A stretch of DNA of 64,000 nt. It comes from an uncultured Eubacteriales bacterium. Its GTDB lineage: Bacteria; Bacillota; Clostridia; Lachnospirales; Lachnospiraceae. This document shows, piece after piece, positions 1 through 64,000 of this stretch. How positions within the stretch are numbered: position 1 is the stretch's first letter; each line of letters begins with the position of its first letter. The position numbers and the translations under genes are program-made. The stretch lies in the NCBI GenBank assembly GCA_951800645.1, contig CATOIK010000001.1, forward strand, positions 186,001 through 250,000. The letters are read 5' to 3'. The notes beneath the pieces were generated by a model. The model was not told the DNA's origin and made no database searches. It worked only from the letters and a program-made list of their open reading frames with translations.

Positions 1-583
1 ACAGACGAAGTTCCCCGCTGGTACGGATCAACAGATCCGGATCCGGGATTCCGGCTGTGTCTAAGTAAGACGCCACTGTGCCTTCTGTTACAGTCTCAGG
101 ATCCAGACGGCCGGATGCACAGTCAGCAGCCAGCCGTTTTACTGCCCTGGTAATCTCATCCCGGCCGCCGTAGTTTACGGCAATCACAAAGGTCAGTCCT
201 GTATTGTCTGCCGTCTCCCGCTCCAGCTTATTGATACCTTCTATAATATCCTTATCAAACCGGGTTCTGTCTCCAATCATCTTAACCCGCACATTGTTGG
301 CCTTAGCCACTTTTAAAAGCCGCACCATATAGTAGCGGAACAACTGCATCAGCGCTCCCACCTCGTCAGCAGAGCGGTTCCAGTTTTCTGTGGAAAATCC
401 GTAGACCGTCAGATATTCAATCCCCAGCCTGGCTGCTGTCTCTACAGTTTTCTCCACTGTGGCACAGCCTTCCTTGTGCCCCATGGTCCGGGGCAGTCCC
501 CGCTTTTTTGCCCAGCGGCCGTTACCGTCTAAGATCAGGGCCACATGCTTTGGAACCACCATTCCGTCTAGGTTCAGACCCAT
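1..583 (-). CDS. uppS: Isoprenyl transferase / undecaprenyl diphosphate synthase, C-terminus cut by window edge
   Basis: Reverse translation begins MGLNLDGMVVPKHVALILDGNGRWAKKRGLPRTMGHKEGC...; typical UppS DGNGRWA motif; directly after frr as in the conserved operon. Confidence 0.93.
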   Translation of the reverse strand, partial: MGLNLDGMVVPKHVALILDGNGRWAKKRGLPRTMGHKEGCATVEKTVETAARLGIEYLTVYGFSTENWNRSADEVGALMQLFRYYMVRLLKVAKANNVRVKMIGDRTRFDKDIIEGINKLERETADNTGLTFVIAVNYGGRDEITRAVKRLAADCASGRLDPETVTEGTVASYLDTAGIPDPDLLIRTSGELRL

Positions 584-696
584 TCAAATTCCTCCCTTTA
601 TGAAAGAGCTCGCCGCTCTTTCCTATGAACAAATATACGACAGCGGGACAGGGATCTTTCCCTGCCCCGTTATCCAAACCGGCTGTCTCTGCCGTT

Positions 697-1251
697 TTAC
701 ACTGTCATAATTTCCTTGGTCTTGGCTTCTACTGCCTTGTCGATCTTTTCAACCATCTTGTCCGTCAGCTTCTGGATCTTATCATTGCCCAGTTTTAAAT
801 CGTCCTCGGAAATGTCTCCGTTTTTCTCCATCTTCTTGAAGTTTTCGTTGGCGTCCCGGCGCACATTGCGGACAGCTACCTTAGCAGCCTCTCCTTTTTT
901 CTTTACATCCTTAGCCAGCTCCTTACGGCGCTCCTCAGTCAGCTCCGGGAAAATCAGGCGGATTACGCTGCCGTCGTTGGTAGGGTTGATGCCCAGATCA
1001 GAGGTAAGGATTGCTTTCTCAATCTCTTTTAACAGAGATTTCTCCCAGGGCTGGATCACGATCATACGGGCCTCCGGCACATTGATGTTTCCTACCTGCT
1101 GTAAAGAAGTGGGGGTGCCGTAATAATCTACCTTGATCTTATCCAGTACATGAGGATTTGCCCGTCCTGCGCGGATGGTGCCGAAATCCTCCTGCAGCAC
1201 CTCCAATGTTTTCTCCATCTTACTTTCACAAACCTTTAATTCGTCCTGCAT
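697..1251 (-). CDS. frr: Ribosome recycling factor
   Basis: 184 aa; [30 protein letters not shown]... typical RRF. Confidence 0.97.
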
Positions 1252-1263
1252 AAAGCCCTCCTG

Positions 1264-1968
1264 TTATTCGACGGTCACAATCGTGCCATTTATTTTTCCC
1301 TGCATTGCATTGGCAATGCCGTCTTTTTCGTTTAGATCAAATACTGCCATAGGCATCTTGTGCTCCATACACATAATGGAAGCCGTTAAATCCACTACGG
1401 CAAGCTGCTTGTCAATGACCTCCTGAATACTGATGGTGTCATACTTCTTTGCATCCGGATTCTCAGCCGGGTCGCTGTCATACACGCCGTCAATGGACTT
1501 AGCCAGCAAAATACAGTCTGCGTCCATCTCTACTGCCCGCAGGGTAATGCCGGTGTCTGTAGAGAAATAAGGATGGCCGGTTCCGCCTGCAAAGAACACT
1601 ACCTCCCGGTTCTCAAAGCATTGGTTTGCCCGATCCTTGGAAAACAGCTCCGTCATAGTGCCACAGGCAAATGGGGTAAAAATATGGGTCTTCATTCCTG
1701 CATTCCGGAAAATCTCAGACACATAAATACAATTCATAATGGTAGCCAGCATTCCGATCTGGTCTGCATGGGTCCGCTCAATAGCCTCACTGGTGCGGCC
1801 TCTCCAGAAGTTTCCGCCGCCGATGACAATGCCTACCTGAACGCCTGCGTCCACGGAAAGCTTCACCTGTCTGGCTACTTCTTTTACCGTATCTTCATCA
1901 AAACCGGTTTTTTTAGGCCCTGCCAGCGCCTCGCCGCTTAATTTCAAAAAAACGCGTTTCAAATTCAT
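1264..1968 (-). CDS. pyrH: UMP kinase
   Basis: LKLSGEALAG, GGGNFWRGR, ends in typical GTIVTVE; adjacent to frr. Confidence 0.97.
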   Translation of the reverse strand: MNLKRVFLKLSGEALAGPKKTGFDEDTVKEVARQVKLSVDAGVQVGIVIGGGNFWRGRTSEAIERTHADQIGMLATIMNCIYVSEIFRNAGMKTHIFTPFACGTMTELFSKDRANQCFENREVVFFAGGTGHPYFSTDTGITLRAVEMDADCILLAKSIDGVYDSDPAENPDAKKYDTISIQEVIDKQLAVVDLTASIMCMEHKMPMAVFDLNEKDGIANAMQGKINGTIVTVE

Positions 1969-2002
1969 GAAATCTTTCTCCTTTGCTCTGCTGCCTTCGT
2001 GG

Positions 2003-2728
2003 TTATCTTACCACATCTTGCAGCTTTTGAAAAGAGAAAAAAACATCAGACAAGGCTGACCCTTCCCCTTTTCCACACACTGCCGCCCGGTAACCTGCCA
2101 TCTCGTATTCCAGGAACGAATATTCCTTTCCCAGGCTTACCTGCACCGGGTCAGATAAGGTAATTTCAAAGCTGTTTAAGGCCATTCTCATTCCCTCTCC
2201 GGTCACCTTCAAAACGCTTTCCTTTAAAGTCCAGAGCCGGACAAATAACGCATCCCGCTCTGCCTCAGAAAGAAATGGGTCTGCCAGATAAGCCTGCTCC
2301 TTTTCCGTAAAAAACCGATGAGCCACCTTAAGCTTTCCGGATTGGACCCGCTCCACATCACAGCCGATTTCATGGTCGGAAAAAGCAGCCATTACCAGAT
2401 GGCCAGAATGGGACAGATTAAAATATCTGTCCGGATAGTCCCGAAGATAAGGCTTTCCGTTTCCCTTATAGGAAAAAGCAGCCGTCCCCTCCGAAAGCCC
2501 CCACTCCTGAAGACCTAAATCCAGCAAAACCCCAGCGCCTAAGGACAGCAGCTTGTCCTCCAAAAACTTCATTTTCTTTATTTTTTCCTGCCGATGTTCG
2601 GAAAGGCCGGACGCCCAGGAAATAATCTGTTCTTCGTCTATCCCGGCCTCTTTTGCCGAAGCCCCTACATCCAGCATATAGATTCTGGTATTCATCCTGT
2701 CTCGCCTCCTCATAGCGTTTTGTTTCAT
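2003..2728 (-). CDS. 4'-phosphopantetheinyl transferase (Sfp-like)
   Basis: NLSHSGHLVMAAFSDHEIGCDVERV and WTLKESVLKVTGEGM motifs; start may be the internal M of MNTRIYML. Confidence 0.85.
   Translation of the reverse strand: MKQNAMRRRDRMNTRIYMLDVGASAKEAGIDEEQIISWASGLSEHRQEKIKKMKFLEDKLLSLGAGVLLDLGLQEWGLSEGTAAFSYKGNGKPYLRDYPDRYFNLSHSGHLVMAAFSDHEIGCDVERVQSGKLKVAHRFFTEKEQAYLADPFLSEAERDALFVRLWTLKESVLKVTGEGMRMALNSFEITLSDPVQVSLGKEYSFLEYEMAGYRAAVCGKGEGSALSDVFFSFQKLQDVVR
2005..2032 (-). promoter_or_regulatory. Candidate pyrH promoter inside the 3' end of the PPTase ORF
   Basis: Minus strand TTTCAA-N16-TAAGAT with extended TGG before the -10; -10 overlaps the PPTase stop codon. Confidence 0.45.
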
Positions 2729-2758
2729 AGGGCGAATTTTCCTATGAAAGAATCAAAA

Positions 2759-2782
2759 TGGCACCAGAATGATCTGGTGCCA
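2759..2782 (-). terminator. Rho-independent-like terminator after the ferredoxin gene
   Basis: Perfect 8-bp stem GGCACCAG-N6-CTGGTGCC, followed on the minus strand by TTTTGATTCTTT. Confidence 0.65.
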
Positions 2783-2836
2783 GAATTCATACTCCCCATA
2801 TTATAATCGAATTTCCAATGATTTACAACAGCCGTC

Positions 2837-3346
2837 TTACCGCACCGGCGTCAGCACTCCGCGCAAATCATAGATTGCATGGCGGGGACACTTTACGGCG
2901 CACATGCCGCAGCTTAAGCAGTTTTTCTCCTCAATTACCGCACAGTTTTCCACCACATGAATGGCTGCCGCCGTACAGGTCTTCTCACAGATGCCGCAGC
3001 CAATGCAGCTGACATCACACTGCTTTCTGGCGTCAACGCCCTTGTCCCGGTTGGAGCATTTGACTGCGATAAAATTCCCGGCTTCGTGAAGATGAATAAC
3101 CTGCTGAGGACAGGCCTCCACGCACCGCCCGCAGGCAGTACATTTGGATTCATCCACCTCTGCCACACCGTTTTCATTGATGGTGATGGCGCTGAAAGGA
3201 CAGGCAGCCACACACAGGCTACAGGCTACGCAGCCGTAGGAACAGGACTGTCCGTCTTTTCCTTCACGGCAGCCGCCGTTGCAGGCTACCAAAGCCGACA
3301 TATAAGGAACTTGTCTTTTTGCTGCCATATTACCACTTCCTTTCAT
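2837..3346 (-). CDS. Multi-cluster 4Fe-4S ferredoxin (RnfB-like)
   Basis: CVACSLCVAACPF, CTACGRCVEACPQ, CIGCGICEKTC, CLSCGMCAVKCPR; overlaps the XDH gene. Confidence 0.88.
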   Translation of the reverse strand: MKGSGNMAAKRQVPYMSALVACNGGCREGKDGQSCSYGCVACSLCVAACPFSAITINENGVAEVDESKCTACGRCVEACPQQVIHLHEAGNFIAVKCSNRDKGVDARKQCDVSCIGCGICEKTCTAAAIHVVENCAVIEEKNCLSCGMCAVKCPRHAIYDLRGVLTPVR

Positions 3347-5918
3347 AAGGGGTGTTTTTCAGCGGAAGCTCATAACGCTCCTCCCCATCATAGCGATGAT
3401 AAGCGTCTGCAATGGCCGGCGCTGTGGGAATAGAAGTAATCTCACCAATACCGATGGCTCCGCCTGCCACCTTAAGGCCCGGCTTGTCAATGACAATCGC
3501 CTTGATTTCCGGCAGCTCATGAGCGCGGAACAGCCCCAGGGAACCAAATTTATCTACCGGCTTGCAGTCCACGATCGGGTAGCGCTCTGTCAGGGCAAAG
3601 CCCATGGACATCACTACGCCGCCTTCAATCTGTCCCTCACAGGAAATGGGATTAACAGCCTTTCCTACATCGTGGGCTGCCACCATCTTCTCGATCTTTC
3701 CTGTTTCCGGATCCAGAATACACATCTGGGTTGCATAGCCGTAAGCTACATGGGATACCGGATTGGGAACATCTGCTCCCAAAGGATCTGTCTTTGCCAG
3801 GTACTCGCCGTAGAATACCTGTCCTTTTACCTCTGCCAAAGTCTTTCCGGCGTTTAACTCCTTCATCAGTTCACGGCAGGCCCGCATACAGGCCTCGCCT
3901 GTAATCAAGGTCTGGCGGGAGCCGGAGGTGGTTCCGGAATCCAGCGCGATCCATGTGTTGCTGCGCTCATAAACAATCTTGTCTGCAGCCAGTCCGGTTT
4001 CCTCTCCTACAATCTGCACCAGCACCGTACCAAGGCCCTGTCCGATACAGGATGCTCCGGCATAAATGTGAAGCTTTTCATCGTCCTCCACAATCAGCTT
4101 CACCCTGCCGGTGTCGGGAATGCCTACGCCTACTCCGGCGTTCTTCATGGCACAGCCGATTCCCACCGGTTTCCCGGCAGCCACTGCCTCGTCATAGTCT
4201 TCCTTAATGGCCTCTAATGTCTCTACCAGACCAGTAGACTCATCTACGATCTGACCGTTAGGCAGTACCTGTCCCGGCCGGATGGCGTTGATATAACGAA
4301 TTTCCCAGGGGGTAATTCCCACCTTATCCGCCATTAAGTTCAGCAAGGTCTCTGTTGCAAAGCAGGTCTGGGTTACACCAAAGCCCCGGAATGCGCCTGC
4401 AGGCGGATTGTTGGTATAATAAGCAGTTCCTTCAATGTCAAAGTTCTGATAATTGTAAGGCCCTGCCGCATGGGTACAGGCCCGCTCTAAAACCGGTCCG
4501 CCCAGAGACATGAAAGCGCCGGTATCGGAAGCCACCTTGGCCTTTACGCCCAGAATCTTTCCGTTTTCATCACAGCCCATGGTAAAATCCATTTCAAAGT
4601 GATGGCGCTTTGGATGCACCAAAAGGGATTCTGCACGAGAAAGCTTTAGCTTCACCGGACGGCGGGTTAAATAAGTGATCATGGCGGCCAGATGCTGGAC
4701 CGTCATATCCTCTTTTCCGCCGAAGCCGCCGCCTACCAGGGCATTCTGCACCTTTATTTTGTCTGTTCCCAGAAGGATCCGGCATTCGTGAAGGGTCTGA
4801 TGGGCCGACTGATCTGTAGAGTAGACAAACACATCCTCGTCCTCATCAATAAATGCCACGGCACACTCCGGCTCCAAAAAACCATGCTCCGTCCAGGGCG
4901 TTTCAAAGTGATGAGAAATCACATGCTTAGCGTTTTTAATGGCCTCGTCTGCATTGCCCCGGCTGATGTGCTTGTAAGAGCAGACATTATCCTTCTCCTC
5001 GTCAAACACCTTCGGCGCATCGGCAGCCGCTGCTTCTTCAATATTCCGTACCGGAGTCAGCACCTCATATTCTACCTTGATCAGCTTCCTGGCCTTTTCT
5101 GCAATCTCTGCTGTCTCTGCAGCGATCAGGGCAATTCCATCTCCCAGATAGTGGGTCAGGCCTCCTACGGGAATCAGAGAATACTGATCGTGTTTTAAAT
5201 GTCCTACCTTGTTTTCTCCCGGAATATCCTCTGCCGTAAAGACTGCCACTACGCCCTCCAGGGCTTTGGCTGCAGAAGTATCAATGGAAAGGACTCTGGC
5301 TCTGGGGTATTTGCTCCGCAATACTGCGCCCTGCAGCATGCCGTCCAGCACATAATCGTCCGGATATTTTCCATAGCCTAAAACCTTTTCCTCCACATCA
5401 ATGCGATGAACGCTGGAACCCATCTTCCAGTCTTCCGTTCTCTTGGCCGGAATCACACCGTCCCCCATGATTTTTGCCGCCAGCTTTACGGCTGCAATGA
5501 TCTTTACATAACCGGTACACCGGCAGTAATTGTTTCGCAGGGCATAGCGGATCTCCTCATCACTGGGGTTTGGATTCTTATCCAGCAATGCCTTGGTACA
5601 CATTACCATGCCAGGAATACAAAAGCCGCACTGAACCGCTCCTGCTTCCCCATAAGCATAAGTAAATACCTGGCTTTCCCAGTCTGTCAGACCCTCTACT
5701 GTGATGATGTTTTTCCCGTCCAGAGAATCCGTATCCGGCACACAGGCCTTGACGGTCTCTCCTTCTATAATGACAGTACAGGCGCCGCAGGCGCCTTCGC
5801 TGCATCCGTCCTTTACAGAAAACAAATGCAGCTCATCCCGCAAAAAACGCAGCAGCTTCTGGTTCTTTGACGGGGTTACAAGTTTTCCGTTTACATGAAA
5901 TGATGCCACGGCATACAC
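3330..5918 (-). CDS. Selenium-dependent xanthine dehydrogenase-type molybdenum hydroxylase (fused 2Fe-2S and Mo domains)
   Basis: CSEGACGACTV, CGFCIPGMV, CRCTGY, VGGGFGGKEDM, GAFRGFGVTQ; architecture of the selenium-dependent XDH family and context with ygfK/ssnA. Confidence 0.88.
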   Translation of the reverse strand: MYAVASFHVNGKLVTPSKNQKLLRFLRDELHLFSVKDGCSEGACGACTVIIEGETVKACVPDTDSLDGKNIITVEGLTDWESQVFTYAYGEAGAVQCGFCIPGMVMCTKALLDKNPNPSDEEIRYALRNNYCRCTGYVKIIAAVKLAAKIMGDGVIPAKRTEDWKMGSSVHRIDVEEKVLGYGKYPDDYVLDGMLQGAVLRSKYPRARVLSIDTSAAKALEGVVAVFTAEDIPGENKVGHLKHDQYSLIPVGGLTHYLGDGIALIAAETAEIAEKARKLIKVEYEVLTPVRNIEEAAAADAPKVFDEEKDNVCSYKHISRGNADEAIKNAKHVISHHFETPWTEHGFLEPECAVAFIDEDEDVFVYSTDQSAHQTLHECRILLGTDKIKVQNALVGGGFGGKEDMTVQHLAAMITYLTRRPVKLKLSRAESLLVHPKRHHFEMDFTMGCDENGKILGVKAKVASDTGAFMSLGGPVLERACTHAAGPYNYQNFDIEGTAYYTNNPPAGAFRGFGVTQTCFATETLLNLMADKVGITPWEIRYINAIRPGQVLPNGQIVDESTGLVETLEAIKEDYDEAVAAGKPVGIGCAMKNAGVGVGIPDTGRVKLIVEDDEKLHIYAGASCIGQGLGTVLVQIVGEETGLAADKIVYERSNTWIALDSGTTSGSRQTLITGEACMRACRELMKELNAGKTLAEVKGQVFYGEYLAKTDPLGADVPNPVSHVAYGYATQMCILDPETGKIEKMVAAHDVGKAVNPISCEGQIEGGVVMSMGFALTERYPIVDCKPVDKFGSLGLFRAHELPEIKAIVIDKPGLKVAGGAIGIGEITSIPTAPAIADAYHRYDGEERYELPLKNTPYERKW

Positions 5919-7285
5919 CCCTTTCTTCTCACATACCGGCCATCTTTCCCACCGCAGACACTGCCGTTTTCTGCAGTCAGAACACCGTTTACATACACTT
6001 TTTCCGGTTTTCCAAAAACCGGCCAGCCTTCGTAGGTCTGATAATCCACATTAGCCGCCTGATTTTCTGCTGACAAGACCCAGTCTTCCTCCGGATTCCA
6101 CACTACCAGGTCTGCATCGCTTCCCGGCTCAATGGCTCCCTTTTGCGGGTACATGCCGTAAAGCTTTGCCGGGTTTTCCGACAGCAGACGGCACATCTGC
6201 TCCAGCGTAATGCGGCCTTCCTTTACTCCATAGGTGTAAATCAGCACCGGTCTGGTCTCCACGCCTGCCATGCCGCCGGGAATTTTAGTAAAGTCTTCCC
6301 GTCCTGCTGCCTTCTGCCCCAAGGTAAAGCTGCAGTGGTCTGTGGAAACAGTCTGAATCTGGTCTGCGTTTAAAGCGCCCCACAAGGCTTCCTGGTCTGA
6401 TTTTTTCCGCAGAGGCGGCGCAATCACATAGCGGCCTCCCTCAAAATCCGGTTTTTCATAAACGCTGTCATCCAGCAGCAGATACTGGGGACAGGTTTCC
6501 AGATACACCTCCTGACCTTCCTTCCTCGCCATCTGCACTTCCTTAAGACCTGCCTCTGTGCTTAAATGCACCACAATAATGGGAGCATTTGCCAGTCGGG
6601 CAATCTTCAACAGCCGCCCTACCGCCTCTGCCTCCACTAAAGGCGGACGGCTGGCCGGATGGGCGCTGGGAGATAAATGTCCCAGCTCCTTTTGCTCCCT
6701 GACCATGGATTTTACCAGGTCACTGTTTTCGCAGTGCACGCCGGCAATACCGCCCAGCTCCGTCAGACGCTTTAACACCCGGTAAATACTTCCATCATCC
6801 AGCATATTATCATCGTAAATCATGTAGAGCTTAAAAGAAGTAACTCCTTCTGCAGTCACTTCCTCCAGCTCCCGGCTGATTTCCTCGTTAAATTCAGAAA
6901 TGGCCAGATGAAATCCATAGTTGCAGTAACAGCGGTCATCTGCCTTCTTATGCCAGTTATCCAGGGCCTCTTTTAAGGTTTCCCCCCGGTACTGGGTGGC
7001 GAAATCCACTACGGTAGTGGTTCCGCCGCTTACGGCAGCCTTCGTTCCTGTCTCAAAATCATCCGCAGTTACCGTTCCTGCCACTGCCAGGTCAAAATGG
7101 GTATGGGCATCAATGAATCCGGGAAATAAAAGCTTTCCACTTATATCCACCACCATTGCTCCTTCGGCGGAAAGGTCATTTCCCACCTGAGCAATCCTGG
7201 ACCCCTCAATCAGAACATCTGCTTTTTTTACTCCTTGGCCGGATACCACCCGGCCGCCTTTCAGCAATGTTTTCATCTGTTCCAT
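5891..7285 (-). CDS. Dihydropyrimidinase / D-hydantoinase family
   Basis: MEQMKTLLKGGRVVSG..., FPGFIDAHTHFDLAVAGT; start moved to the ATG at 7285, preceded by AAGGAAGG. Confidence 0.88.
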   Translation of the reverse strand: MEQMKTLLKGGRVVSGQGVKKADVLIEGSRIAQVGNDLSAEGAMVVDISGKLLFPGFIDAHTHFDLAVAGTVTADDFETGTKAAVSGGTTTVVDFATQYRGETLKEALDNWHKKADDRCYCNYGFHLAISEFNEEISRELEEVTAEGVTSFKLYMIYDDNMLDDGSIYRVLKRLTELGGIAGVHCENSDLVKSMVREQKELGHLSPSAHPASRPPLVEAEAVGRLLKIARLANAPIIVVHLSTEAGLKEVQMARKEGQEVYLETCPQYLLLDDSVYEKPDFEGGRYVIAPPLRKKSDQEALWGALNADQIQTVSTDHCSFTLGQKAAGREDFTKIPGGMAGVETRPVLIYTYGVKEGRITLEQMCRLLSENPAKLYGMYPQKGAIEPGSDADLVVWNPEEDWVLSAENQAANVDYQTYEGWPVFGKPEKVYVNGVLTAENGSVCGGKDGRYVRRKGCMPWHHFM

Positions 7286-7337
7286 CGCCTTCCTTTTTGA
7301 TATGAAAATACAACTGTTCAAGACAACCCATGTGAAG

Positions 7338-7390
7338 AAGTGCATAAAATCATACTTGCAAGTAAGCTTGACGCCTGTTTTTATGCACTT
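7338..7390. repeat. Nested inverted repeat between hydantoinase and ygfK
   Basis: 12-bp arms AAGTGCATAAAA (7338-7349) and TTTTATGCACTT (7379-7390) enclosing the perfect palindrome TACTTGCAAGTA (7353-7364). Confidence 0.8.
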
Positions 7391-7410
7391 TTTCTCGCCG
7401 TCCTGGACTG

Positions 7411-10392
7411 TTACAGAAGATAGTTATAATCCTTTACTACAGTCTCCATTACCTTACACAGCTTCTCCGGAATATCGGTCTGTTCCCCAGCCTTCCAGGT
7501 AAGGAGATTTCCAAGATAACGGACCTTAAAGGACAGAGCTTTTTCATCCAGAACCGTGAAGCCTTCGTTCTTGCTGTCTGCCATGTCTGCCTCGTTGGCA
7601 AATAAGGTAAACTTATCCAGGTACGGTGCGCTGTCGTACGGACAGAAGCTCTTACAGTTGCCGCACTCGTTGCACATGTAATCTACATGGATGATCTGGT
7701 GCATTGCCTCACCCGGAACACGAACTGCAACATTTGCCCGGTTGGGACATGCCTCTGCACAGTTCTCGCAGATGGAGGAACAGCTTAAGCAGCGTCCGCT
7801 CTCTGCGCGGCCTTCCTGAGTCTCCAGCAGATACCCCCGTCTTGGGTAGATGTCTTCTGCCTCTGCCGGCTCCTCAAAATCACTTACCAGTTTCTTGCCC
7901 ACTATGGCCTCTGCTGCTGCTAAAGCGTCCCGGATGCCTTCTACTACAGTAGCCGGACCGCCCAGGCCGTCGCCTACTACATAGACATTTTTTACACTGG
8001 ACTCTTTGGTCTCCGGATTTGCCAGTACCCTGCCCCGCTCATTTACATTCAGGCCGCATATCTGGTAAAATTCTGCAGGAACCTGCTCACCTACGGCTGC
8101 AATCACCGTATCTGCCGGAATTTCCACAGTTTCGCCGGTAGCTTCTACGCCCCGTCTTCCGGATGCGTCCATTTCGCCTAACTTCATTACATCGCAGACA
8201 AGCCTGCCGCCTGCCAGCTTCTTCGGCGCCAGCAGTTCCTTAAACTCTACGCCGTCCTCTACGGCCATTACCAGTTCTTCCTCATCTGCCGGCATGTAGC
8301 GTTTGGTTCTCCGGTATACCAGATAAGCATGCTCTACCCCTGCAGTCCGTTTCGCTGCTCTGGCTGTATCCATCGCCGTGTTTCCGCCGCCGATAACAAC
8401 TACATTCTTTCCAAGATCCAGCTTGCCGTCCTTTGCCTTAAAGTCTGCCAGGAATTCCAAAGCGTTGATGGCCTTTCCTTCTTCCAGAGAAAGTACGCCC
8501 GGCTTGGATGCGCCTACTGCCAGCACTACATAGTCGTACTCTGCTTTCAGTTTTTCAATGTCCTCTACCTTGGTGTTTAACTTCACCTCAGCGCCATAGG
8601 CAGTTACCAGCTTCACATCGTTTGCGATAGCTTCGTCAGAAATGCGGAATCCGGGAATCACATGCTTTACAACGCCGCCTAAGCTGTCCTTCTGCTCAAA
8701 CAATGTTACCTTTACGCCGGCTCTGCTTAAAAAGAACGCTGCCGCCATACCTGCCGGGCCGCCGCCTACGATAGCTGCCGTCTTTCCGGCAGCCGCCTGT
8801 GCAGGCTTTAAGTTCTGCATCAAAGCGTCAAAGCCGCCTTCTGCTGCTGTCAGCTTGGCTTTTCGAATATGTACAGGCTCCTCATAGAAGTTTCTGGTAC
8901 ACTTGCTCATACAGTTGTGAGCACAGATGGTTCCGGTAATAAAGGGCAGCGGGTTCTTCTCTGTAATAACCTGCATAGCCTCTGCCATCTTGCCTTCGCC
9001 TACTAATTTTAAGTACGCAGTGATGTCCTGATGAATCGGGCAGCCCTCTTTACAGGGTGCTACAAAACAGTCTGTCAGGGGAACCTGCTTCTTCATCTTT
9101 CTGGAGGGAAGGGGCTTTACTGCCTTTACATGGAATTTATCGGTTACTGCATCCTGAGCCAGCTTGGCTGCTGCTTCTACAGAAACACCGGCAAAGACTG
9201 CCTGGCTTTCCTGGGTTGCCTCAGCAAGCTGTAAAAGGCGCTGATAGCCGCCTGGCTTTAACAGGGTAGTAGCCACGGTTACCGGCCAGATCCCGGCCTT
9301 CACAATCTTTTCCATATTGAAGGCGTCTGCACCGCCGGAGTAGGAAATCCGAAGCGTTCCGTCAAACTCTTTGGTCAGCTTTGCTGCCAGAGAAATGGAC
9401 AGGGGATATAAGGACTTACCGGACATGTACATTTCTTCACTGGGAAGCTCGTTCTGTTTTACATCTACCGGGAAGGTGTTGGTAATCTTTACGCCAAACT
9501 CCAGGTTCCGCTCCTGGCACAGGGCCATCAGCCGCTTAAACATAGGGATGGCGTCCTCATACTGTAAATCATCCTTAAAGTGGAAATCTCCGAATACTAC
9601 ATAGTCGTAGCCCATCTGATCCATGGTCTGTCTTGCAAACTCATAGCCTAACAGGGTGGGATTACACTTGATAAAGGTATGCAGTCCCTTCTCTGTAATT
9701 AAGTAAGTTGCAATCCGCTCAATCTCCTGGGGCGGGCAGCCATGCAAAGTAGACAGGGTTGCGGAATTACAGATTTTAGAGGAAATGCCTTCCACATCTG
9801 CCGCAGTCAGCTTCTCAAACAGATTCAGGTTGTCTAACAGATACTGTCTGCACTCCTTAAAGGTCTCGGTCTGGGAAGCGTCCATCATGGAATCGATAAA
9901 AGTGTTTACCTTTTCGGATTTAATGCCAGCCAGGTCGTAGCCTACGCTCATGTTAAACTGGAAGCCGTCCATATCGCCCAGATCAAACTCTTTTGCCATT
10001 ACCTTTAACAGAAACCAGGCCTTGATGTACTCTGCCTGAGCCTGAGGCACATAAAGCTCTGTGGACCACTCGCAGTTGTAGCACTCATCGTCTGCCTTGA
10101 TACAGGGTTTGTTTACCGGCAGATCCTCGCCGTCAATGATCTGTACCGTCTTCAGTTCAAAGAACCGGCTGCCGCCGTAATAAGCTGCTGCAATATTCTG
10201 GGTCAACTGGGTGTGAGGGCCTGCTGCCGGGCCAACGGGAGTTTCCAGAAGCCGGCCGAAAATTTCCCGGTTGTAATCAGCCTTTGCTTTATAAGGCTGA
10301 TATACGCCAAACACAGTTCCTTTCTCTTTTCTTTCTTCCAGTACCCATCGTACCATCTGCCCAAAAGGCATGGGAGTCATGCGATCGCTCAT
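7411..10392 (-). CDS. ygfK: Putative selenate reductase YgfK (selenium-associated flavoprotein)
   Basis: 993 aa: MSDRMTPMPFGQMVRWVLEE, AAIVGGGPAGMAAAFFLSRAG, C-terminal CNECGNCKSFCPYDSAPY. Confidence 0.92.
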   Translation of the reverse strand: MSDRMTPMPFGQMVRWVLEERKEKGTVFGVYQPYKAKADYNREIFGRLLETPVGPAAGPHTQLTQNIAAAYYGGSRFFELKTVQIIDGEDLPVNKPCIKADDECYNCEWSTELYVPQAQAEYIKAWFLLKVMAKEFDLGDMDGFQFNMSVGYDLAGIKSEKVNTFIDSMMDASQTETFKECRQYLLDNLNLFEKLTAADVEGISSKICNSATLSTLHGCPPQEIERIATYLITEKGLHTFIKCNPTLLGYEFARQTMDQMGYDYVVFGDFHFKDDLQYEDAIPMFKRLMALCQERNLEFGVKITNTFPVDVKQNELPSEEMYMSGKSLYPLSISLAAKLTKEFDGTLRISYSGGADAFNMEKIVKAGIWPVTVATTLLKPGGYQRLLQLAEATQESQAVFAGVSVEAAAKLAQDAVTDKFHVKAVKPLPSRKMKKQVPLTDCFVAPCKEGCPIHQDITAYLKLVGEGKMAEAMQVITEKNPLPFITGTICAHNCMSKCTRNFYEEPVHIRKAKLTAAEGGFDALMQNLKPAQAAAGKTAAIVGGGPAGMAAAFFLSRAGVKVTLFEQKDSLGGVVKHVIPGFRISDEAIANDVKLVTAYGAEVKLNTKVEDIEKLKAEYDYVVLAVGASKPGVLSLEEGKAINALEFLADFKAKDGKLDLGKNVVVIGGGNTAMDTARAAKRTAGVEHAYLVYRRTKRYMPADEEELVMAVEDGVEFKELLAPKKLAGGRLVCDVMKLGEMDASGRRGVEATGETVEIPADTVIAAVGEQVPAEFYQICGLNVNERGRVLANPETKESSVKNVYVVGDGLGGPATVVEGIRDALAAAEAIVGKKLVSDFEEPAEAEDIYPRRGYLLETQEGRAESGRCLSCSSICENCAEACPNRANVAVRVPGEAMHQIIHVDYMCNECGNCKSFCPYDSAPYLDKFTLFANEADMADSKNEGFTVLDEKALSFKVRYLGNLLTWKAGEQTDIPEKLCKVMETVVKDYNYLL

Positions 10393-10435
10393 AATTTTAA
10401 ATCTCCTTCTCTTTTCATCTATCTGTTTTTATGGA

Positions 10436-11767
10436 TTAACCATTGATGGATTTTGCCAGGTCTGCCGCTGCCTGTCTGCAGTCTGCCATTACCTTTGCTT
10501 CATCGATCGATGTCAGCACACGGTCCTTCATCAGCACCTTGCCGTTAGCCACAGTTGTCACCACATTCCGGCCTGTCATACCAAACAAGATATGACTGTT
10601 TACATTGCCTGCATGCATGGGAGTCAGCGGATCATAGTCTAATACGATCACATCTCCTGCCGCACCTTCCTTTAATACGCCCAGCGGTTTCTTAAAATAC
10701 CGGTTAGCAATCTTGGCGTTGTTCTCAAACAGCATGACCGGAACCTCGCCCCAGGCTGCGTTGGCGTTACACAGATGATGTTTGTGAAGAATGTTAGCCA
10801 CCTTGTAGGATTCTGTCATGTCGTGGGTGTAGCCGTCGGTTCCCAGGCCAGTTAATACGCCGGTATGGAAGATTTCCATAGTAGGCGGACATCCGCAGGC
10901 ATTGCCCATGTTGGATTCCGGATTGTGAACCACCATGGTGTCAGTCTCTTTTAAAAGCTCCATCTCATGCTTGTTCACATAGATGCAGTGAGCTGCCAGG
11001 GTTTTCTTTCCCAAAACGCCGCAGTTCATCAGACGGTCAATGATGCGGGTGCCGTGATCCCGCAGACATGCATGAAGGTCTTCAATGCCCTCTGCCACAT
11101 GAATGTGGTAGCCTGTGCACTCCGGCTTCATGGCTGCACACCGCTCCATGGTCTCATCGGAAATCGTAAAGGAAGCGTGCATACCCATCATGCCGGCGAT
11201 CATGTCTGTATCATCCTTTAAGGCGTGATTGATAAAGTCCACATTTTCCTGTATAGCTTCTCTGGATTTATCCATGCCGTCCCGGTCAGAGATTTCATAA
11301 CACAAACAGGAACGAACCCCGGTTTCTTTAGCCGCCTTCTCAATCTCAAACAGAGAACCGGTAATGGCGCCGAAGCTGGCATGATGATCAAATACGGTGG
11401 TAACGCCGTTTTTGATACTGTCAATATAGGTAGCCATGGCGCTTAAGTAGGTCTGATCAAGAGTCAGATGGCGGTCAATAGTCCACCACTGTCCGTCCAG
11501 AATATCTAAAAATCCTTTTGGATTGTATCCGTTAATGGAAAGGCCTCTTGCAAAGGCGCTGTAAATATGCTCGTGGACATTAATAAAGGCCGGCATAATA
11601 ACTCCGCCCTTTGCGTCTATGTACTCTGCTTCCGGATAAGCAGCCTTTACTTCCTCCAGGCTTCCTACCTTAATAATGGAGTTTCCGTCTATGGCAACTG
11701 CGCCGGACTCCAGAAACGGCTGTTCCGGATTTCTGGTAATCATTCTGCCATTTCCTACAATAAGCAT
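10436..11767 (-). CDS. ssnA: Putative aminohydrolase SsnA
   Basis: MLIVGNGRMITRNPEQP..., INVHEHIYSAFARG, HIHVAEG; start moved to the ATG at 11767. Confidence 0.92.
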   Translation of the reverse strand: MLIVGNGRMITRNPEQPFLESGAVAIDGNSIIKVGSLEEVKAAYPEAEYIDAKGGVIMPAFINVHEHIYSAFARGLSINGYNPKGFLDILDGQWWTIDRHLTLDQTYLSAMATYIDSIKNGVTTVFDHHASFGAITGSLFEIEKAAKETGVRSCLCYEISDRDGMDKSREAIQENVDFINHALKDDTDMIAGMMGMHASFTISDETMERCAAMKPECTGYHIHVAEGIEDLHACLRDHGTRIIDRLMNCGVLGKKTLAAHCIYVNKHEMELLKETDTMVVHNPESNMGNACGCPPTMEIFHTGVLTGLGTDGYTHDMTESYKVANILHKHHLCNANAAWGEVPVMLFENNAKIANRYFKKPLGVLKEGAAGDVIVLDYDPLTPMHAGNVNSHILFGMTGRNVVTTVANGKVLMKDRVLTSIDEAKVMADCRQAAADLAKSING

Positions 11768-11824
11768 ATATAATCCTCCTTGTTGTTTGTAATAAATCAC
11801 GATATACTTTGACCTGTTACCTAC

Positions 11825-11853
11825 ATATTACCATTCAGAATAGATAATTGCAA
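11825..11853 (-). promoter_or_regulatory. Candidate promoter for ssnA-ygfK-hydA-xdh
   Basis: Minus strand TTGCAA-N17-TAATAT, 57+ nt upstream of the ssnA start. Confidence 0.45.
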
Positions 11854-11904
11854 TAGGGAAAAGAATTTATTTTTAGTTTACCTAAATTTTTTTCAGAAAA
11901 GGTA

Positions 11905-11932
11905 TTGCATTTTGGAAAATATATGCTATGAT
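11905..11932 (+). promoter_or_regulatory. Candidate promoter for the YheO-like regulator
   Basis: TTGCAT-N16-TATGAT; -10 overlaps the over-extended ORF start, supporting a start at 12012. Confidence 0.45.
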
Positions 11933-12011
11933 GGACTTATCAAAAAAATTTTTAGGTAGCCTTGGCCAAGAATGTTACCTGAAAATTCTTTCGCGAAAGG
12001 ATGACATCATT

Positions 12012-12668
12012 ATGAGACAAACGCTTGATTATCTTACCCAGATTGCACACGGTGTTGCTGTTCACTTCGGTTCTTCCTGTGAGGTGGTTATCCACGACCT
12101 GACCAAAGAAAATGTAGAATCTTCTATATTGTACATTGAGAACGGTCATGTCAGCAACCGCCACAAGGGAGACGGTCCTTCCGGCATTGTGCTGAAGACA
12201 AAAACTCACGGTTCAAAAGCTTTGGAAGACCGGCTGGCTTACCTTACCAAGACTGCGGACGGACGGATTTTAAAATCCAGCACCATGTATATCCGGGGAG
12301 AAAACGATGAGATCCAGTACATTTTCTCCATCAATTACGACATTACCGGCTTAATCAGCATGAATGGGGCTTTAAAGTCTCTTATCGAGACAGCGCCCGC
12401 AGAAGGGAAACAGCCCAGCAAGATTACCCATAATGTCAATGACCTGTTGGACGAACTGATTGAACAGTCCGTTGCTTTGGTGGGAAAACCGGTGGCTCTC
12501 ATGACTAAGGACGAGAAGATTTCTGCAATCCAGTTTTTAAACGATTCCGGAGCGTTTCTGGTAACCAAATCCGGTGACAAAATCTCCTCCTACTTCGGCA
12601 TCTCCAAGTTTACGCTTTACAGCTACATTGATGCCGCCAAGCAGATGTCCGGCAATGAGCCATCCTAA
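12012..12668 (+). CDS. YheO/DauR-like PAS-HTH transcriptional regulator
   Basis: MRQTLDYLTQIAHGVAVHFGSSCEVVIHDL... and C-terminal HTH FGISKFTLYSYID; divergent from ssnA. Confidence 0.85.
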   Translation: MRQTLDYLTQIAHGVAVHFGSSCEVVIHDLTKENVESSILYIENGHVSNRHKGDGPSGIVLKTKTHGSKALEDRLAYLTKTADGRILKSSTMYIRGENDEIQYIFSINYDITGLISMNGALKSLIETAPAEGKQPSKITHNVNDLLDELIEQSVALVGKPVALMTKDEKISAIQFLNDSGAFLVTKSGDKISSYFGISKFTLYSYIDAAKQMSGNEPS

Positions 12669-12719
12669 GCAACCTGATGCTTTTAAATCAAACAAAAAGA
12701 ATTCCAGGAGGTTTTCAAC

Positions 12720-13925
12720 ATGAAAGCGATTGAATGGGCCGTCAACCAGATGCCCAAAACAGACGATCTTCAGCTGCCGGTTATGGCGCTGGATGAGGTA
12801 AAAAAGGCCCGCGCATTCCACGAGAGTTTTCCTCAGTACACTACTACTCCCCTTGCAAAGCTGGACCACATGGCTTCCTATTTAGGCCTGGCTCAGGTAT
12901 TTGTAAAGGATGAGTCTTACCGGTTCGGCTTAAATGCCTTCAAGGTACTGGGCGGCTCCTTTGCCATGGCTCGCTACATTGCCAAGGAAACAGGACGGGA
13001 TGTATCTGAGCTTCCCTACAATGTACTGACCTCAGATGAGCTGAGAGAAGAATTCGGTCAGGCTACCTTCTTTACCGCTACTGACGGAAACCATGGCCGC
13101 GGCGTTGCCTGGGCGGCTAACAAGCTGCGTCAGAAGGCTGTTGTACATATGCCGAAGGGTACAACCCAGACCCGTCTGTTAAACATTCAAAAGGAAGGGG
13201 CCAAGGTAGACATTACAGACATGAACTACGACGACTGCGTTCGTCTGGCTGCCAAGGAGGCTGCTGAAACTCCCAGAGGCGTTGTGGTACAGGATACTGC
13301 ATGGGACGGCTATGAGGAAATTCCGGCCTGGATCATGCAGGGCTACGGCACCATGGCTATGGAGGCTGACGAACAGCTTGCCGCTTACGGCTGCGACCGC
13401 CCCACTCATGTATTCATTCAGGCAGGCGTTGGTTCCTTAGCCGGCGCAGTTCAGGGCTACTTTGCAAACCGTTTCCCGGAGAATCCGCCGAAGGTGATTG
13501 TAGTTGAAGCTGATCTGGCAGCATGTCTCTACAAAGGTGCAAAAGTCGGCGACGGAAGCATCCAGATTGTAGACGGCGACATGCAGACCATCATGGCCGG
13601 CCTTGCCTGCGGCGAGCCAAACACCATCTCCTGGGACATCTTAAAGAACCATGTAGACACCTTTGTGGCTGCTCCTGACTGGGTTGCTGCCAAAGGAATG
13701 CGGATGCTGTCCGCTCCGTTCAAGGGAGATCCTCAGGTGGTTTCCGGAGAATCCGGGGCTGCTCCCTTCGGCGTACTGGCCTGCATCATGACTATGGACG
13801 AATACAAACCGCTCCGCCAGCATTTAGGTCTGGATGAGACCTCACGGGTACTGCTCTTCTCCACCGAGGGCGACACGGATCCGGAGCGCTACAAAAACAT
13901 TGTGTGGGAAGGTTTAGAGAAATAA
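12720..13925 (+). CDS. dpaL: Diaminopropionate ammonia-lyase
   Basis: PLP-type SYRFGLNAFKVLGG, TATDGNHGRGVAWAA; next to ygeY/ygeW. Confidence 0.94.
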   Translation: MKAIEWAVNQMPKTDDLQLPVMALDEVKKARAFHESFPQYTTTPLAKLDHMASYLGLAQVFVKDESYRFGLNAFKVLGGSFAMARYIAKETGRDVSELPYNVLTSDELREEFGQATFFTATDGNHGRGVAWAANKLRQKAVVHMPKGTTQTRLLNIQKEGAKVDITDMNYDDCVRLAAKEAAETPRGVVVQDTAWDGYEEIPAWIMQGYGTMAMEADEQLAAYGCDRPTHVFIQAGVGSLAGAVQGYFANRFPENPPKVIVVEADLAACLYKGAKVGDGSIQIVDGDMQTIMAGLACGEPNTISWDILKNHVDTFVAAPDWVAAKGMRMLSAPFKGDPQVVSGESGAAPFGVLACIMTMDEYKPLRQHLGLDETSRVLLFSTEGDTDPERYKNIVWEGLEK

Positions 13926-13967
13926 ATCAGAAACCAAATAAAAAATTGTAAAATGGAGGATTCTATC

Positions 13968-15284
13968 ATGAGCCTGGATTACGGCAAGATCAAAGAACTG
14001 GCACAGAGTTACGAAAAAGACATGACTAAATTCCTGCGGGAAATCGTTAAGAACCCAGGAGAAAGCTGCGATGAAAAGGCGCACATCGACCGTATCGCAG
14101 AGGAAATGAGAAAGCTTCAGTTTGACAAGGTTGAGATTGATCCCATGGGTAATGTATTAGGCTACATGGGAACCGGTAAGACCCTGATTGGCTTTGACGC
14201 TCACATCGACACCGTTGGTATCGGAAACATTGAAAACTGGGCATTTGATCCTTACGAGGGCTATGAAAACGACACCGAAATCGGCGGCCGCGGCGTATCT
14301 GACCAGTGCGGCGGTATTGTATCTGCTGTTTACGGCGCTAAGATTATGAAGGATCTGGGTCTGCTCTCCGACCAGTACACTGTTTTAGTTGTTGGTACGG
14401 TTCAGGAGGAGGACTGTGACGGTCTCTGCTGGCAGTACATCATCAACGAAGATAAGGTTCGTCCGGAGTTCGTTGTTTCCACTGAGCCGACAGACGGCGG
14501 TATCTACCGTGGACAGCGTGGCCGTATGGAAATCCGCATTGATGTTAAGGGCGTTTCCTGTCACGGTTCTGCACCGGAGCGTGGCGACAACGCTATCTAC
14601 AAAATGGCTGACATCCTGCAGGATGTACGGGCGCTGAACGAAAATGACGCTGCTGATTCCACCGAGATCAAAGGTTTGGTTAAGATGCTGGACGAGAAAT
14701 ACAATCCGGAGTGGAAGGAAGCAAACTTCTTAGGCCGCGGCACCGTTACTACCTCCCAGATCTTCTACACCTCTCCCAGCCGCTGTGCAGTAGCTGACTC
14801 CTGCGCAGTATCCTTAGACCGCCGCATGACTGCAGGCGAAACCTGGGAAAGCTGTCTGGATGAGATCCGCGACCTGCCCAGCGTAAAGAAATACGGCGAT
14901 GATGTAGTGGTTTCCATGTATAACTACGAGCGTCCGTCCTACACTGGTCTGGTTTACCCCATCGAGTGCTACTTCCCCACCTGGGTTATTCCGGAGGATC
15001 ACAAGGTAACCGCAGCTTTAGAGGAAGCTTATAAGAACTTATACGGCGAGGCCCGCATCGGCGCTGAGGAAACTCTGGCTATGAGAACTGCCCGCCCGCT
15101 GACTGACAAGTGGACCTTCTCCACCAACGGCGTATCCATTATGGGCCGCAACGGCATCCCCTGCATCGGCTTCGGACCGGGCGCAGAAGCTCAGGCACAC
15201 GCTCCCAACGAGAAAACCTGGAAACAGGATCTGGTAACCTGCGCAGCCGTATACGCAGCTCTTCCCACCGTTTACTGCAAGTAA
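13968..15284 (+). CDS. ygeY: YgeY family selenium metabolism-linked M20 hydrolase
   Basis: M20 motif [13 protein letters not shown]; family context; ATG at 13968 preceded by GGAGG. Confidence 0.92.
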
Positions 15285-15323
15285 ACCTTAACCGCCAACC
15301 TACATTTTTCCTACATATGTAAA

Positions 15324-15358
15324 CGCGAAAGCGGGCAGCTCCATTCTCTCGCTTTCGC
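15324..15358 (+). other. Intercistronic hairpin between ygeY and ygeW
   Basis: GCGAAAGCG ... CGCTTTCGC perfect 9-bp arms, no T-tract. Confidence 0.7.
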
Positions 15359-15422
15359 AGATTACCAGGCGCAAGCAATACCATCAATATAAACCATTTT
15401 ATTTTAACGGAGGATCTATTTC

Positions 15423-16619
15423 ATGGACAAAACTTTACAGGGCTACATTGACAAGCTGAACAAACTGAACTTCAAGGAAATGTACGAGGGCGACTTCTTC
15501 CTAACCTGGGAAAAGACTGACGATGAGTTAGAGGCAGTTTTCACTGTTGCTGACGCTCTGCGCTACATGAGAGAAAACAATATTTCCACCAAGGTATTTG
15601 AGAGTGGTCTGGGTATCTCCTTATTCCGTGACAACTCCACCAGAACCCGTTTCTCCTTCGCTTCTGCCTGCAACCTGTTAGGTCTGGAAGTTCAGGATTT
15701 AGACGAGGGCAAATCTCAGATCGCACACGGCGAGACTGTTCGTGAGACTGCTAACATGGTTTCCTTTATGGCTGATGTAATCGGCATCCGTGATGATATG
15801 TACATCGGCAAGGGCAACACTTACATGCACGAGTTCATGGATGCTGTTACCCAGGGCAACAAGGACGGCATCCTGGAGCAGAAGCCTACTCTGGTAAACT
15901 TACAGTGCGACATCGACCATCCCACTCAGGCTATGGCTGACATGCTGCACATCATCCACCACTTCGGCGGCGTTGAGAATCTGAAGGGCAAAAAACTGGC
16001 TATGACCTGGGCTTACTCTCCCTCCTACGGCAAGCCCCTGTCTGTTCCCCAGGGTATCATCGGTCTGATGACCCGCTTTGGTATGGATGTAGTTCTGGCT
16101 CATCCGGAAGGCTATGAGGTATTCCCGGAGGTTGAGAATGTAGCTTCCGAGAACGCTAAGAAGTCCGGCGGTTCCTTTAAAAAGACCAACAGCATGGCTG
16201 AGGCATTCAAAGACGCTGACATCGTTTACCCCAAGAGCTGGGCTCCTTTCGCTGCTATGGAGAAGCGTACCGAGCTGTACGGCAACGGCGATACCGAGGG
16301 CATCAAGGCTCTGGAGAAAGAACTGTTAGCTCAGAATGCAAACCACAAAGACTGGGCCTGCACCGAGGAAATGATGGCTACCACCAAGGACGGCAAGGCT
16401 TTATACATGCACTGCCTGCCGGCTGACATCACTGGTTTAAGCTGTAAGGAAGGCGAGGTTGACGCTTCCGTATTCGACCGCTACCGTGATCCGCTGTACA
16501 AAGAGGCCAGCTTCAAGCCGTACATCATCGCTGCTATGATCTTCTTAGCCAAGTTTGAAAATCCGGCTGAGATTCTGAAGAAACTGGAAGAGCGTGCTGT
16601 AGCTCGTAAATTCGACTAA
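15423..16619 (+). CDS. ygeW: Knotted carbamoyltransferase YgeW
   Basis: DNSTRTRFSFASACNLLG, MHCLPADI; context. Confidence 0.94.
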   Translation: MDKTLQGYIDKLNKLNFKEMYEGDFFLTWEKTDDELEAVFTVADALRYMRENNISTKVFESGLGISLFRDNSTRTRFSFASACNLLGLEVQDLDEGKSQIAHGETVRETANMVSFMADVIGIRDDMYIGKGNTYMHEFMDAVTQGNKDGILEQKPTLVNLQCDIDHPTQAMADMLHIIHHFGGVENLKGKKLAMTWAYSPSYGKPLSVPQGIIGLMTRFGMDVVLAHPEGYEVFPEVENVASENAKKSGGSFKKTNSMAEAFKDADIVYPKSWAPFAAMEKRTELYGNGDTEGIKALEKELLAQNANHKDWACTEEMMATTKDGKALYMHCLPADITGLSCKEGEVDASVFDRYRDPLYKEASFKPYIIAAMIFLAKFENPAEILKKLEERAVARKFD

Positions 16620-16639
16620 TTTAGACTGAACTCTTTCTT

Positions 16640-16668
16640 TCGGGCCGCTTCTTGGGGACGCGGCCCGA
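16640..16668 (+). other. Intercistronic hairpin between ygeW and carbamate kinase
   Basis: TCGGGCCGC-N11-GCGGCCCGA perfect 9-bp arms, no T-tract. Confidence 0.7.
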
Positions 16669-16708
16669 TCTGCGTCTTGGAATCATATAAAGGAGAAGGA
16701 AAAAACTT

Positions 16709-17653
16709 ATGAGCAAGAAAAAACGAATTGTTATTGCGCTGGGCGGCAACGCTCTGGGCAATACCCTTCCGGAGCAGATGGCTGCTGTAAAAATTACAGC
16801 TAAAGCCATTGTAGATCTGATCGAGGAAGGATGTGAGGTGGTTGTGGCTCACGGAAACGGCCCTCAGGTAGGCATGATCAACAATGCTATGGCCGCTCTC
16901 TCCAGAGAGAATCCGAAACAGCCCAACACTCCCCTCTCTGTCTGTGTAGCCATGAGCCAGGCTTACATCGGCTACGACCTGCAGAACGCTCTGCGGGAAG
17001 AACTGATCAACCGGGGAATTACCGATGTTCCGGTAGCAACCATGGTAACCCAGATTCGGGTAGACGCCGATGATCCGGCCTTTGCAAATCCGTCTAAACC
17101 CATCGGTCACTTTATGACCCAGGAGGAGGCAAAGCACGCAGAGGAAGCTTACGGCTATATCACCAAGGAAGACGCCGGACGGGGCTACCGCCGGGTAGTT
17201 GCTTCCCCGAAGCCGGCTGAGATCATTGAAATCGGTGCTATCCAGGCTTTGGTAAACGACGGACAGTTGGTTATTGCCTGCGGAGGCGGCGGAATTCCCG
17301 TTACCCTTCAGGGCAACCACTTAAAAGGCGCCAGCGCCGTTATTGACAAAGATTTTGCCAGCTGCCTGTTAGCAAAAGAGCTGGATGCAGACTTTTTGAT
17401 TATTTTGACTGCAGTAGAAAAAGTAGCAATCAACTTCGGTAAGCCGGAAGAAAAATGGCTGGATGATTTATCAATCGAGAATGCAAAACAGTATATTTCC
17501 GAAGGTCATTTCGCTCCTGGTTCCATGCTTCCGAAGGTAGAAGCCGCCGTCCAGTTTGCTGAGTCCAAACCGGGCCGTACGGCACTTATCACTCTGCTGG
17601 AGAAAGCCAAAGATGGAATCCTTGGTAAAACCGGCACACGAATCCATCAGTAA
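16709..17653 (+). CDS. arcC: Carbamate kinase
   Basis: IALGGNALGN, VVVAHGNGPQVG, GGGGIPV. Confidence 0.94.
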   Translation: MSKKKRIVIALGGNALGNTLPEQMAAVKITAKAIVDLIEEGCEVVVAHGNGPQVGMINNAMAALSRENPKQPNTPLSVCVAMSQAYIGYDLQNALREELINRGITDVPVATMVTQIRVDADDPAFANPSKPIGHFMTQEEAKHAEEAYGYITKEDAGRGYRRVVASPKPAEIIEIGAIQALVNDGQLVIACGGGGIPVTLQGNHLKGASAVIDKDFASCLLAKELDADFLIILTAVEKVAINFGKPEEKWLDDLSIENAKQYISEGHFAPGSMLPKVEAAVQFAESKPGRTALITLLEKAKDGILGKTGTRIHQ

Positions 17654-17671
17654 TTATCAAGGAGGACCATC

Positions 17672-19003
17672 ATGAGCACCAAGACATCCAACAAAGCATC
17701 TCTATTTGAGTTAGACGGCGTACCTTCCTTAGGACAGGCCGCCCCTCTCTCACTGCAGCATGTTGTCGCCATGATCGTCGGCTGTGTGACCCCTGCAATT
17801 ATTATTGCAGGGGTTGTCGGCCTGCCATCGGCAGACAGCGTTATTTTAATCCAGTCAGCGCTGATCGTAGCTGGCCTTTCCACCTTGCTGCAGCTTTTCC
17901 CCATCGGAAAAAAAGGCGGCATCCGCTTAGGCTCCAGCCTTCCTGTGATTATGGGCGTCAGCTTCGCTTACCTGCCCAGTATGCAGGCCATAGCCGGGGA
18001 TTTCGGCCTTCCGGCCATCTTTGGCGCCCAGTTAGTAGGCGGCGTTGTGGCTGTTTTTGTAGGTATCTTCATTAAGAAAATCCGCAGATACTTCCCGCCG
18101 TTGATTGCAGGTACGGTAGTATTTACCGTAGGCCTTTCCTTATACCCCACTGCTATCAACTACATGGCAGGCGGTACCTCCAGCCCCAACTACGGTTCCT
18201 GGCAGAACTGGCTGGTAGCCATCTTCACCCTGGTTATCGTTACCACACTGAACCATTTTGGCAAAGGCATTTTAAAGCTGGCTTCCATTCTGATTGGAAT
18301 TATTGCCGGTTACCTGTTCAGCCTGTGCTTTGGCATGGTGAATTTATCTGCTGTGGGAGAAGCCGGACTTTTCCAGGTTCCCTCTATTCTCCACTTTGGT
18401 ATTGAATTTGAGCCGTCTTCCTGCGTAGCTATCGGTATTTTATTTGCCATCAACTCCATTCAGGCTATCGGAGACTTTTCTGCTACTACTGCAGGCGGTA
18501 TGGACCGGGAGCCTACTGCAGATGAGCTGCAGGGCGGTATTTTAGGCTACGGCGTTACCAACATCTTAGGCTGTTTCTTAGGCGGTCTTCCCACCGCTAC
18601 CTTCAGCCAGAATGTAGGTATTGTTGTTACCACCAAGGTTGTAAACCGGGTTGTCTTTGGAGGCGCTGCTGGCATCATCCTGCTGGCCGGCCTGCTTCCC
18701 AAGTTCTCTGCTCTTTTAACCACCATTCCCCAGTGCGTGCTGGGCGGCGCAACGGTTTCCGTATTTGCCTCCATCGCCATGACCGGAATGAAGCTGGTTA
18801 TGACCGAGAATATGAACTACCGGAACACCTCCATTGTAGGTCTTGCAGCAGCTCTGGGCATGGGCGTCAGCCAGGCTTCTGCATCTTTAGCCAACTTCCC
18901 TGCATGGGTAACCACCATCTTCGGAAAATCCCCGGTGGTAATTGCAACCATCGTGGCAATTCTTCTGAATATTACGCTGCCGAAGGAGGAGAAAAAGAAC
19001 TAA
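17672..19003 (+). CDS. NCS2 family uracil/xanthine (urate-type) permease
   Basis: Multi-TM; LQHVVAMIVGCVTPAIIIAG, GDFSATTAGGMDREPT. Confidence 0.9.
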   Translation: MSTKTSNKASLFELDGVPSLGQAAPLSLQHVVAMIVGCVTPAIIIAGVVGLPSADSVILIQSALIVAGLSTLLQLFPIGKKGGIRLGSSLPVIMGVSFAYLPSMQAIAGDFGLPAIFGAQLVGGVVAVFVGIFIKKIRRYFPPLIAGTVVFTVGLSLYPTAINYMAGGTSSPNYGSWQNWLVAIFTLVIVTTLNHFGKGILKLASILIGIIAGYLFSLCFGMVNLSAVGEAGLFQVPSILHFGIEFEPSSCVAIGILFAINSIQAIGDFSATTAGGMDREPTADELQGGILGYGVTNILGCFLGGLPTATFSQNVGIVVTTKVVNRVVFGGAAGIILLAGLLPKFSALLTTIPQCVLGGATVSVFASIAMTGMKLVMTENMNYRNTSIVGLAAALGMGVSQASASLANFPAWVTTIFGKSPVVIATIVAILLNITLPKEEKKN

Positions 19004-19020
19004 ACTTCTATAATGAAGAA

Positions 19021-19062
19021 AAATCGGGTGCTGCAGACCATAACGCAGCATCCGATTTTTTG
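19021..19062 (+). terminator. Rho-independent terminator
   Basis: AAATCGGGTGCTGC ... GCAGCATCCGATTTTTT. Confidence 0.85.
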
Positions 19063-19128
19063 TTTAATTCTCTTATTTTGTTTTTGTATCATTTGCATAA
19101 GGCTGGTTCTGTACTTTTCCCGTTAATG

Positions 19129-19980
19129 CTACACGGTTACGGAATCGTATAACTGCCGCATCTTCCGTCCGCAAATTTCTGCATTTTCCGGCGTAGTATT
19201 TTCCAAAGTTCCAAAGATAAACGGTTTTTCCTGTTTGATAAACTTCATAATGGGAGTGAAATCCATCTCTCCGGTCCCGGCGCCTACGGCTTTCAGCCCG
19301 TGGCCTTCCTGCACCCGGATAAAGTCTTTAAAATGGACCATGGCGATGTCCGATCCTAAAAGCTCTATTGCCTCTGCAAATACCTCGTCCCGATGGTCTA
19401 CATTATCCAAATCCAGCAAATTCACCGGATCAAACAGAATCTGCAGATTGTGGGAGCCAATCTCGTCCAGCACGATCCTGGCCCTCTTGGCGTTCCACAC
19501 AATGTGACGGGCTACCGGCTCAATGGCCAGAATCACGCCGTACTGCTCTGCACAGCGCACAATCGGCTTTAAACGGCGGATAAAAGCGGACAGCGCCTTT
19601 TCTGTGCGGCATTCCGGGCAGAACTTGTACTCCGGATTTGGTGCACCGGTTTCCGTGCCTACCATTCCGCACCCCAACAGAGAAGCAAACCGGATATGGG
19701 CGTAATACATTTCCGTAGACTGACGGATTACCTCCTCATCCGGATGAGCCAGATTCAGATAATTGCCCAAAACTGCTATATCCATTCCGTTTTTCTCAAA
19801 CAGATGGCGCAGATACAGAGCATAGCCCGGAGTCAGTGCAGAGGGCGTACAGGGGTACTCCTTCATGGCTTTGCTGAGGGCTAAATGGGCACAGGTATAT
19901 CCCTTTTTCTTTACTTCCGGAAGCAGTTCCTCCATGGGAAGGCTTTCTGCATCGTGAAGTCTTAAGCCTAACTGCAGCAT
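19129..19980 (-). CDS. Sugar phosphate isomerase/epimerase (AP endonuclease-2 TIM-barrel)
   Basis: GMVGTETGAPNPEYK, ILAIEPVARHIV, MVHFKDF. Confidence 0.8.
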   Translation of the reverse strand: MLQLGLRLHDAESLPMEELLPEVKKKGYTCAHLALSKAMKEYPCTPSALTPGYALYLRHLFEKNGMDIAVLGNYLNLAHPDEEVIRQSTEMYYAHIRFASLLGCGMVGTETGAPNPEYKFCPECRTEKALSAFIRRLKPIVRCAEQYGVILAIEPVARHIVWNAKRARIVLDEIGSHNLQILFDPVNLLDLDNVDHRDEVFAEAIELLGSDIAMVHFKDFIRVQEGHGLKAVGAGTGEMDFTPIMKFIKQEKPFIFGTLENTTPENAEICGRKMRQLYDSVTV

Positions 19981-19981
19981 T

Positions 19982-21109
19982 TTACGCCTCCTTCTTTTCG
20001 CAGCCTGCGTTCTGTCTGCGAATCTGCTCGCTGACTGCCATCATGCAGGCTCCGGTTCCGTGCTGGTTATCCCGCATCTGGGCTTCGCTGACATAATAGC
20101 GTGGAGTACCATCTCTATCCTTCCGGTTATGGGGATCCGGTCCTGCTCCCAGACCTGCGCTGGCGCAGATACCGTCTAAATGCCATCCGTCATCTTCTCT
20201 TTTCAGATAGGTATCCCGGACGCCGTCCAGCACCTGGCTTCCCAACTCTCCGTAGGATTCCTCCAGCATACCAAGCCGCGCTCCCTTCATCAGGGCATAG
20301 GCTGCCATAGCACTTCCGGAGGTTTCAAGATAGTTGCCAGGATAATCTGGCTGGTCCGCTACCTGATAGAACATTTTGGTTTCCGAATCCTGATATTTTA
20401 AAAGGCCGTCCACACCATTCTTAAGAAGTTCCAACAGCTCTCCTGACCGGGGCGTAACCTCTTTTGCGTACTCATAAACATCTGCCAGAGCCATCAAAAA
20501 CCAGCCCTCTGCCCGCAGCCACACACTGAGGCTTCTTCCGGTTTCCTTATCTGCCCAGTCAGCCTTGCGGCTTACATCACAGCCGTGGATGTAAAGGTTC
20601 CGTTTCTCATCCCAGAGAAGCCTGTGAGCATTCTGGAACTGATCCAGAATGTCGTCCCACTTATCTTCCCCGGTCTCTGTCAGCGTTCTGGCATAGAAAG
20701 GCATAGCCATATAAAGGCCGTCCAGCCACACCTGGTTGGGATAGATGTCCTTATGCCAGAAGTTTCCGGTGGCAGTTCTGGGATACTCCTTTAAGAAATC
20801 ATAAGCCTTTTCCACTGCTGCCTTACAGCGGTCATCTCCTGTCAAATCCCGCAGGATACGCAGAGATTTTCCAAAGCTTACCTTGTCAATGTTTTTCTCG
20901 CCTTCCTTCCAGTTGGCAACAGAACCGTCCTCCTTCATCAGCCAGCTGCTGTTATCCGTAATGTAACGGTTCCAGGATTGGTCCCCTGTAGCCTCTGCCA
21001 GGCAGGCGGCGCCGATCACACAGAGATCATCCTTATAATTCCACGGCTTATTTTTTAAAAACTGCGGAAACACAGTCTCCAGATACTGGGCAAAATACTC
21101 CAGCCACAT
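19982..21109 (-). CDS. GH88/GH105 unsaturated rhamnogalacturonyl hydrolase
   Basis: NQVWLDGLYMAMPFYA, WLRAEGWFLMAL; start moved to the ATG at 21109, outside the GH28 gene. Confidence 0.88.
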   Translation of the reverse strand: MWLEYFAQYLETVFPQFLKNKPWNYKDDLCVIGAACLAEATGDQSWNRYITDNSSWLMKEDGSVANWKEGEKNIDKVSFGKSLRILRDLTGDDRCKAAVEKAYDFLKEYPRTATGNFWHKDIYPNQVWLDGLYMAMPFYARTLTETGEDKWDDILDQFQNAHRLLWDEKRNLYIHGCDVSRKADWADKETGRSLSVWLRAEGWFLMALADVYEYAKEVTPRSGELLELLKNGVDGLLKYQDSETKMFYQVADQPDYPGNYLETSGSAMAAYALMKGARLGMLEESYGELGSQVLDGVRDTYLKREDDGWHLDGICASAGLGAGPDPHNRKDRDGTPRYYVSEAQMRDNQHGTGACMMAVSEQIRRQNAGCEKKEA

Positions 21110-21146
21110 ACACTCGTTCCCCTTTCTATATTCTGAAATCAATTCC

Positions 21147-23222
21147 TTAAATTCCTGCAAAATCTGCCACCCGATCCAGGATACGCTCTGCTTCTTCCAC
21201 GGTGACCGGCCGCTCCGGATAGAAATATTGTTTTTCGTCCAGCTCCAGAAATCCAAAATAAAGGGCTCTTGCCACATTGGTGCCGTAGTTGTTGCTGACC
21301 TGGCCTGCATCTCTGCAAACCGGCATGGTACTGGAAGCGTTCCGATAATTGACGCCGCAGGCCTGCATGGCTACGGTAGCCATTTCCTGACGGCTTACCA
21401 GTCCCTCAGGATAAAAACCCGCCGCCGAATCCAGGGCTAAAAACCCCTGCTTCACAGCGGCCTGTAAGACGCCTCCGGAAAGCTCTGCTTTTGATTCTTC
21501 CAAAAGAGGCTGCATCATCCGTGCCAGCCGTTCTCTGGTTACAGCAGTTTCACCCGCCAGCATATCCTCCTCTGCCAGCATCCCCCGGCAAATCAGACGC
21601 CGCTGTATCTGCGTCCGTCCGTCTGTCTCAGAAGCTTCGGATGTCTCTGCAAGCGGCTGCAGCACCCGGTAGCTGCGGCTCATCTCCCGGTTTTCATCCC
21701 GGTCACAGGCCGTTACCCGGATAAACCTGGCAGTTTCCGGCACAGTACAAGTTTCCCCTTCTCCTGCCTGGCTCCAGTCTGTTCCATTTTCCGAAACTTC
21801 CCAGGCAAACTGGCAGTTCTCAGTTCCGCCGCAGTATTCCAGAGCGGCAGACACTGTTTTTTTCGGCTCCGGCACAGCTAAAATCCGCACCTTTCCGGGT
21901 CGCGGGAAGTTTTTTCCATTAATCTGCACCTGCTCCATCACCGGATCTTCCCAGTTCATGCTGCGCATGGGACAGGTTACTCCGTCAATCGTTATATTCC
22001 GAAGAATCAGCCCGGTAATGGGCACTTCCTCAAAGGCCTCCAGAAAGACGCCGTAATCTCCTCCGTGGGCCGTAATATCCTCTATAGTAATGTTTTTAAA
22101 GACCGGCAGATAGTCTCCGTTTCTGCCATCCTCATAAAGCATGGTTCCGTGAACTGCAGCTCCGTGAACATGATCCATCACACTGTCTGCCAGAATCACA
22201 TCTTCTACCTGACCGCCTCGTCTGGCGTTTGTCTTCAGCCGCAGGGCATAGGTAAGATTGGGGCTGCTGAACCGATTGTTCTGGGCCAGTACATACCGGA
22301 TTCCTCCACTCATCTCACTTCCTAAGGCTATGCCGCCGTGGCCGTCTGCAAATTCATTGTTCTCGATCAGCACATACTCACAAGACTTATTGGCTTCTCT
22401 GCCGTCCCGGTCCCGGCCGGATTTTAAGCTGATACAGTCGTCTCCTGTATCAAACCGGCAGTTCTTAATCCACACGCCGCTGCAGCTTTCCGGGTCACAG
22501 CCGTCGTTATTGGCTCCGTGACTGGACATGGTTACTCCATCCACAGTCAGGCTTTCGCACATAACCGGATTTAACTGCCACATCGGACTGTTTTTTAAGG
22601 TAAATCCCTGAAACAGAACCCGTTTGCAGCGGATAGGCTGAACAAAGTTGGGGCGGAGATAGTGACCCGGCCCAAACACCCGCTCTGAAACCGGAACCCC
22701 ATCCTGATTCATGTTCCGCAAAATTTTCCGGTCCTCAAGCTGCAGGTCCGGTCTGTTTTCCGACCAGGCATTCTCCACCTGATGATGCCAGTCCCACCAG
22801 TGGTCTTTATCGGCTCCTCCGTCTAAGGTTCCGGGGCCGGTCACTGCAATGTCCTGGGCATCGCAGGCGTAAAGTAAGGGGCTGTAATTGCAGCAGGGCG
22901 TAGCTTCCCAGTGGGAAAATACCACCGGATAATGAAGCTCCGGCTCTTTGCTTACAAAGGAAAGCATCGTATCTCGGCTTTCCAGATGAAGCTCTACCCC
23001 GCTCTTTAACCGCAGCGCTCCGGTTCGGTACTTTCCTGCCGGAACCACTACCCTGCCGCCGCCTGCTGCACTGACCTTGTCTATGGCTCGCTGCAGCGCT
23101 TCCGTCTGGATTTCCTGCCCATCAGGCACGGCTCCAAAATCCAGAACCGAATACAGCCGGTCCGGAATCTGAGGCCGATTTATTCTATCTAAAATCATAC
23201 TGCGAAGCTGTCTCTTATCCAT
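21147..23222 (-). CDS. GH28 polygalacturonase-like enzyme with C-terminal SLH-like segment
   Basis: NNDGCDPESCSGVWIKNCRFDTGDDCISLKSGRD, DGHGGIALGSE, ALRLKTNARRGG; C-terminus GFYPEGLVSRQEMATVAMQA and YFYPERPVTVEEAERIL. Confidence 0.9.
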   Translation of the reverse strand: MDKRQLRSMILDRINRPQIPDRLYSVLDFGAVPDGQEIQTEALQRAIDKVSAAGGGRVVVPAGKYRTGALRLKSGVELHLESRDTMLSFVSKEPELHYPVVFSHWEATPCCNYSPLLYACDAQDIAVTGPGTLDGGADKDHWWDWHHQVENAWSENRPDLQLEDRKILRNMNQDGVPVSERVFGPGHYLRPNFVQPIRCKRVLFQGFTLKNSPMWQLNPVMCESLTVDGVTMSSHGANNDGCDPESCSGVWIKNCRFDTGDDCISLKSGRDRDGREANKSCEYVLIENNEFADGHGGIALGSEMSGGIRYVLAQNNRFSSPNLTYALRLKTNARRGGQVEDVILADSVMDHVHGAAVHGTMLYEDGRNGDYLPVFKNITIEDITAHGGDYGVFLEAFEEVPITGLILRNITIDGVTCPMRSMNWEDPVMEQVQINGKNFPRPGKVRILAVPEPKKTVSAALEYCGGTENCQFAWEVSENGTDWSQAGEGETCTVPETARFIRVTACDRDENREMSRSYRVLQPLAETSEASETDGRTQIQRRLICRGMLAEEDMLAGETAVTRERLARMMQPLLEESKAELSGGVLQAAVKQGFLALDSAAGFYPEGLVSRQEMATVAMQACGVNYRNASSTMPVCRDAGQVSNNYGTNVARALYFGFLELDEKQYFYPERPVTVEEAERILDRVADFAGI

Positions 23223-23244
23223 GAAAAAGCTCCTTATCCTTTTT

Positions 23245-24339
23245 CTAACTTAATCTTATCAGGGCGTCCAGACGCTCCTTTAAATGTTCATCGTGCCACT
23301 GATGTCCGCCCTCAAAAATCTCATGCATCAGGCAGGGTTCTGCCTCGTAAAGACGGTACGCTGCCCGGAGAATCTCTACCTGTTCAAAGACATTTGCAAT
23401 TCCTCTTTCTCCGTTTAACCGGTCTTCCCGGCAGGACTGAATCAGCAGCGGCCTTGGGGCAATCAGACTGGCAATATCCCCCATATCCAGATGCTCCCAC
23501 AGATGGGGAACATAGTTGCAGGAACAGTTTCTGTTCATGGTAAGCAGGGAATCCTTAAAGCCGTAGAAATAGCCGCTGATCACCGCCAGCTTCACCCGCT
23601 CATCCAGAGCCGAAAGCCACATGGTCTGCATGCCGCCGCCGGAAAATCCCAGACAGCTTATCTGCTCTGTATTCCACTCTCCCCGCAGCTCCAGATAGTC
23701 TATGGTCCTCATCAGATCCCAGGTCAGCATACCTGCCACCGGAATGCCAAGAGGCTCTCCCATATGGGCCAGCCAGTAGCAGTCCCCTTTTAATCCCAGA
23801 ACCGGATCCGACGCATCGGAAAGCAGTTCTCTCCGCTCTCCGAAGCCTCTGCAGTCCGGGCAGACTGCAACATAACCCAGGCGGGCCAACTGAAAGCCGT
23901 AATCATAGTGATACTGGGCTATCCTCTCTCCTACCAATTCATATTCTGCAAGCCCGGCTACAGAATATTTTCCGGCTCCGTTATGGCCCGGAGGGCATAA
24001 AAAGGGCCGGGCTGCGGTGCCTGCATCCGCCGGAATCAGCAGATAGATGGGCATCCACACATCCGGCTCTACCTGAATCCGTATATGTTCTCGTCTGATT
24101 CCCTCTGGCAGCACGGTGACCTCCTCTGTCACCGGCTGCAGGGGCGCCTGTTCCAGTTTGTCAAGTCCCAACAAATTCCAGAGCAGGGCTTTTGTGCGCT
24201 TTCGCCACACCTCAAATTCCATCCGGGTCTGCCCGGTAAAAAAATCTTTCCGTCCATACCGTTCAAATTTACGCTGCATGGACTTCAGGCTTCCATAACA
24301 GGACTTAATCTCAGGTAAAACTCCCTTTAACTCAGTCAT
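23245..24339 (-). CDS. Alpha/beta hydrolase (acetyl xylan esterase / dienelactone hydrolase type)
   Basis: CLGFSGGGMQTMWLSALDERVKLAVISGYF; start overlaps the end of tctA. Confidence 0.8.
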   Translation of the reverse strand: MTELKGVLPEIKSCYGSLKSMQRKFERYGRKDFFTGQTRMEFEVWRKRTKALLWNLLGLDKLEQAPLQPVTEEVTVLPEGIRREHIRIQVEPDVWMPIYLLIPADAGTAARPFLCPPGHNGAGKYSVAGLAEYELVGERIAQYHYDYGFQLARLGYVAVCPDCRGFGERRELLSDASDPVLGLKGDCYWLAHMGEPLGIPVAGMLTWDLMRTIDYLELRGEWNTEQISCLGFSGGGMQTMWLSALDERVKLAVISGYFYGFKDSLLTMNRNCSCNYVPHLWEHLDMGDIASLIAPRPLLIQSCREDRLNGERGIANVFEQVEILRAAYRLYEAEPCLMHEIFEGGHQWHDEHLKERLDALIRLS

Positions 24340-25855
24340 CGTTTACTTCCGTCTGTACCGGAGCTGCGGCTGCTTCCGCTTTTTTCTTTCTCCGCTCAGA
24401 GATGATCGGCCAAACCACACAGAACATGGCAACTGCCAGCAACGCTGCAGAAATCGGTCTGGTGAAGAATTCCTTGTAACTGCCGTGGGCATAGCTGATG
24501 CCCTGACGGAAATAACGCTCCAGCTTGCTGGACAGGATGAAAGCCAGTACCAGCGGAGAGGTGGGCAGTCCGGACATGCTCATAAAGATTGCCAACAGGC
24601 AGAGCGCCAGCATCACATAAATATTGAACATGGTATTGGAGATGCCGTAGCCGCCAATGTAGCAGATTACCAGGATTACCGTATACAGATAGTGATACGG
24701 AACCTTCAGAATGTATGGGAACCACCGTTTGGTTACAATCTGGATGATATAGGTTATAATTGCAGATACCAGTACACAGGCAAAAATCAGCATAGCCAGA
24801 TCCGGCTGCTCTGTCATAAACAGAGGACCTGCCTGAAGACCGTGAATAGTCAGACCTGCAATCAGCATCGCCGTGATACCGTCTCCTGGGATACCCAGCG
24901 CCATCATGGGGATCAGGGCGCCGCCTAAAGAAGCATTGTTTGCTGTCTCAGAAGCCCACACACCGGCCGGATTTCCTTTGCCGAAGCTTTCCGGGTCCTT
25001 GCTGATGCTCTTGGCATAGCCGTAAGCTACCATGTTGGAGATACCGGAGCCCATACCGGGCAGGAAGCCAATCCATAAACCGGATACAAATGCAAACAGA
25101 ATGGTCTTGATGTTCTCAATAATATCCTTAAATCCAACGCCCAGGCCCTTCATGGAAACCATGTCGGCCTCCGGCATCTTTGCCTCGCCTTTTGCAGAAT
25201 CACGGATAATCTGACACATAGCAAACATACCAAGCATCTGAGCTACAGTGCTGATACCTGCGGTCAGATAGACATTGCCAAAAGTAAACCGGGTTGCGCC
25301 GTTGATAGGATCCATTCCGATACATCCCATTAACAGACCGATGCCAGCAGCCATAATGCCTTTAAAGATATTTCCCTTAGACAGGGACGCTACCAGGGTA
25401 ATGGCACAAAAGCACAAAGAGAAGTACTCCCAGGGTCCTAAATGAAGTGCGAACTCTGCAATAACCGGAGAAAGCAGGGTAGCCAGAATAACGGAACCAA
25501 CCGTACCGATAAAAGACGCAGTCATACCGATTCCCAGGGCCTTTCCTGCCTGACCGTTCTTGGTCATGGGGAAACCGTCAAAGCAAGTAGCGATCGCAGA
25601 GGAAGAACCGGGGATACCGATTAACACTGCGGAAATAAAGGTTCCGGAAACGCCGCCAATCCAGATTGCTAAAAGCAGCACGAAAGATGTCTCTGTAGAC
25701 AGGCCGAAGGTTACCGGCAGAAGCAATGCAATACCCAGCGTAGCAGACAGGCCTGGGATGGCGCCAAAGACAATGCCCAGAGAAACCATGGCTACGATCA
25801 ACAGCAGGTTGATGGGCTCTAAACACACCATCAATGCACTTATGTATTCACTCAT
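24332..25855 (-). CDS. Tripartite tricarboxylate transporter permease, TctA family
   Basis: AIPGLSATLGIALLLP, GIPGSSSAIATCFDGFPMTKNGQAGKALG. Confidence 0.93.
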   Translation of the reverse strand: MSEYISALMVCLEPINLLLIVAMVSLGIVFGAIPGLSATLGIALLLPVTFGLSTETSFVLLLAIWIGGVSGTFISAVLIGIPGSSSAIATCFDGFPMTKNGQAGKALGIGMTASFIGTVGSVILATLLSPVIAEFALHLGPWEYFSLCFCAITLVASLSKGNIFKGIMAAGIGLLMGCIGMDPINGATRFTFGNVYLTAGISTVAQMLGMFAMCQIIRDSAKGEAKMPEADMVSMKGLGVGFKDIIENIKTILFAFVSGLWIGFLPGMGSGISNMVAYGYAKSISKDPESFGKGNPAGVWASETANNASLGGALIPMMALGIPGDGITAMLIAGLTIHGLQAGPLFMTEQPDLAMLIFACVLVSAIITYIIQIVTKRWFPYILKVPYHYLYTVILVICYIGGYGISNTMFNIYVMLALCLLAIFMSMSGLPTSPLVLAFILSSKLERYFRQGISYAHGSYKEFFTRPISAALLAVAMFCVVWPIISERRKKKAEAAAAPVQTEVNDD

Positions 25856-25870
25856 GTCTGTCGCCCTCCT

Positions 25871-26338
25871 TTACTCAAACAGGATGCCCATCGGCAGCTT
25901 CACCTGGAAGCCAAACACGAACATGGCGTAAAGTCCTGCAGTTACTAACAGTGCAATAATAATGGACGGAACCAGCTTTACCTCACTGTTTCCCTTTAAG
26001 TCATAGATAAATGCCACAGTCGCAAACGGGGTGGTAATCAGAAAGCCTAACCAAGTCATGGCAAAGGCATAAATTACCAGCATCAGATAGCTTTTGCTGA
26101 TTTTTAAAATACCGCCCTTGGGAAAGTACGGTTTTTCCTCAATATGGCTTTCCTTCAAGCCCTTGATAATCAGTGCGATGGAGCTCAATGCAATGAGGGC
26201 GATTGCCACATAGGGAAACAGTCTGGGTCCCGGCTCTAACAGTTTGGCCGGCTGTTTGATGGACTGGCCTGCAAATAAGAAGAATGCACATCCCAAAAGA
26301 CCAACAATTCCGGTCTTGGTATCTCTACGCATTTTCAT
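25871..26338 (-). CDS. Tripartite tricarboxylate transporter, TctB family
   Basis: 155 aa with several TM segments, between TctA and TctC genes. Confidence 0.85.
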   Translation of the reverse strand: MKMRRDTKTGIVGLLGCAFFLFAGQSIKQPAKLLEPGPRLFPYVAIALIALSSIALIIKGLKESHIEEKPYFPKGGILKISKSYLMLVIYAFAMTWLGFLITTPFATVAFIYDLKGNSEVKLVPSIIIALLVTAGLYAMFVFGFQVKLPMGILFE

Positions 26339-26426
26339 AATTGGAATACCCCTTTCTCTTTAAAATGTCCCGGAGAGTTTTTGCGCTTTCCGGGACAGTG
26401 TATCCATTTTCCAAATAATTTTCAGA

Positions 26427-27494
26427 TTACTCCTGAACATACATGTCAAGATCTTTTGCAATCTGAACGAACTGAGCGTACTCGCCGTCGCGAAGCTCTT
26501 TGGATTCTTCCAGGTCATGCCAGCCGGGAATGTTTCCGATGGATGCGATACCTGCGTTTACAGTCTCATCTTCCACAACAGCCTTCATTGCTGCGTTCAT
26601 CTCAGCTACCATGGTCTCGTCCATACCAGCCGGTCCTAACAGATAGTGAAAAATAGAAATGGTGCATTCCTCAAAGCCCTGCTCCTGCAGAGTTTTGTAG
26701 TTGTCCGGCAGTGCTTCCGGATACTTGGAGATGGTGGTTCCATCGGAAGAAACAGTGCCGATTACTTTCAGCTTGCCGGCCTTCTCGTACTCTAATGCAT
26801 TGCCTACGCCTACTACACCGATGTCGATGAAGCCGCCGGCTAAGTTGGTCAGACGGTCAGACTCAGAAGCACACTCTACAGAATTTAACTCAATACCGTT
26901 TTTTTCGGTAAGCATACCGAAAATGAAGGTGTTGGAACCTGCTGCCGGCATACCGGCGTTTAACTCGCCCGGATGAGCCTTTGCATACTCTACAAATCCT
27001 GCGAAATCATCGTAAGGAGCGTCTGCCGGAACAGCCAGAGTAGAAAAGCCGTTGTCCTGCAGGCAAGCAATCAGGGTAAAGTCATCGATCGGGCTTACCT
27101 CTGCATTGCCGGTGATGTACTGAATGTTCAGAGCGGAGGTTGCTACGGTCAGAGTAGTTCCGTCCGGCTTGGAAGAAGCAACCGTCTGATGTCCTACCGT
27201 ATTGCTGTCGTAGTTGGTTACGGTGGTCTTTAAGCCGTACAGACGGTTTAAGCCCTCGCTGTAGTAGCGGATGCCCAAATCAGAACCGCCGCCTGCTTTA
27301 CCCGGAACAACCAGGGTAATGGTTTCGCCCTTCGGGAAACCGATGCTTCCTGCTTCTGTAGCTGCTGCCTCGCCGCCTTCTGCCGCTGCCTCAGTCTTGA
27401 CTGCTTCTGTAGCTGCTGCATCTGCGCCGCCGCATGCTGTTACGCTCAACATGGCTGCTGCCAGAACACCTGATAAAAAGATTCTTTTCTTCAT
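26427..27494 (-). CDS. Tripartite tricarboxylate transporter substrate-binding lipoprotein, TctC family
   Basis: Lipobox LSVTACGG, VVPGKAGGGSDL; start moved to MKKRIFLSG at 27494. Confidence 0.9.
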   Translation of the reverse strand: MKKRIFLSGVLAAAMLSVTACGGADAAATEAVKTEAAAEGGEAAATEAGSIGFPKGETITLVVPGKAGGGSDLGIRYYSEGLNRLYGLKTTVTNYDSNTVGHQTVASSKPDGTTLTVATSALNIQYITGNAEVSPIDDFTLIACLQDNGFSTLAVPADAPYDDFAGFVEYAKAHPGELNAGMPAAGSNTFIFGMLTEKNGIELNSVECASESDRLTNLAGGFIDIGVVGVGNALEYEKAGKLKVIGTVSSDGTTISKYPEALPDNYKTLQEQGFEECTISIFHYLLGPAGMDETMVAEMNAAMKAVVEDETVNAGIASIGNIPGWHDLEESKELRDGEYAQFVQIAKDLDMYVQE

Positions 27495-27718
27495 AACTCT
27501 TTTCTCCTTATTTTTTATTTCAGGGCAGAGGACTCCCTCCCCCTGTTTCTTGACTATTTCTGACACATTTTGTAGAAAAAGCAGTTTTTATCCCGTTTCC
27601 TCTGTTTTTTCTTTCCTCTGTATCCTTACAGTGCCATTATAACTTCTATATATTTTTTTTACAAATCTCATTTACTCATATTTCTCATAACATTTTAGTT
27701 ATAGATATTCGTTTCATA

Positions 27719-27746
27719 TTGACACTTTTTGGAAATGAACTATGAT
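27719..27746 (+). promoter_or_regulatory. Candidate promoter for the tandem LysR gene
   Basis: TTGACA-N16-TATGAT. Confidence 0.6.
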
Positions 27747-27820
27747 AGAAACAGAAGGATATATACAATTTGCACGAACCCGATTTTCTCTAAACCATAT
27801 ACAAGAAAGGAGAAGGCAGA

Positions 27821-29743
27821 ATGACTACCAAACAGCTTTACTATCTGGTAACCATAGCAGATTTGGGAAGCTTATCCGGCGCAGCCCAGGTGCTGGGCGT
27901 CTCTCAGCCGGCCCTCAGCAAATTTCTCAGCGAGTACGAAGATTCCCTTGGCTTCCTCTTATTTTTAAGATACCGCAGACAACTGCTTCCTACAGCAGTA
28001 GGCCGTTATGTCATCACCTGCGCCCAGAAGATTTTAGACGAGCAGACCAGAATGCTGCAGAGCATCCGGGCAGTTACCGATACAAACCATACCTTAATCC
28101 GGCTGTCTACCGCCCCTAACCGAGGCGCCATCATTTACAGCCGAATCTACAACTCCTTTTCCCGCCGCTATCCGGACATCTCCCTGTCTCTGACGGAGCT
28201 TTACGCCAGCGAACAGCCCGGCGCCATCTCCCACGGACAAATTGACCTGGCCATCGGCTCCGGGATGGTTTCTGACAAGGTAACAGACCTGCCCTTTGCC
28301 CAGGAGGAACTTTTGGTTTCTCTCCCTGCCTCCCATCCTATGGCTTCCCAGAAAAGCATCCGGCTGGCAGATTTAAAGGACACACCCTTTGTTCTTCAGG
28401 GGCCCCGCCACAGTATCCGGATTCTGGCAGAAAAGCTGTTTGAGGAAGCAGGCTTCAGTCCGGTGGTTACCTTTGAATCCAACGATGTTATCCTGGTAGA
28501 CTCTATGCTCCACCAGGCGGTAGGCGCCGGCCTGGTGTCCCAGGCCCATGTATTCCCCTGTGAGGAGCTGGTTTACCGCCCCTTAAATCCGCCGGTATAT
28601 CAGATTCTTCACATCCGCTACCCTCTTGGACACACCTTAACGGAGCCAGAGCGGTATCTGGCCGGTCTTCTGATCCGGGAACGGCTGTCAGACCCCCGCT
28701 ATCACGCCATTCCCTGTTCGGAGGCTGAGGAGCTTTTGCAATTTGCAGACTCTGCATCAGATGCAGAAGAAACCAGTGTATCCACCCCGGCTCAGTTAGC
28801 CATAACTCCGCGGACTGTTCACAATACAGCTCCCCAGATAAATTTAAACACCGACCTTCTCCGCTATCTCATTGCCATTGTAGATGAAAAAAGCCTGAGC
28901 AAGGCTGCAGAGCGGTTCTATCTGCCCCAGCCGGCCCTCTCCCGCCATCTGCGGAACGCAGAGACCATGCTGTGCACCCAGCTGTTTACCCGAATCCACA
29001 ACCGGCTGCAGCCTACCAATGCAGGAAAGGTATTTGTCAACTTTGCCCGGAACATGCTGCAGATAGATGCAGAGATGCATCAGCGGGTTCGGGACTACCG
29101 CCAGGGCCACGGAAACCATATCCAGATTCAGTGTGATCCGGCTGCAGCCTCCATAATCCGGGGACAGGTAAACAACGCCTTCTGCGCCCTGCACCCGGAC
29201 ATCAGCTTATCCATCACAGAAAGCGGCCGGGAGGAAACCCAGGAAGCCCTGTTAAACGCCTCTGCAGACATCGGCATCTATTTCTCCTGCCAGGAGGAAC
29301 ACTCCATTTTAGACTGTCGGCTTCTGGCAGAAACCCAGCTGGTTTACTGCGCCAGCTTAGGAGAAGTTCTGCCGGAAGCCAAAGCTCTGCCGCTGCAGAA
29401 GATCCTTTCGCCGCCCCGCCTGATGCTGGCGCCAGAAGGAAGCGCCCTCCGCACAGAACAAGACCGGCTTTTTAACCTGATTACAGAACGGCCTGCAGAG
29501 ACAGCATGCCAGTCCACCCAGGACATTCTCCATCTTCTGGCTGCCTGCGGCGCCGCCTCCACCATTCTGCCGGAACACAGTGTTCCGCTGGAAGCAAAGC
29601 TGCGGTGCCGTCCCTTTACAGTCCCCCAGTACTACTATCTGCTGCTGGTAATCCACCCAGGCCGGACGCTCCCCCCTGCCTTTCAGGATCTTTTCCGGCT
29701 GCTTTACGATGGGCTGGAAACCTGGTTTACCCGAAGCCGGTAA
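27821..29743 (+). CDS. Tandem (double) LysR family transcriptional regulator
   Basis: Two LysR HTH modules in one ORF: MTTKQLYYLVTIADLGSLSGAAQVLGVSQPALSKFL and NTDLLRYLIAIVDEKSLSKAAERFYLPQPALSRHL, each followed by a substrate-binding-like region. Confidence 0.92.
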   Translation: MTTKQLYYLVTIADLGSLSGAAQVLGVSQPALSKFLSEYEDSLGFLLFLRYRRQLLPTAVGRYVITCAQKILDEQTRMLQSIRAVTDTNHTLIRLSTAPNRGAIIYSRIYNSFSRRYPDISLSLTELYASEQPGAISHGQIDLAIGSGMVSDKVTDLPFAQEELLVSLPASHPMASQKSIRLADLKDTPFVLQGPRHSIRILAEKLFEEAGFSPVVTFESNDVILVDSMLHQAVGAGLVSQAHVFPCEELVYRPLNPPVYQILHIRYPLGHTLTEPERYLAGLLIRERLSDPRYHAIPCSEAEELLQFADSASDAEETSVSTPAQLAITPRTVHNTAPQINLNTDLLRYLIAIVDEKSLSKAAERFYLPQPALSRHLRNAETMLCTQLFTRIHNRLQPTNAGKVFVNFARNMLQIDAEMHQRVRDYRQGHGNHIQIQCDPAAASIIRGQVNNAFCALHPDISLSITESGREETQEALLNASADIGIYFSCQEEHSILDCRLLAETQLVYCASLGEVLPEAKALPLQKILSPPRLMLAPEGSALRTEQDRLFNLITERPAETACQSTQDILHLLAACGAASTILPEHSVPLEAKLRCRPFTVPQYYYLLLVIHPGRTLPPAFQDLFRLLYDGLETWFTRSR

Positions 29744-29834
29744 ACCGTCATTTGGATTTGCTTATTATTTATGTATAAAATTGTCTTCTTCCGGCACAAT
29801 AATAGGACACATATTCATTATGGAGGTAACAGCC

Positions 29835-30230
29835 ATGAAACATCCTGTTTTTCTTACAGATAAATCCAGAAGTATCTTATTAGAGGTGTTGGAAGGTGTC
29901 CCGGATGCTGCCCTGCCGGACTCCTGCCGTCCCTTTCAAATTCTGGAGATTATCACATCCGGGGACAGCTCAGAAAAGCATCTGCCGCAGATTAAAGCAG
30001 AGGGCTGCCATGTAACGGTAGAGGTAGGTGCCCTTCACCATCCCATGAGCGATGACCACCGCATCAGTTGGGTCTGTTTAGAAACCCAGGCAGGAGCCTT
30101 TATGCGAGTGCCCTTAAGCCCATCCTGCCACCCGGAGGCCCACTTTACCTTAGAACCAGGAGATACTCCAAAAGCTGCCTATGCCCTGTGTAATCTGCAT
30201 GGTCTGTGGAAAGCAGAATGGAAAAAATAA
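29835..30230 (+). CDS. Superoxide reductase / desulfoferrodoxin-like iron protein
   Basis: EKHLPQI, VEVGALHHPMSDDHRISWV, ALCNLHGLWKAEWKK: the 4-His/1-Cys site pattern of SOR. Confidence 0.85.
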   Translation: MKHPVFLTDKSRSILLEVLEGVPDAALPDSCRPFQILEIITSGDSSEKHLPQIKAEGCHVTVEVGALHHPMSDDHRISWVCLETQAGAFMRVPLSPSCHPEAHFTLEPGDTPKAAYALCNLHGLWKAEWKK

Positions 30231-30251
30231 GTCTAGCCCCCAAAAACAACG

Positions 30252-30306
30252 CAAAAAAAGAACTGAAAGAAATCCTTCGATTGGAGGATTCCTTCCAGTT
30301 CTTTTT
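30252..30306. terminator. Bidirectional terminator between SOR and oppA
   Basis: AAAAAAAGAACTG...ATCC / GGAT...CAGTTCTTTTT stem flanked by A and T tracts. Confidence 0.75.
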
Positions 30307-30351
30307 CAAAAGTTATATCCGGTTTGTTATTCCGAATTTTACGGTTTTAGA

Positions 30352-32028
30352 TTACTCCAGTGTACCGTACATAAGGTACCAGTAACCATAAGGAGAATGC
30401 CAGGTATTCTTTAAGTTCTCTTTCTGCAGCCAGAACTCATTGTAGTAAGCAACCGGGCACATTGCTGCATCGTTTAACAGAATCTGCTCTGCCTGATGGA
30501 GGTAATCATAGTGATCCTTCGCATCGGTAGCCATTCTTGCCTTATCTACCAGCTCGTCAAACTCCGGATTGGAGTACTTACCATCGTTGTTTCCGTTGGG
30601 GGTCTCTAACAGGTTGATCATGTTGGACGGATCATCCCAGTCATATACCCAACCATTACGGGCAATCTGGTAGTTGCCGGCCCGTCTGTCAGCGCTGACA
30701 GTCTTCCACTCCTGAACATTGATGGTCAGGTTGATGCCCAGCTCAGCCCATGCAGACTGTAAATACTCTGCAACCGGCTTGTGGTAGCCCTGATCGTTGG
30801 TCATGTACTCGATAGCCGGGAAGCCTTCGCCGTTCGGATAGCCAGCCTCAGCCAGAATCTGTTTTGCTTTCTCTAAATCAGCCTCGTAGTTGTCAATGTC
30901 GTAGTGGTCGCCGTAGGTAGCAGTGGTTACTTCCTCAAAGGAAGAACCAGCCTCTGCGTCAGATACGCCAGGTCCTACAAAGTTTTTAGCCGGGGAATAG
31001 GTACCCTGCATAATGGTCTCTGCTACATACTTTCTGTCAATAGCCAGGTTTAAAGCCTCCCGAACCTGCGGGTTGTCAAACGGCTCCTTCTGGGTGTTGT
31101 AGGAGATGTAGTAGGTACCCATGATCGGCTCTACATGGTACTCCGGATTGCCCTCTAAGGAAGCGATCTCCTCGGTGGGAACATCCTTGATCAGAGCCAG
31201 CTCACCCTGCTGATATGCAGAATAGGAAGCATTGGCATTCTCGATTAAGTGCCATACAATCTGGTCAAAGGTGATGTTTGCAGCGTCCCAGTAGTTGGGG
31301 TTCTTCTGGAACACAATCTGGGAACCATCGGTGAACTCAGTCATGTAGTACGGTCCGCTGGTAATGTAGGTCTCCGGGTTGGTGGTCCATGCCTCGCCGT
31401 TGGCTTCAACGGTAGCCTGCTGAACCGGAACTAATACTGCAAATGCAGAAATCTTGTCAAAGAACATGCAGGGGCTGGAAAGCTCAACTACAAAGGTATT
31501 GTCGTCCGGTGCAGATACACCCAAAGCGTCAATATCGCCGGCAGAAGCCTCCTCATAGCCTACTACCTGGTTTAACAGGTCATAGCCGTAGGGAGCTGCA
31601 GTCATGGGGTCTGCTACACGCTTCCAGGAATAAACAAAATCATTGGCAGTCAGGGCGCTTCCGTCAGACCACTTTAAGTCCGGTCTTAAATGGAAGGTCC
31701 AGGTCAGACCGTCCTCAGAGGGCTCCCAGCTTTCAGCCAGGCCGCCTACTACCTTATTATCCTTGTCAAACTTTAAAAGACCCTCGAATGCATGAATGAT
31801 CATGTTTGCGCCGTCTACTGTAGAGTTTAATGCCGGGTCAATGGTCTCCGGAGAGGGGCCTACCTGAACATCCAGGACCTTGCCGCCTTCTGTGCCGGCT
31901 GCCTCGGTTCCGGCTGCCTCAGTACCCTCTGCTGCGGTGGTTGCATCAGCCTTGCTGCCGCCGCATCCTGCAAGTGCCAGGGAAGCAGTCATGACAACTG
32001 CCATAACAAGTGCTAACTTCTTTTTCAT
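30352..32028 (-). CDS. oppA: Oligopeptide ABC transporter substrate-binding lipoprotein
   Basis: Lipobox ALAGCGG; SBP family 5 sequence GPSPETIDPALNSTVDGANM. Confidence 0.93.
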   Translation of the reverse strand: MKKKLALVMAVVMTASLALAGCGGSKADATTAAEGTEAAGTEAAGTEGGKVLDVQVGPSPETIDPALNSTVDGANMIIHAFEGLLKFDKDNKVVGGLAESWEPSEDGLTWTFHLRPDLKWSDGSALTANDFVYSWKRVADPMTAAPYGYDLLNQVVGYEEASAGDIDALGVSAPDDNTFVVELSSPCMFFDKISAFAVLVPVQQATVEANGEAWTTNPETYITSGPYYMTEFTDGSQIVFQKNPNYWDAANITFDQIVWHLIENANASYSAYQQGELALIKDVPTEEIASLEGNPEYHVEPIMGTYYISYNTQKEPFDNPQVREALNLAIDRKYVAETIMQGTYSPAKNFVGPGVSDAEAGSSFEEVTTATYGDHYDIDNYEADLEKAKQILAEAGYPNGEGFPAIEYMTNDQGYHKPVAEYLQSAWAELGINLTINVQEWKTVSADRRAGNYQIARNGWVYDWDDPSNMINLLETPNGNNDGKYSNPEFDELVDKARMATDAKDHYDYLHQAEQILLNDAAMCPVAYYNEFWLQKENLKNTWHSPYGYWYLMYGTLE

Positions 32029-32118
32029 AATATCCTCCTTTTTTCTGGTTCTTATATTAACTCCTTATGGAGTAATATACTTCTCTGCTATGGTAAAGCA
32101 TCAAACAATTTGTATATC

Positions 32119-32146
32119 AGTATACCATATCAATTTATTTTGTCAA
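32119..32146 (-). promoter_or_regulatory. Candidate oppA promoter overlapping the end of oppF
   Basis: Minus strand TTGACA-N16-TATACT, extended TGG. Confidence 0.6.
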
Positions 32147-33113
32147 TATGGTGGCAGGCTGCATAATGTCCCCTGGACACCTCCCTGAACTGCGGTGCGC
32201 ACTGGGCGCAGGTTTCGTCTGCATAAGGGCAGCGGGTGCGGAAGGCACAGCCGCTGGGGGGATTTAAGGGGCTGGGCACATCACCGGACAGGATGATGCG
32301 CTTGGAAGCCCTTGCCTTTCTGGGGTCTGCAATGGGGATTGCAGAAATCAGAGACTTGGTATAGGGATGAACGGAATGGAAAATCAGCTCATCCGACTCT
32401 GCCATTTCCACCATATGGCCCAGATACATTACGCCGATCCGGTTGGAAATATGGTTTACCACAGACAAATCGTGGGCAATGAATAAATAGGTCAGGCCCA
32501 GCTCCTGCTGCAGTTCCTCAAACATATTGACTACCTGAGCCTGGATGCTTACATCCAGAGCCGATACCGGCTCGTCGCAGACGATAAACTCCGGATTAAC
32601 TGCCAGGGCGCGGGCAATGCCTACTCTCTGCCGCTGTCCGCCGGAGAACTCGTGAGGATAACGGTTTGCATGTTCGGAATTTAACCCTACCGTCTGAAGC
32701 AGGGAAATAATCCGCTCCCGCCGCTCCTTTCCGTTGCTGCACAGCTTATGAATGTCAATGGCTTCGCCTACAATGTCTCCTACAGTCATACGAGGATCCA
32801 GAGAAGCATAAGGATCCTGGAATACAATCTGCATTTTCCGGCGGTAAGGCAGCATATCTGCCTTAATGTTGTTTTCGCTGTCAAAAATCACTTCTCCATC
32901 GTAAACAATTTTTCCGGAGGTAGGCTCTGTCAGCCGGAGGATGGAACGGCCGGTGGTGGTCTTTCCGCATCCGGACTCGCCTACCAGACCGAAGGTCTCT
33001 CCTTTTTTAATGAAAAAGCTGACATCGTCCACTGCCTTTACCACATTCCGGGAACCTGCTACGGGAAAATACTGCTTCAAGTGCTCAATTTCAAGTAGGT
33101 TTTTCGTCTCCAT
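32130..33113 (-). CDS. oppF: Oligopeptide ABC transporter ATP-binding protein
   Basis: [33 protein letters not shown]-terminal [10 protein letters not shown]. Confidence 0.94.
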
Positions 33114-34120
33114 CAGTTATTTCCCCCTTTCATGGCAGCCTCGTACTCCTTCTTCTGCTGCAGCCAGCACCGGGAATAGTGGACTCCCTCAAACTCCGTT
33201 TTCTCCGGCTTCCGGTTCAGACAAATCTTCATACAGGATGTGCACCGGGGTGCAAAGGGGCATCCCTTAGGCGGATTTAACATATCCACAGGCTGTCCCT
33301 CAATGGGAACCAGCTTGGAATATTCCTTCTCGTGGAACTTAGGGATAGACTTTAACAGTCCCTTGGTGTACTCGTGCTGAGGATTGTAGAAAATATCCTC
33401 GGCTGTGCCGTACTCTACAATCTCACCTGCATACATAACGGCAATGTAGTCGCACATGGACGCCACCACGCCTAAATCGTGGGTAATCATGATGATGCCC
33501 ATGCCTAATTTTTCTTTCAGTTCCTGCATCAGCTCCAGAATCTGAGCCTGAATGGTTACATCCAGCGCCGTAGTAGGCTCGTCTGCAATCAGAAGCTTCG
33601 GCTCACAAGCCAGGGCAATGGCAATCATCACACGCTGGCGCATACCGCCGGACAGCTCATGTGGATACTGGCGCAGCCTTTTTTCCGGCTCGTTAATGCC
33701 TACCAGGCTTAACAGCTCTCTGGCCCGCTGATGAATCTGAGCACCCTTTTTATCCGTATGAAGGCGGATCACCTCCTCAATCTGGTTTCCGATGGTGTAA
33801 ACCGGATTTAAGGATGTCATAGGGTCCTGGAAGATAATGCTGACTTCCTTACCCCGGATTTTCCGCAGCTCCCGCTCGCTCATCTGGTCAATGCGGCGGC
33901 CATTGAACTCTACGGTGCCGCCCATAATCTTTCCGTTGTAGGCGGTCAGTCCCATAATGGAGTAGGCAGTAACCGATTTTCCAGAACCAGATTCTCCTAC
34001 GATTCCAAGAACCTCTCCTTCCTTCATCTGGATGGTTACATCATTTAATGCCTTTACCTCTCCTGCCGGAGTAAAAAAGGAGAGCTTTTCATGCTGAATG
34101 TTTACTAAATATTCGCTCAT
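33113..34120 (-). CDS. oppD: Oligopeptide ABC transporter ATP-binding protein
   Basis: [37 protein letters not shown]. Confidence 0.94.
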
Positions 34121-34134
34121 TGTTGTTCTCCTCC

Positions 34135-35178
34135 TTAGTTCTTTAATTTCGGGTCAAACGCATCCCGCAGACCGTCTCCCAGCAGGTTAAAGCTGAGGAT
34201 AATAACAAAAATCATAAATGCCGGAGCAAACAGCTTCTCCGGATAGGTCTGCAGGCCGTTTAAGGCTGCAGAAGCCAGAGAACCTAAAGACGGCATCGGA
34301 GCCTGAACACCCAGTCCCAAAAAGCTTAAGAAGGACTCGGTGAAAATAGAGGACGGAATCTGCAGAGTAGTGGTAACAATCAGCGTACCGATACAGTTCG
34401 TCAGCAGATGCTTTTTGATGATCCGCCCATTGTTGGCGCCCAGGGCCTTGGCTGCCGTTACATACTCATTCTGCTTTAACACCATAATCTGTCCCCGGAC
34501 AATACGGGCCATACCAACCCAGTAAAGCAGTGCAAACACTAAGAACATGGAAACCATGTTGGGACCGATTTTCTGAATCCAGGAAAATCCCGGATAAGTA
34601 GCCAGAACTTCCAGCGGGAATTTTAAGGTGGTAGCCAGCAGGATGATAATCAGCACATCCGGAACTGTATATAGTATATCTACTATCCGCATCATTACCA
34701 TATCCACCATGCCGCCGAAATATCCGGCAATGGCGCCGTAGGTAGAGCCAATGAGCAAAATCAGTAAAGATGCCACAATACCAACTGTCAGAGACACTCT
34801 GGCGCCTACCATAACACGGACTGCATAGTCACGGCCATTCTGGTCTGTTCCCAGAATGTGAGGGAATACATCCTCTCCCGCATCAATCCGGGCCTGCTCA
34901 TCTGCAGAATACTCCATGGGAGCCAGCCGTTCAGAGCCTTTCATCTGCTGCTCGTAGCCGTAGGGATAAAACATCGGTACAATAAATGCAAAAATCATCA
35001 CTACCAGAACCACCAGCAGAGAAACCATTGCAATCTTATTTTTCTTAAACCGGCGCATGCCGTCCTTCCAGAAGCTGACAGACTCCCGCATGACTACCAG
35101 TGATTGTTTTTCCTCAGAAGAAGCAGGTACAAAATCATCTACATTCAACTGAAAACTTAAGATATTTTTCTTTTCCAT
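34135..35178 (-). CDS. oppC: Oligopeptide ABC transporter permease
   Basis: HILGTDQNGRDYAVRVMVGARVSL. Confidence 0.93.
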   Translation of the reverse strand: MEKKNILSFQLNVDDFVPASSEEKQSLVVMRESVSFWKDGMRRFKKNKIAMVSLLVVLVVMIFAFIVPMFYPYGYEQQMKGSERLAPMEYSADEQARIDAGEDVFPHILGTDQNGRDYAVRVMVGARVSLTVGIVASLLILLIGSTYGAIAGYFGGMVDMVMMRIVDILYTVPDVLIIILLATTLKFPLEVLATYPGFSWIQKIGPNMVSMFLVFALLYWVGMARIVRGQIMVLKQNEYVTAAKALGANNGRIIKKHLLTNCIGTLIVTTTLQIPSSIFTESFLSFLGLGVQAPMPSLGSLASAALNGLQTYPEKLFAPAFMIFVIILSFNLLGDGLRDAFDPKLKN

Positions 35179-35188
35179 GCCTCTCTCC

Positions 35189-36106
35189 TTATTTCAGTTT
35201 GATTCTCGGGTCAATGTAAGCGTAGGCAATGTCCACAATCATGTTCATAATGATGATGAACACAGCCAGGAAAATCGTAGTTCCCATAATCATAGGGTAG
35301 TCACGGGAAGTAATTGCGCCTACAAACTCAGAGCCAAGGCCCGGAATAGTAAAAATCTTCTCAATAATGAAGCTTCCTGTCATAAGAGATGCCAGCAGCG
35401 GTCCTAAATAGGTAACAACCGGCAGAATGGCGTTTCTCAGCGCATGCTTGAAAATGGACTTAAAGGTAGAGATTCCTTTTGCCCTGGCAGTACGCATGTA
35501 ATCTTGCCCCATCACATCCAGCATAGAAGAACGCATCAGGCGGGCTATGTAAGCTGTGGGATACAAGCTTAAGGCGATGACCGGCATAATGTAGTTGACC
35601 GGATTATTCAGTCCCATAGACGGAAGCAGATTCAGCTTGGTGGACAAAAAGTACATCAATAGTGTGGACGACAAAAAGTTTGGTATGGCAATTCCTGCCG
35701 TAGACCCTACTATAATTAAATTATCCAGGAATTTTCCCCGGTTGAAGGCGGCCACAGAGCCTAAGGGCACGCCTACAAACACAGCTACTAAAATGGCAAT
35801 GCCGCCCAGTTTTGCAGAAACCGGGAACTTGGTCGCAATAATCTGGTTTACGGTACGGCCTCTCTTTTTTAAGGATGGGCCTAAATCTCCGTGCATCAGA
35901 TCTTCCATATAAGTGATGTACTGCTCGCTTAAGGGTTTATCCAGACCGAACTTGGCCTCCATGGCCGCCTGTGCCTGAGGCGTTACAGCCTTCTCAGCCA
36001 GGAAAGGGCCGCCAGGAACCATGTTCATAATAAAAAAGGTCAGGGTAGCTACCAGAAATGCAGTAACAGCCGCCATAAATGCTCGTTTTACGATATATTT
36101 CGGCAT
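35189..36106 (-). CDS. oppB: Oligopeptide ABC transporter permease
   Basis: PKYIVKRAFMAAVTAFLVATLTFFIMNMVPGGPF. Confidence 0.93.
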   Translation of the reverse strand: MPKYIVKRAFMAAVTAFLVATLTFFIMNMVPGGPFLAEKAVTPQAQAAMEAKFGLDKPLSEQYITYMEDLMHGDLGPSLKKRGRTVNQIIATKFPVSAKLGGIAILVAVFVGVPLGSVAAFNRGKFLDNLIIVGSTAGIAIPNFLSSTLLMYFLSTKLNLLPSMGLNNPVNYIMPVIALSLYPTAYIARLMRSSMLDVMGQDYMRTARAKGISTFKSIFKHALRNAILPVVTYLGPLLASLMTGSFIIEKIFTIPGLGSEFVGAITSRDYPMIMGTTIFLAVFIIIMNMIVDIAYAYIDPRIKLK

Positions 36107-36183
36107 CGTAGGTCTCCTTTCTTCATCTGTAAGCTAACTGGCATACTTTTGTACGCCTACCGCTTACATTTGAGGTACAAAGA

Positions 36184-36210
36184 AGTCCTACGGGATGATC
36201 CCATAGGACT
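36184..36210 (-). terminator. Terminator after tsf
   Basis: Minus strand AGTCCTA-TGGGATCATCCCG-TAGGACT followed by TCTTT. Confidence 0.6.
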
Positions 36211-36268
36211 CACTCGTATTGATATAAATGCAAACTGGTTACATTATTCAGAATATTTGTACGGACAA

Positions 36269-37207
36269 TTATGCCATCTGAGCAGCAACCTCAGCAGCAA
36301 AATCCTCATTCTTCTTCTCCATACCTTCACCGGTCTCAAAGCGGACAAACTTCTTGATGGTGATGTTAGCGCCGTTTGCCTTAGCAACCTGAGCTACATA
36401 CTGAGCTACAGACTGCTTGCCGTCCTCTGCCTTTACATATACCTGGTCAAGCAGGCAGATTTCCTTCAGTTCCTTGTTGACACGGCCCTGGATCATTCCA
36501 GCGATTACATTCTCCGGCTTGGAAGATTCCTTCGGGTCGTTCTGAATCTGAGCCATCAGGATTGCCTTCTCATGCTCGATGTAGTCTGCGCTTACCTCAT
36601 CGCGGCTGGTGTATACCGGCTTTAATGCTGCAGCCTGCATAGCTACATTCTTAGCCATCTCTTTGATGTCGTCGTTTACAACATCAGTCTCAACATCTAC
36701 TAAAACGCCAATCTTACCGCCTGCGTGGATGTAGGAAGCAACAAAACCGTTCTCCTCTGCTACCTGCTCAAAGCGGCGGATGTTCATGTTCTCACCGATT
36801 ACGGAAATCTGTGCAGACAGAGCCTCTTTTACAGTCAGAGTCTCATCCTTTGCCCATTTTTCAGCAAAGAACTCGTCCATATCCTTAGCGGAAGTAGTCA
36901 GAGCCTGTGCAGCAACATCTGCTACATAAGACTTGAATACATCGTTCTTAGCAACGAAATCGGTCTCAGCGTTTACCTCAACCACAACAGCCTTCTTGCC
37001 GTCAGCGGTCAGGGCGGTATCTACGATACCCTCGGCAGCGATACGGCCAGCCTTCTTTGCTGCGCCTGCCAGTCCTTTTTCTCTTAAGAACTCTACTGCC
37101 TTATCCATATCTCCATCGGTAGCTGCCAGTGCCTTCTTGCAGTCCATCATGCCTGCACCGGTCATCTCTCTTAACTCTTTTACCATTGCTGCGGTAACTG
37201 CTGCCAT
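36269..37207 (-). CDS. tsf: Elongation factor Ts
   Basis: MAAVTAAMVKELREMTGAGMMDCKKAL. Confidence 0.97.
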   Translation of the reverse strand: MAAVTAAMVKELREMTGAGMMDCKKALAATDGDMDKAVEFLREKGLAGAAKKAGRIAAEGIVDTALTADGKKAVVVEVNAETDFVAKNDVFKSYVADVAAQALTTSAKDMDEFFAEKWAKDETLTVKEALSAQISVIGENMNIRRFEQVAEENGFVASYIHAGGKIGVLVDVETDVVNDDIKEMAKNVAMQAAALKPVYTSRDEVSADYIEHEKAILMAQIQNDPKESSKPENVIAGMIQGRVNKELKEICLLDQVYVKAEDGKQSVAQYVAQVAKANGANITIKKFVRFETGEGMEKKNEDFAAEVAAQMA

Positions 37208-37292
37208 CGTTATTTCCTCCATTATTATAAATTATGAAATCGTAAAAATGCGTCTGCCTGCATCACACAGACAGGCGCATCTTTCATTTTCC

Positions 37293-38033
37293 TTAAGCCT
37301 CTACAGACTCCTCTGCTTCCACAAACTCCTCTGCGAAGTCAGCGCCTGTCTCGCCCTGATTAGCCTCGATAACAGCGTCTGCCATCTTGGAAACGATCAG
37401 CTTAACGGCTCTGATTGCATCGTCGTTGCCCGGAATCACATAGTCTAACTCCTCCGGGTCACAGTTGGTATCTGCGATGCCGATTAACGGAATGCCCAGA
37501 GTGTGAGCCTCCTGTACGCAGATTCTCTCCTTCTTCGGGTCTACGATGAAGATAGCGTCCGGCAGCTTCTGCATCTCTTTGATGCCGCCCAGATTCTTCT
37601 CCAGCTTCTCCCACTCCTTCTTCAGCTCAATAACCTCTTTCTTCGGCAGAACATCAAAGGTTCCGTCCTCAGACATGGTCTCAATCTGTTTCAGTCTTGC
37701 GATACGGCTGCGGATGGTCTTCCAGTTAGTCAGCATGCCGCCCAGCCATCTCTCGTTTACATAGTACATACCGCAACGCTCTGCCTCAGTCTTGATAGCG
37801 TCCTGAGCCTGCTTCTTGGTGCCTACGAACAGAATGGTGCCGCCGTTTGCAGCGATGTCAGATACAGCCTTGTAAGCCTCGTCAACCTTGCCTACAGACT
37901 TCTGCAGGTCAATGATGTAGATACCGTTTCTCTCGGTATAGATGTACGGAGCCATTTTGGGGTTCCATCTTCTGGTCTGATGTCCGAAATGAACACCGGC
38001 TTCTAAAAGCTGCTTCATAGAAATTACGCTCAT
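37293..38033 (-). CDS. rpsB: 30S ribosomal protein S2
   Basis: [27 protein letters not shown]. Confidence 0.98.
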
Positions 38034-41000
38034 GTTTCTTCCTCCATTTGGTTTTTACTTCCGCCTGCGTCTTTTGTTCCCTCCGGGACCGGGTTTCCGG
38101 CACCTCCGTCAGAATCGGCAGGCGTGTTTTTTATCAACTTTTTAATCCTACCATAACTTCCATGGTTTGACAAGGAGTTTTTTCTGGTTTTTCCCCTTTT
38201 TTCAAGGAAAAACAGAAGAGCTGCCGCACCTGCTGCCACAAAGAGCAGTCCGATTCCCAATGCAGTCCGTGTTTTTAACCCTGCTTTCTGTACCAGCACT
38301 GTACCGGATACAGGGGCCTCAAACACCAGGTAGCTTCCGTCTTTTACCGTTTCCACCTGCTCTACGGCTCCATCCGGCTTCCGGATTCCAACAAAAACCT
38401 CTTCATCTTTTGCACCGTATTTAAAATGCAGGGTAACTTTGCCTTCCGGCATAGGCTCCTGAACTGCTTCATAGGTCAGCACTCCGGCTCCCTTCCATTC
38501 TTCCGGCAGACCATCCCGCACTGCTTCCTCCGGTTTTTCCGTCCACCGGGCTGTCAGAACCGTACCCGGATAGAACCGGCCTTCTGCAAGAAGCAAAGGC
38601 TGCTTTTCCGTATCTGAGGAAAGCACGGTGGTCCAGGGCTGGTAAATGGCCTCTACAGTGATATTTCTGTCTATAAAGGATAGATCCTTATTTTCCCACT
38701 GGTAATAGTAGCCGTCCTTCTCCGGCGCCCTGGGAAGCTCTGACCGTTCAATCCGGCTTCCGTAAGGGCAGGTCATGGTTTCGTAGGCAGTTCCGTCCAC
38801 CAGGAAGGTTACCTTCATATTTAAAAATTCCTCCGGCAACTGGAATGCGGCAAGCATCTGTTCGTAGGAGAAGCCTGCTGCCTCCCCCTCTCTGGAAATG
38901 CCGTCCACTGCGCCAATCCCCTGGTTTACATACTTATTGCCGGAAGCAGTTCCCTCATCCTCCATCCATCCGGCAATCGCTCCGGTGCGGGCGTTCTTTT
39001 CGCTTTCCAGATGAGTCATGGCTGTATTGCCCTTTAATCTGCTGCCAAGGCCTGCCACGCCGCCTACATAATCCTGGCCGGACACCGTACACATGCTGTA
39101 GCAGTCCCTTATCAGATGACCGCTTTCCCCGGCAATGCCTCCGGCGTAGCTGCCGTCCTTTGCCATTACATCTCCATAGTTTTCCGACGCTGCAATGGCT
39201 CCGCATGCGGCTTTTCCGGCCACGCCGCCTGCATAATCCTTTAACGCCTCTACCTTGCCGCTGTTTTTGCAGCCGTCTATCACGGCCCATAAATAACGGG
39301 TCATGTTAAAGCTCCGGTCTCCAAAAGTTTCTACATCTGCCTCCGGGTCTTCAGAAAGTTCCAGGCCAACCATGCCTGCAATACCTCCGGCCTGGTAGTC
39401 TGCCTTCACAGGTCCTTCATTCCGGTTTCCTTCCAAAAGCCCCTTCTGGAAAGAAACATCGGCTGCATCCGACATATCGGTGAACACCGGTTCACCGTCT
39501 ATCCAGTTCTCTGCCCGGCTCTGCGCCCGGTCTCTGCCGTCTTCGATAACGCCCCTCAGCTCCTCCATCTGATTATCCAGCCGGTCCCGGTCTCCTGTTA
39601 AATCCCGGCGGCTGTCCTTTACAGTATCGGATAAATCGTCCATCTGGCTGTAAAGCCGGTCCAGCTTTCCTGTTACATCATCGTCTACCCGGTCTAACTG
39701 GTTTTCCGCCTCATCTTTCCGCTGACGAAAAAGCTCCAGCAGCTCATTAGAATTCTGACGGAGGGAGTCTAAATCATCTGTCAGATCCCGAACGCCGTCC
39801 ACCACTCCTTCTGCGCCGTCTTCCACCAGGATTTTCATATCCTCACTGATACTTTTTCCGTTGGCATAAAGCTGTGACAGTACCTCATAGACATGGGTCA
39901 GATCTCCCAGGATCCCCCCTTCCTCATCCAGAATCAGGTCTTCTTCCAACATCAGATCCAGGTCAGAGGCCGTGGCGATCCGGCTCTGAAACTTCTGCAC
40001 TTCCTGGCCGCGACCGGGCCGCAGACTGTCCAGCAGCTCCTTACACTCCTTTATGGTTCTGCGAATCCGGGACGCCGCCCGCTCTGCAGACCGGCTGCCC
40101 AGATCAAGTTCCATGTTAGCCAGAATTTCATCCAGCTGGTCCAGCTTTTTGTTTGCCTGTTCATCAAAAGCATCCTGCTGCCGGCTGAAAATCTCCTTTT
40201 CGTCTCTGGCCAGATTTTTAATCTCCTTTAAAATCCGGCGGCTTTCGTCCATCTGCCCTTCCATCTGGTCGCTTGCAGCGTCTATCTGGCTGGAAATGGA
40301 ATCTCCAATCTCTGAAAACCGGTCCATCTGGCTGCTGACGCCATCCAGAGCATCCTCCTCGTAGCTGACTAAAAGATAAGGCTCCAGCTGTCCGACAATG
40401 CCTCCTACATCCTTGCGGCCTTCTACTGCACCCTTGTTCACGCAGCCGGTCACCGCTCCCTTCTGACGGCCAACAATGCCGCCTACATTGTAGCCGGCTC
40501 CGCCGCAGCCTACGAAACCGTAGTTTTCGCAACTGCGTATGCTTCCACTGGAACGGCCGGCAATACCGCCGCTGTCCTTTACCTTTTCATCTTCCAAAAG
40601 TACCTTTAACTGGCTTTCGTCCGGCAGTTTCAGCTCTGTCTCCGAATCAGAAGGTACGCCTCCCGGCTGCCGGTTGACGCTTCCATAGTTTTTACAGTCC
40701 CGGATCAGGCCGTTGTTGTCTCCTGCAATGCCGCCTGTCTGCCGATTTCCAATCAGAGTTACACTGCTGATGCAGTTTTCCACTACTCCGGTTTCCTCGT
40801 TCCAACCAACCACGCCTCCGGCAGCTTCCTCTGCCGTAACTGTGCCGGAAACGCTGCATCCGGAAACAGTTCCCTGGTTCCGCCCGGCAATGCCGCCTGC
40901 ATACTGGCTTTCTTCCTCTGGATCTACCGTAATCTCCAGGGTCAGATCAAGCACCCTGGCTCCTTCCTCCACATACCGGAACAGCCCGGTTGCAGCCCCG

Positions 41001-41323
41001 GCTTTTGTAACGGACACGCCGCTTATTTTATGGCCGTTTCCCTGAAAGGTTCCGCAGAAAACAGGAACCGGCTCCAGGACTGCCCCGGAAAAATCCAAAT
41101 CCGCCGTCAGCTCTACTGTCCGGCCTTTGGTGGCTGATTCAGCATTTGCAGAGGCCGAAAAGGAAAGCCAGTCTTCTATGGTGTTTATTTCAGTGACTGC
41201 AGGGGCCGCCTGAACCTGGCTTATCGCTCCCTGTTCCAAAACAGGCGCAAATGCCAGCAGCAGCGCCAGTCCTGCAGATAATATCCGGTTTTTCCGGATG
41301 GATTGTCTGTTATTCTTCATCAC
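38030..41323 (-). CDS. Secreted/membrane-anchored GLUG-repeat and coiled-coil protein
   Basis: N-terminal signal sequence; [40 protein letters not shown] repeats; long acidic coiled-coil middle; TM segment [25 protein letters not shown] near the C-terminus. Confidence 0.8.
38145..38173 (-). promoter_or_regulatory. Candidate rpsB promoter inside the upstream ORF
   Basis: Minus strand TTGTCA (38173-38168), N17, TAGGAT (38150-38145), extended -10 TGG. Confidence 0.55.
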
Positions 41324-43715
41324 TCTGCGCCTCCTTTCCTGCTGTCAGCTCCTCTGTCTTCCCTTTGTCCTTAATGCTTAAAAAATGCCTTCTCTCCGCC
41401 TTTCCTCCAGAAAACCGGGTCTTCTCAATAAAACCGTCACATACTACCAAAATCTGAGGCAGAATCGTCATCACCAGAATGACGGAAATCAGCGCGCCCC
41501 AGCCCAGAGTATTTCCCAGAGAGGAAATAACCGGATGAGAAGTCAGCTTGCCTACTGCAAAGGCAGCACACACCAGAATGGTTCCCGATGTGACAATGGT
41601 AGGGAATGCGCCGTCAAGCGCCTCTATCACCGCCGCCTTTTTATCTGCAGTCCTGGTTCGGATGTCCAGATACCGGTTGGTGATCACAATGGCGTAGTCA
41701 ATGGTGGCACCCATCTGAATGGAGCTCACTACCAGATAGCTTAAAAAGAACATAGTGCTTCCCGTCAGCTCCGGCACAGAGAAGTTAATCCAGATGCTGC
41801 TCTGGATAGTCAGCACCAGAAGGAAGGGAAGCCCTGCTGACTGGAAGGTAAATAAAAGAATAATGCCTACAAACAAAGCCGTCAGAATGCTGATTTTCAT
41901 ATTGTCCTTCTGGAAAGACCGGCTCAAGTCATAGTTGCTGGTGGCGTCTCCTACCACAAAGGCGTGGTCGTAATACTGCTCCACCATATTCTGTACCTGG
42001 TCAATTTCTGCAAAGGTTTCCTCTCCCTCCACAGCTCCTGTCATAGTAAACACGATCCGGGAGTATTCCTCTCCCTCTAACTGAGCCCTGGCATCGCACA
42101 CATCCTGATACAGCCGGTCAATTTCCTCAGACTGGTCTGCATCGAAGGTAATGGCCCCATTCTCCTTCTGCTCATAAATAAAGTCAATCATGTTGATAAT
42201 GGGAATCTTATAATCGCTGATGCTCTGCATCAGGCCGCCGTACTGCTTCCGGTCTACGGCGTAAAGCCGGTACAGCATCTGAACCAGGTCCAAATCCACA
42301 TCTGCCACCTGGGAAAACTCTCTGGGGTTCAGCTTATCAACCAGCACATAGTTTCCTCCATCGTCTACCTGGATGTTGGTCATGCCCTGCACCTGCTCCA
42401 CAAACTCCATATCTTCCAGGCGATGAATTACCTGGGCCTCCTTCTGATAATCTCCCTTGGGAACAATCACCGCCATGGTATTTGTCAGAGGGAATGTCTG
42501 GGTAATCCGGTCCCTGGCCGCCAGAAATTCATTCCGGGTCTCTGACTGAATCGAGTTGTAATCGTAGATATAGGGACATCGGGAAGAATACTGAACTGCC
42601 AGCACCACTACTCCTGCAAACAGGACGATGCCCAGGTGACGGAACCTGATAACAAATTTTCCCCACAGGCGGATAGACGGCACAAAGTTTTTATGTACAG
42701 TCCGTTCAATGGCTTTGGAAAACATCATAATGAGAGCCGGCATCAGGAAAAATACGGACATCATGCTGCAGAGGATGGCTTTTGTCAGCACCCGGCCCAT
42801 ATCCGGCCCAATGCCAAACTCCATCAGCATCAGGGCCACCATGCCGGAAACCGTAGTTAAACTGCTGGAGGACACCTCCGGAATGGCCTTGCTGAGGGCG
42901 GCGATCAAAGCCGGCTCTGTGTCCCTGGTTTTGTGCTCCTCCATAAACCGGTGAAACAAAATAATGGCATAGTCGATGGCCAGCGCCAACTGAAGCACAG
43001 TGCTTACTGCATTGGTTACAAAGGAAATCTCCCCAAACCAGTAGTTAGTTCCCATGTTTAAGAGAGCGGCCACTGCAAACACAACCAAAAATATCAGAAT
43101 TTCCATATAGGTTCCTGATGTAAACAGAAGCACCGCCAGGATAACCGCCACCACGATCACCAGGATGCCCTTCATATCTTCTTCCAGCTCGGCGGCATCA
43201 TCTTTGTCCACCGTTGTATAAACATAAGCCTCATATCCATCCAGGGCCTGCCGCACTTCCTTGATGGCAGCCTGGGATTTTTCCGTGTCCTCCGGCTCCT
43301 CAAAGGCCAGAGTCAAGAGAGCGCCGGCGTCCTTGTAATAGTCGGTCAGTTCCTGGTCCTTGTAGGCGTCGTCCCGCTCCTCCATGTCGTAAAACTGCAC
43401 ATGGGAAATGCCGTTTATGGATTCCAATTTCCCGGAAAGCTTTAATGCCTCCTCATAGGCCACATTGGTAAGCAGGATTTTTCCGGAACCCAGGGTGGTA
43501 AACTCCTTATCCATAATGTCCAGTCCCTGCCGGGTCTGGGTGGTCTCCGGCAGGTACTCGGTCAGGTCATTGATAACCGTTACCTTGGAAATGGAAGCTG
43601 CACAGAACACACAAGCCACCAGAAAGGCCGCCAGAAATCCCTTCCTTTTTTCCACGATCAACCGGGCCAGTTTCTCCATCAGCTCCTGCCCTCTGTTCTT
43701 CTTTTCTTCTGCCAT
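41310..43715 (-). CDS. MMPL/RND family exporter
   Basis: 801 aa with two multi-TM halves; ALAIDYAIILFHRFMEEH and GATIDYAIVITNRYLD. Confidence 0.92.
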   Translation of the reverse strand: MAEEKKNRGQELMEKLARLIVEKRKGFLAAFLVACVFCAASISKVTVINDLTEYLPETTQTRQGLDIMDKEFTTLGSGKILLTNVAYEEALKLSGKLESINGISHVQFYDMEERDDAYKDQELTDYYKDAGALLTLAFEEPEDTEKSQAAIKEVRQALDGYEAYVYTTVDKDDAAELEEDMKGILVIVVAVILAVLLFTSGTYMEILIFLVVFAVAALLNMGTNYWFGEISFVTNAVSTVLQLALAIDYAIILFHRFMEEHKTRDTEPALIAALSKAIPEVSSSSLTTVSGMVALMLMEFGIGPDMGRVLTKAILCSMMSVFFLMPALIMMFSKAIERTVHKNFVPSIRLWGKFVIRFRHLGIVLFAGVVVLAVQYSSRCPYIYDYNSIQSETRNEFLAARDRITQTFPLTNTMAVIVPKGDYQKEAQVIHRLEDMEFVEQVQGMTNIQVDDGGNYVLVDKLNPREFSQVADVDLDLVQMLYRLYAVDRKQYGGLMQSISDYKIPIINMIDFIYEQKENGAITFDADQSEEIDRLYQDVCDARAQLEGEEYSRIVFTMTGAVEGEETFAEIDQVQNMVEQYYDHAFVVGDATSNYDLSRSFQKDNMKISILTALFVGIILLFTFQSAGLPFLLVLTIQSSIWINFSVPELTGSTMFFLSYLVVSSIQMGATIDYAIVITNRYLDIRTRTADKKAAVIEALDGAFPTIVTSGTILVCAAFAVGKLTSHPVISSLGNTLGWGALISVILVMTILPQILVVCDGFIEKTRFSGGKAERRHFLSIKDKGKTEELTAGKEAQSDEE

Positions 43716-43852
43716 CTAAATAAGTCTCCTTGCTAAATCTATGGAGCCTATGGTACACTAGAGAGAACAAAGAAACAAGAATTAGATTTTTTCATCCGTC
43801 TCAAACGAGACACTTTTTTATTTTTGTGCCACAGCGTACAGAAAGGAGCTTT

Positions 43853-44467
43853 ATGTTACCTTTATTCCCTGCCTCAGACGAAAAGCTTTCCACCAAAAGA
43901 ACCCACCTGCTTTTACGGAAAGCCCTGTTTCAGCTGCTTACCACCACCCCATTTGAGAAGATTACCCTGACAGAGCTTTGCAGCACCGCCATGATTCCCC
44001 GCTCCACCTTTTACCGGTATTTTGAGGATAAATACGACCTGCAGCGCTACTGTCTTCAGTGCATGCTGCAGGAGGCCAATTTTAACGAGGATGTGCTCTA
44101 TCTGCGAAGCCCGGAGTCTGTCCGCTATTTCCTGCTGGCTTTAATCCAGATGCTGCAGCAGGATTTGGAGGATTACCAGAAGATTTACAACAGCAACAAG
44201 GACGGAGTCCTGATGAAAATGATCAAGGACTATCTGATTCTCATTATCACCGGCATTTTAAAAGAGTACGAAAAAAAAGGATGCCGATACAAAATCGACA
44301 TCCCCATTTTTGCTGCTTTACTGACAAACTTTTTCTTTACTACCCTTCAGTGCTACTTAGAAACCTCCGGCCAATATGATGTCCAGACCTTTGTGGACAA
44401 TGTCTGCCTGTTTACAGAAAAGGATTTCTTTGCTGCACGCCCTGCGCCGGCAGCCGACAGCTGTTGA
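43853..44467 (+). CDS. TetR family transcriptional regulator
   Basis: LLTTTPFEKITLTELCSTAMIPRSTFYRYFEDKYDL; divergent from MMPL. Confidence 0.9.
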   Translation: MLPLFPASDEKLSTKRTHLLLRKALFQLLTTTPFEKITLTELCSTAMIPRSTFYRYFEDKYDLQRYCLQCMLQEANFNEDVLYLRSPESVRYFLLALIQMLQQDLEDYQKIYNSNKDGVLMKMIKDYLILIITGILKEYEKKGCRYKIDIPIFAALLTNFFFTTLQCYLETSGQYDVQTFVDNVCLFTEKDFFAARPAPAADSC

Positions 44468-44493
44468 TGCCTGCAGGAGGTGTTTCCTGTTCC

Positions 44494-45306
44494 TTATTTT
44501 GCATGCTTAATATTTTTTAACTCGTCAAACACCACATCGTTTAAAACCTTAATGTAGGTGCCCTTCATACCGGAGGACCGGGACTCAATAACGCCGGCGC
44601 TCTCGAACTTTCTGAGGGCATTTACAATAACTGAGCGGGTGATTCCTACCCGGTCTGCAATCTTAGAGGCAACCAAGATGCCCTCGTTTCCATCCAGCTC
44701 CTCGAAAATATGGGTAATGGCTTCCAGCTCTGAGAAGGACAGAGTGCTGATAGCGGATTTTACAATCTGCACCTTTCTGGTTTCCTCTGCGTTTTCCTCA
44801 TTTACGGAACGCATCATTTCCAGGCCTACTACCGTAGTGCCGTACTCACTTAAGATAATATCATCAATGTCATACTGAGCGTCACTTTTGTAAATAAACA
44901 GAGTACCCAGCCGCTCCCCTGCAATGTCAATGGGAGTGATGATAGCCTGATACTTCTTTACATTTTCCTCTGCAAATCCCAGAGTAGCCAGGTTTACATT
45001 TTCTTTGGTAGAAAGAATACTCAGCAGCCGCTCGTTCAGCATGCGGTCCACAAATCCGCCTACCTGATCCTCAATCAACTCCTCAATCTCATCTACGCCA
45101 GGGCAAAGACCTACGCCCAGAACCTTACCCTTTTTACTGATTACCAGCGCATTGGAATTTAAAATTTCACACAATACATTACAAATGTCATTGAATACAA
45201 CCTTGTGAGAATTATTATTGTGCAATAATTTGTTAATTTTACGCGTTTTGTCCAGAAGCTGTACGCTCATTTCAAAAAACCTCCTTGTCTTATCGATATT
45301 TAGCAC
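44494..45306 (-). CDS. codY: GTP-sensing global regulator CodY
   Basis: ASKIADRVGITRSVIVNALRKFESAGVIESRSSGMKGTYIKVLN. Confidence 0.97.
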   Translation of the reverse strand: MLNIDKTRRFFEMSVQLLDKTRKINKLLHNNNSHKVVFNDICNVLCEILNSNALVISKKGKVLGVGLCPGVDEIEELIEDQVGGFVDRMLNERLLSILSTKENVNLATLGFAEENVKKYQAIITPIDIAGERLGTLFIYKSDAQYDIDDIILSEYGTTVVGLEMMRSVNEENAEETRKVQIVKSAISTLSFSELEAITHIFEELDGNEGILVASKIADRVGITRSVIVNALRKFESAGVIESRSSGMKGTYIKVLNDVVFDELKNIKHAK

Positions 45307-45328
45307 CCGAAACCACTATTCTAATTGA

Positions 45329-45357
45329 ATCTTAACATGACTTTCCAATAATAACAA
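45329..45357 (-). promoter_or_regulatory. Candidate codY promoter
   Basis: Minus strand TTGTTA-N17-TAAGAT. Confidence 0.55.
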
Positions 45358-45358
45358 G

Positions 45359-45373
45359 AGTTTTCTAAAAATT
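45359..45373. promoter_or_regulatory. Candidate CodY box next to the codY promoter
   Basis: AGTTTTCTAAAAATT, 13/15 against AATTTTCWGAAAATT. Confidence 0.45.
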
Positions 45374-45394
45374 TTTCAAACGGCGAAAAGCCAG

Positions 45395-45444
45395 AAATAA
45401 GGAAACAGGTATTAGCTTGCTTACAGACCCGTTTCCTTATTTTT
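45395..45444. terminator. Terminator between topA and codY
   Basis: AAATAAGGAAACAGGT ... ACCCGTTTCCTTATTTTT. Confidence 0.75.
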
Positions 45445-45541
45445 GACTTCACATCGGATGAATATCTGATGCTTCTTGACCGGCAGGACGGCCAAGAAGA
45501 TTAACCGTTTCGCTGATCAGTACTTTTGCTCATCAGACCTT

Positions 45542-47629
45542 TTACTCATCCTTCTTTGTTTTCACACTCATACTATACCCACACTGCTCATCTGCGCACA
45601 GCAGCCGGTTTCCTTTTTCCACCATATAGCTGCCGCACTTGGGACATTTCTCTACAGACGGTTTCTGCCAGGACATAAAATCACATTCCGGGTTTGCCTC
45701 ACAGCCGTAATAGCGGCGTCCTTTTTTGGTCTTTTTGATCACTACATCCTTGCCGCACTTCGGACAGGCCACGCCGATTTTTTCCAGATAAGGCTTGGTA
45801 TTTTTGCACTCCGGGAATCCTGGACAGGCCAGGAATTTCCCATGAGGGCCGTACTTGATCACCATGTTCCGGCCGCAAATATCGCAGATCACATCGGAAA
45901 CCTCATCTGCAATCTTTACTGACTCCAGGGTCTTCTCTGCCGTTTTTACTGCTTTGTCCAAATCCGGATAGAAATTCTCCACAATGGTTTTCCACCGCAC
46001 GCTTCCGTCTGCCACCTTATCTAAAAGAAGCTCCATATTTGCAGTAAAGCGGGTATCTACAATGCTGGCAAAACAGTTCTTCATAATACCGTTTACTGCC
46101 TCTCCCAGCTCTGTCACATAAAGGTTTTTGTTTTCCTTTGTCACATAGCGGCGGGTCAGAATGGTGGTAATGGTAGGCGCATAGGTACTGGGACGGCCAA
46201 TCCCCTGCTCCTCTAATGCTTTTACCAGAGAGGCCTCCGTATAGTGAGCCGGCGGCTGGGTAAAATGCTGGCTGGGATTTAAAGCGGAAAGCTTCAGCTC
46301 ATCCCCCTTTTCCAGCTTTTCCAGAAGGGTATTGTTTTCTTCCTTCTCATCCTCCTGCACATACACAGACATAAAGCCGTCAAAGGTCAGCCGGGAAGCA
46401 GACAGGGTAAACTCATAATTTCCTACCGCCACCTTTACAGAGGTAGTATCATAAACAGCCGGCTGCATCCGGCTGGCTGCAAACCGTTTCCAGATTAACT
46501 GATATAAACGGAACTGATCCCGCTGCAAAGAATCTTTTACCGTTGCAGGAGTAAGCGTAATGTCTGTGGGACGGATTGCCTCGTGAGCGTCCTGAATCTT
46601 GCCGTTCTGCTTTCCGCCCTGCTCTGCCTTTAACACATACTGCTCGCCGTAGTTGCTGCCAATGTAGGCTCTGGCTACCTGGTCTGCCTCCTCCGCAATT
46701 CGGGTGGAATCCGTACGAAGATAGGTAATAAGACCGATGGTACCGTGGCCTTTTACATCTACGCCCTCGTAAAGCTGCTGGGCCAAACGCATGGTTTTCT
46801 GCGTGGAGAAGTTCAACACCTTGGAAGCTTCCTGCTGCAGGGTACTGGTGGTAAAGGGAATGGGCGGTTTTTTCGTCCGCTTTCCCGGTTTTACATCCGA
46901 TACCACATAAGATTGGCTTTCCAGATCCTTTAAAATAACATCCAACTGTTCCCGGTTCCCAATAGCGATCTTTTCTTCCTTTGTACCGTAAAACTTTGCC
47001 CTCAGCGGCTTTTTGCTGCCTTTCTGCAAAAGCTCGGCTTCCAGACTCCAGTATTCCTCCGGAATAAAGGCGCTGATCTCGTCTTCCCGGTCACAGATCA
47101 TTCTAAGAGCTACAGACTGAACGCGGCCTGCGCTTAAGCCTCGCTTTACCTTGGCCCACAACAGAGGACTGATGCTGTAGCCCACCATCCGGTCCAAAAT
47201 CCGCCGGGTCTGCTGAGCATCCACAAGATTCATATCAATGTCCCGCGGATTTTTCAAGGAAGTCTTCACTGCATTCTTGGTAATCTCATTAAAACTGATG
47301 CGGTAGACTTTTTTATCTTTTAACTCGTCTAATTTAAGCGCTTTCATCAGATGCCAGGAAATAGCTTCTCCCTCCCGGTCCGGGTCCGTTGCCAGATAAA
47401 TCTTATCTGCCTTCTTCACTTCCTTGCGAAGCTTGGCTAAAATGTCTCCTTTGCCACGGATTGTAATATATTTCGGCTCATAGTCATTTTCTACGGAAAT
47501 ACCCATGGTGCTTTTGGGCAGATCCCGGACATGACCGTTGGATGCATCCACTGTATAATTATTTCCCAGAAACTTCCGGATGGTTTTGACTTTTGCAGGG
47601 GACTCCACAATAACTAAACTGTTTGACAT
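45542..47629 (-). CDS. topA: DNA topoisomerase I
   Basis: SNSLVIVESPAKVKTIRKFLG, GRVQSVALRMI, C-terminal zinc fingers. Confidence 0.98.
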   Translation of the reverse strand: MSNSLVIVESPAKVKTIRKFLGNNYTVDASNGHVRDLPKSTMGISVENDYEPKYITIRGKGDILAKLRKEVKKADKIYLATDPDREGEAISWHLMKALKLDELKDKKVYRISFNEITKNAVKTSLKNPRDIDMNLVDAQQTRRILDRMVGYSISPLLWAKVKRGLSAGRVQSVALRMICDREDEISAFIPEEYWSLEAELLQKGSKKPLRAKFYGTKEEKIAIGNREQLDVILKDLESQSYVVSDVKPGKRTKKPPIPFTTSTLQQEASKVLNFSTQKTMRLAQQLYEGVDVKGHGTIGLITYLRTDSTRIAEEADQVARAYIGSNYGEQYVLKAEQGGKQNGKIQDAHEAIRPTDITLTPATVKDSLQRDQFRLYQLIWKRFAASRMQPAVYDTTSVKVAVGNYEFTLSASRLTFDGFMSVYVQEDEKEENNTLLEKLEKGDELKLSALNPSQHFTQPPAHYTEASLVKALEEQGIGRPSTYAPTITTILTRRYVTKENKNLYVTELGEAVNGIMKNCFASIVDTRFTANMELLLDKVADGSVRWKTIVENFYPDLDKAVKTAEKTLESVKIADEVSDVICDICGRNMVIKYGPHGKFLACPGFPECKNTKPYLEKIGVACPKCGKDVVIKKTKKGRRYYGCEANPECDFMSWQKPSVEKCPKCGSYMVEKGNRLLCADEQCGYSMSVKTKKDE

Positions 47630-47650
47630 AACTACTCCTAATCACAGAAA

Positions 47651-48754
47651 TCAGATTTTCTTTCCATAATAGTGATTTCCCGCCCGAAACGCATACCCTC
47701 CCAGCTCCAATTCCAGGAGAATCCCCAGAGTTTCGCTTAAAGGCAAACCGGATTCTTCCAGAATCTGGTCGATATGTTTGGGTTTGAAATCCAAGCAACT
47801 ATACACCATTTTCTCTTTCTTTGCAAGTGTATTTACATTTTTTCCACAGAGAATTAGCTGTTTTTGACATTTGACCCCCAGATATTCTAAAATATCGCCT
47901 GGAGAAACCGCCACATGGGCTCCCTGCTGAATCAGCCAGTTACAGCCTTCGCTTAAATGATCGGTAATTCGTCCGGGGACGGCAAATACCTCCCGTCCTT
48001 GTTCCAATGCCAGCTCTGCCGTAATGAGAGAGCCGCTTTTCTCCCTGGCCTCCACCACTAAAACCGCATCTGCCAAACCACTGATAATCCGGTTCCGCAT
48101 AGGAAAATTCTGAGCCTTCGGTTTCGTTCCCGGCGGAAATTCTGAAATAATCCCGCCGGTTTGCTTCATCTGCTGATACAGCTTAAAATTTGCTGCCGGA
48201 TAACAGATATTTATGCCGCAGCCCAGCACGCCAAAAGTAGGCCGGCCAGCCTTTAAAGCGCCTTTATGGGCTGCTCCGTCAATTCCTGCCGCCAGACCAG
48301 AAAAAATCTGCACTCCTTCTGCTGCCAGTACCCTGGCAAATTCCTCTGCTATCTGTTCTCCATAAAAAGAACAGCCTCTGGCTCCCACTATGGCTACTGC
48401 CGGCCTGTCAGCTTCCGGCAGTCTTCCCTTTACAAACAGCCCCATAGGATAATCATAGATTTCCCGAAGCCGTTCAGGATATACATCGTCGTAAGCAGTG
48501 ACAAACACCGCTGGGTCTTCTCCCATTTCCAGGCTTTCCAGATTCTTCCGGCAAGCCGGAAACTGGGACTGCCAGGCCATCAGCTTTTGTATTTGCCCTT
48601 CCGTCAGGATTCCAGCCGCTCTCAGCTCTGTTTCTTCTATATTAAGTAGAGGTGTATAACTGCCAAAATAAGCGCCCAGGCGCCGGATGGAAACCGCTCC
48701 CAAAAACAAACTGCTTACCAGCCAGTAAAGAACCTCCCGTTCCTGCTTCTCCAT
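47651..48754 (-). CDS. dprA: DNA processing protein DprA
   Basis: VAIVGARGCSFYGEQIAEEFARVLAAEGVQIFSGLAAGIDGAAHKGAL. Confidence 0.96.
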   Translation of the reverse strand: MEKQEREVLYWLVSSLFLGAVSIRRLGAYFGSYTPLLNIEETELRAAGILTEGQIQKLMAWQSQFPACRKNLESLEMGEDPAVFVTAYDDVYPERLREIYDYPMGLFVKGRLPEADRPAVAIVGARGCSFYGEQIAEEFARVLAAEGVQIFSGLAAGIDGAAHKGALKAGRPTFGVLGCGINICYPAANFKLYQQMKQTGGIISEFPPGTKPKAQNFPMRNRIISGLADAVLVVEAREKSGSLITAELALEQGREVFAVPGRITDHLSEGCNWLIQQGAHVAVSPGDILEYLGVKCQKQLILCGKNVNTLAKKEKMVYSCLDFKPKHIDQILEESGLPLSETLGILLELELGGYAFRAGNHYYGKKI

Positions 48755-50344
48755 CTACCGTCCCTCCTTTCCCCAATACTGCTCCTCCAGTTCCCGATAC
48801 CCAACGGCCTCAATCAGATGGTTGCGGCCAATGGTGGTTGCCCCTTCTAAGTCTGCAATGGTTCTGGCTACCCGTAAAATCTTATGACAGCCTCTGGCGC
48901 TCAATCCCATCCTTCCAAAAACCTGCTGTAAAAATGCGTCATCCTTCGGCTGCAGTCTGCAGTACCGGCGAATCTCTCCTTCTCCCATCTCACTGTTAAA
49001 CAAAATCCCGGTTCCGGAAAAGCGGAGAGCCTGAATACTTCTGGCCTCCTCTACCCGCTGCCGGATGTCCTCCGAGGATTCCCCGGCTGCGCCGCTGCGA
49101 ATATCCTGATAACTGACTGCAGCGGCTTCTACGCAGATGTCAATCCGATCCAGCAGAGGGCGGGAGATTTTCCTGAGATACTGGCGCACCTGATGTTCCG
49201 TACAGGAGCAACGATTCTTGTCCGGAAAGTAACCGCAGGGACAAGGGTTCATGGCTGCCGCCAGCATAAAATGAGCCGGGAACTCACAGGCGCCGTAAAC
49301 CCTGGAAATGGTAATCTTCCGGTCTTCCATCGGCTGCCGCAGGATCTCCAATGTCTTTTTCTGAAATTCCGGCAGCTCATCCAAAAAGAGAACGCCTCTG
49401 GAAGCCAGAGAAATCTCTCCAGGCCTGGGCCGCTTCCCGCCTCCAGTCAGGGCCTGGGGGCTGATAGTATGGTGAGGAGAACGAAAAGGCCGGATTTTCA
49501 TCAGCTCTCCCCCATTAGGCAAAAGGCCGCAGATACTATAAACCTGGGAAACCTCTAGCTGCTCCTTTCTGGAAAGCTCCGGCATAATGGTAGGAATCCG
49601 CCTGGCCATCATGCTTTTTCCGCTGCCTGGCGGCCCGATGTATAAAATATTGTGGCGTCCTGCCACGGCCACTTCCGTTGCTCTACGCAGCAGCTTCTGG
49701 CCATGTACCTCAGAAAAATCCACCGAATAACTTATTTTCACATCCGAATCTTCCAGAAAGATTTCTTTCTGAATCTGCTCCGGAGCATTTAACAGCACTG
49801 CCAGTTCCTTCAAATCCCGGATTTTCACTATCTCCACAGTTCTGGCCGCCAGTCCTTCCTTCCCATTCTCCTCTGCCAGAAAGCACCGGCGGATTCCTGC
49901 CTTCCCCAGAACCATCATAAGCGACAGGACGCCTCGTACCGGTTTAATCCGGCCGTCCAGTCCTAATTCTCCCAGAAAAGCTGTATCCTTCAGAATCAGA
50001 GGATTAACAATTCCATAAGCTGCCAGCACTGCCACAGCCACTGCCAGATCCCACCCTGTTCCGTCCTTACGGACATTGGCCGGGGACAGGTTAATGGTCA
50101 CCTTTCTGGATGGAAGCTGAAAACCAGAATTCCGAATGGCAGTGCGTACCCGCTCCTCTGCCTCCTTTACCTCCGAGGCCAGACAGCCTACCATATGAAA
50201 TCCAGGAAGGCCGTTGCTGACATCTGCCTCCACCTCTACCAGATAGCCTTCCATGCCAAGAAGACCTCCGCTGTAAATTTTACTGAACAATAAGAACTCC
50301 TTTCTGCCGCAAAAGCATAGACTTCTGCCAGCCTGATCTGCCAT
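48755..50344 (-). CDS. comM: YifB/ComM family Mg-chelatase-like AAA ATPase
   Basis: YIGPPGSGKSMMARRIPTIMPEL, FRSPHHTISPQALTGGG. Confidence 0.94.
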   Translation of the reverse strand: MADQAGRSLCFCGRKEFLLFSKIYSGGLLGMEGYLVEVEADVSNGLPGFHMVGCLASEVKEAEERVRTAIRNSGFQLPSRKVTINLSPANVRKDGTGWDLAVAVAVLAAYGIVNPLILKDTAFLGELGLDGRIKPVRGVLSLMMVLGKAGIRRCFLAEENGKEGLAARTVEIVKIRDLKELAVLLNAPEQIQKEIFLEDSDVKISYSVDFSEVHGQKLLRRATEVAVAGRHNILYIGPPGSGKSMMARRIPTIMPELSRKEQLEVSQVYSICGLLPNGGELMKIRPFRSPHHTISPQALTGGGKRPRPGEISLASRGVLFLDELPEFQKKTLEILRQPMEDRKITISRVYGACEFPAHFMLAAAMNPCPCGYFPDKNRCSCTEHQVRQYLRKISRPLLDRIDICVEAAAVSYQDIRSGAAGESSEDIRQRVEEARSIQALRFSGTGILFNSEMGEGEIRRYCRLQPKDDAFLQQVFGRMGLSARGCHKILRVARTIADLEGATTIGRNHLIEAVGYRELEEQYWGKEGR

Positions 50345-50496
50345 ATGTTCCTTGTTCTTTTCTATGCCGGAATGATGTACGAACTGTACGAAGAATATTT
50401 CCGAATGCCTAGAGAAAAGATAATTCTACTATACTATCTCAATAAATGAAAGGCAAGCAGAATCTTCTCCTTCTGCCTGCTTTTCCACAAAATCCC

Positions 50497-51252
50497 CTAT
50501 CTGTTCCACTCTGTCATATAAGAACGATACCGCAGCGGAAGATGATTTTTCTGACACGCTTCATTCTCCCGCTCTTTTATGGCAATCGTCTGATGGAAGG
50601 TTTTCCACAGCCGTTCAAACATTTCTTCCTCCTTCTCCTTATGAAGCCGGGTCTGCCATTGGCTTTTCTCCGCCCTTACAATTCCCCAGCCTCCGCCTGC
50701 CCTGTGAACTGCAGCCTTGTTTCTTTTGCAGTCATAAATCATCCAGTTTTCCATAGGCATCCTATCTGCAAAATGAGACGCCATAAGAACCACAAGGTCG
50801 TTTTCCGGCGCAATTTCGGAAAACAGGACTCCCTCCTTTGTCTGAGAAAACCGGGTAAACCCCAGCATATGGTCCAGTTCCCGATTAAGATGACGGTTCA
50901 TGGAAAACACCTCATTGACTGCCGGAATCTGCAGCATATCCATGACTCTGTTCCCGGCCCAAAAGGCATATACTAAAAAACGGTAAAGCTTGTCCGCCCG
51001 GTCCTTCTCCCTGGAAAGGGCCGCCTTATAGGACGCTTCATAAACTTCCTGGGAAATCTTCTTCCTTATGCTGTCTGTCACCTTCCCTGCCTTTTCTGCC
51101 GTGGTTTCCACCTGCCTGTATTCACAGAACAGTTCCCGGTCACAGCCTTCAAATTCCAGACGGACATGGTCATGGCCCAGACGGCTCATCCATGCGTCAT
51201 AAATCCCGCAGAAAATATCTTCCGGCTCTCTGCCGCACACAAATACCGTCAT
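50497..51252 (-). CDS. Probable DNA metabolism protein (TIGR03915 / DUF4130 type)
   Basis: MTVFVCGREPEDIFCGIYDAWMSRLGHDHVRLE... and pairing with the radical SAM gene. Confidence 0.85.
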   Translation of the reverse strand: MTVFVCGREPEDIFCGIYDAWMSRLGHDHVRLEFEGCDRELFCEYRQVETTAEKAGKVTDSIRKKISQEVYEASYKAALSREKDRADKLYRFLVYAFWAGNRVMDMLQIPAVNEVFSMNRHLNRELDHMLGFTRFSQTKEGVLFSEIAPENDLVVLMASHFADRMPMENWMIYDCKRNKAAVHRAGGGWGIVRAEKSQWQTRLHKEKEEEMFERLWKTFHQTIAIKERENEACQKNHLPLRYRSYMTEWNR

Positions 51253-51267
51253 CCGGCTTCCTCCATT

Positions 51268-52683
51268 CTATAAACTTCCTGTTATTACCGCAGCCGCGTC
51301 TTCTCTTGTAACCGGCGCCCAGATTCGGTTATCCTCAAACAGACTCAGTTGGCGGAAACTTTCGTGATATTCTATTTCCCAGGCTTTCCGGCGCTCCTCC
51401 CCCACAAGCTGAGCAGCAATGTAATTTTCTTCTATCTGAAACGGGTACATGGTTTTCCCGGAACAGGTAATAAAATACACAGCCCGCTTTAATACTACTC
51501 CCAGTTTTTTCAAATCTCCAAAATCCAGTCTGGCACTCCGCCTGGCAGCCAGAATTCTCCTGGCTGATTTTACCCCCAGCCCAGGCACCCTGAGAAGGGT
51601 TTTGTAATCTGCCCGGTTAATCTCCACCGGGAACAGTTCCAGATGCCGCAAAGCCCAGTCACACTTAGGATCCAGCAGTACATTAAAATTAGGCCGGTCC
51701 TCTGACAGTAACTCCTCTGCCTGAAATCCGTAAAACCGCAGCAGCCAGTCTGCCTGATACAGCCTGTGTTCCCGCAAAAGAGGCGGCCCTCCCGGCAAAG
51801 CCGGAAGGCTGCTGTCATCATTTACCCGCACAAAGGCAGAGTAAAATACCCGCTTTAAATCATAATTCCGGTAAAGGGCTTCTGCTACCCGAATCATCTG
51901 ATAATCACTTTCCGGCGTAGCTCCCACAATCATCTGGGTACTTTGACCGGCAGGCACAAAGCTCCGCTTCCCGGTTTCTGCTTTTGCTGCATTTCCGGCT
52001 TCACCTCCGGCAACGCCTCTGGTGCCAGAAAAACTGCTTTTTCCATACTCCAGCCGCATCTGATCCTGCTGTACAATCCCACGCTGAACCAGCCTCATAG
52101 GCTGCAGAATCTTCTCTCTGGTTTTTCCCGGCGCCAATCTCCGGAGGCCTTCCGCCGTAGGCAGTTCCAGGTTGGTGCTCATCCGGTCTGCTAAAAACCC
52201 CACCTGCCGGAGCAGTTCCGGATCTGCGCCGGGAATGGCTTTCACATGGATATAACCGTTAAATCCACAGACATTCCTAAGCCGGTAAAGGGTATGGTAA
52301 AGCAGATTCATGGTGTAATCCGGCGAATAAAGAATACCGGAGCTTAAAAACAGGCCTTCAATGTAGTTTCTCCGATAAAATTCCATGGTAAGCGTACAGA
52401 CCTCCTCCGGGGTAAAGGCGGTCCGCACCACATCATTGGAGCGGCGGTTGATACAATACTTACAGTCATAAATACACTGATTGGTAAACAGGATTTTCAG
52501 AAGGGAAATACAACGGCCATCTGCCGAAAAGCTGTGACAGATTCCGCTGGCATAGGTATTTCCCAGCCCATTCTTTTTCCCATTGCGGGAAACCCCGCTG
52601 CTGGTACAGGCCACATCATACTTGGCTGCATCTGATAAAATCTTAAGCTTTTCCTGAATGTCCATAGCCTCCTGAATCAGCAC
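51268..52683 (-). CDS. Putative DNA modification/repair radical SAM protein (TIGR03916 type)
   Basis: LLKILFTNQCIYDCKYCINRR (CxxxCxxC), C-terminal helix-hairpin-helix LLRVPGLGVKSARRILAARR; GTG start at 52683 preceded by GGGGGGAG. Confidence 0.88.
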   Translation of the reverse strand: MLIQEAMDIQEKLKILSDAAKYDVACTSSGVSRNGKKNGLGNTYASGICHSFSADGRCISLLKILFTNQCIYDCKYCINRRSNDVVRTAFTPEEVCTLTMEFYRRNYIEGLFLSSGILYSPDYTMNLLYHTLYRLRNVCGFNGYIHVKAIPGADPELLRQVGFLADRMSTNLELPTAEGLRRLAPGKTREKILQPMRLVQRGIVQQDQMRLEYGKSSFSGTRGVAGGEAGNAAKAETGKRSFVPAGQSTQMIVGATPESDYQMIRVAEALYRNYDLKRVFYSAFVRVNDDSSLPALPGGPPLLREHRLYQADWLLRFYGFQAEELLSEDRPNFNVLLDPKCDWALRHLELFPVEINRADYKTLLRVPGLGVKSARRILAARRSARLDFGDLKKLGVVLKRAVYFITCSGKTMYPFQIEENYIAAQLVGEERRKAWEIEYHESFRQLSLFEDNRIWAPVTREDAAAVITGSL

Positions 52684-52716
52684 CGGTTCTCCCCCCTTCA
52701 AGTTATTGCCAGAACA

Positions 52717-52728
52717 GAACATTTGTTC
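52717..52728. promoter_or_regulatory. Candidate LexA/SOS box, downstream of the -10
   Basis: GAACATTTGTTC; GAAC-N4-GTTC Gram-positive LexA pattern. Confidence 0.75.
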
Positions 52729-52739
52729 TTTCTTGGTTC

Positions 52740-52768
52740 ATTATATCACGCCCAGATTCAAATATCAA
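52740..52768 (-). promoter_or_regulatory. Promoter of the radical SAM/DUF4130 operon
   Basis: Minus strand TTGATA-N17-TATAAT. Confidence 0.75.
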
Positions 52769-52778
52769 GAGCTTTTCC

Positions 52779-52790
52779 GAACATTTGTTC
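52779..52790. promoter_or_regulatory. Candidate LexA/SOS box, upstream of the -35
   Basis: cGAACATTTGTTC, identical to the other box. Confidence 0.75.
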
Positions 52791-52888
52791 TTTTTGTTGG
52801 ACAGGGATATAAAAAGAGGAAGTCTGCACAGCACTCCCTCTGCACAAACTTCCTCTGCTGTCATTCATCATTTTTCAAAACACGAATT

Positions 52889-54520
52889 TTAATCCAGCAC
52901 ATTCCGGATAGCCTTCGGCTTCCGGTAATTCCAGGTGGAAATCTTGATTCCGCTCTTTCTGCTGGCTGCATGGACAATCTGGCCATTTCCAATATACAGG
53001 GCCACATGGTTTACCACGCCGTTGCTGCCAGTGTAGAAAATCAAATCTCCAGGCCGCATCTCGCTGGAGCTGATGGATTTTCCTACCTTAGCCTGCTCTC
53101 TGGAGGTTCTGGGCAGGCTGACGCCGGCCATATTATTCAGAACATACTTTACAAAGCCGGAACAGTCTGCGCCTGTATGAGGGTCGTTTCCGCCCCAGAC
53201 ATACCGGCCGCCTACAAACTGCAGGGCATAATTAACTACTTTGTTCCGCAGGGATGCCTCTCTGTTGGCCTTCTCCTCCAGCGGTGAGAATTTGATTGCT
53301 TCTGTCAGGGCATAGCGAACTTCCACATTATTATCTCTGGTAGAAATATAGGCCTTGTCCTCTGAATCTCCGTCTCCGGCATCCAGTTCAATCTCTACCC
53401 AGCCGTCCAACTGATTAAGCACCGTATAGCGCTCCTCCTTGGAAATCTGGGTCCAGATTTTGGCGTCTGTGTTGGGCTCCGAACGGACATTCAGCATGTC
53501 TGTATTGACAATAGCCGTCAGACTGGCTGCTTCCAGCGCCAGATCCCTGGCCTCCTGGCCGATAGCCACCAAAGTCGAATCTGCCTTTACATAGCCGGTG
53601 ATGGGACCGGACTTAATCTTATACCACCCGTCCAGAGTCTCTAAAATTTCTCCTGCTGCCTGGCTGGGAAATTTACCAATGATGTTGCTGTCATCATCCA
53701 TGTTCATTTCCTTGCGGATGTTTAAATAATTTTTCACCTTGGAAATAATCAGGTTGTCATACTGGTTTAAGGCCATGGTCCGCAAATCCAGTTTCCGGCC
53801 CTCGTTAAGAGCAAGTTGAACGGTTGCATAATCTGCGGAAATATAGCCTTCCTCAATCTGAATCCAGCCGTCTAATTTTTCCAATACCGGATAGCGCTCG
53901 TCCCGCAGAGCCTGTCCCACCACATTTTCGGCTGAATCTGCGTTAGGCTCAGAACGGATATTTAATTTATCATCTGCTTTCACATTGACAATGGCCATCT
54001 CCGTCACATAACCAAGAGCCTTCTGCCGGGCCTCGTCTCCAGTTACCACATAGCGGTTGCTGATGTAGCCCTCCACACCGCCGGAGGTAATATGGCTCCA
54101 GTCCCCCTCGCTTTCTATAATCTCACAGACACTGTTTTCCATCAGGCTGCCGATGATTTTTCCGCTGGTATCCGGAGTCTCGCGAATATTCAAATATCCG
54201 CCGTTTTCCAACTGCACCAGCCCCATATTCTGATAACTGTCTACCACTGCCTGTTTGGCTTCCGCCTCCTGTCTGACCGCTTCTTCCTCCGGAGATAAGC
54301 TGTTTTCCATTTCCCCATTCTCCTCTGTCTGAGAAGATGCGTCTGCCGCAGCCGGTTCGCCGTTTCCGCCGGTCTGCCCCAGCATGCAGGCAATGAACAC
54401 CACTGCGCCGATCAAGGCGGCCAAAGCCACTGCCAGGATGATGTAATTACTGTACGCATTCCGTTTCCGCCGTCTTCTGGCTTTATTCAATATATCAATA
54501 TAATTTTTATCCTCTGCCAT
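52889..54520 (-). CDS. NlpC/P60 (C40) cell-wall hydrolase with multiple SH3b domains
   Basis: GGRYVWGGNDPHTGADCSGFVKYVLNNM, HVALYIGNGQIVHAA; repeated LNIRxEPNxD SH3b motifs; start moved to MAEDKNYIDILNK. Confidence 0.93.
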   Translation of the reverse strand: MAEDKNYIDILNKARRRRKRNAYSNYIILAVALAALIGAVVFIACMLGQTGGNGEPAAADASSQTEENGEMENSLSPEEEAVRQEAEAKQAVVDSYQNMGLVQLENGGYLNIRETPDTSGKIIGSLMENSVCEIIESEGDWSHITSGGVEGYISNRYVVTGDEARQKALGYVTEMAIVNVKADDKLNIRSEPNADSAENVVGQALRDERYPVLEKLDGWIQIEEGYISADYATVQLALNEGRKLDLRTMALNQYDNLIISKVKNYLNIRKEMNMDDDSNIIGKFPSQAAGEILETLDGWYKIKSGPITGYVKADSTLVAIGQEARDLALEAASLTAIVNTDMLNVRSEPNTDAKIWTQISKEERYTVLNQLDGWVEIELDAGDGDSEDKAYISTRDNNVEVRYALTEAIKFSPLEEKANREASLRNKVVNYALQFVGGRYVWGGNDPHTGADCSGFVKYVLNNMAGVSLPRTSREQAKVGKSISSSEMRPGDLIFYTGSNGVVNHVALYIGNGQIVHAASRKSGIKISTWNYRKPKAIRNVLD

Positions 54521-54729
54521 ACAGATTCTCCTTTTTGCTAAGTACACTGCACAGTATAGCATAAACCCCTGTTCTTGAAAAGATATATTAACGATTCTGA
54601 GGACGGCCTAGAGACAGGATTCTGAATTATTAGAAAAACTTAATAAAAAATAAATAGTATTTTCCCAGGCTTTGTAGTACACTGCAAAGTGTTATTTGCA
54701 ACAAGAATTTATTTAGAGGAGTGATCATT

Positions 54730-55563
54730 ATGAAAAAGAAAACATTATTGCTGGCTGCTGTTGCAGTCCTTTCCATCAGCGCAGCCGCCTGCTCCAAGAA
54801 AGAAGAACCGGCGCCCACTACTGCCGCTACAGAAGCATCAACCGAAGCTACTACAGAAGCTACTATGGAAGCTGCTGCCGAAGCTTCCACAGAGGAGGTT
54901 TCTGAAGAATATATGAGCGGTATCCTTACCAAAATCGACGGCGACATCCTTACCATCAAAAGTGATGAGGACAATACTGAGCGTACCTACAACATCGCAG
55001 ACGCTGAACTGATTAACGATTTCCCCTTAGCAGAAGGCGACTGGGTAGATGTTACCTTTGAGGAAGGCGCCACTGAGGAGCCTATCCCGGTTATGATCCT
55101 GGAAGTAACTGTTTCCATGATTGAGCAGAACAGCGATCCGGTTGCAGAAGGCACCGTTGTGGACGCTACCATGAACACCTTGATTCTTGAAGTAGACGGC
55201 GAGGAGTACACCTTAGATACTGCCAACGCCTATATAGTAGGCAAAAACGGCATCCTGGTTGACAACCAGTGCAAAGTCAGCTATTTAGGCTTTTTAGACG
55301 ATGACCCCATCGTTACCAAAGTCGTTATGGAAGACTCCTACGATGCTCCGGAGGCAGAAATCAACGCCTTTATCGGCACAGTGGCCCAGGTTGGCCAGGA
55401 GGGCGACAGCATCGTTTTAGAAACTGCGTCCGGCGATTTCTTCACCTTCGTAAACTCTGACATTGATTTTGGTGCATACAAGGAAGGCCAGACTGTTCAG
55501 ATTACCTACAATGGCTCCATCGGAGACAAGGAGATTGCTGCAACCGCTATTACTGAGAAATAA
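54730..55563 (+). CDS. Lipoprotein of unknown function
   Basis: MKKKTLLLAAVAVLSISAAACSKKEEPAPTTAATEAST lipobox and T/E/A-rich linker. Confidence 0.8.
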   Translation: MKKKTLLLAAVAVLSISAAACSKKEEPAPTTAATEASTEATTEATMEAAAEASTEEVSEEYMSGILTKIDGDILTIKSDEDNTERTYNIADAELINDFPLAEGDWVDVTFEEGATEEPIPVMILEVTVSMIEQNSDPVAEGTVVDATMNTLILEVDGEEYTLDTANAYIVGKNGILVDNQCKVSYLGFLDDDPIVTKVVMEDSYDAPEAEINAFIGTVAQVGQEGDSIVLETASGDFFTFVNSDIDFGAYKEGQTVQITYNGSIGDKEIAATAITEK

Positions 55564-55577
55564 TAAAAAGCACCATA

Positions 55578-55612
55578 ATAGGCCGGGATTCCTGCTTGGA
55601 TTCCCGGCCTAT
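55578..55612. terminator. Rho-independent-type terminator hairpin
   Basis: ATAGGCCGGGATTC-CTGCTTG-GATTCCCGGCCTAT followed by CTTCATTTTC. Confidence 0.75.
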
Positions 55613-55629
55613 CTTCATTTTCTATAAAA

Positions 55630-56955
55630 TTACAGGGGCGGATTTCCTTTCAGAAGTCCGTACACAATCAAAGAAAAGGTCTCAATTCCCTGAACCAGCA
55701 CCCGCTCGTCAAAGTCAAAGCCGGTGGTATGCTGGGCAGAGGCCATGTCCGTAACAGAACGCATGTAAACTGCTTTTCCTCCGCGGGCCTGAACCCGGTT
55801 CATCATCAGGGAAATATCCTCGCTGCCCCAGTTCTGGGCATTCTCACAACTGCTGACTGTAAGGTGGGGAAGATGCTGCCGCACCTCCTCTCCAATCCAG
55901 GTCAAAAAGTCTTCATCACTCTGCTGGGATTCCGCACCTCCCTGGAAGACAATCTGGCAGGTACAGTCCGTCATCTCTGCTGCCGCCTGGCAAATTCGTT
56001 TGGCCTGCTGGTCCATATAAGCATTGATTGCTGTGGTTTCCCCACGCACCTCCAGCATAATCATGGCGCTGTCCGGAATCACATTCCGGGAGCTGCCTCC
56101 CTGAATTACTCCCACATTGACACGGGAAATCCCCCCAGAATGGCGGGGAATGGCAGTTAAGTTAAGCACCGCGTTGGCTGCAGCCACAATGGCGCTGCGG
56201 CCGTTTTCCGGAAAGCCGCCGGCGTGAGCCGCCTGGCCTTTAAAATACACATCATACTTGCTGGTAGCCAGAGAACCCCAGGTTCCCGGCGTTACATCTC
56301 CATCATCCGGACCGCCGGTAGGAGCTACATGGGTTCCTGCAAAATAATCCACATCATCTAAATGTCCGGCTGCCACAATGGGAGCTGCCCCTTTTGCCCC
56401 TTCTTCCCCCGGCTGGAAAATCAGCTTTACGGTGCCGTGAAGACTGTCCTTAATCTTCATTAAAACCTGGGCTACCCCCAGTCCCATGGCGGCGTGGGCA
56501 TCGTGGCCGCAGGCGTGCATCCAGCCCGGATTCCGGGAGGAAAACCCTTCTGCAAAGGGACGATGCTCCGGCGTTTCATTCTCCTGCATCCCCAGCGCAT
56601 CAATGTCAAACCGAAGTGCCACCACCGGCCCTTCTCCACAGCGAAGAATTCCGATAACGCCGGTAAAGCCCTGCTTCATCTCCTCAGTTACATATTTCTC
56701 CGGCGCACCCTGGCTGTAAACTGCCTCTGCATGCTCCTTTAAATTCTCCGCCAAGGGGACTCCGCACCGGGCAGACTCCAGACACACTGCCTTTCCGGTC
56801 AGCACCTCATAGCCCAGCTCTGTCAATATTTTTGCGATCACAGCGCTGGTCCGCACCTCATACCAGGCCGTCTCCGGATAACGATGAAAATCCCGTCTCC
56901 GCTCTCTGCTGACCTGATCCAGTTCTTCTGCATATTTAATGATCTTATCGTACAT
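55630..56955 (-). CDS. M20 family amidohydrolase
   Basis: GWMHACGHDAHAAMGLGVAQVL, IFQPGEEGAKGA; start moved to MYDKIIKYAEELD, preceded by GGAGGAG. Confidence 0.9.
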   Translation of the reverse strand: MYDKIIKYAEELDQVSRERRRDFHRYPETAWYEVRTSAVIAKILTELGYEVLTGKAVCLESARCGVPLAENLKEHAEAVYSQGAPEKYVTEEMKQGFTGVIGILRCGEGPVVALRFDIDALGMQENETPEHRPFAEGFSSRNPGWMHACGHDAHAAMGLGVAQVLMKIKDSLHGTVKLIFQPGEEGAKGAAPIVAAGHLDDVDYFAGTHVAPTGGPDDGDVTPGTWGSLATSKYDVYFKGQAAHAGGFPENGRSAIVAAANAVLNLTAIPRHSGGISRVNVGVIQGGSSRNVIPDSAMIMLEVRGETTAINAYMDQQAKRICQAAAEMTDCTCQIVFQGGAESQQSDEDFLTWIGEEVRQHLPHLTVSSCENAQNWGSEDISLMMNRVQARGGKAVYMRSVTDMASAQHTTGFDFDERVLVQGIETFSLIVYGLLKGNPPL

Positions 56956-57025
56956 TCTAACTCCTCCACTCCAACTTTCCCTGTCTTTCAGTGTACCACA
57001 TTTACAGTGAAATGACAAAAAGAAA

Positions 57026-57054
57026 TTGAAGTGAAGCTCGATCCATATTATAAT
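57026..57054 (+). promoter_or_regulatory. Candidate promoter for the PfkB gene
   Basis: TTGAAG-N17-TATAAT. Confidence 0.6.
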
Positions 57055-57148
57055 GGAACATAACAGTTCAGAACGGCAAAGCCGGAAAAAACAAGCCGGT
57101 CAGCATCGCCGCGCCTGAAATCACCACCAATTACAAAGGAGTAATTCC

Positions 57149-58066
57149 ATGAAACCAGCACTGATCATCGGTTCCACCTGCGTAGATGTCATCATAGAGA
57201 TTGACCACCTTCCCAAAACAGAGGAAAATATCCGCCCTACTGCCCAGACTATGGCGTTAGGGGGCTGCGCCTATAATGTGGCCTACATGATGCGGCTCTT
57301 AAACGCTCCCCACACCTTTATCACTCCAGTCGGAGGCGGCACCTACGGAGACTATGTAGCCAAGCAGATGAAGGCCCTGGATATTCCCATTACCGTGTCG
57401 GTTCCCCATCAGGAAAACGGCTGCTGCTACTGTCTGGTAGAGGCCTCCGGAGAGCGGACCTTCATGTCCTATCACGGAGTGGAATATACCTTTCAGAAGG
57501 AATGGATGAATTTTCAGGATTCGGACGCTTTCGGCCTGACCTATGTCTGCGGCCTGGAAATTGAGGAGCCGACAGGCATCAATTTAATTGAGTATTTGGA
57601 AGAACATCCCAACCTGGAACTCTGCTACGCCCCCGGCCCCAGAGGGGTTCTCATTACTCCGGAAAAGACTGAGCGGATGATGAAGCTGCGCCCCATGCTC
57701 CACATAAATGAATCAGAAGCCCAGGCCATGACCGGCGAAACCGATGTAAAAAAAGCTGCTGCCAGACTGCAAGGTCTCACTCAAAATACAGTCATTATTA
57801 CCCTGGGGCCAGCCGGCACCTATTGTCTTAAAAAGGACGGTTCTGCCTTCCTGACCCCTTCTGTTCCTGTCCAAAAAGTAGGGGATACCATCGGCGCCGG
57901 AGACTCCCACATCGGCACCATACTGGCCTGCCTTACCAAAGGAATGGAGCTGGAAGCTGCCATTTCCTATGCCAACCAGGTGGCTGCCGCCGTGGTAGGC
58001 ATCCGGGGGGCATCCCTTCCGCCAAAACTGCTTCCACCCATGCCTGGGGGGTCTGTAAACCAGTAA
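57149..58066 (+). CDS. PfkB family carbohydrate/nucleoside kinase
   Basis: ALGGCAYNVAYMMRLL, DTIGAGDSHIGTILACL. Confidence 0.9.
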   Translation: MKPALIIGSTCVDVIIEIDHLPKTEENIRPTAQTMALGGCAYNVAYMMRLLNAPHTFITPVGGGTYGDYVAKQMKALDIPITVSVPHQENGCCYCLVEASGERTFMSYHGVEYTFQKEWMNFQDSDAFGLTYVCGLEIEEPTGINLIEYLEEHPNLELCYAPGPRGVLITPEKTERMMKLRPMLHINESEAQAMTGETDVKKAAARLQGLTQNTVIITLGPAGTYCLKKDGSAFLTPSVPVQKVGDTIGAGDSHIGTILACLTKGMELEAAISYANQVAAAVVGIRGASLPPKLLPPMPGGSVNQ

Positions 58067-58084
58067 ACAGGAAAAGAAAAAAGA

Positions 58085-58115
58085 GGGCCGCTGGTTTAAA
58101 CCAGTGGCCCTTTTT
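58085..58115 (+). terminator. Rho-independent terminator
   Basis: GGGCCgCTGGTTTAAACCAGtGGCCCTTTTT. Confidence 0.85.
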
Positions 58116-58185
58116 GGGGGAAACTCAAACTCCACTCTGTTCCGTTTGAGTAGCGGAAGAAACTCTGCTCTGCAGATTTTCTTCC

Positions 58186-59741
<1,556 letters not shown>

Positions 59742-59790
59742 GGCTCTCTCCCTTTCTATCAGTTACAGCTACTGTTCCTAGCCAGCCTCT

Positions 59791-59820
59791 AAAACGCTGC
59801 GCATTTTCTCGGTGCGGCGT
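59791..59820 (-). other. Candidate attenuator-like hairpin in the ilvN leader
   Basis: Minus strand ACGCCGCA-CCGAGAAAA-TGCG-CA-GCGT followed by TTTT (bulged stem). Confidence 0.35.
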
Positions 59821-59871
59821 ATCTGTCAGATAAAATTCCCCTTGACTCTGAACAGTAACATATTACGAATA

Positions 59872-59900
59872 ATCATAGCAATCCATGTAGTATTTGTCAA
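59872..59900 (-). promoter_or_regulatory. Strong promoter of ilvN-ilvC
   Basis: Minus strand TTGACA-N17-TATGAT. Confidence 0.75.
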
Positions 59901-59944
59901 CTATATATAAGGAATGTCAAACATTCCTCAGGGTTATGAATGAA

Positions 59945-60961
59945 CTATCTCCGCACCATATCCAGGCATATCTGGTCAATCGAAGCAGCGCCGCACATAG
60001 CCATGGCGTCTGTCAGCTCTCCGCCCAGCCGGGCCACCAGCTCTGCTACCCCCTCAGCCGCTCCGCCGTAGACTGCTGTTACAAAGGGGCGGGCAATCAA
60101 AACGCCGTCTGCCCCCAATGCCAGGGCTTTAAACACATCCACGCCGGTGCGGATTCCGCCGTCCACCAGAATCTTCATGGAACCGCCTGCTGCCGCCGCA
60201 ATCTCCGGCAATACCTCCGCCGTAGCCGGGCACTGATCCAGCACCCGGCCTCCATGGTTTGACACTACAATGGCAGAAGCTCCCGCCTCTTTTGCCTTCA
60301 GCGCACCCTTCACCGTCATAATTCCTTTTACAATAAAGGGTACGCCTGCATCAGCGATGATGTCCGCCAGCTCCTCCACGGTCTTACTGCCTGCCGGCGG
60401 CGTCATGTTTTTAAGGAACGGCAGCCCTGCAGCGTCAATGTCCATAGCTGCTGCAAACGCCCCGCTTTCCCGCACCAGCTTCATCTTTTCCTGTACGGTC
60501 TGAGCATTCCATGGTTTCACCGTAGGAACCCCAAGACCGCCTGCTGCGCTAATGGCTTTTGTGGCTGCTTCCATTACCTTCGGGTCTGTTCCATCTCCGG
60601 TAAAAGCAGCGATGCCGGCCTGAGCACAGGCCTTTACCAGTACATCGTTATAGCTGGCATCGTTGTACTTTTCTCCGTAATGAAGGTTTACTGCTCCCAC
60701 CGGGCCTGCAAAAAAGGGGTAGGTAAACCGTTTTCCAAACAGCTCCACAGAGGTGTCGATTGGGCGGTTTTCACACAGGGTATCCATCTGCACCCGGATT
60801 TCCTTCCATTTATCATAGTTGCGGATGGCTGTGTCTCCCACTCCCTTGGCTCCCGGCCCCGGAATCTGCCCCCTGCAGCCCCGGCCATCGCAAACCTTAC
60901 AGCCTTTACAGTATACTCCCAGACAGGCTCTTGCCTGCTCCAACACTTCATTTTGCGTCAT
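59945..60961 (-). CDS. FMN-dependent alpha-hydroxy-acid oxidizing protein
   Basis: VVSNHGGRVLDQCPATAEVLPEIA, DGGIRTGVDVFKALALGADGVLIARPF; start moved to MTQNEVLEQ. Confidence 0.9.
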   Translation of the reverse strand: MTQNEVLEQARACLGVYCKGCKVCDGRGCRGQIPGPGAKGVGDTAIRNYDKWKEIRVQMDTLCENRPIDTSVELFGKRFTYPFFAGPVGAVNLHYGEKYNDASYNDVLVKACAQAGIAAFTGDGTDPKVMEAATKAISAAGGLGVPTVKPWNAQTVQEKMKLVRESGAFAAAMDIDAAGLPFLKNMTPPAGSKTVEELADIIADAGVPFIVKGIMTVKGALKAKEAGASAIVVSNHGGRVLDQCPATAEVLPEIAAAAGGSMKILVDGGIRTGVDVFKALALGADGVLIARPFVTAVYGGAAEGVAELVARLGGELTDAMAMCGAASIDQICLDMVRR

Positions 60962-60986
60962 TGTCTTTCTCCTTTTCCTTGGTAGG

Positions 60987-61787
60987 TCAGCCCAAAGCCA
61001 CATCCAGGGCCATCATCACCATAAATCCCAAAGCAAATCCCAGAGTGCCCATATCTGAATGGCTGCCTCTGGCTGATTCCGGGATCAGCTCCTCCACTAC
61101 CACATACAGCATGGCTCCTGCTGCAAAGGCAAGCAGATAGGGAAGCATGCCGGAAATCACATTCACCAGAAGAATCGTCACAAAAGCGCCGATTGGCTCC
61201 ACAATACCGGACAGTACGCCTAAAGAAAACGCCGTTTTCCTGGGCTTTCCGCTGCTTTTTAAAGGCAGGGAAATGATGGCTCCCTCCGGGAAGTTCTGGA
61301 TGGCGATGCCGATAGCCAGGGCGAAGGCCCCTGCCACGGAAATGGGGCTATTGTCTGTCAAAAGTCCTGCAAACACCACCCCCACTGCCATGCCCTCCGG
61401 AATGTTGTGGAGGGTTACTGCCAGCACCAGCATGGTGGTTCTGGCCAGGCCGCTTTTTGGACCCTCCGGATCATCGCTTCCCAGATGAAGGTGGGGAATC
61501 AGTTTATCCATCAAAAACAGAAACAGCATACCGGTCGACACCCCGGCCACTGCCGGGACAAATGCAAATTTTCCCATATGTCCTGCCATATCCATGGCCG
61601 GAATCAATAAAGACCAGACTGAAGCTGCCACCATCACACCGGAGGCAAATCCCAGAAGACTCTTTTGTACAGATTCCCTAATCTCATTTTTTACAAAAAA
61701 CACACAAGCCGCTCCTAGGGCCGTCCCCAGAAACGGAATCCAAATTCCTGTAAAAATCGCAAACAACTCCTCTTTTCCCATTTTCAC
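60987..61787 (-). CDS. ZIP family metal transporter
   Basis: LHNIPEGMAVGVVFAG, IQNFPEGAIISLPL. Confidence 0.92.
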   Translation of the reverse strand: MKMGKEELFAIFTGIWIPFLGTALGAACVFFVKNEIRESVQKSLLGFASGVMVAASVWSLLIPAMDMAGHMGKFAFVPAVAGVSTGMLFLFLMDKLIPHLHLGSDDPEGPKSGLARTTMLVLAVTLHNIPEGMAVGVVFAGLLTDNSPISVAGAFALAIGIAIQNFPEGAIISLPLKSSGKPRKTAFSLGVLSGIVEPIGAFVTILLVNVISGMLPYLLAFAAGAMLYVVVEELIPESARGSHSDMGTLGFALGFMVMMALDVALG

Positions 61788-61848
61788 CGTCCTTTGTAGA
61801 TAAGGGCCGGAAACAGACCCTTACTTTATCGTTATATGCACAGTAACC

Positions 61849-62118
61849 TTAATTTGTCATCTGAAAACCAGCTTCTTCTTTTAATGGCCTGTCCGCCGTC
61901 TCCATATCCGCAATCCGGATATAAGGCTGTTTGTGAAGGGCAGTTACCAGATCCCATATGAGCATTTCCTCGCCCTGGGCCTCTAACTCCACCCGGCCAT
62001 CGTCTAAATTCCGCACCCAGCCTGTAAGTCCCAGGCTCCGGGCCAGTCTGGCAGACTGATACCGGAATCCCACTTCCTGAACCCGGCCGGAAAAATAAAA
62101 ATGCTTTCTCACTTTCAT
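61849..62118 (-). CDS. Acylphosphatase
   Basis: FSGRVQEVGFRYQSARLARSLGLTGWVRNLDDGRVELEAQG. Confidence 0.93.
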   Translation of the reverse strand: MKVRKHFYFSGRVQEVGFRYQSARLARSLGLTGWVRNLDDGRVELEAQGEEMLIWDLVTALHKQPYIRIADMETADRPLKEEAGFQMTN

Positions 62119-62121
62119 AGG

Positions 62122-63492
62122 CTATGCAGCCTCCTTTCCCATATCTGGATTTCCCACAATCCGGCGGAACAATAAAAAAAAGGCGATCACAGAAACCAGT
62201 GTACCCAGAAAATCCGACAATGGCTCTGTGTAGAACACATTGGTAATGCCAAAATATCTGGGAATCAGAAATACGCCGCTTAAAAACACCAGCTTCCGCC
62301 AGGCAGACAGGCTCATGGCTACGATGGAAATTCCCATGCCGGTAAATCCGTCTACAATCGTATACTGAATTGCCAACGGAATTACTCCCAGAGTATAAAC
62401 CCGGATGGCCCAGACGCTTAAATCCACATATTCCTGGTTCTGGGTAAAGAGCCGCACAAACAGCTCCGGCACCGTCTGGGCAATGAGAAACATGATAGTG
62501 GTAAACAGAAGGCTGATGCCTCCAATCCATTTTTCCGCCTGCCAGATACGGTCTGGCCGCCTGGCTCCGTAATTGTACCCCAGCACGGTCTGGGTGCCTC
62601 CGGTAATTCCGCCAAGGGGCATGGTTACCATCAGCATAAAGCTCTGGACAATGGTGGTACAGGTCAAAAGCATATCTCCCTGGCCCGGTCCGCCCATCCG
62701 CTGAATCACTGTGTTCAGGGAAATAATCAGCACATTGTCCATAAAAATAATGATAAACGGCGTCATGCCGATGAACGCCACCCGATACATAATATGCCAG
62801 TCATAGCCCTGGAAGGTAATCTTCACAGGCACCCGCTTTCCAAAGAGGAACGCCAGGGCATAGGCGCAGGACGCCATCTGGGAGATCACTGTAGCAATGG
62901 CCGCTCCCTGGACGCCCATATCAAACACAAAGATAAAAACCGGATCCAGCACAATGTTTGTGACAGCCCCCAGCACCACCGACTTCATGCCGATTTTGGC
63001 AAAGCCCTGACAGATGATAAACTGGTTCATGCCGATGGTCATCAGGGCAAACACGGTTCCCATCAGGTAAATGGCAATGTACTGCCGGGCATAGAGAAAG
63101 GTCCCTTCTCCTGCGCCGAACCACCAAAGCAGCTTATCTTTTAAAATCAGAAAAACTGCCGTCAAGATTACCGCCAAAACCGACAGCATCAAAAAGCAGT
63201 TGGCTAAAATCTGGCTGGCTGCCCGCTCATTTTTTTCTCCCAGCCGGATGCTCATCAGGGGGGCGCCGCCTACGCCTACTAAAAATGCAAAAGAGGACAC
63301 CAGCGTTACAATAGGGCCGCAGACGCCTACGCCTGCCAACGCCGCCTCTCCGATCTTTGGAATGTTTCCGATGTACATCCGGTCCACAATACTATAGAAC
63401 ACACTGACAAACTGGGCCAGCATGGAGGGAATTGCAAGTCTCCACACCAGCCCCCGAATGTCGTCTGTGTCCAGATTATTTTCCAGTTTCAT
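62122..63492 (-). CDS. MATE family efflux transporter
   Basis: LAIPSMLAQFVSVFYSIVDRMYIGNIP; multi-TM. Confidence 0.93.
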   Translation of the reverse strand: MKLENNLDTDDIRGLVWRLAIPSMLAQFVSVFYSIVDRMYIGNIPKIGEAALAGVGVCGPIVTLVSSFAFLVGVGGAPLMSIRLGEKNERAASQILANCFLMLSVLAVILTAVFLILKDKLLWWFGAGEGTFLYARQYIAIYLMGTVFALMTIGMNQFIICQGFAKIGMKSVVLGAVTNIVLDPVFIFVFDMGVQGAAIATVISQMASCAYALAFLFGKRVPVKITFQGYDWHIMYRVAFIGMTPFIIIFMDNVLIISLNTVIQRMGGPGQGDMLLTCTTIVQSFMLMVTMPLGGITGGTQTVLGYNYGARRPDRIWQAEKWIGGISLLFTTIMFLIAQTVPELFVRLFTQNQEYVDLSVWAIRVYTLGVIPLAIQYTIVDGFTGMGISIVAMSLSAWRKLVFLSGVFLIPRYFGITNVFYTEPLSDFLGTLVSVIAFFLLFRRIVGNPDMGKEAA

Positions 63493-64000
63493 AGAAAAAC
63501 TCCGGTTCCTTTCTCTCTGCGCAGACTTTTTTCAGCTTCTGGCGCACAGCCAGCTTCATCAGCGTTCCCATGCTGCGGCTGTGGTTGGGACACAGGCTGA
63601 CGCAGCGCATACAGCCGATGCAGCAGGTCTCGTCTGTCACCTTGGGATCTGTCCGGGAAATAGCCTGTACCGGACAGTTTTTCACGCAGATACCGCAGCC
63701 AGTACAGTCAGAACCAGCCTTTAATTTCACAGAAAAAGTACCGTAAGGCCGGTAAGGATGATTTCCCTTTACTTTTAATTCTCCGATTTCATGGCTGCTG
63801 TAGGTCTTTTCTAAAATCTCCGCTGCCTTTCGGCCAAACTCCCTGATCTTTTCCCGGTCCTTCTCATCCGGCCGTCCTTCTGCAAAGTGGGCAATGTTGT
63901 GCTCCACAGATACGGCCGCGCCAGCTACCGGACGAAATCCCTGCTCCGTTAAAATATCCTTCAGCTCCAAAAGGGCGTCCTCGTAATCCCGGTTTCCGTA
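63476..64000 (-). CDS. EFR1-type 2x[4Fe-4S] ferredoxin protein, N-terminus cut by window edge
   Basis: CTGCGICVKNCPV, CIGCMRCVSLCPN; reading frame stays open to 64000 (YGNRDYEDALLELKD...). Confidence 0.85.
   Translation of the reverse strand, partial: YGNRDYEDALLELKDILTEQGFRPVAGAAVSVEHNIAHFAEGRPDEKDREKIREFGRKAAEILEKTYSSHEIGELKVKGNHPYRPYGTFSVKLKAGSDCTGCGICVKNCPVQAISRTDPKVTDETCCIGCMRCVSLCPNHSRSMGTLMKLAVRQKLKKVCAERKEPEFFYETGK

Follow-up and report, generated by a model that had tools for sequence, protein, structure and literature searches.

The window, that is, the whole stretch of 64,000 nucleotides analyzed here (positions 186,001 to 250,000 of contig CATOIK010000001.1, from an uncultured Lachnospiraceae bacterium), carries on its plus strand a fused regulator of 640 amino acids (27821-29743), whose ATG start lies behind a ribosome-binding site and whose reading frame has no internal stop. 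The protein, assigned by Pfam and by its orthologues, contains two HTH_1 domains (PF00126; whole-protein E 3.4e-33) and two LysR_substrate domains (PF03466; E 1.6e-44), both well above the curated cut-offs and arranged in the order HTH-effector-HTH-effector. Unit A consists of a winged HTH with its linker helix (residues 1-85; 27821-28075; PF00126, with helices in the AlphaFold2 model) and an effector-binding domain (residues 90-296; 28088-28708; PF03466 at residues 92-276). Unit B consists of a second winged HTH with its linker helix (residues 342-428; 28844-29104; PF00126 at residues 345-403) and a fast-evolving effector-binding domain that holds the second PF03466 stretch (residues 432-638; 29114-29734). 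The domain search therefore bears out the claim of the initial annotation that two complete LysR units share this ORF. The linker that it placed around residues 300-330 also exists, but it extends over about residues 297-341 (28709-28843) as a hypervariable tether, in which one of 45 columns is invariant and the AlphaFold2 pLDDT falls below 50 at residues 314-339.

Each half separately matched full-length LysR models of NCBIfam, and both were far under the curated cut-offs of the named equivalogs CynR, CidR, GltC and AlsR (half A against CidR gave 116.6 bits for a cut-off of 415). With regard to the features of LysR-type transcriptional regulators (LTTRs), both the N-terminal HTH_1 winged HTH and the C-terminal LysR_substrate effector domain were found, and the norm of one unit of about 300 residues per chain, which is usual and not strictly defining, does not hold for this protein of 640 residues and two units. 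Among the HTH_1 matches of the source genome it is the sole double-LysR ORF. Directly downstream and on the same strand, a small desulfoferrodoxin-domain protein is encoded (29820-30230).

The fusion was found as a single ORF with both units in ten assemblies including the source (the window, L031, L032, L034, L035, L036, L049, L050, L051 and L066). The full-length orthologues thus occupy nine other genomes of at least two genera, among them [Clostridium] clostridioforme AGR2157 (L049), Clostridiales bacterium 1_7_47FAA (L050), a Lachnospiraceae MAG (L051) and a genome from a different genus of the same family (G157, locus L066). Synonymous changes greatly exceeded non-synonymous changes in all four domains, and between close orthologue pairs dN/dS was roughly 0.03-0.07 for both domains of A, 0.02-0.08 for the winged helix of B and 0.2-0.27 for its effector domain, low values that indicate that all four domains are being kept. 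The conservation of the single ORF across other genomes rules out a missed stop or an assembly artefact and, together with the synonymous excess, shows that the fusion did not persist by chance. Its spread is narrow: an A-type match at E ≤ 1e-40 was obtained in 8 of 397 sampled genomes of the family, and no fusion was found outside the Lachnospiraceae in a class sample of 391 genomes, with three candidates scored per genome.

The divergent operon and its predicted operator

The genes divergent from the fused regulator lie on the minus strand and begin with a tctCBA set, formed by the solute-binding protein TctC (26427-27494; PF03401; start inferred from the ribosome-binding site and orthologues), the small membrane subunit TctB (25871-26338; PF07331) and the large membrane subunit TctA (24332-25855; PF01970). 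They are followed by an alpha/beta hydrolase (23245-24339; Abhydrolase_7, with a weak glucuronyl-esterase-like match), a GH28 polygalacturonase/rhamnogalacturonase-like protein (21147-23222; PF00295) and a GH88/GH105-type unsaturated glucuronyl/rhamnogalacturonyl hydrolase (19982-21109; PF07470), all of them conserved, and by a xylose-isomerase-like TIM barrel (19129-19980; PF01261) that is conserved in L066. The mechanically called GH88 ORF (19982-21310) overlaps the GH28 gene and its likely start is near 21109. Beyond these genes, the region 11928-19003 encodes a YheO-like PAS/HTH regulator and, further on, a xanthine/uracil-type permease.

According to its enzyme content, the operon is predicted to serve the uptake and breakdown of pectin or rhamnogalacturonan, the transported substrate being part of the same prediction. 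The TctCBA-hydrolase-GH28-GH88 operon is kept, divergent from the fused gene, in most fusion loci; L051 has an ABC transporter in place of the tct genes, next to the same GH28 and GH88 genes, and L034 has a rearranged neighbourhood around the fusion. The divergent genes of an unfused sister pair (L068) and of a truncated fusion (L067) include an enolase-superfamily protein (MR_MLE_C by Pfam in L068), as well as a GarR-like reductase and a DapA-like aldolase, both judged by eye from sequence, and these genes point to sugar-acid metabolism as the common theme. Six other unfused pairs (L040, L041, L043, L045, L046 and L069) face a tctCBA set or a TctC gene. L037, the second sister pair, lacks both sugar-acid neighbours and the operator described below. 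Tripartite tricarboxylate transporter (TTT) loci that include a LysR regulator resemble the present one in their divergent regulator adjoining tctCBA. The present locus differs from them in coupling the transporter to pectin-type glycosidases and in having a double LysR as its regulator.

The aligned intergenic regions of nine loci share one strongly conserved block, TTCATANCANTTTAGTTATAG, which falls at 27684-27704 in the window, where this phylogenetic footprint gives the predicted operator CTCATAACATTTTAGTTATAG. Read on the minus strand, the block is a LysR-type imperfect inverted repeat, ATAAC-N6-GNTAT (ATAAC-N6-GTTAT in the window), whose flanks are asymmetric; the extended LysR consensus has been given as CTATA-n9-TATAG (PMC5002191). 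The predicted operator is present in every fusion locus, with one mismatch in the truncated L067, and is weaker upstream of the unfused sister pair L054/L068. Searches with the pattern at up to one mismatch found no second copy elsewhere in the window or in the genome, and this single match rules out a wider regulon in the source genome.

The spacing between the operator and the predicted tctC promoter is also conserved. The -10 element of this promoter (TATAAT on the minus strand, complement ATTATA; 27636-27641) is 50 bp, once 51 bp, from the operator in nine of nine tct-linked loci, and a likely -35 element (TTGTAA; 27659-27664, minus strand) is separated from it by a 17-bp spacer. The centre of the operator is at about -65 from the predicted tctC start, the transcription start itself being inferred. 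A divergent target gene and, at 27684-27704, an imperfect inverted-repeat site near -65, both usual for LTTRs, are thus present, and the fusion shares the divergent target operon and the operator at about -65 with single-unit LTTRs such as CynR, BenM, CcmR, CbnR and OxyR. On the other side of the operator, a promoter of the fused gene was predicted from the sequence (TTGACA-N16-TATGAT; 27719-27746, plus strand), and because it lies just beyond the operator the fused gene likely controls itself.

A weaker second element, CATTTACTCATA (27669-27680), with partly conserved columns, lies 22 bp from the matching part of the operator and near the tctC -35, where it could tentatively be an activation site. 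In the LysR family, tetramers are built as dimers of dimers that occupy two sites, and this arrangement, the presence of the second element and the flexibility of a tether of about 45 residues would all suit a tetramer in which two fused chains place A-A on the main operator and B-B on the second site near -35, in a fixed 2:2 assembly with no A.B winged-helix dimer. However, conservation is far weaker at the second element than at the operator, even though the DNA-binding domains of A and B are conserved to about the same degree. We consider such tethered A-A and B-B dimers unlikely, and at the same time a serious rival to the A.B pairing proposed below.

Unfused gene pairs and the origin of the fusion

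The relatives searched hold many adjacent LysR gene pairs on the same strand, always in the order A then B. In a tree that included unrelated LysR proteins, the A halves of the fusions grouped with the first genes of the pairs in one clade (SH-aLRT 99.9), and the B halves with the second genes in another (SH-aLRT 99.2). A local tandem duplication of one LysR gene is ruled out by these separate clades, each with its unfused relatives. Furthermore, the A halves of the fusions make up a single clade, and so do their B halves, so that one origin of the fusion is the simplest explanation. The branching of A and B is mirrored, with L037 and L054 placed beside the fusion and with the same further groups on both sides (L038, L039, L042 and L057; L040, L041, L043, L044, L046 and L056; L045 and L060). 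A and B distances were correlated with r = 0.914 overall and 0.954 in the unfused pairs, values as high being reached in none of 5000 permutations. Among the unfused A genes examined, that of L071 has no adjoining B gene and that of L073 has a B gene of just 96 amino acids. According to these comparisons, the unfused A and B genes of other Lachnospiraceae form an adjacent, co-inherited pair, and their products probably work together.

The two genes overlap by 4 nt in L037 and L054, the unfused pairs nearest to the fusion, and at L038 (4950-6839) two abutting, in-frame LysR genes are separated by a single TGA just ahead of the second ATG, a natural near-fusion or a possible case of read-through. 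The overlapping or abutting genes, together with the two-clade tree and the mirrored branching, indicate, at the level of sequence comparison, that the fusion is the joined (Rosetta-stone) form of an old two-gene LysR unit. The pairs of L037, L054, L040, L041, L046, L056 and others resemble the fusion in their A/B subfamilies, gene order and strand, and often in being divergent from tctCBA or sugar-acid genes; they differ from it in being separate proteins, whereas in the fusion a hypervariable tether replaces the overlapping stop/start. The 4-nt overlaps also make fusion mutationally easy, and the L038 genes are one TGA away from it, so that an intergenic stop could have been lost incidentally, without functional consequence, leaving the halves independent or one of them vestigial. 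Yet one fusion has been kept in several species of at least two genera with an intact B DNA-binding domain, operator and operon, which makes an incidental event very improbable.

Unequal sensor domains and a proposed heteromeric LysR regulator

The two units are under unequal constraint in their sensors. Among the ten full fusions, the invariant positions amount to 53% in the A and 47% in the B DNA-binding domain, and to 63% in the A effector domain against 22% in that of B, and invariance of the strand-1 pocket loop drops from 93% in A to 14% in B. Additionally, three lineages have lost the B effector domain or carry an interruption in it, with the DNA-binding part of B retained. In G090, which belongs to a third genus, the fusion (L067:8435-9766) ends after the second winged helix and comprises A and the B winged helix and linker helix only, with the operator retained; in G080 the separate 96-aa B gene (L073:7463-7753) has this same extent of B; and in G001 one stop falls within the second effector domain of the fusion orthologue. 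From these cases, the B effector domain seems to be the part that the protein can most easily do without; the cases are few, and may reflect decay or draft-assembly error. The single orthologue with such an in-frame stop, at L033:5418-7388, comes from a draft that is 80% complete, where an error is possible.

The B sensor is nonetheless predicted to fold. Modelled by AlphaFold2 with 26 relatives, the B half reached a pLDDT of 91.5 and matched full-length LTTR structures in Foldseek, whereas the full-length model, built from 11 rows, was weak (66.3, pTM 0.51); it shows no A.B interface and, at this low overall confidence, gives no reliable packing of A and B. The poor region of the 11-row model, residues 489-606, is attributable to the shallow alignment, since the 26-row B half was modelled well, and on this ground a loss of the fold of the second domain was rejected.

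The initial annotation had also suggested that the two diverged effector domains could integrate two ligands, which would mean that each senses a different small molecule and that the output needs both. The LysR fold predicted for both effector domains and the purifying selection on both, with dN/dS of about 0.2-0.27 in that of B, lend this idea weak support, as does a nearly invariant B loop, S-x-LR-x-EQ (S541, L543-R544 and E546-Q547), a sign that the effector domain of B may still have a part in ligand sensing. However, the low invariance of the B effector domain and of its pocket loop relative to A, and the loss or interruption of this domain in three lineages, one of them with the operator retained, argue against it. 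We therefore regard two-ligand integration as improbable and as a lesser rival than the tethered A-A and B-B dimers.

The reading that we prefer, and hold to be reasonably probable, is a permanently tethered A.B heteromeric LysR activator, with A as the sensor of a uronate-type ligand and B mainly as the source of a second DNA-binding domain. The winged helices of units A (residues 1-296) and B (residues 342-640) would pair through their linker helices within one chain to give a permanent A.B heterodimer, and two fused chains would form a pseudo-tetramer, the usual LysR state. The A.B dimer would occupy the imperfect inverted repeat (27684-27704), whose centre is some 65 bp upstream of the predicted operon start and which lies just upstream of the promoter of the fused gene. 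Binding in A of a ligand, most likely a uronate-type compound derived from pectin or rhamnogalacturonan, would then activate the tctCBA-hydrolase-GH28-GH88 operon, the regulator's own gene probably being controlled too. In such a mechanism B would act mainly as a DNA-binding domain and dimerization helix, with a sensor that is folded and under weaker constraint. The fused LysR would thus probably be a mixed pair that controls the uptake of pectin-type plant sugars.

The proposal of the initial annotation that a covalent dimer could fix heterodimer geometry gains good, indirect support from the adjacent, co-inherited A and B genes and their Rosetta-stone fusion, and the asymmetric, imperfect inverted-repeat operator kept in all fusion loci also counts as indirect support for it. 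LysR sites are often imperfect, so the asymmetry of the operator is no proof of a heterodimer. The unfused pair, the operator and the pectin operon did not figure in that annotation. More broadly, the Lachnospiraceae may carry an obligate heteromeric class of LysR regulators in which A is the sensor and B a dedicated DNA-binding and dimerization partner, sometimes reduced to a winged helix alone, with the window holding the fused form; we put this forward tentatively, at somewhat below an even chance.

Few kinds of bacterial transcription factor are as abundant as the LysR regulators, which are treated as homo-oligomers, the usual LTTR being a homotetramer, a dimer of dimers, of identical chains of about 300 residues with ligand-dependent activation. 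Each half of the fusion resembles single-unit LTTRs (CynR, BenM, CcmR, CbnR and OxyR) in its N-terminal winged HTH, linker helix and two-lobed effector domain, and the fusion differs from them in carrying two different, non-interchangeable units per chain. LysR regulators as such are well known, and the fusion departs from their norm of one unit per chain. PnpR and PnpM are two different LysR regulators of one nitrophenol pathway (PMC5603801); they are like the A.B pair in that two different LysR proteins act in the same pathway, and unlike the fusion in being separate proteins. No prior report of a fused, double or obligately heteromeric LysR was found in the open-access literature searched. 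The conserved fusion, the ancestral pair, the shared operator and the unequal sensors would make heteromeric LysR regulation directly testable in one polypeptide. The fusion also offers a ready single-chain scaffold on which the sensing and the DNA-binding unit could be told apart, and the fused LysR is a candidate regulator of pectin use by gut Lachnospiraceae.

Lastly, other LysR genes were also seen in clusters. The source genome has, outside the window, three LysR genes in a row that belong to a different LysR clade (G000:C9:39232-41873; L086, L087 and L090), and further tandem LysR genes occur in L038, so that LysR clustering seems to be common in the genus.

Follow-up and report, generated by a model that had tools for sequence, protein, structure and literature searches.

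The window, by which we mean the whole analysed 64-kb stretch of DNA of a gut-type bacterium, contains a two-gene operon that we read as an SOS-inducible operon for a radical SAM enzyme that processes DNA lesions, together with its DUF4130 partner (rough probability of the whole explanation, 0.78). The firmest part of this reading is the regulation: the pair is very probably under LexA/SOS control, as the original prediction had proposed from the sequence, and this claim gained support from the conservation of the boxes across relatives and from lineage-specific LexA boxes before orthologues. DNA is the probable substrate.

The two copies of GAACATTTGTTC are identical 12-mers whose starts lie 62 bp apart, and they bracket a minus-strand TTGATA-N17-TATAAT promoter that matches the consensus at 11 of 12 positions and was the top sigma-70-like site within 50300-53000 (Table 1). 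Coordinates and promoter scan thus agree with the arrangement originally described, down to the 10-nt gap between the distal box and the -35 downstream of it (about 10 nt had been claimed). The transcription start would fall a few bases before the proximal box, which would then cover about +6 to +17, in the start region where it had been placed. Because the proximal box spans the first ATG of the radical SAM ORF (52722), that codon is not the real start; since the TIGR03916 alignment begins at ORF residue 22, GTG 52683, preceded by the Shine-Dalgarno-like run GGGGGGAG, or ATG 52665 is the likely one. Judged from the predicted hairpins, the operon stands alone, with a 17-pair hairpin separating it from the NlpC/P60 gene and a weaker one behind it. 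Genes for topA, dprA and a YifB/ComM-type protein lie downstream of the pair on the same strand (window 45542-50344), and a dprA-like ORF was seen near the pair in 13 of 80 near-relative loci.

Table 1. Features of the predicted operon and its control region (positions in the window).
Feature	Position	Strand	Basis or remark
Terminator-like hairpin 3' of the operon	50453..50480	-	hairpin scan; weak T tract
TIGR03915 / DUF4130 partner, 251 aa	50497..51252	-	profile match
Radical SAM protein, TIGR03916 (rSAM_link_UDG), CX3CX2C and C-terminal helix-hairpin-helix	51268..52683	-	profile match, alignment; likely start, see text
Proximal LexA box (predicted), GAACATTTGTTC	52717..52728	.	palindrome scan
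-10 hexamer TATAAT	52740..52745	-	TG one base before (extended -10)
-35 hexamer TTGATA	52763..52768	-	read from sequence
Distal LexA box (predicted), GAACATTTGTTC	52779..52790	.	palindrome scan
Terminator-like hairpin of the upstream NlpC/P60 gene	52815..52856	-	17 pairs

The family assignments proposed for both proteins held in an NCBIfam scan. The first protein matched TIGR03916 with 676 bits (cut-off 343.5) over model positions 1-415 of 415, and the second matched TIGR03915 with 240 bits (cut-off 112). Orthologues of the radical SAM protein share 43-79% identity (n=50), and C64, C68 and C71 of the CX3CX2C motif are invariant across 51 sequences; C20, C43, H44 and C52 are further invariant residues, which might bind a second cluster. 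The C-terminal helix-hairpin-helix fared less evenly: its core motif is strongly conserved in orthologues, but its score of 25.9 bits is just below the Pfam cut-off of 27. The predicted structure (mean pLDDT 83) resembles the barrels of HydE, ThiH and biotin synthase at TM-scores of ~0.3-0.5, and its matches among solved structures were only generic helix-hairpin-helix proteins (ComEA, RuvA) and HydE-type barrels. Neither protein matched the anti-phage defence models of PADLOC.

A partner match was present in 217 of the 236 radical SAM loci collected, most of them beginning shortly downstream of the radical SAM gene. The top PDB matches of its predicted structure (pLDDT 93) were DHH-type phosphoesterases (Foldseek E 1.7e-4, TM-score 0.40), and a kinship with DHH/DHHA1 proteins (RecJ, NrnA, PAP phosphatase) was rejected on this TM-score and on hhalign comparisons with NrnA and RecJ profiles, which were negative. 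The invariant residues of the partner are R134, R164, R228, N230 and E248, with no invariant Asp or His. Nothing convincing was found for it among solved structures; the DHH resemblance of the model is a weak lead, and the low TM-score and the negative profile comparison led us to assign no function to DUF4130 from structure.

Orthologues in other bacterial classes bear on both the regulation and the substrate. The LexA box is GTTC-N7-GTTC in Alphaproteobacteria and CTGT-N8-ACAG in Beta- and Gammaproteobacteria. All 11 alphaproteobacterial plasmid orthologues have a single GTTC-N7-GTTC (or its complement) at most 200 bp upstream, the sole one in the locus, and the one betaproteobacterial orthologue, from Caballeronia, has CTGTATAAATATACAG, of the CTGT-N8-ACAG pattern, 29 bp upstream. 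LexA boxes in three motif dialects before orthologues are hard to explain except by function. A search allowing up to 1 mismatch found no CTAA-N5-TTAG box at the plasmid locus of Bacteroides finegoldii, so this lineage is not confirmed. The TIGR03916/TIGR03915 pair was also seen in a 240-kb record labelled 'Acinetobacter phage MD-2021a' (L374:2989-5051), where its position beside glyQ/glyS suggests bacterial or plasmid DNA as a possible origin of the sequence; the radical SAM gene is also carried by an Acinetobacter plasmid.

In the proteobacterial orthologues the partner is DUF4130 fused to a UdgX-family domain, which has GEQPG in 11 of 12 loci (GEAPG in the remaining one) and the R-loop histidine in 12/12. 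UdgX of the Mycobacterium smegmatis type excises uracil and bonds covalently to the abasic site (PMC10359453), and the fusion thereby suggests that deaminated or abasic lesions may be the context in which the pair acts. We hold this uracil/abasic context to be a tentative suggestion, somewhat against the odds. The partner in the window is DUF4130 alone, without the UdgX-family or any other UDG domain, and no family-4 UDG (UDG_fam4) match was obtained in its genome, which is 83% complete; the uracil link may therefore not apply here.

The same orthologues help to weigh what the enzyme acts on. The pair could be LexA-controlled and have a target other than a DNA lesion, such as tRNA, a component of the nucleotide pool or a protein, the helix-hairpin-helix being a general nucleic-acid anchor. 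The likeness of the barrel to the small-molecule enzymes HydE, ThiH and biotin synthase would suit such a target, as would the presence of non-repair genes in SOS regulons, but we consider it unlikely in view of the helix-hairpin-helix core motif conserved in orthologues, the UdgX fusion of the proteobacterial partner and the three kinds of LexA box. Much less probable is a direct reversal of UV thymine lesions in the manner of spore photoproduct lyase (SplB), which is also a radical SAM enzyme of DNA repair but belongs to a different family. This idea draws on the membership of a radical SAM enzyme in the SOS regulon of anaerobes whose lineage has spore-forming members, and on a former description of DUF4130 with 'SplB-like' radical SAM proteins (PMC3765255). 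Against it, TIGR03916 was the sole NCBIfam match of the protein at E<=0.001, without a match to the spore photoproduct lyase model, and orthologues were found in non-sporulating Alphaproteobacteria and Bacteroidetes. The spore-photoproduct-type damage mentioned in the original prediction, the one argument for which was that both enzymes are radical SAM proteins, was accordingly dropped.

With lesion-bearing DNA as the favoured reading of the substrate, we return to the boxes. Exact GAACATTTGTTC occurs four times in the 2.42-Mb assembly, twice at the operon, once before recA and once before uvrB. The window holds three sites of the Gram-positive LexA box, GAAC-N4-GTTC, compared with 0.83 expected by chance. 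The genome encodes LexA (profile match, 248 bits), and the lexA promoter contains three or more boxes close to the consensus, GAACATTTGTTT, GAACAAAAGTTT and GAACATATGTTA (contig C1, L037:1350-1430), a pattern that suggests multi-operator autoregulation.

Conservation of the boxes was analysed upstream of 236 radical SAM loci (18 from the genus search, 80 from near relatives, 78 from a class sample and 60 from a phylum sample); 17 of the 18 genus entries were used, two being halves of one gene. In one genus member the radical SAM gene is in two frames (G017; L054, L055), through a frameshift or a sequencing error. A perfect GAAC-N4-GTTC was present within 250 bp upstream at 16/17 genus loci and 59/80 near relatives (also 59/80 with a 300-bp region), whereas the runner-up among all 256 gapped palindromes reached 2/17 and 5/80, these counts coming from related loci and hence not being independent trials. 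When one transition was allowed at an outer base, the relaxed box was found at 17/17 genus loci, 78/80 near relatives, 61/78 class-sample and 41/60 phylum-sample loci, whereas no unrelated palindrome exceeded 2, 9, 17 and 8 loci, respectively; the AAAC palindrome also scores high, but solely as a relaxed version of this motif. The box was absent at 17/78 class-sample and 19/60 phylum-sample loci. Strict boxes are concentrated in the promoters, with 76 in the 80 x 250 bp upstream regions and 8 in 520 kb of flanking DNA of the same 80 loci. The occurrence of boxes before homologous operons, which the original prediction had put forward for scanning, is thus well documented. In the class sample the box was present in 58/69 genomes with a strong LexA match compared with 3/9 with a weak or no match (Fisher P = 0.003; the genomes are incomplete and the split, at an E-value of 1e-45, was picked with the scores in view). 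It is highly improbable that the two palindromes serve a different regulator or are repeated by chance, with the operon outside SOS control: short palindromes do arise by chance at the rate given above, but in this genome recA and uvrB are the only other genes preceded by the exact word, the box motif is conserved far above every other palindrome, and Proteobacteria have their own LexA boxes at the locus. The pair occurs in about 40% of the sampled genomes of the class, and this frequency, together with the LexA boxes of local motif in three bacterial groups, points to a core rather than accessory SOS function in many bacteria.

The double operator is itself conserved. Two boxes 46-65 bp apart, mostly 55-62, with promoter-like sequence between them, were kept in 51 of 97 Lachnospiraceae loci, in line with the claim made for the window. 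In two-box loci with a confidently placed -35, this hexamer usually begins 20-22 bp downstream of the box 1 start, and the distance from the -10 to the start of box 2 is mostly 4-15 bp. A second group of loci has boxes about 24-34 bp apart. The recA and uvrB genes of the same genus have single boxes; within the 300 bp searched, a box was missing from some of the upstream regions, chiefly those of uvrB. Two operators would be expected to give tighter repression than one, and the arrangement thus provides a testable prediction. No report of such a two-operator 'sandwich' was found in a limited open-access literature set; the regulation of the pair is known in kind, and the conserved 'sandwich', apparently not reported before, seems to be the new element of the finding.

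We take COG4277 to be the radical SAM/helix-hairpin-helix protein of TIGR03916. A COG1573-COG4277 operon, a UDG base-excision system, has been reported as SOS-regulated in Bacteroidetes, with Verrucomicrobia and Alphaproteobacteria also cited (PMC8565304). It is likewise a two-gene operon with LexA-linked regulation, but its partner has a uracil-DNA glycosylase domain whereas that of the window does not. For Clostridium acetobutylicum, a 2013 study placed such a pair, CAC3343-CAC3344, among its predicted LexA targets, a prediction accompanied by co-expression (PMC3828012); the second gene would be a TIGR03915 member by its position and annotation, and the available part of that paper describes no two-operator arrangement, in contrast to the two boxes seen here. 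The available portions of the Clostridium difficile LexA target table and text do not list the pair. For DUF4130, a role as an enzyme related to mutagenesis, in association with radical SAM proteins and UDGs, was predicted (PMC3765255). The 'undescribed system' of the original prediction therefore has to be given up, both proteins belonging to curated NCBI families and LexA control having been predicted or reported before (PMC3828012, PMC8565304).

We propose the following mechanism. In the undamaged cell, LexA dimers on both operators, one upstream of the -35 and the other over the transcript start, would repress the strong promoter. Once RecA filaments induce the self-cleavage of LexA, both operators would be cleared and the pair made. 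The helix-hairpin-helix would hold the radical SAM protein on DNA, where SAM and a [4Fe-4S] cluster could generate a 5'-deoxyadenosyl radical by which the damaged nucleotide is altered or removed, and DUF4130 might help to find or hold the lesion. A bolder version, which we regard as doubtful, is that the pair represents a new class of radical-SAM repair at deaminated or abasic (possibly protein-crosslinked) sites, coupled in Lachnospiraceae to an unusually tight two-operator LexA lock that is not used for recA and uvrB; such a lock would be explained by the harm that free-radical chemistry would do on undamaged DNA. The SOS link gives a direct route to study the pair, through inducers, a lexA mutant and damaged-DNA substrates.

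Genome-wide, GAAC-N4-GTTC was found at 30 sites compared with 11 for a reversed control pattern, so that a good share of the remaining sites may be chance occurrences; many of the other sites inspected have a GC-rich centre and lie inside genes. The sequence GAACATATGTTC is located ~44 bp upstream of the ORF of a Y-family polymerase gene (impB/mucB/samB; contig C6, L019:26-1610). It also precedes, by ~65 bp, a DUF6731 gene (contig C26, L020:521-1538), which is followed by a second, hydrophobic-looking ORF; these two ORFs, for which PADLOC gave no match, are a possible SOS-controlled pair.
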